Assembly: GCA_014361015.1 (NCBI GenBank)
Contig: JACIWJ010000013.1
Span: 1 to 36,359 of the forward strand
Origin: Candidatus Bipolaricaulota bacterium
GTDB taxonomy: Bacteria; Bipolaricaulota; Bipolaricaulia; Bipolaricaulales; Bipolaricaulaceae
Length of the DNA: 36,359 nucleotides
Reading direction: 5' to 3'
Position numbers and translations under genes: made by a program. The stretch's first letter is position 1. Each line of letters opens with the position of its first letter. The notes under the pieces are model-generated. The model ran no database searches. It saw nothing but the letters and a program-made list of their open reading frames with translations, and had not been told where the DNA came from. Shown piece by piece: positions 1-36,359 of this stretch.

Positions 1-428
1 ACGGAGAAGTACACGTCGCCGTCCACGACGTAGGCGTGGCCGGACGCGATGAGCTTCTCCACGAACGCGATCATCTGCGGGACGTAGGCCGTGGCCCGGG
101 GGGAGTGGGTGGGCCGGGCCACCCCCAGCGCGGCCAGGTCGCGGAAGTACTCCTCGGTGTAGTGGGAAGCGACCTCGTCCGCGGTGCGCCCCTCCTCCTG
201 CGCGCGGCGGATGATCTTGTCCTCGATGTCGGTCACGTTCTGGACGTAGACCACGGTGTAGCCGCGGGACTCGAGGTACCGGCGCAGGGCGTCGAACACG
301 ATCATCGGCCGGGCGTTCCCGATGTGGATGAGGTCGTACACGGTCGGGCCGCAGACGTACATCCGAACCGTGTTGTCCCGAACGACGAGCTCCTCGAGCT
401 TCCCGGTCAGCGTGTTGTGCAGGCGCAT
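1..428 (-). CDS. cysS: Cysteinyl-tRNA synthetase, N-terminal part (runs off window edge)
   Basis: Reverse complement from ATG at 428 reads MRLHNTLTGKLEELVVRDNTVRMYVCGPTVYDLIHIGNARPMIVFDALRRYL..., the class I CysRS N-terminus with the CGPTVYD and HIGNAR motifs. Confidence 0.95.
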   Translation of the reverse strand, partial: MRLHNTLTGKLEELVVRDNTVRMYVCGPTVYDLIHIGNARPMIVFDALRRYLESRGYTVVYVQNVTDIEDKIIRRAQEEGRTADEVASHYTEEYFRDLAALGVARPTHSPRATAYVPQMIAFVEKLIASGHAYVVDGDVYFS

Positions 429-507
429 CGTTCCCCCCTCGTCACGCCGGCAATCGTACGCGGGCGCGCGGTCCCGCCCAAGGGCGACCACCGGGCATAA
501 TCCGGGC

Positions 508-969
508 ATGGACCTCGGCGCGGTGGGGCGGGTGCTCCTCCTGTCGGCGCTCCCGATCTCCGAGCTCCGGGGCGGGCTCCCGCTGGCCCTCGCCCTCGGG
601 TTCCCCCCGGCAGCCGCGTACGCGCTCGCGGTGGCGGGGAACCTCCTCCCGGTGCCGTTCCTCCTTCTCGGCCTCGACGGGATCGTCCGCCTTGCCCGGG
701 CGCTCCCCGGGCCGCTCGGCCGGGCGGCGGGTCGCTACCTCGCCTGGCAGGAACGTCGGAGCCAGGCGCGGTTCAGGCGGTGGGGCCCGTGGGCGCTCCT
801 CCTGTTCGTGGCGATCCCGCTCCCGATGACTGGCGCCTGGACGGGATGCCTCGCCGCGTTTCTCCTCGGGATCCCCCTCCGGCGGTCGCTCCCCCGGATC
901 GCCCTTGGGGTCCTCCTCGCGGGCGGGATCGTGCTCGCCGCCTCGCTCGGGCTGATCGCCGTTCTGTAG
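508..969 (+). CDS. Small multidrug-export family membrane protein (COG2426-like)
   Basis: ATG at 508 gives MDLGAVGRVLLLSALPISELRGGLPLALALGFPPAAAYALAVAGNLLPVPFLLLGLDGI..., with several hydrophobic segments and the SELRGGLPLA.. and GNLLPVPF patterns of this family. Confidence 0.75.
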   Translation: MDLGAVGRVLLLSALPISELRGGLPLALALGFPPAAAYALAVAGNLLPVPFLLLGLDGIVRLARALPGPLGRAAGRYLAWQERRSQARFRRWGPWALLLFVAIPLPMTGAWTGCLAAFLLGIPLRRSLPRIALGVLLAGGIVLAASLGLIAVL

Positions 970-1020
970 CCCGTTCCGCCGTGTGGGCGGGACCGGGGAT
1001 GGCGGGTATAGTCGGCTGTC

Positions 1021-2337
1021 ATGGCTGAGGAAGCGACCCCCCGCCTCGACATCGCCGAGCTCATCCGCCGGCACCCCGCCGAAATCGCGGAGATCCTGGC
1101 CGCGCTGAACGAGGACGAGGCGGTGGAGCTCCTGCGCCGGCTCTACCTCCGGCGCGCGGCGGCGGAACCGCTCGGGGAGATGGAGCCCGACGAGGCGGCG
1201 CGGCTGCTGGCCGAGCTCAACCGCGAGGACGCCGCCCACATCCTGTCCCACATGGAGCCGGACGACGCGGTGGACCTGCTGGCGGAGCTCCCCCCGGAGA
1301 CGGTCGCGGACATCCTGTCCCGGCTCGAGGTGCGGGAGGCGAAGCAGCTGGGGGAACTCCTCGCCTACCCCCCGGACAGCGCGGGCGGCCTCATGTCGAC
1401 CGAGGTCGTCGCCCTCTCCGCGGACATGACGGCGGAGAGGGCGATCGAGGAGCTGCGGGCCGTGGCCGAGGACGCGGAGACCGTCTACTACGCGTACGTG
1501 GTGGACGAGCGGGGGACGCTCCTCGGGGTCCTGTCCCTGCGCGACCTCGTGCTGGCCCGTCCCGACACCCCGCTCCGCGCGATCATGAGGTCGGATGCGG
1601 TGGTCCTCCCGGTGACGATGGACAAGGAGGAGGTCGCCCGCACGTTCGACAAGTACAACTTCCTCGCCCTGCCCGTGGTGGACGAGGACCACCGCCTGTT
1701 GGGGATCGTCACGATCGACGACGTGATCGACGTGATCCGCGAGGAGGCGACCGAGGACGCCCTCAAGCTGGGCGGCATCCCGGCGGGGGAGGACCACCCC
1801 CTCGATCCGCCCCAGGTGTCGGTGCGGAAGCGCCTCCCGTGGCTGATGGGGCTCGTCCTACTCAACCTCACGGTGGCCGGGGTGATCAGCCGGTTCGAGG
1901 CCACGATCGCCGAGATCGCGTTCGTGGCCTCGCTCATGCCCCTCATCGCCGACATGAGCGGGAACGCGGCGGCGCAGGCGCTGGCGGTGGCGATCCGCGG
2001 GATCGCGGTGGGCGCGGTCCACTGGTCGAACCTGCCGTGGATCATGTGGAAGGAGCTGCGGGTGGGCCTGTTCGCTGGCCTTGTCCTCGGTGTCCAGATC
2101 GGGCTCATCGCCACCCTCCTCTGGCGCAAGCCGCTGTTCGGCCTCGTCGCGGGGATCGCCCTCGCCGGGACCACGGTCGGGGCCTGCCTGACCGGGGGGA
2201 TGCTGCCGTTCATGTTCAGGCGGCTGGGGCTCGACCCGGCGATGATGTCCGGGCCGGTGGCGACGACGATCGGCGACTTGATCGGGATCGGGCTGTTCCT
2301 CGGCCTGGCCACGGCGTTCCTCCCCTACATGGCATGA
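1021..2337 (+). CDS. mgtE: Magnesium transporter MgtE
   Basis: 438 aa with N-terminal MgtE_N repeats (LAELNREDAAHILSHMEPDDAVDLLAELPPE), a CBS pair (AGGLMSTEVV...) and a C-terminal membrane domain (SLMPLIADMSGNAAAQALAVAIRG). Confidence 0.97.
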   Translation: MAEEATPRLDIAELIRRHPAEIAEILAALNEDEAVELLRRLYLRRAAAEPLGEMEPDEAARLLAELNREDAAHILSHMEPDDAVDLLAELPPETVADILSRLEVREAKQLGELLAYPPDSAGGLMSTEVVALSADMTAERAIEELRAVAEDAETVYYAYVVDERGTLLGVLSLRDLVLARPDTPLRAIMRSDAVVLPVTMDKEEVARTFDKYNFLALPVVDEDHRLLGIVTIDDVIDVIREEATEDALKLGGIPAGEDHPLDPPQVSVRKRLPWLMGLVLLNLTVAGVISRFEATIAEIAFVASLMPLIADMSGNAAAQALAVAIRGIAVGAVHWSNLPWIMWKELRVGLFAGLVLGVQIGLIATLLWRKPLFGLVAGIALAGTTVGACLTGGMLPFMFRRLGLDPAMMSGPVATTIGDLIGIGLFLGLATAFLPYMA

Positions 2338-2816
2338 AGGACATCGTGCTCTTCGCGGGCAGCTTGATCGTGATCGGCCTCGCCCTCGCCGTGGTCCCCT
2401 ACCCCCTCCCGTGGCGGCTGGGGGGAGGGGCTCTCCTCCTTCTCCTGTGGGCGTACGGCCTGTGGCGGGCGGCCGGGGGCCTCCTCCGCCCCACCTCCGC
2501 GGTCCGGCTTCTGCCCGGCCACGCCCTCCTCCTCCTCGCCCTCGGGCTCGTCGGGTCGGAAGCGGGGTTCTGGGCGTGGACCGCTCTGCCCGTCCTCAGC
2601 CTCCTCCTCGACCTCGCCCGGCACCGGTCGCTCGCCACCGGGATGTACGCTATACTCTGGCTCGACGTTTTCGCCCTCCTGCACCAGGTGGTGGCGCGAG
2701 GCCGCAACCTGACCGGGCTGCCGTTCGTCCTGTGGAGCGGGGGGCTCGCCCTCGTGGCCATCTTGTTCGTGGCGAACGGGGTGCGCAGAATCTGGACAAA
2801 GGGAGTGATGGTATGA
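2334..2816 (+). CDS. Small integral membrane protein of unknown function
   Basis: ATG overlaps the mgtE stop (ATGA). 160-aa hydrophobic product MKDIVLFAGSLIVIGLALAVVPYPLPWRLGGGALLLLLWAYG...; its stop overlaps the yajC start (ATGA). Confidence 0.7.
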   Translation: MKDIVLFAGSLIVIGLALAVVPYPLPWRLGGGALLLLLWAYGLWRAAGGLLRPTSAVRLLPGHALLLLALGLVGSEAGFWAWTALPVLSLLLDLARHRSLATGMYAILWLDVFALLHQVVARGRNLTGLPFVLWSGGLALVAILFVANGVRRIWTKGVMV

Positions 2817-3112
2817 TCGCATACGCTCAGAACGGCGCCGCGCCCGAGGCGACGCAGTCCATGATCACCCTCGTGGTGATGCTCGTGGCGTTCGCCGCCA
2901 TCTTCTACTTCCTCCTCATCCGGCCGCAGCGCCGGCGCCAGAAGGAGCACCGCGACCTCCTCGGCTCCCTCAAGCGGGGCGACCGGGTGGTCACCGCCGG
3001 CGGGATCATGGGCACGATCGAGGAGATGTCGGATGACTCCGTGGTCCTCGTCGTCGAGGAGGGGAAGCTCCGCCTGTCCAAGGGGAGCATCGTGGACAAG
3101 GTCCGCAAGTAG
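2813..3112 (+). CDS. yajC: Preprotein translocase subunit YajC
   Basis: 99 aa: single TM segment, then FYFLLIRPQRRRQKEHRDLLGSLKRGDRVVTAGGIMGTI, the classical YajC signature. Confidence 0.95.
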   Translation: MIAYAQNGAAPEATQSMITLVVMLVAFAAIFYFLLIRPQRRRQKEHRDLLGSLKRGDRVVTAGGIMGTIEEMSDDSVVLVVEEGKLRLSKGSIVDKVRK

Positions 3113-3120
3113 GGGCAGCG

Positions 3121-4515
3121 ATGAGGCGCACGGACTGGATTCGCGTAGGCATTGTGGTTGCGGCCCTGTTCGCTTCGATCGGCCTCCTCTACCCGTTCTT
3201 CCCGTTCCAGGAGGTGATCAAGCTCGGCCTCGACCTCCAGGGCGGGGTGCGCCTTGTGCTCGAGGCGCAGGTCCTGGACCCAGCGACGGGTGAGCTCGTC
3301 CCGCTCCGGGAGTCCCCCATGGACGCGGCCAAGCAGCGGGATGCGGTGAACCAGCTCGTGACGATCTTCTCGGAACGGGTGGACCAGTACGGGATGGCCA
3401 ACGCCGAGATCCGCCCCATCGGGCGGGATCGGGTCGAGGTCAAGATCCCCAAGGTCCAGGACCCTGAGGAGGCGAGGATGCTCCTCGGGAGCACCGCCCT
3501 CCTCCAGTTCCGGAAGGTGATCGACGCCGCTTCCTCCCAAGCCGACCTCGAAGCACGCACCGGCTTCCTGTACGAGGTCCTCCCGAACAAGGACGGCAGC
3601 GAGTGGTACCTTGTGGAGATCGACCCCCTCGTCACGGGGGACGTTCTCGACAACGCGGCGATGCGCACGTCCACTGACCCGCGCAACCCGGGGTTCTACA
3701 TCGCCCTCACGTTCAGCCGCGAGGGGGCGGAGAGGTTCGTGGAGGCGCTCCGCCGCCTCCAGGTGAACGACCGCCTGGCGATCGTCCTCGACAACGTGGT
3801 CTACTCCGCCCCGCTCGTCTCCGAGTCGATCAAACAGGCGGCCCAACAGGGTTGGAGGGCGGTGCAGGACTCAACGACGATCACTGGACGGTTCACGCTG
3901 GACGAGGCGAAGCTCCTCGCGGTCGTCCTCCGCTCGGGCGCCCTCCCGACCCAAGTCGCGGTGATCGAGGAGCAGACGGTGGGGCCCACCCTCGGGGCGG
4001 AGTACGTCCGCCGGGGCATGACCGCCCTCGTCGTGAGCTTCATCCTCGTCCTCATCTACATGGTCGTCTACTACCGCTGGCTGGGCCTGGTCGCCGACGT
4101 AACGCTCGTGATGACGATGCTCCTCGTGTTCGCCGCGCTGCGCGCGTTCGGGGCGACCCTCACCCTGCCTGGGATCGCGGGGCTCGTCCTCACGATCGGG
4201 ATGGCGGTCGACGCCAACGTCGTCATCTTCGAGCGGATCAAGGAGGAGCGGCGGACGGGCAAGGCCCCCCGGGCCTGCATCACCGCCGGGTTCGCGAAGT
4301 CGCTCTCCGCGGTGCTCGACGCGAACATCACCACGATCATCGTGGCGTTCATCCTGTTCCTCCTGGGCTCGGGACCGGTGGAGGGGTTCGGGATCACGCT
4401 GGGGCTGGGGATCGCCGCCTCCGTGTTCTCGGCGCTCGTCCTGTCCCGTCTGCTGCTCGAGACGACGGGCCTCGGCGAGTTCATCCCCGCCCGACCGGCG
4501 TCAGAGAAAGCGTGA
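3121..4515 (+). CDS. secD: Protein translocase subunit SecD
   Basis: 464 aa with KLGLDLQGGVRLVLEA near the N-terminus and the conserved membrane core (LPGIAGLVLTIGMAVDANVVIFERIKEE). Confidence 0.96.
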   Translation: MRRTDWIRVGIVVAALFASIGLLYPFFPFQEVIKLGLDLQGGVRLVLEAQVLDPATGELVPLRESPMDAAKQRDAVNQLVTIFSERVDQYGMANAEIRPIGRDRVEVKIPKVQDPEEARMLLGSTALLQFRKVIDAASSQADLEARTGFLYEVLPNKDGSEWYLVEIDPLVTGDVLDNAAMRTSTDPRNPGFYIALTFSREGAERFVEALRRLQVNDRLAIVLDNVVYSAPLVSESIKQAAQQGWRAVQDSTTITGRFTLDEAKLLAVVLRSGALPTQVAVIEEQTVGPTLGAEYVRRGMTALVVSFILVLIYMVVYYRWLGLVADVTLVMTMLLVFAALRAFGATLTLPGIAGLVLTIGMAVDANVVIFERIKEERRTGKAPRACITAGFAKSLSAVLDANITTIIVAFILFLLGSGPVEGFGITLGLGIAASVFSALVLSRLLLETTGLGEFIPARPASEKA

Positions 4516-5380
4516 AGTGGTGGAGGGCTGCCTCCGGGGAGAACCGACCGGTCTTGATCCGGAGGTCGAGCTCTTGGAGGGAGGCGAGGAGCCCGACGAG
4601 CCGCGCTTCCCCCCATCGCCGGGCCTGATCGAGCCGCCGCCGGGCAAGCCACGGCGGACCGGCCGGTTCGCGGCCGCCGGCCGTTGCCGCGAGGGCAGCG
4701 AGGAGCGCCCGCACGTGCCCGACGAGGGCGAAGAACAGCGCCGAGGGGTTCGCCCCCGCCGCGAGCAGGGTGCGCAGGGCGGCGAGGGCGGCGGGGATCT
4801 CCCCCCTGCCCACGGCATCGAGGTAGGCGTACGGCGTCCCCAGGGAGAAGAACAAGAGCCGGGGAAGCCCGTCGGGGGGGAGCCGCTCCCCCTGCCACAG
4901 GGAGAGCTTCGCCACCTCTTGGGCAACGCGCAACGGGTCGCCCGCCGCAGCATCGAGGAGGAGATCCACCACCCACCGGGGCTGGGGGAGGCCAGCCTCG
5001 GCGAGGAGTTCGGCCGCGAGGGCGTGGAGCGCCCGCCCGGTCGGGGTCGGGAAGAACCGGGCCTCCTCCGCCCTCGCCACCACGGGCCCCTTCAGAGCCT
5101 CGCCGACGAAGGACAGCCCAACCTGGGGAGGCACCCCCTGCGCCAGCATCTGCGCCAGTCGTCCCTCCCCCATCAGCCGGTCCGCGCGGCGGACGATGAT
5201 CGCCCGCGGCTCCCCGAACAGGTCAGCGCTCCCCAGCTCCCCCATCAGCCGAGCGAGGCACGGCTCGTCCCCGAACAGCACGACCCGCCGGGACGGACCC
5301 CACGCCGCAACGGCACGGCCGAGGGCCCGCTCCACGAGCAGGGGATCCCCCCAGTAGGCGACGATCCGCGGCGGGACCAC
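4481..5380 (-). CDS. holA: DNA polymerase III delta subunit
   Basis: 299 aa, GTG start: VVPPRIVAYWGDPLLVERALGRAV... FGDEPCLARLMGELGSADLFGEPRAIIVRRAD... KTGRFSPEAALHHFTLSL, consistent with a HolA-type protein. Confidence 0.85.
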   Translation of the reverse strand: MVPPRIVAYWGDPLLVERALGRAVAAWGPSRRVVLFGDEPCLARLMGELGSADLFGEPRAIIVRRADRLMGEGRLAQMLAQGVPPQVGLSFVGEALKGPVVARAEEARFFPTPTGRALHALAAELLAEAGLPQPRWVVDLLLDAAAGDPLRVAQEVAKLSLWQGERLPPDGLPRLLFFSLGTPYAYLDAVGRGEIPAALAALRTLLAAGANPSALFFALVGHVRALLAALAATAGGREPAGPPWLARRRLDQARRWGEARLVGLLASLQELDLRIKTGRFSPEAALHHFTLSLTPVGRG

Positions 5381-5386
5381 GCCCGA

Positions 5387-5415
5387 ACGTTACCCCCGTC
5401 GGGACGGGGGGACAA
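5387..5415 (-). promoter_or_regulatory. Candidate promoter for holA (TTGTCC-17-TAACGT), predicted leaderless
   Basis: On the minus strand, -35 TTGTCC (5415-5410) and -10 TAACGT (5392-5387) are followed by TCGGGC and then the GTG start at 5380. Confidence 0.5.
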
Positions 5416-5417
5416 CG

Positions 5418-5446
5418 TTGAGCCCATGACCGCATCCTGCTACCAT
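5418..5446 (+). promoter_or_regulatory. Promoter for tRNA-Leu (TTGAGC-17-TACCAT)
   Basis: -35 TTGAGC 5418-5423, 17-bp spacer, -10 TACCAT 5441-5446, then CGTCCCGC directly before the tRNA 5' end. Confidence 0.75.
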
Positions 5447-5454
5447 CGTCCCGC

Positions 5455-5538
5455 GCCGAGGTGGCGGAATTGGCAGACGCGCTGTCTTGAGGGGGCAGTG
5501 GGCTTCGGCCTGTGTGGGTTCAAATCCCACCCTCGGCA
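5455..5538 (+). tRNA. tRNA-Leu (anticodon GAG)
   Basis: Class II cloverleaf: acceptor GCCGAGG/CCTCGGC, anticodon stem CTGTC/GGCAG with loop TTGAGGG, long variable arm TGGGCTTCGGCCTG, T-arm GTGGGTTCAAATCCCAC. CCA is not encoded. Confidence 0.97.
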
Positions 5539-5547
5539 CCCCAACCG

Positions 5548-6537
5548 GTGAAGCCGCGGATCATCGTCGACGTGATGGGGGCCGACCGCCCACCCGCCGA
5601 GCTCGCGTGGGGGGCGGTCCACGCCTCGGCCCACCTCCCCCTCACGCTCGTCCTCGCGGCCCGACGGCGCGATCTCCCACCCCACCTCCCGCCGACGGTC
5701 GAGATCCTCGATTGCCCGCCGGACGAGGGGGAGGGCAGCTCGATCGCGCGCGGGATCGCCGCCGTGGGGCAGGGGGAGGCGGAGGCGTTCCTCTCCCCGG
5801 GGAGCACGGGGGCGGTGGTGCGGGCGGCGATCCTCCAGCTGGGGCGGCTTCCCGGCGTGCTCCGCCCCGGGCTGTGCGCTTCCCTGCCCACCCTCCACGG
5901 GGAGGTGCTCCTCATCGATGCCGGGGCGACCGCCGATCCCAAGCCCGCCTATCTCGTCCAATTCGCCCAGCTGGGGCTCGCCTACGCCCGAGGGGTGCTG
6001 GGGATCCCCCGCCCCACCGCGGGCCTCCTCAACATCGGGACCGAGCAGGGGAAGGGGGACCGGCTCGCCCGCGCCGCCTACGATCTCCTCGCCGGCCGGG
6101 ACGGGTTCGTCGGGAACGTGGAGCCCCACACGATCCTCACCGAGCGCCCGGTGGACGTGGTGGTCTGCGGGGGCTTCGCCGGGAACCTCTTCCTCAAGGC
6201 GACCGAGGGGGGGACGGAGGCGATTCTGGTCGCGGTGCGGGAGGCTCTCCGCCGTTCCCCACGGACGAGGCTCGGGGGGTGGCTCGCCCACCCCGCCCTC
6301 CGCGCGGTGGGCCAGGGGCTTCGCTACGAGGAGCACAACGCGGCTCCCTTGCTGGGGGTGAGGGGATTGGTCCTCGTCGCCCACGGCCGCTCGGATGGCC
6401 GCGCGATCGGCGGCGCGCTCCGCCGCGCGTTCTTGGCATGCCAGGCCGGGATCGTGGAAACGCTCCACTCCCTGTTCGCGCCGGCGGGGCTTGCCAACCC
6501 CGGGGATCCCCGGGTACGCTCCGCCACCCCATCCTGA
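5548..6537 (+). CDS. plsX: Phosphate acyltransferase PlsX
   Basis: GTG start at 5548: VKPRIIVDVMGADRPPAELAWGAV... AFLSPGSTGAVVRAA... NIGTEQGKGD... FVGNVEP... VVCGGFAGNLFLKATEG, a typical PlsX. Confidence 0.95.
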   Translation: MKPRIIVDVMGADRPPAELAWGAVHASAHLPLTLVLAARRRDLPPHLPPTVEILDCPPDEGEGSSIARGIAAVGQGEAEAFLSPGSTGAVVRAAILQLGRLPGVLRPGLCASLPTLHGEVLLIDAGATADPKPAYLVQFAQLGLAYARGVLGIPRPTAGLLNIGTEQGKGDRLARAAYDLLAGRDGFVGNVEPHTILTERPVDVVVCGGFAGNLFLKATEGGTEAILVAVREALRRSPRTRLGGWLAHPALRAVGQGLRYEEHNAAPLLGVRGLVLVAHGRSDGRAIGGALRRAFLACQAGIVETLHSLFAPAGLANPGDPRVRSATPS

Positions 6538-6565
6538 GCGGGCGAGGAGGGACCATCACCGGGCG

Positions 6566-6594
6566 TTGCGCTTCGCGGGGAGGCCTTATATAAC
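6566..6594 (+). promoter_or_regulatory. Candidate promoter for acpP (TTGCGC-17-TATAAC)
   Basis: TTGCGC 6566-6571, 17-bp spacer, TATAAC 6589-6594, about 50 nt upstream of the acpP start. Confidence 0.5.
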
Positions 6595-6651
6595 TGGCCC
6601 AGTCCGGGGCCCCGTCCTGCAGGGGTGGGCCGCCGAGGAGGTGTGGGAAAG

Positions 6652-6912
6652 ATGAGCGAGATTGCTGATCGGGTTCGGGAGATCATCGCCGAACAGCTGA
6701 TGGTGGACCTCGAGGAAGTCACGGATGAGGCTTCGTTCGTAAACGATCTCGGTGCAGATTCCCTCGATACGGTCGAACTGATCATGGAGTTCGAGGACGA
6801 GTTCGGCATCGAGATCCCGGACGAGTCGGCGGAGAGCATCGGCACCGTCGGAGAGGCGATCGCGTACATCGAGAGCCGCGTTCACGAGAAGGAAGGGACG
6901 GCGGGGGCGTAG
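6652..6912 (+). CDS. acpP: Acyl carrier protein
   Basis: 86 aa with the phosphopantetheine motif [26 protein letters not shown]. Confidence 0.98.
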
Positions 6913-6936
6913 GGCGCCCCGCGCAGCGCAGACACC

Positions 6937-8232
6937 ATGAACCCCGTGTACATCGAGGACCTGGATCGGCACGTCGGGAGCGACGTGTGGATCCACGGCT
7001 GGCTCTACCACAAGCGGTCGTCGGGCAAGATCCGGTTCATCGTCGTCCGCGACGGGACCGGCCTCGTGCAGGGTGTGGTCACCCCGGAGGCCGGCCCGGT
7101 TGCGTTCGAGCTCGCCGATTCGTTGCCCCAGGAGGCCTCGCTCCGCGTGGGGGGGACGGTGCGGGCTGAACCACGGGCCCCGGGCGGGTTCGAGCTCGCG
7201 GTCTCCCGCCTCGAGCCGGTGCACGTCCCGACCACCCCGTTCCCGATCGGACCGAAGGAGCACGGGACGGGCTTCCTGATGGACCACCGCCACCTGTGGA
7301 TCCGCAGCCGCCGCCAGACCCCGATCCTCCGCATCCGCGACGCGGTGCTGTGGGCGATCCGGAGCTTCTTCCACGAGCGGGGGTTCGTGGCCACGGAGGC
7401 CCCTGTCCTCGTCGGAACGTCGGTCGAGGGGACGACGACCCTGTTCCCCCTCGACTACTTCGGGAACCCGGCGTACCTGTCGCAGTCCGGCCAGCTCTAC
7501 CTCGAGGCGACGTGCGCCGCCCTGGGCAAGGTGTACTGGATCGGCCCCGTGTTCCGGGCGGAGAAGTCGAAGACCCGGCGCCACCTGATCGAGTTCTGGA
7601 TGGCGGAGGCCGAGCAGGCGTTCCTCGACCACGAGGGGAACCTCGCCCTGCAAGAGGACCTCGTGCGGTACGTGGTGGAGGCGGTGGCCGCGGAGCGCCA
7701 GCGCGAGCTCGCTGAACTGGAGCGCGATCCTGCCTTGCTCCTGCGCGAAGTGGGGGAGCGGTTCGCGCGCATCACCTACCGGGAGGCGGTGGCGCTGGTC
7801 CGGGACTCGGGCGTGGAGATGGAGTTCGGGGACGACTTCGGGGCGCCAGCGGAGGACGCGCTGTCCCGGCACTTCGGCCACCCCGTGTTCGTGGAGCGGT
7901 TCCCGGCCGCGATCAAGCCGTTCTACATGAAGCGCGACCCCGCACAGCCCGACCTCGCTCTGTGCGCGGATCTCATCGCCCCCGAGGGGTACGGGGAGAT
8001 CATCGGGGGCTCCCAGCGCGTGGACACGGAGGAAGAGCTCCTCGCCCAGTTGCGGGAGGCCAACCTCCCCCCCGAACCGTACCAGTGGTACGCCGACCTC
8101 CGCCGGTGGGGTTCCGTCCCCCACTCCGGGTTCGGCCTCGGCGTGGAGCGCACGGTGCAATGGCTCACCGGGACCGCCCACATCCGCGAGACGATCCCGT
8201 TCCCAAGGACCCTCGACCGCCTCTATCCTTGA
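6937..8232 (+). CDS. asnS: Asparaginyl-tRNA synthetase
   Basis: 431 aa class II aaRS: VWIHGWLYHKRSSGKIRFIVVRDGTG, QSGQLYLEA.. YWIGPVFRAEKSKTRRHLIEFWMAEAE, GFGLGVERTVQWLTG. Confidence 0.93.
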   Translation: MNPVYIEDLDRHVGSDVWIHGWLYHKRSSGKIRFIVVRDGTGLVQGVVTPEAGPVAFELADSLPQEASLRVGGTVRAEPRAPGGFELAVSRLEPVHVPTTPFPIGPKEHGTGFLMDHRHLWIRSRRQTPILRIRDAVLWAIRSFFHERGFVATEAPVLVGTSVEGTTTLFPLDYFGNPAYLSQSGQLYLEATCAALGKVYWIGPVFRAEKSKTRRHLIEFWMAEAEQAFLDHEGNLALQEDLVRYVVEAVAAERQRELAELERDPALLLREVGERFARITYREAVALVRDSGVEMEFGDDFGAPAEDALSRHFGHPVFVERFPAAIKPFYMKRDPAQPDLALCADLIAPEGYGEIIGGSQRVDTEEELLAQLREANLPPEPYQWYADLRRWGSVPHSGFGLGVERTVQWLTGTAHIRETIPFPRTLDRLYP

Positions 8233-8257
8233 CCGCGAGGGTGAGGCGGGCTACACT
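8229..8257 (+). promoter_or_regulatory. Strong sigma70-type promoter overlapping the asnS stop codon (TTGACC-17-TACACT)
   Basis: TTGACC 8229-8234, spacer 8235-8251 (17 nt), TACACT 8252-8257. It fires into a short intergenic region with no plus-strand ORF. Confidence 0.7.
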
Positions 8258-8344
8258 GGGTGAGCGGGTCAGCTGCCTCTGACCGACCACGCACCACGCC
8301 CGGTGGCGGGAAGCCACCTCCTCGAACCAGCGGCACAACCGAGC

Positions 8345-8375
8345 GTGGGCGGCTGCCATCCGGGCAGCCGCCCAC
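8345..8375. terminator. 13-bp perfect hairpin in the asnS/HU convergent intergenic region
   Basis: GTGGGCGGCTGCC-ATCCG-GGCAGCCGCCCAC. Confidence 0.65.
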
Positions 8376-8382
8376 CTCACCC

Positions 8383-8400
8383 CTGACGCGAACGCGTCAG
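8383..8400 (+). terminator. Second hairpin followed by a T-rich tract on the plus strand; overlaps the HU stop codon
   Basis: CTGACGCG-AA-CGCGTCAG followed by CCTTTCTTTA. Confidence 0.55.
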
Positions 8401-8720
8401 CCTTTCTTTACCGTAAGGTGGCCGCGCTGGTCCACGACCTTCAGGCGCTTGGCGACCAGGGTCTTCAGGTTCTTACCGGGCTTGAACGCCGGAACGACCT
8501 TCGCCGGCACCATGATCCGCCGCTGGGTCTGCGGGTTGATGCGCTGCGACTGCTTTCGCGTGCGCACCTCGAACTTCCCGAACCCCGTCAGGAGGACCTC
8601 CTCGTTGGCGGCGATGCTCTCCGTGACGATGTCAATCGTGGCATCGAGCGCCTTTCGGGCGTCCTTTTTCGTAAGCCCAGTCCGCTGTGCAATCCGATCT
8701 ACCAGTTCTCCCTTGTTCAT
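8397..8720 (-). CDS. hup: HU-family DNA-binding protein with a short basic C-terminal extension
   Basis: 107 aa: MNKGELVDRIAQRTGLTKKDARKALDATIDIVTESIAANEEVLLTGFGKFEVRTRKQSQRINPQTQRRIMVPAKVVPAFKPGKNLK... then RLKVVDQRGHLTVKKG. Confidence 0.95.
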   Translation of the reverse strand: MNKGELVDRIAQRTGLTKKDARKALDATIDIVTESIAANEEVLLTGFGKFEVRTRKQSQRINPQTQRRIMVPAKVVPAFKPGKNLKTLVAKRLKVVDQRGHLTVKKG

Positions 8721-8753
8721 CGTAACACCCCCTCCCTGGGTCAAAGATGCGCT

Positions 8754-8782
8754 AGTATAGAGCGCTTTCCCCCCCTTGTCAA
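8754..8782 (-). promoter_or_regulatory. HU promoter (TTGACA-17-TATACT)
   Basis: Minus strand TTGACA (8782-8777), 17-bp spacer, TATACT (8759-8754), about 30 nt upstream of the HU ATG. Confidence 0.85.
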
Positions 8783-8823
8783 GTGCGAACGTACTTCCCA
8801 TGCCCCTTTCCGTGGAAAAACGG

Positions 8824-8852
8824 TTGACGGGCCGCGCCGAGGTGAGTAGAGT
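8824..8852 (+). promoter_or_regulatory. Promoter for the rpsF operon (TTGACG-17-TAGAGT)
   Basis: TTGACG 8824-8829, 17-bp spacer, TAGAGT 8847-8852, followed by the SD AAAGGAGG and the rpsF GTG. Confidence 0.75.
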
Positions 8853-8891
8853 TCCGCTTGATACGAGATCTTCTCCAAAGGAGGAACGCTG

Positions 8892-9194
8892 GTGGCTGGT
8901 GAGGTACGCAACTATGAGATGGTGTACATCCTTCGTCCCGACCTGGATGAGGAGGGACGGCGGTCCAAGATCGCCAAGGTCCAACAGGTCATCGAGGCGG
9001 AGGAGGGCGCCATCCACACCACGGATGAATGGGGCGCCCGCATCCTGGCCTACGAAATCAACCACTTCCGCGAGGGATACTACGTTCTCGTCACCTTCAC
9101 CCTCCCCGCGGATCGGGTGCACAGGGTGGAGGAGAAGCTGGCGATGGACGATGCCTTCCTCCGCTACCAGACGGTGCGGGTGAACGGAAGTTAG
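8892..9194 (+). CDS. rpsF: 30S ribosomal protein S6
   Basis: 100 aa, RNYEMVYILRPDLDEE...HFREGYYVLVTFTLPADRVHRVEEKLAMDDAFLRYQTVRV; AAAGGAGG SD upstream. Confidence 0.95.
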   Translation: MAGEVRNYEMVYILRPDLDEEGRRSKIAKVQQVIEAEEGAIHTTDEWGARILAYEINHFREGYYVLVTFTLPADRVHRVEEKLAMDDAFLRYQTVRVNGS

Positions 9195-9195
9195 G

Positions 9196-9612
9196 ATGAG
9201 CGATGTCAATCGGGTCCTCCTCACCGGCCGCCTCACCGCGGACCCCGACCTGCGCTACACCCCGTCGGGCCAGGCGCTGGCCCGGTTCACCGTGGCGGTG
9301 AACCGCGTGTGGCAGAACCCGAAGACCGGGGCTCAGGAGAAGGAGGAGAACTTCGTCCCCATCGTCGTATGGGGAAAACAGGGCGAGAACTGTGCCCAGT
9401 ACCTGCGCAAGGGCCGTCTGGTCGCGGTGGATGGGAGGCTCCGTGTGCGCTCGTTCACGACCCAGAACGGGGACCGGCGACGGATCTCTGAGGTGGTCGC
9501 CCAATCCGTGCACTTCTTGGGCAGCCGGCCGGAGTCCACGGAGGTGCCCGCCCCGCCGGAGGCCCCGGAGGAAGAGGTGGAAGCCCCACCTGAAGAGGAG
9601 GTTCCGTTTTGA
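9196..9612 (+). CDS. ssb: Single-stranded DNA-binding protein
   Basis: 138 aa, NRVLLTGRLTADPDLRYTPSGQALARFTVAVNRVW..., OB fold and acidic tail ending EEEVPF. Confidence 0.96.
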   Translation: MSDVNRVLLTGRLTADPDLRYTPSGQALARFTVAVNRVWQNPKTGAQEKEENFVPIVVWGKQGENCAQYLRKGRLVAVDGRLRVRSFTTQNGDRRRISEVVAQSVHFLGSRPESTEVPAPPEAPEEEVEAPPEEEVPF

Positions 9613-9827
9613 TGACGCAACACCAACGCCGGATGTGCCGTGTCTGTGACCAAGGGTTGAAGCTGCGGTATACGGATCCCGAGACGCTCCGGCAGTTCAT
9701 GAACCGCCGCGGGAAGATCCTCTCGCGGCGGGTTTCCCGGCTGTGCGCCAAGCACCAGAACCGGATGGCGACCGAGATCGACCGCGCCCGCAAGCTCGCC
9801 TTGCTCCCCTACGAGGACCGGCCCTAG
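9612..9827 (+). CDS. rpsR: 30S ribosomal protein S18 (Cys-containing form)
   Basis: RMCRVCDQGLKLRYTDPETLRQFMNRRGKILSRRVSRLCAKHQNRMATEIDRARKLALLPYEDRP; start overlaps the ssb stop. Confidence 0.95.
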   Translation: MTQHQRRMCRVCDQGLKLRYTDPETLRQFMNRRGKILSRRVSRLCAKHQNRMATEIDRARKLALLPYEDRP

Positions 9828-9836
9828 TCGCCCTCC

Positions 9837-10943
9837 ATGCCCCGCACGGTCGCCCTCCTGTTCGACAGCGGGGACAGGGACCTGGTCGGCAGGGCGAGGA
9901 CGGCATCCGCAATCGCCCTTCTCCGCCGCATCGCCGATCACCCCCAGGTGGATGAAGCGGTGGTGGCGACCCCGCACCCCGAGCCGTGGGAGGGACACGG
10001 GGTGGTGATCGAGCCCGACCCGCTGGGGCGCTGGCAGTTCGGGGGGCGGTTCACCGCCCTCCTCCGCAAGTACCGACCGGACCGGCTCCTCTACTTCTCG
10101 GCTGGGAGCGGGTTCCTCCTCTCGGACGCCATGCTCGATCGGCTCATCGGCGCGGCGCCGGCCCCCCCGCCGTACGCGGTGCTCAACAACTTCTACTCCA
10201 CCGACTTCGGGCTCCTCGCCCCTCCGTCCCCGCTGGGGGACCTGGCCCGCGACAACCCGATCGGCACCCGGCTGTGGCAAGCGGGCTACGCCTGCTACGA
10301 GCTGCCGCGGTCGGCGGAGACCCAGCTCGACATCGACACCCCAGGGGAGCTGCAGATCCTCGCCCTCCATCCCGCCCTCCCGCCCGAGCTCGCCCAAACG
10401 CTCGCCGAGGTCCCCACTCGCCGCGCGGGGCGGCTCCTGGAGATCCTCGTCAACCCCGACCGGGAGGTGGTCCTCCTCGGCCGAGTGGGAGGGCACCTCG
10501 CTCGGCACGTGGAGCGGGAGGCCGCGTGCCGAGCCCGCATTCTCTCCGAAGAACGGGGGATGGAGTCGAGCGGGCGCGCCGAGCGGGGGGCGGTGCGGTC
10601 GCTGGTCGGGGCGCTCGCCCACGGGCGGAGCGCAACCGAACTCGTCGGGCTCCTCGCCCAGTTCGGGGACGCCGTGGTGTGGGACACGCGCGTCCTCATG
10701 GCCCACCTCGGGTTCTGGCCCCCGCCCGCGGAGAGGTTCGCCTCCGACCTCCTCGATCCCGAGCAGGTCGTGAACCCAATGTTGAAGGAGCTCACTGCGG
10801 CCTGTGCCCAGGCGCCGATCCCGTTCCTCCTCGGCGGGCACGCCCTCGTGTCGGGGGGGATGTACCTCGCCCTCGATCTCGCGTGGGAGGACGAGGACCG
10901 GGGGGAACGGTTCCGACCGTTTCCCCTCCCCGAAGTGAGGTGA
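9837..10943 (+). CDS. Two-domain protein with an N-terminal nucleotidyltransferase (CofC/MobA)-like domain; function unknown
   Basis: 368 aa: MPRTVALLFDSGDRDLVGRARTASAIALLRRIADHPQVDEAVVAT... DRLLYFSAGSGFLLSDAMLDRL... ETQLDIDTPGELQILALHP, then a separate C-terminal domain. Ends 3 nt before the glyA-gcvT fusion. Confidence 0.5.
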   Translation: MPRTVALLFDSGDRDLVGRARTASAIALLRRIADHPQVDEAVVATPHPEPWEGHGVVIEPDPLGRWQFGGRFTALLRKYRPDRLLYFSAGSGFLLSDAMLDRLIGAAPAPPPYAVLNNFYSTDFGLLAPPSPLGDLARDNPIGTRLWQAGYACYELPRSAETQLDIDTPGELQILALHPALPPELAQTLAEVPTRRAGRLLEILVNPDREVVLLGRVGGHLARHVEREAACRARILSEERGMESSGRAERGAVRSLVGALAHGRSATELVGLLAQFGDAVVWDTRVLMAHLGFWPPPAERFASDLLDPEQVVNPMLKELTAACAQAPIPFLLGGHALVSGGMYLALDLAWEDEDRGERFRPFPLPEVR

Positions 10944-10946
10944 ACT

Positions 10947-13900
10947 GTGATCGAGAACGATGTGTGGACGATGGGTCTTGCCGAGGTGGACCGGGCGCTC
11001 GCGGCGCTCGTGGCCGCGGAGGAGCGGCGGCAGCGGGACAAGGTCATCCTGATCCCGTCGGAGTCCCTGACCCCGCCTGCCGTGCGGGAAGCGATGGCCT
11101 CGGCGTTCACCTCGATCTACGCCGAGGGGTATCCCCGCGAGGAGATGCTGCGCCTGCCCGAGGACCGCTTGGCGGAGGTCGACGAACAGCTCGCCTACTT
11201 CCGCCGGTACAGCGACCGCCGGTTCTACAAGGGAGTGGAGTTCGCCGACCTGGTGGAGGCCCTCGCCTGCCGCCGTGCCGCGGAGTGCTTCGCCACGCCC
11301 GAGGTGGGGGCGGAGGACATCTTCGTCAACGTGCAAGCGCTGTCCGGGGCGGCCGCGAACATGGCGATCTACGACGCGCTGCTTGAGCCAGGGGACACGC
11401 TGATGGCGATGGACCTCTCCCAGGGGGGGCACCTCTCCCACGGGTCGCCGTTCCACCAGTCCGGCCGGCGGTACCAGATGGTGCGCTACGGGGTCGACCC
11501 GCGCACCGAACGGCTCGACTACGACCGGATCGCCGACCTCGCCCGCCAGCACCGGCCGCGGATGATCCTCGCCGGCTACACCTCCTACCCCTGGGCTCCG
11601 GACTGGAAGGCGTTTCGGGAGATTGCGTCCTCGTGTGGGGCGTTCCTCATGGCGGACATCGCCCACACCGCGGGGATGGCGATCGCGGGTGCATACCCAA
11701 GTCCGGTTGGCTATGCCGATGTGGTCATGTTCACCACCCACAAGACCCTGTGCGGGCCGCGGGGGGCGGTGATCCTCTCGTTTGACCCCGAGATCGCGGC
11801 CCGGATCGACGCCGCCGTGTTCCCCGGCGCCCAAGGGGGGCCCCACGTGAACAAGTGGGCCGGGATCGCCGTCGCCCTCGCGCTGGCCCGCACACCGGCG
11901 TTCCGTGACCTCCAGCACCGCACGGTGGCCAACGCCCAGGCGCTGGCCGCGGCCCTCGCGGCGCGCGGGGTGCGCCTCGCGTACGGGGGGACGAACACCC
12001 ACCTCCTCGTCCTCGACCTCCGCCCCCTTTCCACCCCCAACGGCGGAGAGCTGATGGGGGAGGTCGCAGCCCGCATCCTCGACCTCGTGGGCCTCGTCGC
12101 CAACAAGAACACGATCCCCGGCGACAGCTCCGCGGCCGACGCCCGCGGGATCCGCTACGGGACCCCGTGGGTCACCCAGCGGGGAATGGGGGAGAGGGAG
12201 ATGGAGGAGATCGCCGACGTGACCCGCCTCGTCCTGACCTCGATCCACCCCTTCGCCTACCAGGGGCTGAGCGGGCCCCTGTTCCGGGGAAAGCTCCCGT
12301 TGTCCGTGCTCGGGGAGGCCACGGAACGGACCCGACAGCTCGCCGCTCGGTTCGGGGGGCAGCTCGACCGCCCCTCGGCTCCGACCGACCGCGCGGGGGC
12401 GCTCCGGGTGCGCGGGGGACGGGCGGCGAGTTTCCTCCACGAGGCGTGCTCCACGCACGTGCTCGGCCTCGACCCCGGCCAGGGTCGGCGGACCCTGTTC
12501 CTCGACGGGGAGGGGAAGGTCCTCTCCGAGGCGATCGTGGGGCGCCTCCCGGACGACCGCTGGGGCCGCCCGGAGTTCGCCGTCCTCACCCCCCCCGGCA
12601 ATGCCCCGCGGCTCCACCGCTGGCTCGCTGCGCTGGCCGATGGGTACGTGCTGTTCGACCCCGACGACGTGTACCGCAAGGTGCAGGGGCCGGCGGTGGT
12701 CGAGCCCTGCACTGGCCCGGCATCGTTCCGCCTCGACGATGGGACGGAGATCGCCCTCGGAGGGGGCGCCCGCGCCGTCCCGTTCCTCGACGTCCCGGTG
12801 GGGGCCGATCCCCGCGACCGCCACCCGGGGCTCGTCGCCCCGCGGAAGCCGTACTTCGTGGGCTGCCAGGGGATCGAGCTCCCGGCGACCCGGTCCGCCT
12901 ACACCCCTGCTCCTCCCCCTTCCCCTCTCGCTCGGACGCCGCTTGGGGGTTGGCACAAGGGGGCCGGGGCGCGGATGGCGGAGTTCGCCGGGTTCGAGAT
13001 GCCCCTCTGGTACACCTCGGCCCTCGCCGAGCACCGCGCGGTGCGCGAACGGGCGGGCCTGTTCGACCTCGGACACATGGGCGTGTTCGCGGTGGAGGGG
13101 CGGTTCGCGGAGAGCTTCCTCAACCTCGTGACCACGAACTACGCAGGATGGCTCCACCCCGGCCAATCCCAGTACGCCTTCCTCCTCACCCCCAACGGGG
13201 AAGTGGTCGACGACCTCATCGTGTACCGGCAGTCCCGGGAGCGGTTCCTCCTCGTCGTGAACGCTGCCAATGCGAGCAAGGACTGGGACTGGCTCACGGC
13301 GATCAGCGCCGGAAAGGCCCTCCTCGATCCCGACCGACCGTGGATCGAGCCCGATGGCCCGGTCACCCTGCGCGACCTGCGGGGGGAGGGACCGGACGCG
13401 TTGGTGGACATCGCTCTACAGGGCCCGCGGTCGCGGGCGGTGCTCCTCCGCCTCCTCTCCGGGCCGGACCGACACGACCTGATCGCCCTCCGGCGCACGG
13501 AGTTCTGCGAGCTCTCTGCAGGCGGGATCCCCATCCTCTGTGCCCGGACCGGCTACACGGGAGAGCCGTTGGGGTACGAGATCCTCGTTCCCCCGAACGA
13601 GGCGAGGCGCCTCTGGGAGTCCCTGATCGAGGTCGGGAGGGAAGATGGCCTCCCGCCCGTCGGGCTTGCAGCCCGTGACTCTCTGCGCACCGAGGCCGGC
13701 CTCCCCCTGTACGGGCACGAACTGGCGGGACCGCACCGGATCCTCCCCCACGAGGCGGGGTTCGCTCCCTATGTGAAGCTCCACAAGCCGTTCTTCATCG
13801 GGCGTTCCGCCGTGATGCGTGCGCTTGGGGACTGGAAACGAGAGGTCGTGCGGTTCGAGATCGGCCCCGGTCAGCGGCCGGTGCGGGCGGGGGCACCGGT

Positions 13901-14150
13901 CGTGGATCAGCGGGGCCAAGTCCTGGGCTGGGTCACAAGCTGTGTTGCGCTGGACTCCGGACAAGTGGGGATGGCCCTCCTTGCGGCGCGGGGGCTCCCC
14001 GCAGAGACCCCTCTTGGGTTCATCGTCGGCGGGGAGCGGGAGCTACCCCGGGCGCTCGAACCGGGAGCGCGGGTGCCGCTTTTCGTATGGGGTCGGGTCC
14101 TTCCCCGCTTCCTCAAGCGGGAGGCCCTCCCCCAGGCGGGGGAGGACTAG
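10947..14150 (+). CDS. Fusion protein: serine hydroxymethyltransferase, degenerate GcvT/YgfZ-like domain, aminomethyltransferase (GcvT)
   Basis: 1067 aa single frame. N-terminal SHMT with PLP-lysine motif FTTHKTLCGPRGAV and HVNKWAGIAVAL; C-terminal GcvT (GARMAEFAGFEMPLWYTSALAEHRAVRERAGLFDLGHMG... GQSQYAFLLTPNGEVVDDLIVYR... TGYTGEPLGYEILVP... GLAARDSLRTEAGLPLYGHEL). Confidence 0.92.
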   Translation: MIENDVWTMGLAEVDRALAALVAAEERRQRDKVILIPSESLTPPAVREAMASAFTSIYAEGYPREEMLRLPEDRLAEVDEQLAYFRRYSDRRFYKGVEFADLVEALACRRAAECFATPEVGAEDIFVNVQALSGAAANMAIYDALLEPGDTLMAMDLSQGGHLSHGSPFHQSGRRYQMVRYGVDPRTERLDYDRIADLARQHRPRMILAGYTSYPWAPDWKAFREIASSCGAFLMADIAHTAGMAIAGAYPSPVGYADVVMFTTHKTLCGPRGAVILSFDPEIAARIDAAVFPGAQGGPHVNKWAGIAVALALARTPAFRDLQHRTVANAQALAAALAARGVRLAYGGTNTHLLVLDLRPLSTPNGGELMGEVAARILDLVGLVANKNTIPGDSSAADARGIRYGTPWVTQRGMGEREMEEIADVTRLVLTSIHPFAYQGLSGPLFRGKLPLSVLGEATERTRQLAARFGGQLDRPSAPTDRAGALRVRGGRAASFLHEACSTHVLGLDPGQGRRTLFLDGEGKVLSEAIVGRLPDDRWGRPEFAVLTPPGNAPRLHRWLAALADGYVLFDPDDVYRKVQGPAVVEPCTGPASFRLDDGTEIALGGGARAVPFLDVPVGADPRDRHPGLVAPRKPYFVGCQGIELPATRSAYTPAPPPSPLARTPLGGWHKGAGARMAEFAGFEMPLWYTSALAEHRAVRERAGLFDLGHMGVFAVEGRFAESFLNLVTTNYAGWLHPGQSQYAFLLTPNGEVVDDLIVYRQSRERFLLVVNAANASKDWDWLTAISAGKALLDPDRPWIEPDGPVTLRDLRGEGPDALVDIALQGPRSRAVLLRLLSGPDRHDLIALRRTEFCELSAGGIPILCARTGYTGEPLGYEILVPPNEARRLWESLIEVGREDGLPPVGLAARDSLRTEAGLPLYGHELAGPHRILPHEAGFAPYVKLHKPFFIGRSAVMRALGDWKREVVRFEIGPGQRPVRAGAPVVDQRGQVLGWVTSCVALDSGQVGMALLAARGLPAETPLGFIVGGERELPRALEPGARVPLFVWGRVLPRFLKREALPQAGED

Positions 14151-14178
14151 CGGCCGGCGGGAGCACGGCCCGGGACCA

Positions 14179-16590
14179 TCACCCCTCCGTCTCGCCGCCC
14201 TCTTCCTTCTCCGCCCGCAGGCGGGCCCGGATCTCGTCGAGCCGATCCGCGACCCGGCGGAAGAGCGTCCCCTCCGGGTAGTTTCCGTCCGGGTCCGCCT
14301 CCCCAGCCGGCATCCCGAACAGCACCTCCACCCCTTCCTCCACCGTGGCGCAGCTCCAGACGTGAAATCTTCCCTCGGTGACCGACCGGACCAGGTCCTC
14401 GGGGAGCATGAGGTCGTCCACGTTGCCCATGGGGACGATCACCCCTTGGTCTCCGGTGAGGCCGAGCTCCCGGCACACGAGGTAGTGCCCCTCGATCTTC
14501 TCGTTCACGCCTCCCACGGGCTGGAGGCGCCCCTTCTGGTCCACCGCCCCCGTCACGGCGATCCCTTGGCGCGCCGGGACCCCGGACAGGGCGGAGAGGA
14601 GGGCGTACAGCTCGGCCGCTGATGCCGAGTCCCCTTCGACCCCAGTGTAGGACTGCTCGAGGGCGAGGCTCGCCCCGAGGGAGAGGACGTTGCGCTGCCC
14701 GAACTGGCCCGCGAGGTAACCCTTGAGGATCATCACCCCCTTCGTGTGGAGCTTCCCCCCCAGCTCGGCCTCCCGCTCGATGTCCACGACGCCGCTCTTG
14801 GCGGTGAACACGTTGGCCGTGATCCGCGTCGGTTTCCCGAATGCGAAGTCGCCGAGGTCGAGCACAGCCAGGCCGTTCACCTGACCCACCGCTTCTCCGC
14901 GCACGCTCACGATCAGCTTCCCCCGCGCGATCCATTCCCGGACCTTCTCCGCGACGAGGGAGTGCCGGTACCGCCCCTTGGTGATCGCGTGGCGGACATG
15001 CTCCTCCTCCACCACCGCCCGCCCCTGGTTGCGGGCCCAGAAGCTCGCCTCCTCGACGACGCCGACAAGCACCCCGAACCGGGTGGCGAGCTTGCCCTGA
15101 TCGGAGGCGAGCTCGGCGGCGTGCTCCACGAGCCGCGCCACCCCCGATGGGGCGAACGGGAGCACGGTCGGGTTCTCCTCCCGACATGCCCGCACGAACC
15201 GCGCCACGGCGAGAGCGGATTCCTCTGTCCAGGGCATTTCGGTGTCGAAGTCGGCCCGGATGCGGAACAGCTTCTGAAAGTCCTCGTCGTAGTACTGGAG
15301 GAGCTGGTACAGGAGGGGAGATCCCACGAGAAGGATCTTCGCTCGGAGCGGGACCGGCTCGGGCCGCAACCCTTCCGTGGACGCGAGCCCAAGCATCTGG
15401 GCCGGGTCCTCGATCCGGATCTCGCCGGCCTTGAGCGCGATCTTGAGGGCCTCCCAAGAAAGGGGGAACCGGAGGAGGTTGGTCGCCGTGAGGACGAGGT
15501 ACCCCCCGTTGGCGCGATGGAGGGCCCCTCCCCGGATCTGGGTGAAGTCGGTGGTCACCGCCCCGAACTGGACCCGCCGCTCGATCGTGCCGAACAGGTT
15601 CGTGTAGGTGGCGTTCCCCTCGATCACGACCGGCGCCCCGTCGCGTCCCCCATGGTCCACGACCACGTTCACCCGATACCGGAGGAACCGATCCCCCGTC
15701 TCGGCAAGGGGGAACCCCGGGAGGGGCTTCTTGTTCCCCGCTTGGAATTGCTCGACGTTCTCCACGATGTCGGCCTTCACCTCAGCGAGGAAGGTCTGCA
15801 CCCGCTCGAGATCCTTGTACTTGTCCCGCAGCTGGGCGAAGCGGGGTTCGACGAGGAACTCCACCGCCTGCTGCGTGAGCCGGCGCTGGGTCTCGTGCCA
15901 CGCCTCGTCCAACCTCGCCAGCCGCTGGAAGACATCGCGGATCAAGCCCTGGAGCTCCTCCTGGCGGCGCACGATCTCCATCCGCTCCGCTTCGGGAAGG
16001 GCGGAGTAATCCTCCTGGGAGTACGGGCTCCCATCGGCCTTGAGGGGGATCGTGTTGATTCCAAGGGGCGTGCGCTGAATGGAAAATCCAAGCTGGGCCG
16101 CCCTCTGCTCGAGGTCGCGGAACGCCGCGTCCCGCTCCAAGGAGAACCGGTCGCGTTCCTTCTTGGCGCGGGCCTTGAACTCGTCGGACTCGATCACGCG
16201 GGGCACCTCGCGGGACAGGAACTCGACACACCGTTCCATGTCCTGCTTCAGCTCTCGCCCCCTTCCCGCGGGAAGGAGGAGATAGCGCGGCACGTGGGGG
16301 ACCTGGAAGTTGTGCACGTAGCAAATATCGGGCGGGACGGGCTTCTCCCGGGATATCCGCTCGAGGAGATGGGTGATGGCTGAGGTTTTCCCCAGCCCCG
16401 GCTCCCCCGAGACGTAGATGTTGTAGCGGTGGTGGGGATCATCAAGGGTCAGTCCAAGCCAGAGGGCCTCCATCGCCCGCGCCTGGCCCACGATGTCCTC
16501 CAGCGGCGGCAACTCATCGGTCGTGGCGAACGAGAACACCTTGGGATCGCACCGGCGGCGGAGTCGGTCCGGGGGCACCTCGCGGATCAT
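14179..16590 (-). CDS. Lon-like AAA+ ATP-dependent protease (AAA_32/Lon_C type)
   Basis: About 803 aa from ATG at 16590: Walker A SGEPGLGKTSA, Lon proteolytic domain with catalytic Ser in YTGVEGDSASAAELYALLSALS and Lys in GGVNEKIEG. Confidence 0.92.
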   Translation of the reverse strand: MIREVPPDRLRRRCDPKVFSFATTDELPPLEDIVGQARAMEALWLGLTLDDPHHRYNIYVSGEPGLGKTSAITHLLERISREKPVPPDICYVHNFQVPHVPRYLLLPAGRGRELKQDMERCVEFLSREVPRVIESDEFKARAKKERDRFSLERDAAFRDLEQRAAQLGFSIQRTPLGINTIPLKADGSPYSQEDYSALPEAERMEIVRRQEELQGLIRDVFQRLARLDEAWHETQRRLTQQAVEFLVEPRFAQLRDKYKDLERVQTFLAEVKADIVENVEQFQAGNKKPLPGFPLAETGDRFLRYRVNVVVDHGGRDGAPVVIEGNATYTNLFGTIERRVQFGAVTTDFTQIRGGALHRANGGYLVLTATNLLRFPLSWEALKIALKAGEIRIEDPAQMLGLASTEGLRPEPVPLRAKILLVGSPLLYQLLQYYDEDFQKLFRIRADFDTEMPWTEESALAVARFVRACREENPTVLPFAPSGVARLVEHAAELASDQGKLATRFGVLVGVVEEASFWARNQGRAVVEEEHVRHAITKGRYRHSLVAEKVREWIARGKLIVSVRGEAVGQVNGLAVLDLGDFAFGKPTRITANVFTAKSGVVDIEREAELGGKLHTKGVMILKGYLAGQFGQRNVLSLGASLALEQSYTGVEGDSASAAELYALLSALSGVPARQGIAVTGAVDQKGRLQPVGGVNEKIEGHYLVCRELGLTGDQGVIVPMGNVDDLMLPEDLVRSVTEGRFHVWSCATVEEGVEVLFGMPAGEADPDGNYPEGTLFRRVADRLDEIRARLRAEKEEGGETEG

Positions 16591-16598
16591 CGTTGGGC

Positions 16599-16605
16599 TA
16601 TGATA
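16599..16605. promoter_or_regulatory. Shared, near-symmetric -10 element for divergent lon-like and PLD genes
   Basis: TATGATA: reads TATGAT toward the PLD ATG (8 nt gap) and TATCAT toward the lon ATG (9 nt gap). Confidence 0.55.
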
Positions 16606-16612
16606 CCCCGCG

Positions 16613-17665
16613 ATGAAGCGCGTGGCCATCTTGCTCTTCTTCGCTGTCTGGACCGCGCAGGCGCTCCCCGTCATCCCGTTGGCGACCACGCCCGACCGCG
16701 GGACGTACCCCGAGTTCGTCGCGGCACGGATCGCCTCGGCAGAAGAGGAAGTCCTCGTCGCCCTGTCCGACCTCCGCCTCTACGCGGGGGACGGCGCCAC
16801 GTCCCCCCTTGTCGCTGCCCTCGTCGGCGCAGCGGCCCGCGGGGTCGCGGTGCGGGTCCTCGTCGACCGGCGGGGGGACGGGCCCTACCGGGAGCAGCAG
16901 GAGGCGTTCGCCCACCTCGCGGAGCGGGGCGTGGCGGTGCGATGGGACGATCCGCAGGTGACCCTCCACACGAAGTTCCTCGTCGTCGACCGGCGGTGGG
17001 TTGTGGCCGGATCCACCCATTGGACGGCCTCGGCCCTCACGCGGAGCGTCCAGCTGGACCTGGCGGTGGAGGACGAGGAGGTGGGGGGCGCGTTCCGATC
17101 GTTCTTCGACCTCTTGTGGGAGGGGCAAATCAAGGCGAGCGCGCACCTCCCCCCGCAGCCGTGGCCCCGACCGACCTTGGTCCCCCTTCTCGACTTCCCC
17201 CAGGGAGGGCTCCATGCCGAGCTCATCCCCCGTCTCGTCCGCCAGGCTCAGGAGTCCGTCTGCGCCATCATCTACCGGTTGGGTTACTACCCGGCCTACG
17301 GGGACAGCCCGTCCAACCGGATCGTGGAGGAGCTGCGCGCGGCGGCGAGCCGGGGGGTGGCGGTCTCCGTCCTCCTCGAGGGGGGAGAGGACTTCCCGGA
17401 CCTCGCGCGGGACAACCAGCTCGCGGGGGCGTACCTTGCGACCGGCGGAGTGCGGGTCCGGTTCGACGCGCCCGGCACTACCCTCCACGCCAAGTGCCTG
17501 ATCGTGGATGGACAGGATGTGGTGATCAGCTCCGCCAACTGGTCCTACGCGTCGCTCGTCCAGAACGTGGAGGCGGGCCTCGCCGTGCTGGGAGCACCCG
17601 CCCTCGGGCTGCCGTTGCGGCACCTGTTCGACGAACTGTGGGAGCGAGCTCGGCCCCTCCCCTAG
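16613..17665 (+). CDS. Phospholipase D-family protein with two HKD motifs and a signal peptide
   Basis: 350 aa: N-terminal hydrophobic signal MKRVAILLFFAVWTAQALP, HKD motifs LHTKFLVVDRRWVVAGSTHWT and LHAKCLIVDGQDVVISSANWSYAS. Confidence 0.93.
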   Translation: MKRVAILLFFAVWTAQALPVIPLATTPDRGTYPEFVAARIASAEEEVLVALSDLRLYAGDGATSPLVAALVGAAARGVAVRVLVDRRGDGPYREQQEAFAHLAERGVAVRWDDPQVTLHTKFLVVDRRWVVAGSTHWTASALTRSVQLDLAVEDEEVGGAFRSFFDLLWEGQIKASAHLPPQPWPRPTLVPLLDFPQGGLHAELIPRLVRQAQESVCAIIYRLGYYPAYGDSPSNRIVEELRAAASRGVAVSVLLEGGEDFPDLARDNQLAGAYLATGGVRVRFDAPGTTLHAKCLIVDGQDVVISSANWSYASLVQNVEAGLAVLGAPALGLPLRHLFDELWERARPLP

Positions 17666-18318
17666 AAGCTCACCGGGCCGGCGACGGGGATCGTCACCCG
17701 TTCCACTCTCCCTTCCATGCCCACGAACCCCGTGACCCACCCCATCAGCCGCGCCCGCGCCCCCGACGAAGGGGGATACAGGACGTAGCTCACGGTGAGC
17801 TCCTGCCCCGGGTACAGCTCCATGGCGGACGAAGGCAGGATCTCCAATTGCCCTTGCTCGTTCACGGTGCTCGGATCGCGCGCTGTCACCACCCACCCCG
17901 GGGGAACATCCACCGTCAGCCCCGGGGCCATGATCCGGGTCCGCGCGAGGAAGGTGACCGTGACCTCCACCGCGCTCTGAGTCCAGCGGACCTCGCGGAT
18001 GGCCCCTCCTCGCGCATCGGCCACCACCATCGTGCTGAGCCGCGCCAGAGGTTGCCCGCCATGGACGACGTCCACCACGACCTCCCACGGCCCAGCGGGC
18101 ACGATCCAACTCGCCCACGGTTGGCTCGTGGTCGCATCGGGCCGCCCATCGCCATTGAAGTCCCACTTGAACTGAGCCCCGGCCGGCGCCCCGGCCACCT
18201 GGAGGGTGATCTCCGCCCCCGGAAGGGGGATCGCGGTCGACGGGATCAAGCCGAGGCCGCTCGCCAAGGCTAGGAACCCGAACACCATCGAACATGCGGT
18301 TGCTGTGACCAGCCGCAT
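17662..18318 (-). CDS. Exported PKD-like protein of unknown function
   Basis: 218 aa with signal peptide MRLVTATACSMVFGFLALASG and the PKD-like FKWDFNGDGRPDATTSQPWASW; SD AAGGAGG 5 nt before the ATG. Confidence 0.7.
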   Translation of the reverse strand: MRLVTATACSMVFGFLALASGLGLIPSTAIPLPGAEITLQVAGAPAGAQFKWDFNGDGRPDATTSQPWASWIVPAGPWEVVVDVVHGGQPLARLSTMVVADARGGAIREVRWTQSAVEVTVTFLARTRIMAPGLTVDVPPGWVVTARDPSTVNEQGQLEILPSSAMELYPGQELTVSYVLYPPSSGARARLMGWVTGFVGMEGRVERVTIPVAGPVSF

Positions 18319-18341
18319 CGTTGCCTCCTTCGTTGTGGCAA

Positions 18342-18362
18342 GCGGGGGCCATCGGCCCCCGC
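18342..18362 (-). terminator. 9-bp perfect hairpin between two co-directional surface-protein genes
   Basis: GCGGGGGCC-ATC-GGCCCCCGC, followed on the minus strand by TTGCC; sits between the stop at 18400 and the start at 18318. Confidence 0.55.
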
Positions 18363-18399
18363 CGCCTTCGATCCTGAGGAAGACCAGCTTACCTTGCCC

Positions 18400-20610
18400 C
18401 TAGTAATCGCAGATCCCGGGCGCCCGCCCTGGCAACACATCGCAGATCGGGGTCCCCGTGAGCCACAGGGCGATGATCACCTTCAACGTCTCGTAGTCCA
18501 CGATCCCCGGGGAGCAGGTCCGCGGGACCCTCGTCCCCTCAAGCCAGAACGCGATCGCCCGCTGTACCTGGGGGAACGTGATCTTGTCGGAGAGCGAGAG
18601 GTCGATCGTGTCCCGGGCCACATCCCACCGTGAGATGGCAACCACCACGTCGAGGCAGTCGGTGAGGTCAACCCGATTTGCACCCGTCACCTCGACCTCA
18701 ATGCAGGGATGGCCACTGTCAGCACGGCCAACGATCATCGCGGTGTCCAGAACCTTGCACGGATCGGGAGGAGTGGACTCCACGGTCACCGTGGGCGGGA
18801 CCTCGACCTGGTAGATGATCGTCTTCGTCTGGCCTGCCTTGAGGACATCGGGGAAGGCCCACTGGTCCACGCCCGGCTTGTAGATGAAACCATCGTTCTG
18901 GATCGGAGTCAGCCGCCATCCCATCGGGAGGTCCTCATCAAGGCCCACCCCGTACACATCGCGGTCGGTGGTGATCTCGACCTTGACCGTGAACATGTTC
19001 CCCACGACGTTGCCCGCTGAGTCATAGAACCCGATCACGACGCCCTCGCACGGGATGGGGGTGATGATCCAGCGCTGGGCGCGCAGGTTGGGTTGGGGCA
19101 TCACGGGCAACGGCTGGTCGATCGCGGTGCAGGCGTGCGCGTAGGCGGCAATCGACTTCAGCGTGTGAAGGTCCAGGCGTTCCCCGCACGCCTTGGCCAC
19201 CGGCCGATCCGTCCGCCACAGCTCCGTGGCCCGCGCGAGCTGATCCATCGTGATCATCTCCGACAGGCGGAGATCGATCTTGTCCTCCTCGCCGGGCATC
19301 GTCGCCGGGACGAGGTGCGCCACCGCTTCCAGGATGGACAGGCAGTCGTTCACGAGGAAGCAGGACTCCCCCAGCACCTCGAGCTCGAACTCCGGCACCT
19401 TGGCCTGGAACGTACCCGTGATGCAGAACTGCTGCGGGAGCCGGATCGAAGCGAGCAGCTCCACCCGCGGGACGGTCACATCGTAGATGATGACCCGTTC
19501 GCTTCCCGCTTTGATCGTCTCCAGGAACACCCACTGCACCGCCGCACGGTTGAAGATCGCTCCCCCGTTGTTGACCGGCGTGATCTCCCATCCCACCGGC
19601 GGATCCTCGTCGAGACCCGCCCCGGCGAGGTCCTGGTCGGTGTGGATCCTCACCTGAACGCGGAACGTGTACCCGGGCAGGGCGGTGGTGGTGGAGATGG
19701 AGCGGGTCGCGGTCACGGTGAGGTGGGAAACGGACAGCGGCATCGTGTGGGACGTCTCCATCCCCGTGTTGTCGACGACCGTCAAGCGCACGGTGTAGGA
19801 CCCACCGGAGAGGTACGCGTACCGCACCACCGGCTCCGTGCTCACGAGGTCCACCACTCCATCCCCATTGAAATCCCAACGGTACTCAACGATCGTCCCG
19901 TCGGGATCGTAGCTCCCTGAGGTGTCGAACGTCACCTGCTGGCGGGCCCGCGGGGCCGTTGGCGTCACGACGAGCCGCGCCACCGGCGGCTGGTTCCTCA
20001 TCCCCTGGACGACGATCGTGTCCGTGGTGTTGAGCTCGAGGCGGGTGGGGGCGTTGATGTTCCCCGATTTGAACACGATCCTCGAGATCCCGGTGAAGGC
20101 GCCGGGGACGATCGTGACCTGGAACTCGTCGGGAAGCGGGCCCAACACCCCACCGTCGGTGTTGTTGTCGCCCCACGTCCACAGGATCTGGTACTCGTTC
20201 CCGACGAGGATGTAGTCGTCGTCAAGCTCGGGAAGGAAGATCCTCAGGAAGTTCCCCACGTCATCCTGGACGACCCACCCCGCGCCGGGGGGGAAATCGC
20301 GCAGCGTCAACCGGACGTTTCCCCCGCTGCCGGCCTCCGCCCGGTTGAGGAGGAAGAAGAGGTACAGGTTCAGGGTTGTCGGCTCTCGATACAAGAACAG
20401 AACGAGGTTCCCCGTCTCCGCAAGCTCGTTGGTGCTGCGGGACAGCGCGCTGTCGTACGCATAGAACTCCTGGGCCGTCTTCGCCCCCGCGAGGGGAGGA
20501 ACGGCGGCCTTCACCGCTCCCTGGGTCAGTTGGAAGTAGCCCTGGGCGCTCAAGGGCAAAGCCGTGACCAGGGAAATCAAAAGCAACAAGCTGATCTTCC
20601 TCACCATCAT
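18400..20610 (-). CDS. Exported surface protein: PKD domain plus a duplicated beta-sandwich/helical (dockerin-like) module
   Basis: About 736 aa: signal peptide MVRKISLLLLISLVTALPLSAQG; PKD (VARLVVTPTAPRARQQVTFDTSGSYDPDGTIVEYRWDFNGDGVVD); two repeats with GLDEDPPVGWEITPVNNGG and GLDEDLPMGWRLTPIQNDG. The ATG at 20610 or 20607 may be the true start. Confidence 0.85.
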   Translation of the reverse strand: MMVRKISLLLLISLVTALPLSAQGYFQLTQGAVKAAVPPLAGAKTAQEFYAYDSALSRSTNELAETGNLVLFLYREPTTLNLYLFFLLNRAEAGSGGNVRLTLRDFPPGAGWVVQDDVGNFLRIFLPELDDDYILVGNEYQILWTWGDNNTDGGVLGPLPDEFQVTIVPGAFTGISRIVFKSGNINAPTRLELNTTDTIVVQGMRNQPPVARLVVTPTAPRARQQVTFDTSGSYDPDGTIVEYRWDFNGDGVVDLVSTEPVVRYAYLSGGSYTVRLTVVDNTGMETSHTMPLSVSHLTVTATRSISTTTALPGYTFRVQVRIHTDQDLAGAGLDEDPPVGWEITPVNNGGAIFNRAAVQWVFLETIKAGSERVIIYDVTVPRVELLASIRLPQQFCITGTFQAKVPEFELEVLGESCFLVNDCLSILEAVAHLVPATMPGEEDKIDLRLSEMITMDQLARATELWRTDRPVAKACGERLDLHTLKSIAAYAHACTAIDQPLPVMPQPNLRAQRWIITPIPCEGVVIGFYDSAGNVVGNMFTVKVEITTDRDVYGVGLDEDLPMGWRLTPIQNDGFIYKPGVDQWAFPDVLKAGQTKTIIYQVEVPPTVTVESTPPDPCKVLDTAMIVGRADSGHPCIEVEVTGANRVDLTDCLDVVVAISRWDVARDTIDLSLSDKITFPQVQRAIAFWLEGTRVPRTCSPGIVDYETLKVIIALWLTGTPICDVLPGRAPGICDY

Positions 20611-20756
20611 CAACCTCCTTACCTTGTCCAGCGCGGCAAGTCTACTCGCAAACGCCGTTTCCGTCTGTAACTGGGATCACCCCCCTGCCGGCGGATTCAT
20701 GGTCTCGGAGGGACAGACTACCCACGGGAAGGGAACGACCCGAGGAAAGAAGCGGA

Positions 20757-20789
20757 CCCCTCGCCCCAGCTTTGTCCTGGGCCGAGGGG
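20757..20789 (-). terminator. Terminator-like hairpin downstream of rplM
   Basis: CCCCTCG-C-CCCAG / CTTTGTC / CTGGG-C-CGAGGGG (7+5 bp stem with a single mismatch); on the minus strand followed by GGGGTCCGCTTCTTTCC. Confidence 0.6.
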
Positions 20790-20822
20790 ACCTAGATCAC
20801 CACGCCGGCGGGCCCGTGGAAG

Positions 20823-21266
20823 CTACAGGGACAGGGCCTCGGGCATCTGGGCCTGATGGGGATGCTCCGGCCCCGGGTAGACCTTGAGCTTGCGGAGCAT
20901 CCGCCGCCCGAGCTCGTTCTTGGGGAGCATCCGCCGCACCGCGAGCTTGATCGGGATCTCCGGATGGCGGCGCTGCAGCTCGCGGTAGGGGGTTGCGGTG
21001 AGGTGGCCGATGTACCCCGAATGGCGATAGTGCATCTTCTGATCCCACTTCTTTCCCGTCAGGCGCACGCGATCGGCGTTGACCACGATCACGTAGTCCC
21101 CCACATCGAAGAACGGGGTGTAGGTGGGCTTGTGCTTGCCTTGAAGGACGAGCGCGAGCTTCGAGGCGAGCCGCCCGAGCGGCTGGTCCGTGGCATCCAC
21201 CACGTACCACCCGCGCCGGAACGTCACCCCGGCGTCACCCTTCTTGGCCATGTACGTCTTCTGCAT
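20823..21266 (-). CDS. rplM: 50S ribosomal protein L13
   Basis: RGWYVVDATDQPLGRLASKLALVLQGKHKPTYTPFFDVGDYVIVVNADRVRLTGKKWDQKMHYRHSGYIGHL... AVRRMLPKNELGRRMLRKLKVYPGPEHPHQAQ. Confidence 0.97.
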   Translation of the reverse strand: MQKTYMAKKGDAGVTFRRGWYVVDATDQPLGRLASKLALVLQGKHKPTYTPFFDVGDYVIVVNADRVRLTGKKWDQKMHYRHSGYIGHLTATPYRELQRRHPEIPIKLAVRRMLPKNELGRRMLRKLKVYPGPEHPHQAQMPEALSL

Positions 21267-21290
21267 CCCTTCCTCCTCGTGCTGAATCGG

Positions 21291-21319
21291 ATCATAGACG
21301 CGACAGGGGACCGGATCAA
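21291..21319 (-). promoter_or_regulatory. rplM promoter (TTGATC-17-TATGAT)
   Basis: Minus strand TTGATC (21319-21314), 17-bp spacer, TATGAT (21296-21291), about 25 nt upstream of the ATG with SD GAGGAGGAAGGG. Confidence 0.7.
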
Positions 21320-21333
21320 CCCCGAGCGTTGCC

Positions 21334-22074
21334 TCACACGATGCGCACGGCGAGGGAGCCGATCCCCGCGACTTCCACCTCGACCCGGTCCCCGCGATGG
21401 AGCTCGCCCACGCCGGACGGGGTCCCGGTCAGCACCACATCCTCCGGCAGCAGGGTCATGAACGTGCTCACGTAGGAGAGGACTTCGGCCACGGGGAAGA
21501 TCATGTCCCGGGTGTGGCCGTGTTGGCGCAGCTCGCCGTTGACGCGGGTGGAGATGGACACGCCCTGGGGATCGAGCTCGGTCTCGATCCACGGCCCCAA
21601 CGGGAGGAACCCGTCGGCGGACTTGGCGCGCACCCATTGGAGGTCGGTCTTCTGGCGGTCGCGGGCGGTGAGGTCGAGGGCGCACGTGTAGCCGCGGACA
21701 TGAACCAAAGCCTCCTCCGGGGGGACGGCCTTCATCCGGCGGCCGATGACGACGGCAAGCTCCCCTTCGTAGTGGAGGAGCTGGGTGAACGGGGGGTAGG
21801 GGATCTCCGCCCCCGGACGGGCGAGGGCGTTCGGGGCCTTGAGGAACAGGCCCGGCTCAGAGGGCACCTCATCGGGATGGCCCATCTCCCGGATGTGGTC
21901 CCGCCAGTTGCGGCCGACGCAGACGATCTTCGTTGGCCGCGCCGGGGGGAGGAGCCGAACGTCCTCCAGGTCGTACACCCGCCCCGTCGGGGGGCCACCG
22001 GGGCCCCGGGTCGCCCTGACCCGCCCCCCCTCCACGACCCCCCACGTCCCCCGACCGAAGCGGACGATCCTCAC
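21334..22074 (-). CDS. Fumarylacetoacetate hydrolase-family protein
   Basis: 246 aa: KIVCVGRNWRDHIREMGHPDEVPSEPGLFLKAPNALARPGAEIPYP... LLHYEGELAVVIGRRMK... GPWIETELDP... EDVVLTGTPSGVGELHRGDRVEVEVAGIGSL. Confidence 0.93.
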   Translation of the reverse strand: MRIVRFGRGTWGVVEGGRVRATRGPGGPPTGRVYDLEDVRLLPPARPTKIVCVGRNWRDHIREMGHPDEVPSEPGLFLKAPNALARPGAEIPYPPFTQLLHYEGELAVVIGRRMKAVPPEEALVHVRGYTCALDLTARDRQKTDLQWVRAKSADGFLPLGPWIETELDPQGVSISTRVNGELRQHGHTRDMIFPVAEVLSYVSTFMTLLPEDVVLTGTPSGVGELHRGDRVEVEVAGIGSLAVRIV

Positions 22075-23315
22075 CCGCGCCTCCGCACGATGATCGCTTC
22101 CTCCCCAGGTCCGGTGCCGATGAACGTCACGGGAACCCCCACCTGGGCTTCGACGAACCGCACGAAGCGGCGCGCCGCAGAGGGAAGCGCCTCGTAGTCG
22201 CGTATCCCCGCGATATCCTCCTCCCAGCCACGGAGGACCTCGTAGACGGGCTCTGCCCGTGCCAGGTCCTCGGCTCGAGGCGGGAACCCCGTGACCCTCT
22301 GCCCCTCGATCCGGTAGTCCACGGCGACCCGGATCTCACGAAGCCCGGAGAGGACGTCCAGCTTGGTGAGAGCGAGGTCGGTGAACGCGTTCACCGCGTG
22401 GGCGTAGCGCAGGGCGACGAGGTCGAGCCACCCGCAGCGGCGGGGGCGGCCGGTGGTCGCGCCGTACTCCCCGCCCTCCGCCCGCAGCCGCTCCCCGATC
22501 TCCCCTCCCTCCTCGGTGGGGAAGGGCCCTTCCCCAACGCGGGTCGTGTAGGCCTTCGTCACCCCGACCACCCGCTCCACCCGTGCCGTGGGGACCCCTG
22601 TCCCCCACCCGATGCCGTGGACGGTGGTCGTGGACGAGGTCACGTAGGGGTAGGTGCCGCAGTCGAGGTCGAGGAGCGTCCCCTGCGCCCCCTCGAACAC
22701 GACCTCCTCCCCCCGCTCGAGGGCACCGGCGATGGCCGCCCGGGCATCGCCGATGTGCGCCGCGAACCGGTCCCTGAACCGGAGCAGATCCTCCACCACC
22801 TGCTCGGGATCGAACCCCCCCCCGGCCACGCGGGAGGCCGCCCGGAGGTGCTCCCTCACCTGCCGCTCGTCGATGAGGTCGGCAAGGCGGAGGCCGCGGC
22901 GGGCGGCACGATCCGTGTAGCAGGGTCCCACCCCGCGGCGCGTGGTCCCAATCCGCTGCGCCGTCCCCTCCCTCTCCTCCAGCAGCCGGTGGTGGGGGAG
23001 GACGAGATGGGCCCGTTCCGAGAGGAGGAGCTCGGGGTGGGATCGCCCTTGGGCGAGGATCCCCCCTAGCTCGTCGGCGAGCACCCACGGGTCGACGGTA
23101 ACCCCGTGCCCGATCACGCCCTGGCACCCCGGGTGGAGCGCCCCGCACGGGACGAGGTGGAGGCGGACCGTCCCCCGGCCGTCCTCCACCGTGTGCCCGG
23201 CGTTCGCTCCCCCGTTGAACCGCACGCACATCCGCGCCCGCCGGCACAGGTGGTGGACGATCTTCCCCTTCGCTTCATCCCCCCACTGGGCCCCGATCAC
23301 GGCGGTCGCCCCCAT
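22071..23315 (-). CDS. purA: Adenylosuccinate synthetase
   Basis: 414 aa: MGATAVIGAQWGDEAKGKIVHHL... FNGGANAGHTV... GTTRRGVGPCYTDRAARRGLRLADL... EGAQGTLLDLDCGTYPYVTSS; start overlaps the ileS stop (TGATG). Confidence 0.97.
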   Translation of the reverse strand: MGATAVIGAQWGDEAKGKIVHHLCRRARMCVRFNGGANAGHTVEDGRGTVRLHLVPCGALHPGCQGVIGHGVTVDPWVLADELGGILAQGRSHPELLLSERAHLVLPHHRLLEEREGTAQRIGTTRRGVGPCYTDRAARRGLRLADLIDERQVREHLRAASRVAGGGFDPEQVVEDLLRFRDRFAAHIGDARAAIAGALERGEEVVFEGAQGTLLDLDCGTYPYVTSSTTTVHGIGWGTGVPTARVERVVGVTKAYTTRVGEGPFPTEEGGEIGERLRAEGGEYGATTGRPRRCGWLDLVALRYAHAVNAFTDLALTKLDVLSGLREIRVAVDYRIEGQRVTGFPPRAEDLARAEPVYEVLRGWEEDIAGIRDYEALPSAARRFVRFVEAQVGVPVTFIGTGPGEEAIIVRRRG

Positions 23316-26300
23316 CAGCTCCTCCTCCGCAGCCAGACCCGTCCCCGTCGCCCGTGGACGTCGAGGGCGACCTCGTGCTCGGCCCCGGCGAGCTTCCCCG
23401 CGTGGCAGCCCACGGCAAGGACCTCGTCCTGGATCTCGCGGGAGAAGCGGCGAAAGAGGTCCCCCAGGTCCCCCTCGTAGCCGATCTCGATCCGGTCCGT
23501 GACCTGGAATCCCGCTTCCTTCCGCGCCAGCTGCAGCCGGTGGACGAGCTCCCGCAGGTCCCCCCGCGCGCGGAGCTCGTCGTCGAGGCGCAGGTCGAGG
23601 GCCACCGCGCCGTCCGTCCCCGCGAACACGGCGTAGCCATCGGCGGGGTGCCACTCCACCTTCAGCAGGTCGGACGTCAACCGGACCGTCTCCCCAGCGA
23701 CGGCGAGGTCCACGTGGCCCTGCCGATCGAGGGCCGCGGCGAGCTCCCGCGGATCGCGCGCGGCGACGGCGTGGGCGATCTCCGGGGCGCGGTCCCCGTA
23801 CAGGGGCCCCGCCCGCCGGAAGTCGAGGGCCACCTTGGGCACCTGATAGGAGGTGAGGCCTCTCTCCGGGGAGACCCGCACCACGTTCACCTCCTCGCGG
23901 AGGAGCTGCCACAGCTCGTCAGGGATCGCCTCGTCCCCTTCCCGGGCCTGGACGTGGAGGGCCGGGAGGGGCTGACGGACCTTGACCCTGGCCCGGTTGC
24001 GAGCAGCGAGGGCCAATGACGCCACGGCCCGGATCCGGCTCATCTGGGCTTCCAGCACGCGATCGCGGGGGAACCCGTGCGGCCAGTCCGCGAGGTGGAC
24101 GCTCTCCGGGTCCTCCTCCGTGCGCAGGGACCCCCACATCGCCTCGGCGAGGAACGGCGTGAACGGGGCGAGGAGGAGCGAGAGGGTCTTCAGGGCCTCG
24201 TACAGGGTGCCGTAGGCGCAGAGCTTGTCGGGCGTCAACCCCTCCCCCCAAAACCGAGGGCGGGAGAGGCGGATGTACCAGTTGGAGAGATCGTCGACCA
24301 GGGCGGCGAGCTCGCGCGTCGCGGCGAGGGGGTCGTAGCCATCGAGGGCGGCTGTGACCCCTTCCACCACCGCCCCCAGTCGGGACAGGAGCCACCGATC
24401 GAGGGCCGGACGCTTGGCCGGGATGGCCAGCCCCGGGGTGAACCCGTCGATCGCCGCGTAGAGGACGAGGAAGTCGTGGCAGTTCCGCACCGTGTCGAGG
24501 ATCCCAAACCGAGCTTGGCGGGCCCCGTCCTCTGTGTACCGCCGCTCGTTCCAGGGCGCGGACTCGGAGGCAAGGTACCACCGCATCGCATCCGCCCCAT
24601 GGGCCTCGACGATCGGCATCGGGTCGAGCACATTGCCCCGCGACTTGCTCATCTTCTGACCTTCGGCGTCGAGCCCCATCCCCGTCACGAGGACGTGCCG
24701 GTACGGGGCGGACCCGTGGAGGAGGACCCCCGTGACGAGCATCGTGTAGAACCAGCCCCGGGTTTGGTCGAGGCCTTCGCTGATGAAGTCCGCGGGGTAG
24801 GACTCCTTGAACCGGTCCACGTTCGCGAACGGGTAGTGCCACTGGGCGGTGTGCATCGAGCCGGAGTCGAACCAGGTGTCCAGGACGTAGGGGACGCGGC
24901 GCATCGCCCCCCCGCAGGGGCAGCGGAGCTCGATCCGATCCACGTGCGGCCGATGGAGCTCCACCGCGCGGGCCAGCGCGGGATCGAGGGCGTGCTCGAC
25001 CAGTTCCGCCCGCGATCCCACCACCCGCGCCTCCCCGCACGCATCACAGATCCACACCGGGAGCGGGGTTCCCCAGTACCGATCGCGGGACAGGGCCCAG
25101 TCCCGCATCGAGCGGAGGAAATCGCCGAACCGGCTTTCCCCGACGTGCGCCGGGTGCCAAGCGATCGCCTCGCTCGCCGCGAGGATCTCGTCCTTGGCGC
25201 GCGTCGTGGCGATGAACCACGAGTCGAGGGCGTAGTACAGGAGCGGCGTATCGCACCGCCAGCAGAACGGGTAGTCGTGCTCGCAGGTCTCCGCCCGAAA
25301 CAGGCGCCCCCGGGCCGCGAGGTCGTGGAGGATGAGCGGATCCGCGTCCTTCACGGCGGCGCCGGCAGCGAGGGGGAACTCGCCGGTGAACCGCCCCCTC
25401 CGGTCCACCGGTTGGAGGAACGGAAGGCCAAGACCCTGACCGAGCTCGTAGTCCTCCTCCCCGAACGCGGGAGCGATGTGGACGATCCCCGTCCCTTCGT
25501 CCAGCGACACGAAGTCAGCAGGCCACACTTGATACGCATCATCGCTGCGCGCCAACCCGTACAGGGGGTCGTAGTGGCGGTGGAGAAGCTCGTGCCCAGG
25601 GAAGAGGCGAACGACCTTCGCGTCGTCCCCCAACACCGAGAAGACCCGGGATTCAGCAAGGATCAGCCGCTCTCCCTCGTGCTGGACCTCGGCGTACTGG
25701 GCGTCGGGGTGGATGGCCACGGCCACGTTCGCGGGGAGCGTCCAGGGGGTGGTGGTCCACACGAGCAGGGAGACATCCGGAGCGCCGCGCAGCGGCATCC
25801 GGACGAACACGGAGGGGTCGACAACCCGCCGGTACCCCTGAGCCACCTCGTGGGAGGAGAGGGACGTCCCGCAGCGGGGACAGTAGGGGAGGACCTTGTG
25901 CCCGGGGTAGAGGAGGCCCCGGGCATGGATCTCCTTGAGCTCCCACCACAGGGTCTCGATGTAGTCGTCGTGGTACGTGGCATAGGGGTGTTCGAGATCG
26001 ATCCAGAACCCCATCCGACGGATCATGTCCTCCCAGGCGCGGATGTAGCGGTGCACGGAGTCCTTGCACCGGGCGACGAACCGCTCCACCCCGTAGCGCT
26101 CGATGTCGGCCTTGGTGCTGATCCCGAGCTCCTTCTCCACCTCGAGCTCCACGGGGAGGCCGTGGCAATCCCACCCTGCCCTCCGTTCCACGAGTCGGCC
26201 CTGCATGGTGTGGTAGCGGGGGAAGAGGTCCTTCTGCAGTCGCGCCAGCAGGTGCCCAATGTGGGGACGGCCATTGGCGGTGGGGGGCCCTTCGTAGAAC

Positions 26301-26422
26301 ACGTACCGGGGACGCCCCCGCCTCCCTTCCACCGACCGGGAGAAAACGCGCTTCTCCTCCCAGAACGACAGCACCGCCCGTTCGCGGCGCACTGGATCTG
26401 CCTCAAGCTTCGTCAACCCCAC
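23315..26422 (-). CDS. ileS: Isoleucyl-tRNA synthetase
   Basis: 1035 aa: [34 protein letters not shown] (HIGH), [12 protein letters not shown], class I IleRS; SD AAGGAGG before the GTG at 26422. Confidence 0.96.
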   Translation of the reverse strand: [1035 protein letters not shown]

Positions 26423-26497
26423 CCGCTCCTCCTTCGAACGCGCAACAGACCATGGCCTTGGATCTTGCTCGGGAACGCCAGAAAACGCTGGAGAGAG

Positions 26498-26566
26498 TTA
26501 TCCCTGCCCCTGGAGGGGCAGGATGGGGCGGCAGATCCATGTTCGCTCAGGCATCGCGGTCTCCAC
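26498..26566 (-). CDS. Candidate short upstream/leader ORF for ileS (22 aa from GTG, or 18 aa from the in-frame ATG at 26554)
   Basis: VETAMPERTWICRPILPLQGQG-stop, 4 nt downstream of a perfect TATAAT (26576-26571, minus strand). Its 3' end forms an 8-bp hairpin and it lies 75 nt upstream of ileS. Confidence 0.4.
   Translation of the reverse strand: METAMPERTWICRPILPLQGQG
26503..26522 (-). terminator. Hairpin at the end of the ileS upstream ORF; terminator or attenuator candidate
   Basis: CCTGCCCC-TGGA-GGGGCAGG perfect 8-bp stem; not followed by a T-run. Confidence 0.45.
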
Positions 26567-27866
26567 GGGTATTATAGCCCCCCCTTCGCACCCGGTCGAA
26601 CGCCTCTCCCACGCGGCGGAGGACCGTGGGAAGGTCGAACAGATCACGCCACCCCTCGTTGCCGAGCCTTTCCCGGACGAGGGGATCCTCCCCGGCGACC
26701 TGAGCGAGGTCCTTCCCCGTCGTGCGCGACCGGTCGGCGAGGTGGGCCACGAGCTCGTGGGCCTGGCGCCGGCCCATCCCGGCGCGGACGAGGGCCAGGA
26801 GCAGCCCCTCCGAGAACGGGAGGCCCCGCGCCTCCTCGATCCGGACGCGCATCCGCTCCGGAAAGACCCGCAGCTCGACGATGAGGCCCCGCGCCCGCTC
26901 GAGCATGTAGTCCGTGAGGGTGAAGCACTGCGGGAAGAGGACCCGCTCCACCGAGGAGTGGGACATGTCCCGCTCGTGCCACAGGGCGTTGTCCTCCAGG
27001 GCCGGCCCCAGCGAGGCGCGCACCACCCGCGCCAGCCCACACAGGCGCTCGGACAGGATTGGGTTCCTCTTGTGGGGCATCGCCGATGAGCCCTCCGGAC
27101 GGCCCTCCGCGACCTCCGCCACCTCGGAGCGTGACAGGTTCCGCACCTCGAGGGCGATCTTCTCCACGAGCGACGCCGCGGACGCGAGGGAGAACAGGAC
27201 CTCGGCGTGGCGGTCGCGGGCGATGACTTGGGTTGCCACCGGGCACGGCCGGAGCCCGAGCGCGGCGAGGGCCCTCTCCTCGGCTGGGGGAGGGAAGTGG
27301 GCATGGGTCCCCACCGCGCCGGAGAGCTTCCCCACCGCGATCCCCTCCCGGGCCCGCACCAAGCGCTCCCGGACCCGCCCCAACTCGTCGTACCAAGCGA
27401 GGATCTTTAGTCCAAACGTGGTCGGCTGCGCCCACTGCCCATGGGTCCGGCCGAGGATCGGCGTGTCCCGGTGCCGATCCGCAAGATCCCACAACGCATC
27501 CCCGAGGCGATCCGCCTTGCCAAGCAGGAGATCGAGGGCCTCCCCGAGGGCGAGGGACAACGCGGTGTCCTTGACATCGGACGAGGTGAGGCCGTAGTGG
27601 AGCCATCGTCCATCGGGACCCACCTCCTCCTCCACCGCCCACAGGAACGCGACGAGGTCGTGCCCGATCTCCTCCTCCAACCTCCGGACGCGCTCCTCGG
27701 GGACCCTCGCCCGGGCCCGGACCCGGCCCGCCGTCCCCGCCGGGACGATCCCCAGTTCCTCCAGGGCCTGGAGCGCCGCGAGCTCCACCGCAAGCCATCG
27801 CGCGAGGGTCGCGCGCCGGCTCCAGAGGTCCTTCATCGGCCGCAGGGCGTACCGATCGGTGGCCAC
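26547..27866 (-). CDS. purB: Adenylosuccinate lyase
   Basis: 439 aa from GTG: VATDRYALRPMKDLWSRRATLARWLAVELAAL... HYGLTSSDVKDTALSL... TPILGRTHGQWAQPTTFG... GSSAMPHKRNPILSERLCGLAR. Confidence 0.96.
   Translation of the reverse strand: MATDRYALRPMKDLWSRRATLARWLAVELAALQALEELGIVPAGTAGRVRARARVPEERVRRLEEEIGHDLVAFLWAVEEEVGPDGRWLHYGLTSSDVKDTALSLALGEALDLLLGKADRLGDALWDLADRHRDTPILGRTHGQWAQPTTFGLKILAWYDELGRVRERLVRAREGIAVGKLSGAVGTHAHFPPPAEERALAALGLRPCPVATQVIARDRHAEVLFSLASAASLVEKIALEVRNLSRSEVAEVAEGRPEGSSAMPHKRNPILSERLCGLARVVRASLGPALEDNALWHERDMSHSSVERVLFPQCFTLTDYMLERARGLIVELRVFPERMRVRIEEARGLPFSEGLLLALVRAGMGRRQAHELVAHLADRSRTTGKDLAQVAGEDPLVRERLGNEGWRDLFDLPTVLRRVGEAFDRVRRGGYNTRGDRDA
26571..26599 (-). promoter_or_regulatory. 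Candidate ileS promoter inside the purB 3' end (TCGACC-17-TATAAT)
   Basis: Minus strand TCGACC (26599-26594), 17-bp spacer, perfect TATAAT (26576-26571). Confidence 0.6.
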
Positions 27867-27872
27867 GCCCGA

Positions 27873-27902
27873 AGGATAGAGCGAACGGGTACGCGCTGCC
27901 AA
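27873..27902 (-). promoter_or_regulatory. purB promoter (TTGGCA-18-TATCCT), predicted leaderless
   Basis: Minus strand TTGGCA (27902-27897), 18-bp spacer, TATCCT (27878-27873), then TCGGGC and the GTG at 27866. Confidence 0.6.
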
Positions 27903-27926
27903 TCGCGGCCCCCCGCTGCGAGCGGC

Positions 27927-27932
27927 TATAAT
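27927..27932 (+). promoter_or_regulatory. Transketolase -10 element TATAAT, predicted leaderless
   Basis: Perfect TATAAT ending 7 nt before the in-frame GTG at 27940; it overlaps the ORF-track ATG at 27931, so that ATG is unlikely to be the real start. Confidence 0.6.
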
Positions 27933-27939
27933 GCGCCCC

Positions 27940-30051
27940 GTGGAGGGTCCGACGACCTGGACGGAGCAGGACCGGCAGGCCGTGAACGCGCTGCGTTTCC
28001 TCGCCGCGGACGCCGTGGAGCGAGCCAAGTCCGGCCATCCTGGGCTTCCCCTCGGGGCAGCGCCGATGGCGTATGTCCTGTGGGCCCGCCATCTCAAGCA
28101 CAACCCCCACGACCCCGCTTGGCCGAACCGGGATCGGTTCGTCCTCTCCGCGGGGCACGGATCGGCCCTCCTCTACGCGCTGCTGCATCTCGCCGGCTAC
28201 GACCTGCCGCTGGACGAGCTCAAGCGGTTCCGCCAATGGGGAAGTCGGACCCCAGGCCACCCTGAGGCCGGGCTGACCCCAGGGGTGGAGGCGACGACCG
28301 GCCCCCTGGGCCAGGGGTTGGCGATGGCGGTGGGGATGGCGATCGCGGAGGCCCACCTCGCCGCGCGGTTCAACCGCCCCGGCTGCCCGGTCGTGGACCA
28401 CCGCACGTACGTGCTCGCCAGCGACGGGGACCTCATGGAGGGGGTCTCCGCCGAGGCGTGCGCCCTCGCCGGCCACCTCCGGCTGGGAAAGCTCGTCGTC
28501 CTCTACGACCGGAACGGGATCTCCCTCGCCGGATCCACCGGGCTCGCGTTCACCGAGGACGTGGGAGCACGGTTCGCCGCCCAGGGGTGGCACGTGGCGG
28601 AGGTACCGGACGGCGAGGACCTTGCGGCGATCGACCGCGCCCTCCGCGAGGCCACCGAAGCGCGCGATCGTCCTTCCCTCCTCGTGATCTCGACAACGAT
28701 CGGCTACGGTGCCCCCACCAAAGCGGGCACCTTCCACGCCCACGGCTCCCCCCTCGGGGAGGAGGAGCTGCGAGGGGCGAAGCGGGCCCTCGGCTGGCCC
28801 GAGGAGCCGACGTTCCTCGTCCCCGATGGGGTGCGGGAGCGGCTTGCGGAAGCGGCGGCCCGCGGAAGGGAGGAACAGGAACGCTGGCACAAGCTCATCC
28901 AGCGCTACCGGGTGGACCACCCAGAGCTCGCCCGGGACCTCCTCCGCCGGCTGCGGGGCGAGCTGCCTCCGGATTGGGACGCGGATCTCCCCTCGTTCCC
29001 CCCCGGGGAGAAGGGGATCTCGACCCGCAGGGCCGCGGAGGCTGTCCTGCAGCGCCTCGCCCAAACCGTGCCCGAGCTCGTGGGCGGGTCGGCGGACCTC
29101 AACCCCTCGTGCCTCACCTGGCTCAAGGGCCAGGGGGACTTCGGCCCCCCGCCGGGACCGGCCGACCGACAGGGCGAGGTGGGCGGTGGCTGGAGCTACG
29201 GCGGCCGGAACGTCCACTTCGGGGTCCGCGAGCACGCGATGGGGGCGATCGCGGTGGGGATGGCCCGTCACGGCGGGGTACGGCCGTTCACAGGCACGTT
29301 CCTCGTCTTCTCCGACTACATGCGCCCCCCGATCCGCTTGGCCGCCCTGATGCACGTGCCGGTCGTGTTCGCCTTCACCCACGACTCGATCGCCCTCGGC
29401 GAGGACGGCCCGACCCACCAGCCGGTCGAGCACCTGCTCTCCCTGCGCGCGATTCCCAACCTGACCGTGATCCGCCCTGCGGATGCGGCCGAGACCGTCG
29501 AGGCGTGGCGGGCGGCCCTCCTCCGCCGGAACGGCCCCACCGCCCTCGTCCTCACCCGCCAGGACCTCCCCGTCCTCGATCGGTCCCGTCTTGCTTCCCC
29601 CCACGGCCTGCACCGGGGGGGGTACATCCTCTGGGAGAGCGCACCCGGGAAAGATCCTGAGCTGATCCTCCTCGCAACCGGTTCGGAGGTCCACGTGGCG
29701 CTCGAGGCCGGGGAGGAGTTGGCGCGGGACGGCGTCCGGGTGCGGGTCGTGGCGCTCCCAAGCTGGGACCTGTTCGATCGCCAGCCGCGTGACTACCGGG
29801 ACCAGATCCTCCCTCCGCGGGTCCGAGCGCGGGTGGCGGTCGAGGCCGGGATCCGGCTGGGGTGGGAGCACTACGTGGGCCTGGACGGGGAGATCGTCGG
29901 GCTGGGGTCGTTCGGGGCCAGTGCCCCAGGGCCGGTCCTCCTCCGGGAGTTCGGGATCACCCCCCCCGCCGTGGCCGCGGCCGGGCGGCGGGCCCTGGCC
30001 AGAGTTGCTGCTCAAAGCGGAGGGGACTACCATCCTCCCGCGGGTCCGTAG
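27940..30051 (+). CDS. tkt: Transketolase
   Basis: [48 protein letters not shown]... SRTPGHPE... [17 protein letters not shown]... TPP-binding [41 protein letters not shown]. Start placed at GTG 27940 (the ORF track uses ATG 27931). Confidence 0.95.
30005..30033 (+). promoter_or_regulatory. Promoter for tRNA(CAU) inside the transketolase CDS (TTGCTG-17-TACCAT)
   Basis: TTGCTG 30005-30010, 17-bp spacer, TACCAT 30028-30033, CCTCCCGC, then the tRNA 5' end at 30042. Same layout as the tRNA-Leu promoter. Confidence 0.65.
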
Positions 30052-30114
30052 CTCAGGGGGTAGAGCAGCCGGCTCATAACCGGTTGGTCGCAGGTTCAAA
30101 CCCTGCCGGGCCCA
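30042..30114 (+). tRNA. tRNA with CAU anticodon (elongator Met, or Ile2 if C34 is lysidinylated)
   Basis: Acceptor GGGTCCG/CGGGCCC, D-arm GCTC..GAGC, anticodon arm GCCGG-CTCATAA-CCGGT, T-arm GCAGG-TTCAAAC-CCTGC. CCA is not encoded. The paired 1:72 argues against initiator tRNA. Confidence 0.95.
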
Positions 30115-30151
30115 CAGATCGGCGCGGCGGTGCGCTGGTTGAGGAGGGGGG

Positions 30152-30667
30152 ATGAGGAAGATCTTCGTGAACGTGGATGGCAGTTCCCACGGCAACCCCG
30201 GGGAGTCCGCGATCGGGGTCCTCGTCACCGACGACAAGGGGCAGGTCCTGGACCAAGTGTCGAAGCTCATCGGGCGGGCGACGAACAACGTCGCGGAGTA
30301 CAAGGCCCTCCTGGAGGGGATCCGCCTCGCCATCGAGCTCTCCCCGGACGAAGCCGTGTTCCTCACCGACAACCAGCTCGTCGCGAACCAGGTGAACGGG
30401 TTCTACAAGGTCCGCGAGCCCCACCTCGAACTCCTGAACCGGAACGCCCTCGACCTCCTCGCCCGGCTCCCCCGGTGGCGCGTGAACTTCGTGGAGGGGG
30501 AGATCAACCACGCCGCGCACCGGCTGGCCGAGCAGGCGTTCCGCGAGCGCACGCGCCAGGAGCGTGAGCGGAACGATCTCCTGCGCGAGATCGGCCACCT
30601 CCTCGACGGGTTGTCCGTCGACGACCTGCGGCGGCTGGCCGCCCACGTACGCTCCCTCCGCCCGTAG
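30152..30667 (+). CDS. rnhA: Ribonuclease HI with C-terminal helical extension
   Basis: 171 aa: [24 protein letters not shown]... [24 protein letters not shown]... [19 protein letters not shown], the D-E-D RNase H core. Confidence 0.92.
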
Positions 30668-30672
30668 AGCGG

Positions 30673-31134
30673 ATGCGCATCGTCCTGCAGCGGGTGAAGG
30701 AGGCGACCGTCCGCAGCGGCGGCCGCGAGGTGGCGCGAATCGGACGTGGACTGCTCCTCCTCGTGGGACTCGGGAGAGAGGATGGCCCGGACGAGGTCCG
30801 GTTCTGGGCCGAGAAGATCCCCGACCTGCGCGTGTTCCCCGACGAGGAGGGACGGATGAACCGCTCCCTCCGCGACATCGGGGGCGAGATCCTGTGCGTG
30901 TCCCAGTTCACCCTCTACGGCGACGCGTCCCGCGGGCGGCGGCCGGGGTTCGACCGCGCCGCGCCGAGCCCTGAGGCGTCCCCCCTCTACGAGGCCTTCC
31001 TCGCCGCGCTGCGCGCCCAGGGCGTCCCCGTCCAGAGCGGCCTGTTCGGAGCGCGGATGGAGGTCGCCCTCGTCAACGACGGGCCGGTGACCTTGATCTT
31101 GGAGCGGCCGGCGGCACAATGGGAGCACACCTGA
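30673..31134 (+). CDS. dtd: D-aminoacyl-tRNA deacylase
   Basis: 153 aa: [38 protein letters not shown]... [39 protein letters not shown]...[10 protein letters not shown]. Confidence 0.96.
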
Positions 31135-31145
31135 AGGAGGAACCG

Positions 31146-31337
31146 ATGGCAGCAGTACCCAAGTCACGGAGATCCCATCGCGAGGTGCGGTTGCGCCGCA
31201 CCCACTGGCGGGCGCGGATGGTGCCAGCCACGACGTGCCCCCAGTGCCACGAGTTCCGCCTCCCCCACCGCGTGTGCCCGGCTTGTGGGTACTACAACGG
31301 GATGGCCATTGTGGAGACGGGAAAGAAGGAGAAGTAG
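31146..31337 (+). CDS. rpmF: 50S ribosomal protein L32 (C4 zinc-ribbon form)
   Basis: MAAVPKSRRSHREVRLRRTHWRARMVPATTCPQCHEFRLPHRVCPACGYYNGMAIVETGKKEK. Confidence 0.95.
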   Translation: MAAVPKSRRSHREVRLRRTHWRARMVPATTCPQCHEFRLPHRVCPACGYYNGMAIVETGKKEK

Positions 31338-31341
31338 CCCC

Positions 31342-32613
31342 TCACGCGACGGGGCGTCCCTCGACGAGGAAGATGGGAAGGGCCACCACCATCAGCAACG
31401 CCGCGAGGAGGAACGCCGCGGGGAACCCGAGGAAATCCGCGACATACCCCCCCGCAAGCGCCCCCAGGACGTTCCCCAACCCAGCAACGGCGTTGTAGAT
31501 GCCGAGGGCCTGCCCGTGAACCCCGGACGGCGAAAGCCGGGACACGATCGCTGTCACTGACAGCTGGAAGAACGCCCAGGTCGCCCCCGCCACACCCCAC
31601 AGGGCGGGCAGGAGCCAGCGCGCGACGCCGGGGGTGGTCAAGGCGAACCCCACGAACATCCCCGCCCGTCCGAGGAGGGCCAGCGCCGCTGCCGGGCGAT
31701 GCCCCCACCGGGCGACCGCCTTCCGCGCCAGCCCGAACGCGACCACGCTCACCCCATGGTGAGCCACGTTCAGGGCGAACACGAGCTCGCTGGGCCATCC
31801 CAGCTTGTGGCGCACGAACACCGGGAACGGGGCGAACACGATCGCGAACCCGATGAAGGCGAGCAGCGCCGCGTAGTAGCACAGGATGAGGTCCGGCCCG
31901 AACGCGGTGCGCCCCTGCATGAACCGCAGCAGTTGGGACGGGCGGAGCGCCTCGTAGAGCTGGATCGGAGCGGTACGGAACCGTTCGTAGAGGAAGTTTC
32001 CCACCGCGACAACCGCATCCCGGAACGAGGGGGGGTGGACGCCCACCCCCGGCTCGCGGATCAGGCGTAAGCTGACCCCGATCGCGCCCACCGAGAGGGC
32101 GCCGACGATGAACCCCAGCGAACGGAGCCCCCACCCTTCCCCCACGAAGCGCACCACGAGCGTCGTCCAGCTTGCCCCCATCGCGAGCCCGATCGTCCAC
32201 CCCACCCCGCAATGGACGTTGAACCGAGCGATTTCCCCCTCCCACTGCTCCTTGGGGAATCCGGAGAGGACGAGGAGGAACGCCACCGACGACCCGGCCA
32301 TCCACGAGAAGGCGGCCCAGCCGTTGACGAGGTAGAGCTGGGGCATGCGGGTGATGGCGGGCAGGGCAAAGTAGGCCATCGCCACCCCAAGGAAACCGAA
32401 CACCACGAACAGCCGACGACGCCGCGTGGCGTCGAGGAGTCGCCCCCACACCAGGCTCGCCGCGACGTTCATCATGCTCCCCACCGCGGCCAACATCCCC
32501 ACATCGCCAGCCGTCCCCCCCAGGTAGTACGCGTAGAGGGGGAGGAGGGGCGAGGCCGCTCCCATCGCGGCATTGGCGAGGACGAACGCCCAGTACCAGC
32601 GGGGGACCCTCAT
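31342..32613 (-). CDS. MFS transporter
   Basis: 423 aa, multiple TM segments; MRVPRWYWAFVLANAAMGAASPLLPLYAYYLGGTAGDVGMLAAVGSMMNVAASLVWGRLLDATRRRRLFVVFGF, a typical MFS 2-3 loop. Confidence 0.88.
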   Translation of the reverse strand: MRVPRWYWAFVLANAAMGAASPLLPLYAYYLGGTAGDVGMLAAVGSMMNVAASLVWGRLLDATRRRRLFVVFGFLGVAMAYFALPAITRMPQLYLVNGWAAFSWMAGSSVAFLLVLSGFPKEQWEGEIARFNVHCGVGWTIGLAMGASWTTLVVRFVGEGWGLRSLGFIVGALSVGAIGVSLRLIREPGVGVHPPSFRDAVVAVGNFLYERFRTAPIQLYEALRPSQLLRFMQGRTAFGPDLILCYYAALLAFIGFAIVFAPFPVFVRHKLGWPSELVFALNVAHHGVSVVAFGLARKAVARWGHRPAAALALLGRAGMFVGFALTTPGVARWLLPALWGVAGATWAFFQLSVTAIVSRLSPSGVHGQALGIYNAVAGLGNVLGALAGGYVADFLGFPAAFLLAALLMVVALPIFLVEGRPVA

Positions 32614-33416
32614 CGCTTGAGCACCGCGGCCACCGACTCCCGTACCCCGGCCGGGTCGGGGATCTCGAGGACGATCCTCCCCCCGTACCCTCCCCTCTCG
32701 AGCGCGGCCAGCGCCGCGCGCCACGGGACGGTCCCCGTGCCCAGGGGCAAGTGCTCGTCCCTCTCCCCACGGTTGTCGTGAAGGTGGGCGTGGACGAGGC
32801 GCTCCCCGAGCGCCGCCACGTAGGGGGCGGGCTCCCCGCCCGTGGTGTGCAGGTGGCCGAAGTCCAGGCACGCCCCGAGCGCAGGGAACAGGTCGAGCAC
32901 CGCCCGATGCTCGGCCGCGGTGTGCACCATGTCCCAACCCGGGGAGCGCTGCTTGTTCTCCACCGCCACCCCAACCCCCCGCCGCTGCGCCCGGGCGAGG
33001 ATGACCTCCAGCGCGAACCGGAACCTCTGTGCGGCGCGATCGCGCTCGCCATCAAGGGGCAGGTAGTCGGGGTCCACATGCCCAGGATGAACGACGACGA
33101 GCGCTGCGCCGACATCGGCAGCGAGGTCCACCGCCTCGATCACCTCCCCCAGCGCCGCCGCGGCGAGGGACGGAAACGGGGAGGCGAGGTTGACCCCGTA
33201 GATGGGAACATGGACCGTGCACCACAGCCCCTTCCTCGCCAAGCCCTGGCGCAGCTGCCGTCGATCGGTCGGGGCGAGCTCCTGCGGGAAGGCGGCCCGC
33301 GGGTCAGCCCGCAGCTCCACCCCCCCCAAGCCGAGTTCCCCGGCGAGCTCCACCCATCTCCCCACGCTCATCCCCGGCCAGAGGAAGGTGGACAGCCCGA
33401 CCCTGTCGAGGTCCAT
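32610..33416 (-). CDS. TIM-barrel sugar phosphate isomerase/epimerase-like protein
   Basis: 268 aa: GLSTFLWPGMSVGRWVELAGELGLGGVELRAD... VVVHPGHVDPDYLP... GVAVENKQRSPGWDMVHTAAEHRAVLDLFPALGACLDFGHLHT... HAHLHDNRGERDEHLPLGTGTVPW. Confidence 0.88.
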   Translation of the reverse strand: MDLDRVGLSTFLWPGMSVGRWVELAGELGLGGVELRADPRAAFPQELAPTDRRQLRQGLARKGLWCTVHVPIYGVNLASPFPSLAAAALGEVIEAVDLAADVGAALVVVHPGHVDPDYLPLDGERDRAAQRFRFALEVILARAQRRGVGVAVENKQRSPGWDMVHTAAEHRAVLDLFPALGACLDFGHLHTTGGEPAPYVAALGERLVHAHLHDNRGERDEHLPLGTGTVPWRAALAALERGGYGGRIVLEIPDPAGVRESVAAVLKR

Positions 33417-33419
33417 CCC

Positions 33420-34157
33420 CTATCCCATGCGGAGGCCGCCGTTCACGGACACCGTCTCCCCCGTGATGTAGCTCGCCTCATCCGAGCACAGGAACGCGAC
33501 CACGGCCGCGATCTCCTCCGCGCTCGCCACCCGCCCGAGCGGGATCTGGGCCCGGATCTCCTCCCCCCGGGTGGCGAGGGCCTCCTCGTTGATCGCGGTG
33601 GCGACGAAGCCCGGGCACACCGCGTTCACGGTGATCCCCATCGGGGCCAGGGCGAGAGCGAGGGATCGCGTGAGGCCGAGCAGCCCGGCCTTGGCCGCCG
33701 CGTAATGGACCCCATGGGCCGAACCGGTGAGGGCGCGCAGGGAAGAGACGTTCACGATCCGACCATACCCGGCCTCGCGCATGTACGGGACCGCACACCG
33801 CGAGCAGACGAACGCGGACGTGAGGCCCACCCGAATCATCCTCTCCCAATCCTCCAGGGAGAGGTCCTCCCACGGCATCCGTTGCACGTAGCCCGCGTTG
33901 TTCACCAGGATGTGAAGCGCCCCCAGCCCCTCCGCGGCGGCGTGGACGAGGGTCCGCGCCTGGTCCAGATCGGCCAGATCGGCCTGGAGGATCAGCGCCC
34001 GCCCCCCCAGGCGCTGCACGGCTGCCGCCACCTCCTCGGCCGAGGTGCGCTGGGTGCGGTAGCTCAGGGCGACGTCGTAGCCACGCGCCGCGAGCTTGAC
34101 CGCCACCGCCGCACCGATCCCCCGCGAGCCTCCCGTCACGAGCGCACACCGTTTCAT
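33420..34157 (-). CDS. SDR-family oxidoreductase (FabG-like)
   Basis: 245 aa: MKRCALVTGGSRGIGAAVAVKLAARGYDVALSYR... LVNNAGYVQRMPW... VNVSSLRALTGSAHGVHYAAAKAGLLGLTRSLALALAPMGITVNAVCPGFV. Confidence 0.93.
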   Translation of the reverse strand: MKRCALVTGGSRGIGAAVAVKLAARGYDVALSYRTQRTSAEEVAAAVQRLGGRALILQADLADLDQARTLVHAAAEGLGALHILVNNAGYVQRMPWEDLSLEDWERMIRVGLTSAFVCSRCAVPYMREAGYGRIVNVSSLRALTGSAHGVHYAAAKAGLLGLTRSLALALAPMGITVNAVCPGFVATAINEEALATRGEEIRAQIPLGRVASAEEIAAVVAFLCSDEASYITGETVSVNGGLRMG

Positions 34158-34168
34158 CCTCACCTCCC

Positions 34169-34792
34169 TCAGGTCCCGAACAGGCGGTCCCCCGCGTCTC
34201 CAAGCCCGGGGCGGATGTAGCCGTGGGCATCGAGCTCGCGGTCGAGGGCTGCGGCGTACACGGGGACATCGGGGTGGAGCTCCTGGATCGCGCGCAGCCC
34301 CTCCGGCGCAGCGACGAGGCACAGGAAGCGAACATCCTGTGCTCCCCGCTCCTTCACGATCTGCACCGCGCGGCCGGCGGACCCCCCGGTGGCGAGCATC
34401 GGATCGACCACGATCACGAGCGCGTCCTCCAGGTGCGCGGGAAGCTTGGCGAAGTACTCCACCGGCTTCAGGCTCTCTGGATCGCGGTAGATCCCGATGT
34501 GCCCAACCCGGGCGCTGGGGATGAGGGACAGGACCCCATCGAGCATCACGATCCCCGCCCGCAAGACGGGGACGAGGACCACCGGCCGGGCGAGGTCGAC
34601 CCCCTCCGTCCGCTCCAGCGGCGTCTCCACCTCCACCTCCCGCAGCGGGAAGTCCCGCGTGATCTCGTACACCATCAGCGCGGTGACCTCCTCGAGGATC
34701 TGGCGAAACTGGAGGCGATCCGTGCGCCGGTCGCGGAGCCGGGTTAGCTTGGCCCGAATGAGGGGATGTTCAACGAGGATGAACGTCGCCAT
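34169..34792 (-). CDS. upp: Uracil phosphoribosyltransferase
   Basis: 207 aa: HPLIRAKLTRLRDRRTDRLQFRQILEEVTALMVYEITRDFPLREVEVETPLE... PVLRAGIVMLDGVLSLIPSARVGHIGIYRDPESLKPVEYFAKLP... VVDPMLATGGSAGRAVQIVKERGAQ. Confidence 0.96.
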   Translation of the reverse strand: MATFILVEHPLIRAKLTRLRDRRTDRLQFRQILEEVTALMVYEITRDFPLREVEVETPLERTEGVDLARPVVLVPVLRAGIVMLDGVLSLIPSARVGHIGIYRDPESLKPVEYFAKLPAHLEDALVIVVDPMLATGGSAGRAVQIVKERGAQDVRFLCLVAAPEGLRAIQELHPDVPVYAAALDRELDAHGYIRPGLGDAGDRLFGT

Positions 34793-34832
34793 GCTGGGGC
34801 TGAGGGTAGCTCGCGCGGCGGCGCGCGCAACC

Positions 34833-35717
34833 CTAGATGAGGGACAGGTAGTCGTGCCTCTCGCCGAGAACCTTGTCCAGATGGACCTGCCATAGCTTGA
34901 GGGTCTTGTAGAGGGAGGCGACGAGCCACCGCCGCACCGGGTCGCGCGGGCCGAGCAGTGCGTACACCCTCTCGTCGAGGCCCGTCTCCGCCGGCTCTTC
35001 CTGGAGCCAGCGGGCGAGGGCCCCCCCGATGGCGCGGAGGGTGAAGATCCTTTCTGGGTCGAGCTTGGGTGCGACGCGAAGGGAGGGGAGACAAACGAGA
35101 ACGGAGGGCGGCTCCTCGTTCCCGATGCTGTGAGCGAGGCGATCCATGTTCCAGAGGAGGGTATAGGCACAGGGATGGTGCGCAAGCAGGGTCAGCGGAG
35201 ACTCCTCCTTGTCCACGAGGGACCGCACCAAGGGAGATGCAGCCCGTTCGGCCCACTGGTCGAGGGTCGCGTCCACCACCGCTGGCCCCTCCCCGATCGC
35301 CAGGACGACCTCTCCCACCGCGCGAGCGGCCTCGGCCCGTTCCGGAGTGCGACTCCCAAGGAGCTTCCCGAGCGGCCCGCTCCCCTTGCCGTCCTCCGCC
35401 CACTTCACGAACGCTCGCCCCACGAGGTCGAGCCTGCGCTGGACGGGCAGAGGGAGGTCCCCACACCCTCCGCATCGCGGGCCGGCCCGCCCGGCACCGA
35501 TCATGGCCAGGACCTGCTCCAGCCCTTCGAGGAACCGGTGCGAGCAGGGCTCGAACCCCCACCGCGGCATCCGGTCCCGAACGAGGATCGCCCACCGGGG
35601 GAGGGAGATCTCCTCGACAAGGCTGTTCAGGTAGAGGACTTCCTCGTCAAACGCCTCGCGGCCCTCGATCCCCGGTGCTTCCCACCACTCGGCGATGCGC
35701 CTCTCCGCGACCTTCAC
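34833..35717 (-). CDS. Hypothetical protein, 294 aa, no family recognised
   Basis: GTG start with a GGGGGAAGG SD: VKVAERRIAEWWEAPGIEGREAFDEEVLYLNSLVEEISLPRWAILVRDRMPRWGFEPCSHRFLEGLEQVLAMIGAGRAGPRCGGCGDLPLPVQRRLDLVG... Confidence 0.65.
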   Translation of the reverse strand: MKVAERRIAEWWEAPGIEGREAFDEEVLYLNSLVEEISLPRWAILVRDRMPRWGFEPCSHRFLEGLEQVLAMIGAGRAGPRCGGCGDLPLPVQRRLDLVGRAFVKWAEDGKGSGPLGKLLGSRTPERAEAARAVGEVVLAIGEGPAVVDATLDQWAERAASPLVRSLVDKEESPLTLLAHHPCAYTLLWNMDRLAHSIGNEEPPSVLVCLPSLRVAPKLDPERIFTLRAIGGALARWLQEEPAETGLDERVYALLGPRDPVRRWLVASLYKTLKLWQVHLDKVLGERHDYLSLI

Positions 35718-35836
35718 CCTTCCCCCTTGGTGCTCCCGTTCCCCGCACGACCCCGCGCCCCCGGAGCATTCTACTCCCCCCTCCTCCGTCCACAACGGCG
35801 GAAGAGGCGCGCGTGACCCGCGGGCAGCTGGCGCTC

Positions 35837-36359
35837 TCACCCCCCTTTCCGCTCCCACAAACGTCGGAACCGGTTCTCCCGGCCGGCGATGAGGCGACGG
35901 ATGTTGGAGCGATGGGTGTAGAAGACGAAGGCGGCGAGGCCGAGGGTGAGGGCGCGCACCTCCATGGGGACGGGATGGTTCGAGTAGCGATCGAGGAGGA
36001 ACGCCCCCACGGGGAGGGTCACCGCCGCGGACAGGGACCCCACGGATACGATCCCCGTCGCGAACACGGCGAGGGCGAATGCCGCCGCGGACAGGGCCGC
36101 GGGCAGGGGGGCGAGGGCGAGCACAACCCCGGCCCCCGTCGCCACCCCCTTCCCCCCGCGGAACCGCAGGTAGGGCGAGAACACGTGCCCAAGGATCGCC
36201 CCCAACCCCGCGGCCATGGCGAGGGACACGGCCCCCCCTCCCCACACGGGGAGGCGGGGGAGGAACGCGGTGGCGAGGTAGCCCTTCCCCACGTCAAGGA
36301 CCATCACCGGGACCCCAAGCTTCCACCCCAGGACGCGCAGGGCATTGGTCCCCCCCACG
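35837..36359 (-). CDS. plsY: Glycerol-3-phosphate acyltransferase PlsY, missing N-terminus (window edge)
   Basis: GGTNALRVLGWKLGVPVMVLDVGKGYLATAFLP... LGAILGHVFSPYLRFRGGKGVATGAGVVLAL, the PlsY motifs. Confidence 0.95.
   Translation of the reverse strand, partial: VGGTNALRVLGWKLGVPVMVLDVGKGYLATAFLPRLPVWGGGAVSLAMAAGLGAILGHVFSPYLRFRGGKGVATGAGVVLALAPLPAALSAAAFALAVFATGIVSVGSLSAAVTLPVGAFLLDRYSNHPVPMEVRALTLGLAAFVFYTHRSNIRRLIAGRENRFRRLWERKGG

Follow-up and report, generated by a model that had tools for sequence, protein, structure and literature searches.

A single-chain fusion of serine hydroxymethyltransferase and an aminomethyltransferase with a decayed GcvT domain between them

Introduction

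Why should serine hydroxymethyltransferase (SHMT, GlyA) and the aminomethyltransferase of glycine cleavage (T-protein, GcvT) be carried on one polypeptide, and what is the segment that lies between them? These questions are raised by a gene of Candidatus Bipolaricaulota bacterium (GenBank assembly GCA_014361015.1, contig JACIWJ010000013.1), which was analysed here within a window of 36,359 nucleotides. Both component enzymes are classical. For the mitochondria of photorespiring plants, substrate channelling between SHMT and the glycine cleavage system has been discussed, but the separateness of the proteins makes it hard to test. A fusion joins the maker and the user of one labile intermediate in a single chain, and the channelling question becomes a comparison of a fused with a split enzyme.

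The preliminary description of the window had allowed that the three-part architecture might already be documented, but a search of open-access literature, full text included, yielded no description of it. A genome paper on Acetothermia mentions the glycine cleavage system, with no fusion in its main text (PMC6092417). The open-access papers searched appear not to describe the architecture, the decayed duplicate within it or the way the fusion takes the place of both single genes.

Results

The fused reading frame and its two flanking enzymes

The fusion is encoded by a single uninterrupted open reading frame of 1067 amino acids at positions 10947..14150 of the forward strand. Its start codon is GTG, 3 nt past the stop of the upstream gene, and a Shine-Dalgarno-like GAGG (10937..10940, +) lies 6 nt ahead of it. 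Pfam searches matched SHMT at 374.3 bits (cut-off 27) and GCV_T in the C-terminal part at 275.1 bits. A scan of the genome collection gave 77 loci, and full-length fusion frames of 1000-1400 aa were recovered from 61 besides the window. The single-frame joining of SHMT and GcvT claimed in the preliminary description was confirmed by the frame itself, the Pfam matches and these 61 homologues, and its domain coordinates were essentially right, with the SHMT ending near 12242 and the C-terminal GcvT starting near 12927. An assembly chimera or a chance frame is excluded by the other 61 full-length frames and is also countered by dN/dS values that stay far below 1 for each of the three parts. The AlphaFold model of the whole chain was predicted with a pLDDT of 90 and a pTM of 0.87, and its top PDB matches were SHMTs with target TM-scores of about 0.95.

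The SHMT domain occupies residues 1-432 (10947..12242, +; PF00464 E 7.5e-112) and scored 409.8 bits against the NCBIfam model PRK00011 (NF000586), over the cut-off of 335. A relationship to PRK13580 was considered and dropped, as the score of 285.7 bits was far from that model's cut-off of 735 and below the PRK00011 score. In E. coli GlyA numbering, the equivalents of S35, Y55, E57, Y65, H126, D200, H203, K229, R235 and R363 are present in all 62 fusions and that of H228 in 61. Alignment with homologues places the PLP-binding lysine (E. coli K229) at K266, codon 11742..11744 (+). Two departures were observed near this otherwise conserved site. The position of S99 is alanine in 59 of the 62 fusions, and the alignment shows a 26-residue insertion (residues 64-89; 11136..11213, +) between the GYP and FYKG motifs, next to active-site tyrosines; this insertion is shared by the fusion homologues compared and is not seen in E. 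coli GlyA. Given the insertion and the alanine substitution, the kinetics or specificity of this SHMT may differ. A C-terminal extension and linker (12243..12395, +) follows, with invariant R447 and K449 and a predicted helix at residues 452-467.

At the other end, residues 661-1067 (12927..14147, +) form a complete GcvT domain, with PF01571 matched at residues 668-939 and the 1yx2 T-protein at E 1.3e-54. The TGYTGE and ARDxxRxEAG motifs are present, and equivalents of E. coli GcvT D97, D98, Y102, N114, R224 and R228 were found in 62 of 62 C-terminal domains, including the catalytic D97 (D755 in the fusion; codon 13209..13211, +; invariant in 62/62). The NCBIfam gcvT models fell just under their cut-offs (PRK00389, 285 of 300 bits; TIGR00528, 231.6 of 235.85 bits), which is consistent with a divergent C-terminal barrel, for which PF08669 gave an E value of 0.02, below its Pfam cut-off. 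As judged by these residues, both the SHMT and the C-terminal GcvT ends should be active.

Identity and origin of the middle domain

Between the two enzymes lies a degenerate GcvT domain at residues 484-645 (12396..12881, +), which was recognized by Pfam, profile-profile comparison and fold. Residues 484-583 (nt 12396-12695) align with PF01571 positions 49-147 at 36.3 bits, above the cut-off of 25.6, and a whole-genome GCV_T scan detected the same segment at 35.3 bits (E 4.5e-9). PF01571 was matched by all 51 aligned middle segments, with E values up to 0.01. Compared by hhalign with the C-terminal GcvT of its own family, the middle gave a probability of 99.9% and an E value of 3.2e-31, collinear over 184 columns. 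The N-terminal half is kept; the profile-profile alignment then shows a deletion of about 85 central residues, which held the TGYTGE and ARDxxR segments, and picks up again at KPYFVG, the counterpart of HKPFFIG in the C-terminal GcvT. In the query SE stands in place of the catalytic DD pair, which is replaced in Bipolaricaulota and intact in only 10 of the 51 middles. With the catalytic aspartate and both segments gone, the middle domain of the query is, by its sequence, a pseudo-domain. The three-part architecture with a degenerate GcvT in the middle, as proposed in the preliminary description, is borne out by Pfam, profile-profile comparison, phylogeny and fold in agreement.

That description had likened the segment to a GcvT/YgfZ pattern, and only the first half of the label holds. 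If the middle were a YgfZ/IBA57-type iron-sulfur repair module and not a duplicated GcvT, its fold would look much as predicted: the AlphaFold model of the segment (pLDDT 90, pTM 0.85) has IBA57 beside T-proteins among its best Foldseek matches in the PDB, and a K-x-x-x-x-G-Q motif stands at the corresponding place. The YgfZ motif reads K-G-C-Y-x-G-Q-E, with its cysteine. The query has KPYFVG(C)Q, in which the position of that cysteine is not Cys, nor is it in the aligned homologues displayed. The sequence profile of the middle matched T-proteins at 6e-14 and YgfZ at 0.06-0.08, and an insertion is common to the middle and the C-terminal GcvT. A YgfZ/IBA57 identity, which the fold search alone would permit, is rejected on sequence, and we consider it extremely unlikely.

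The shared insertion also bears on where the middle domain came from. Both GcvT copies carry it after the WL motif (e.g. AGKALLDPDRPWIEPDGPVTLRDL), and it occurs in none of the 14 stand-alone GcvTs compared. In the middle domain it reads YVLFDPDDVYRKVQGP (12645..12692, +), with K578, G581 and P582 invariant; the C-terminal copy lies at 13314..13361 (+). Middles, C-terminal domains and stand-alone GcvTs formed three groups (support 100/96, 94/89 and 100/100) in an unrooted tree with some long branches. Because the insertion is common to the two domains of the fusion, the middle is best read as a tandem duplicate made inside the fusion, and the sequence comparison points to such an origin. Homologues from Planctomycetota, Poribacteria, archaea and other metagenome-assembled genomes (MAGs) have a long middle that matches the query's C-terminal GcvT at 25-32% in BLAST. 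The duplicate has therefore decayed, most strongly in Bipolaricaulota.

Decay has not meant free drift. With saturated pairs left out, dN/dS was about 0.07-0.41 for the middle, 0.02-0.20 for the SHMT and 0.06-0.24 for the C-terminal GcvT. Within Bipolaricaulota the middle gave mostly 0.2-0.4 against 0.1-0.2, evolving about twice as fast. On these ratios the middle domain is under purifying selection and not neutral. K578, G581, P582 and KPYFVG are invariant or nearly so in middles across very distant lineages.

Distribution and genomic context

By label, fusions occur in Bipolaricaulota, Chloroflexota including Thermoflexus, Spirochaetota, Planctomycetota, Poribacteria, Thermodesulfobacteriota, other deltaproteobacterial lineages and an Actinomycetes MAG, and among archaea in Thermoplasmatota and Euryarchaeota; such MAG labels can be wrong. 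The SHMT parts of 36 fusions formed one clade (100/100) relative to 16 stand-alone SHMTs, and the simplest history is therefore a single origin followed by horizontal spread. Within the phylum, the fusion was found in families f1, f2, f6 and f9, while f3, f4, f5, f7 and f8 have a separate SHMT and, in most, a separate GcvT too. Two genomes each hold two fusion copies (contigs C40, locus L107, and C11 of G083; contigs C209 and C62 of G005), possibly paralogues or a strain mixture in the MAG.

The preliminary description stated that neither gcvH nor gcvP is present in the window, which is correct; the same does not hold for the genome. Another contig of the host (G000, C56) carries gcvH (7422-7805), with its lipoyl-lysine motif ESVKA intact, followed by gcvPA (7802-9118) and gcvPB (9118-10572), with no gcvT adjoining these genes on that contig. 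Profile scans of the host genome (93.6% complete) found the fusion to be its only SHMT and its only GCV_T. Usually the fusion is a genome's one copy of both enzymes. GCV_H was detected in 38 of 38 fusion genomes and GDC-P in 36, a stand-alone SHMT is absent from 28 and present in 10, and no further GCV_T scored over the cut-off in 29. At eight fusion loci (L024, L026, L030, L033, L035, L036, L062 and L064) gcvH is on the same stretch, either immediately after the fusion or no more than a few kb away. That genomes with GcvH and P-protein otherwise lack a T-protein strengthens the functional reading of the fusion. The host genome also contains formate-THF ligase, and a domain search found it to lack the acetyl-CoA synthase domain CdhC. 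This combination agrees with the published picture of Acetothermia as able to break glycine and serine down to formate via the cleavage system and tetrahydrofolate (THF) (PMC6092417).

Directly upstream, 3 nt from the fusion, lies an uncharacterised conserved gene of 368 aa (9837..10943, +), which is probably co-transcribed with it. No relative of its product was found in Pfam, NCBIfam or the PDB. In 34 fetched loci, homologues of this gene precede the fusion. Within the host's phylum, 70 of 74 fusion genomes have it, as do 2 of the 19 genomes in which the enzymes are separate, counts that ignore relatedness; elsewhere it was found in 8 of 23 fusion genomes. The last figure suggests that the gene is a partner in some lineages and no universal requirement. 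By eye, and without profile support, the N-terminal half of the protein resembles a GT-A nucleotidyltransferase (LDIDTPGEL). Two other neighbours in the window may be recorded here. A 279-aa frame at 8397-9236 (-) carries an HU DNA-binding domain that is confined to residues 173-261; the part before it is a long N-terminal extension, or else the true start is internal. A 584-aa frame at 16598-18352 (-), between genes for a LonB-like protease and a PKD-domain protein, gave no Pfam match.

Discussion

The fusion is very probably a bifunctional T-protein/SHMT whose glycine cleavage system is complete and in which a pseudo-T-protein acts as spacer, a reading that we draw from sequence and gene content. 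The C-terminal GcvT would convert aminomethyl-GcvH and THF reversibly to 5,10-methylene-THF and NH3, and the N-terminal SHMT would combine the 5,10-methylene-THF with a second glycine, again reversibly, giving serine and returning THF. Run catabolically, the SHMT and GcvT ends would together supply methylene-THF from serine and glycine. The middle pseudo-enzyme is most likely a spacer or interface that would keep the active domains, perhaps around an SHMT dimer, in register.

Alternatively, the C-terminal domain might be a GcvT-family demethylase of the sarcosine, dimethylglycine or TMAO type feeding methylene-THF to the SHMT. Enzymes of this kind exist, and the domain scored moderately against two of their models (NF053776, 140.9 bits; TIGR01372, 143.6 bits). 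The GcvT models scored far higher, however (285 bits for PRK00389), T-proteins head the PDB matches, the genome encodes GcvH and P-protein without another T-protein, and the fusion lies near gcv genes in several phyla. We regard a demethylase as very unlikely. It is somewhat easier to imagine, although still improbable, that the middle domain retains a weak folate- or GcvH-binding role as a second docking site or a THF reservoir. It has kept the N-terminal half of a folate-binding domain, and a minority of homologues preserve the DD pair (10/51), but Bipolaricaulota have other residues in place of that pair (SE in the query) and lack the TGYTGE and ARDxxR segments.

Whether the bifunctional T-protein/SHMT passes its intermediate between sites is a separate matter. 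Methylene-THF from the glycine cleavage system decomposes to formaldehyde (PMC7227101), and a consumer placed beside the producer would therefore help; a short path might be more useful still in thermophiles such as Thermoflexus. We give a local hand-over of methylene-THF and THF between the SHMT and GcvT sites nearly, though not quite, an even chance. Fusion alone is no basis for inferring channelling, as a constant ratio of two enzymes can be reason enough for genes to fuse. A fusion kept just for co-expression and fixed stoichiometry, in which independent enzymes release methylene-THF to diffuse freely and the middle is a decaying passive linker, is a rival that we hold to be rather less than evenly probable. 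The twofold faster evolution of the middle, the loss of its catalytic aspartate and central part, and the stand-alone SHMT in 10 of 38 fusion genomes would all fit such an origin. It does not so readily account for the purifying selection on the middle or for residues conserved over such distant lineages, and the persistence of the fusion in a single clade that covers many phyla points to a gain beyond dosage. The most inclusive scenario is an ancient T-protein/SHMT fusion that moved among bacterial phyla and reached archaea, with the pseudo-T-protein, a product of internal duplication, serving methylene-THF/THF channelling and the orphan upstream protein as a functional partner; taken as a whole it is tentative and, on present evidence, unlikely.

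The fusion matters beyond its own chemistry. Within one protein family it records a catalytic domain being duplicated and then decaying stepwise to a non-catalytic one, it exposes a linked conserved orphan gene, and it may serve as a part for engineered reductive glycine pathways.

Among known systems, YgfZ and IBA57 have the folate-binding fold in common with the middle domain, which differs in lacking their motif cysteine and is tied to GcvT by its sequence and insertion. The 4-fluorothreonine transaldolase likewise has an SHMT domain within a larger fusion, but the partner and the chemistry differ, and the score against its model was 85.5 bits where the cut-off is 650. Dimethylglycine dehydrogenase, the sarcosine oxidase alpha subunit and TMAO demethylase also have GcvT fused to an enzyme that shares its one-carbon unit. 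Their partner carries out a demethylation, with a flavin in the first two, and is not a PLP-dependent SHMT, and we know of no second GcvT copy in these fusions. Compared with GlyA (PF00464, PRK00011), the SHMT of the fusion has the same fold, PLP lysine and substrate and folate residues and is the sole SHMT in most fusion genomes, but it bears the 26-residue insertion, the C-terminal extension and two attached GcvT domains, and the fusion SHMTs form a clade separate from the stand-alone SHMTs sampled. The closest counterpart of the other end is the T-protein itself (PF01571), with which it shares the catalytic aspartate, TGYTGE and ARDxxRxEAG, and the partners GcvH and P-protein in the genome. 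The fusion's copy differs in sitting behind an SHMT, in its extra insertion of about 16 residues and divergent C-terminal barrel, and in being preceded by what appears to be its own decayed duplicate.
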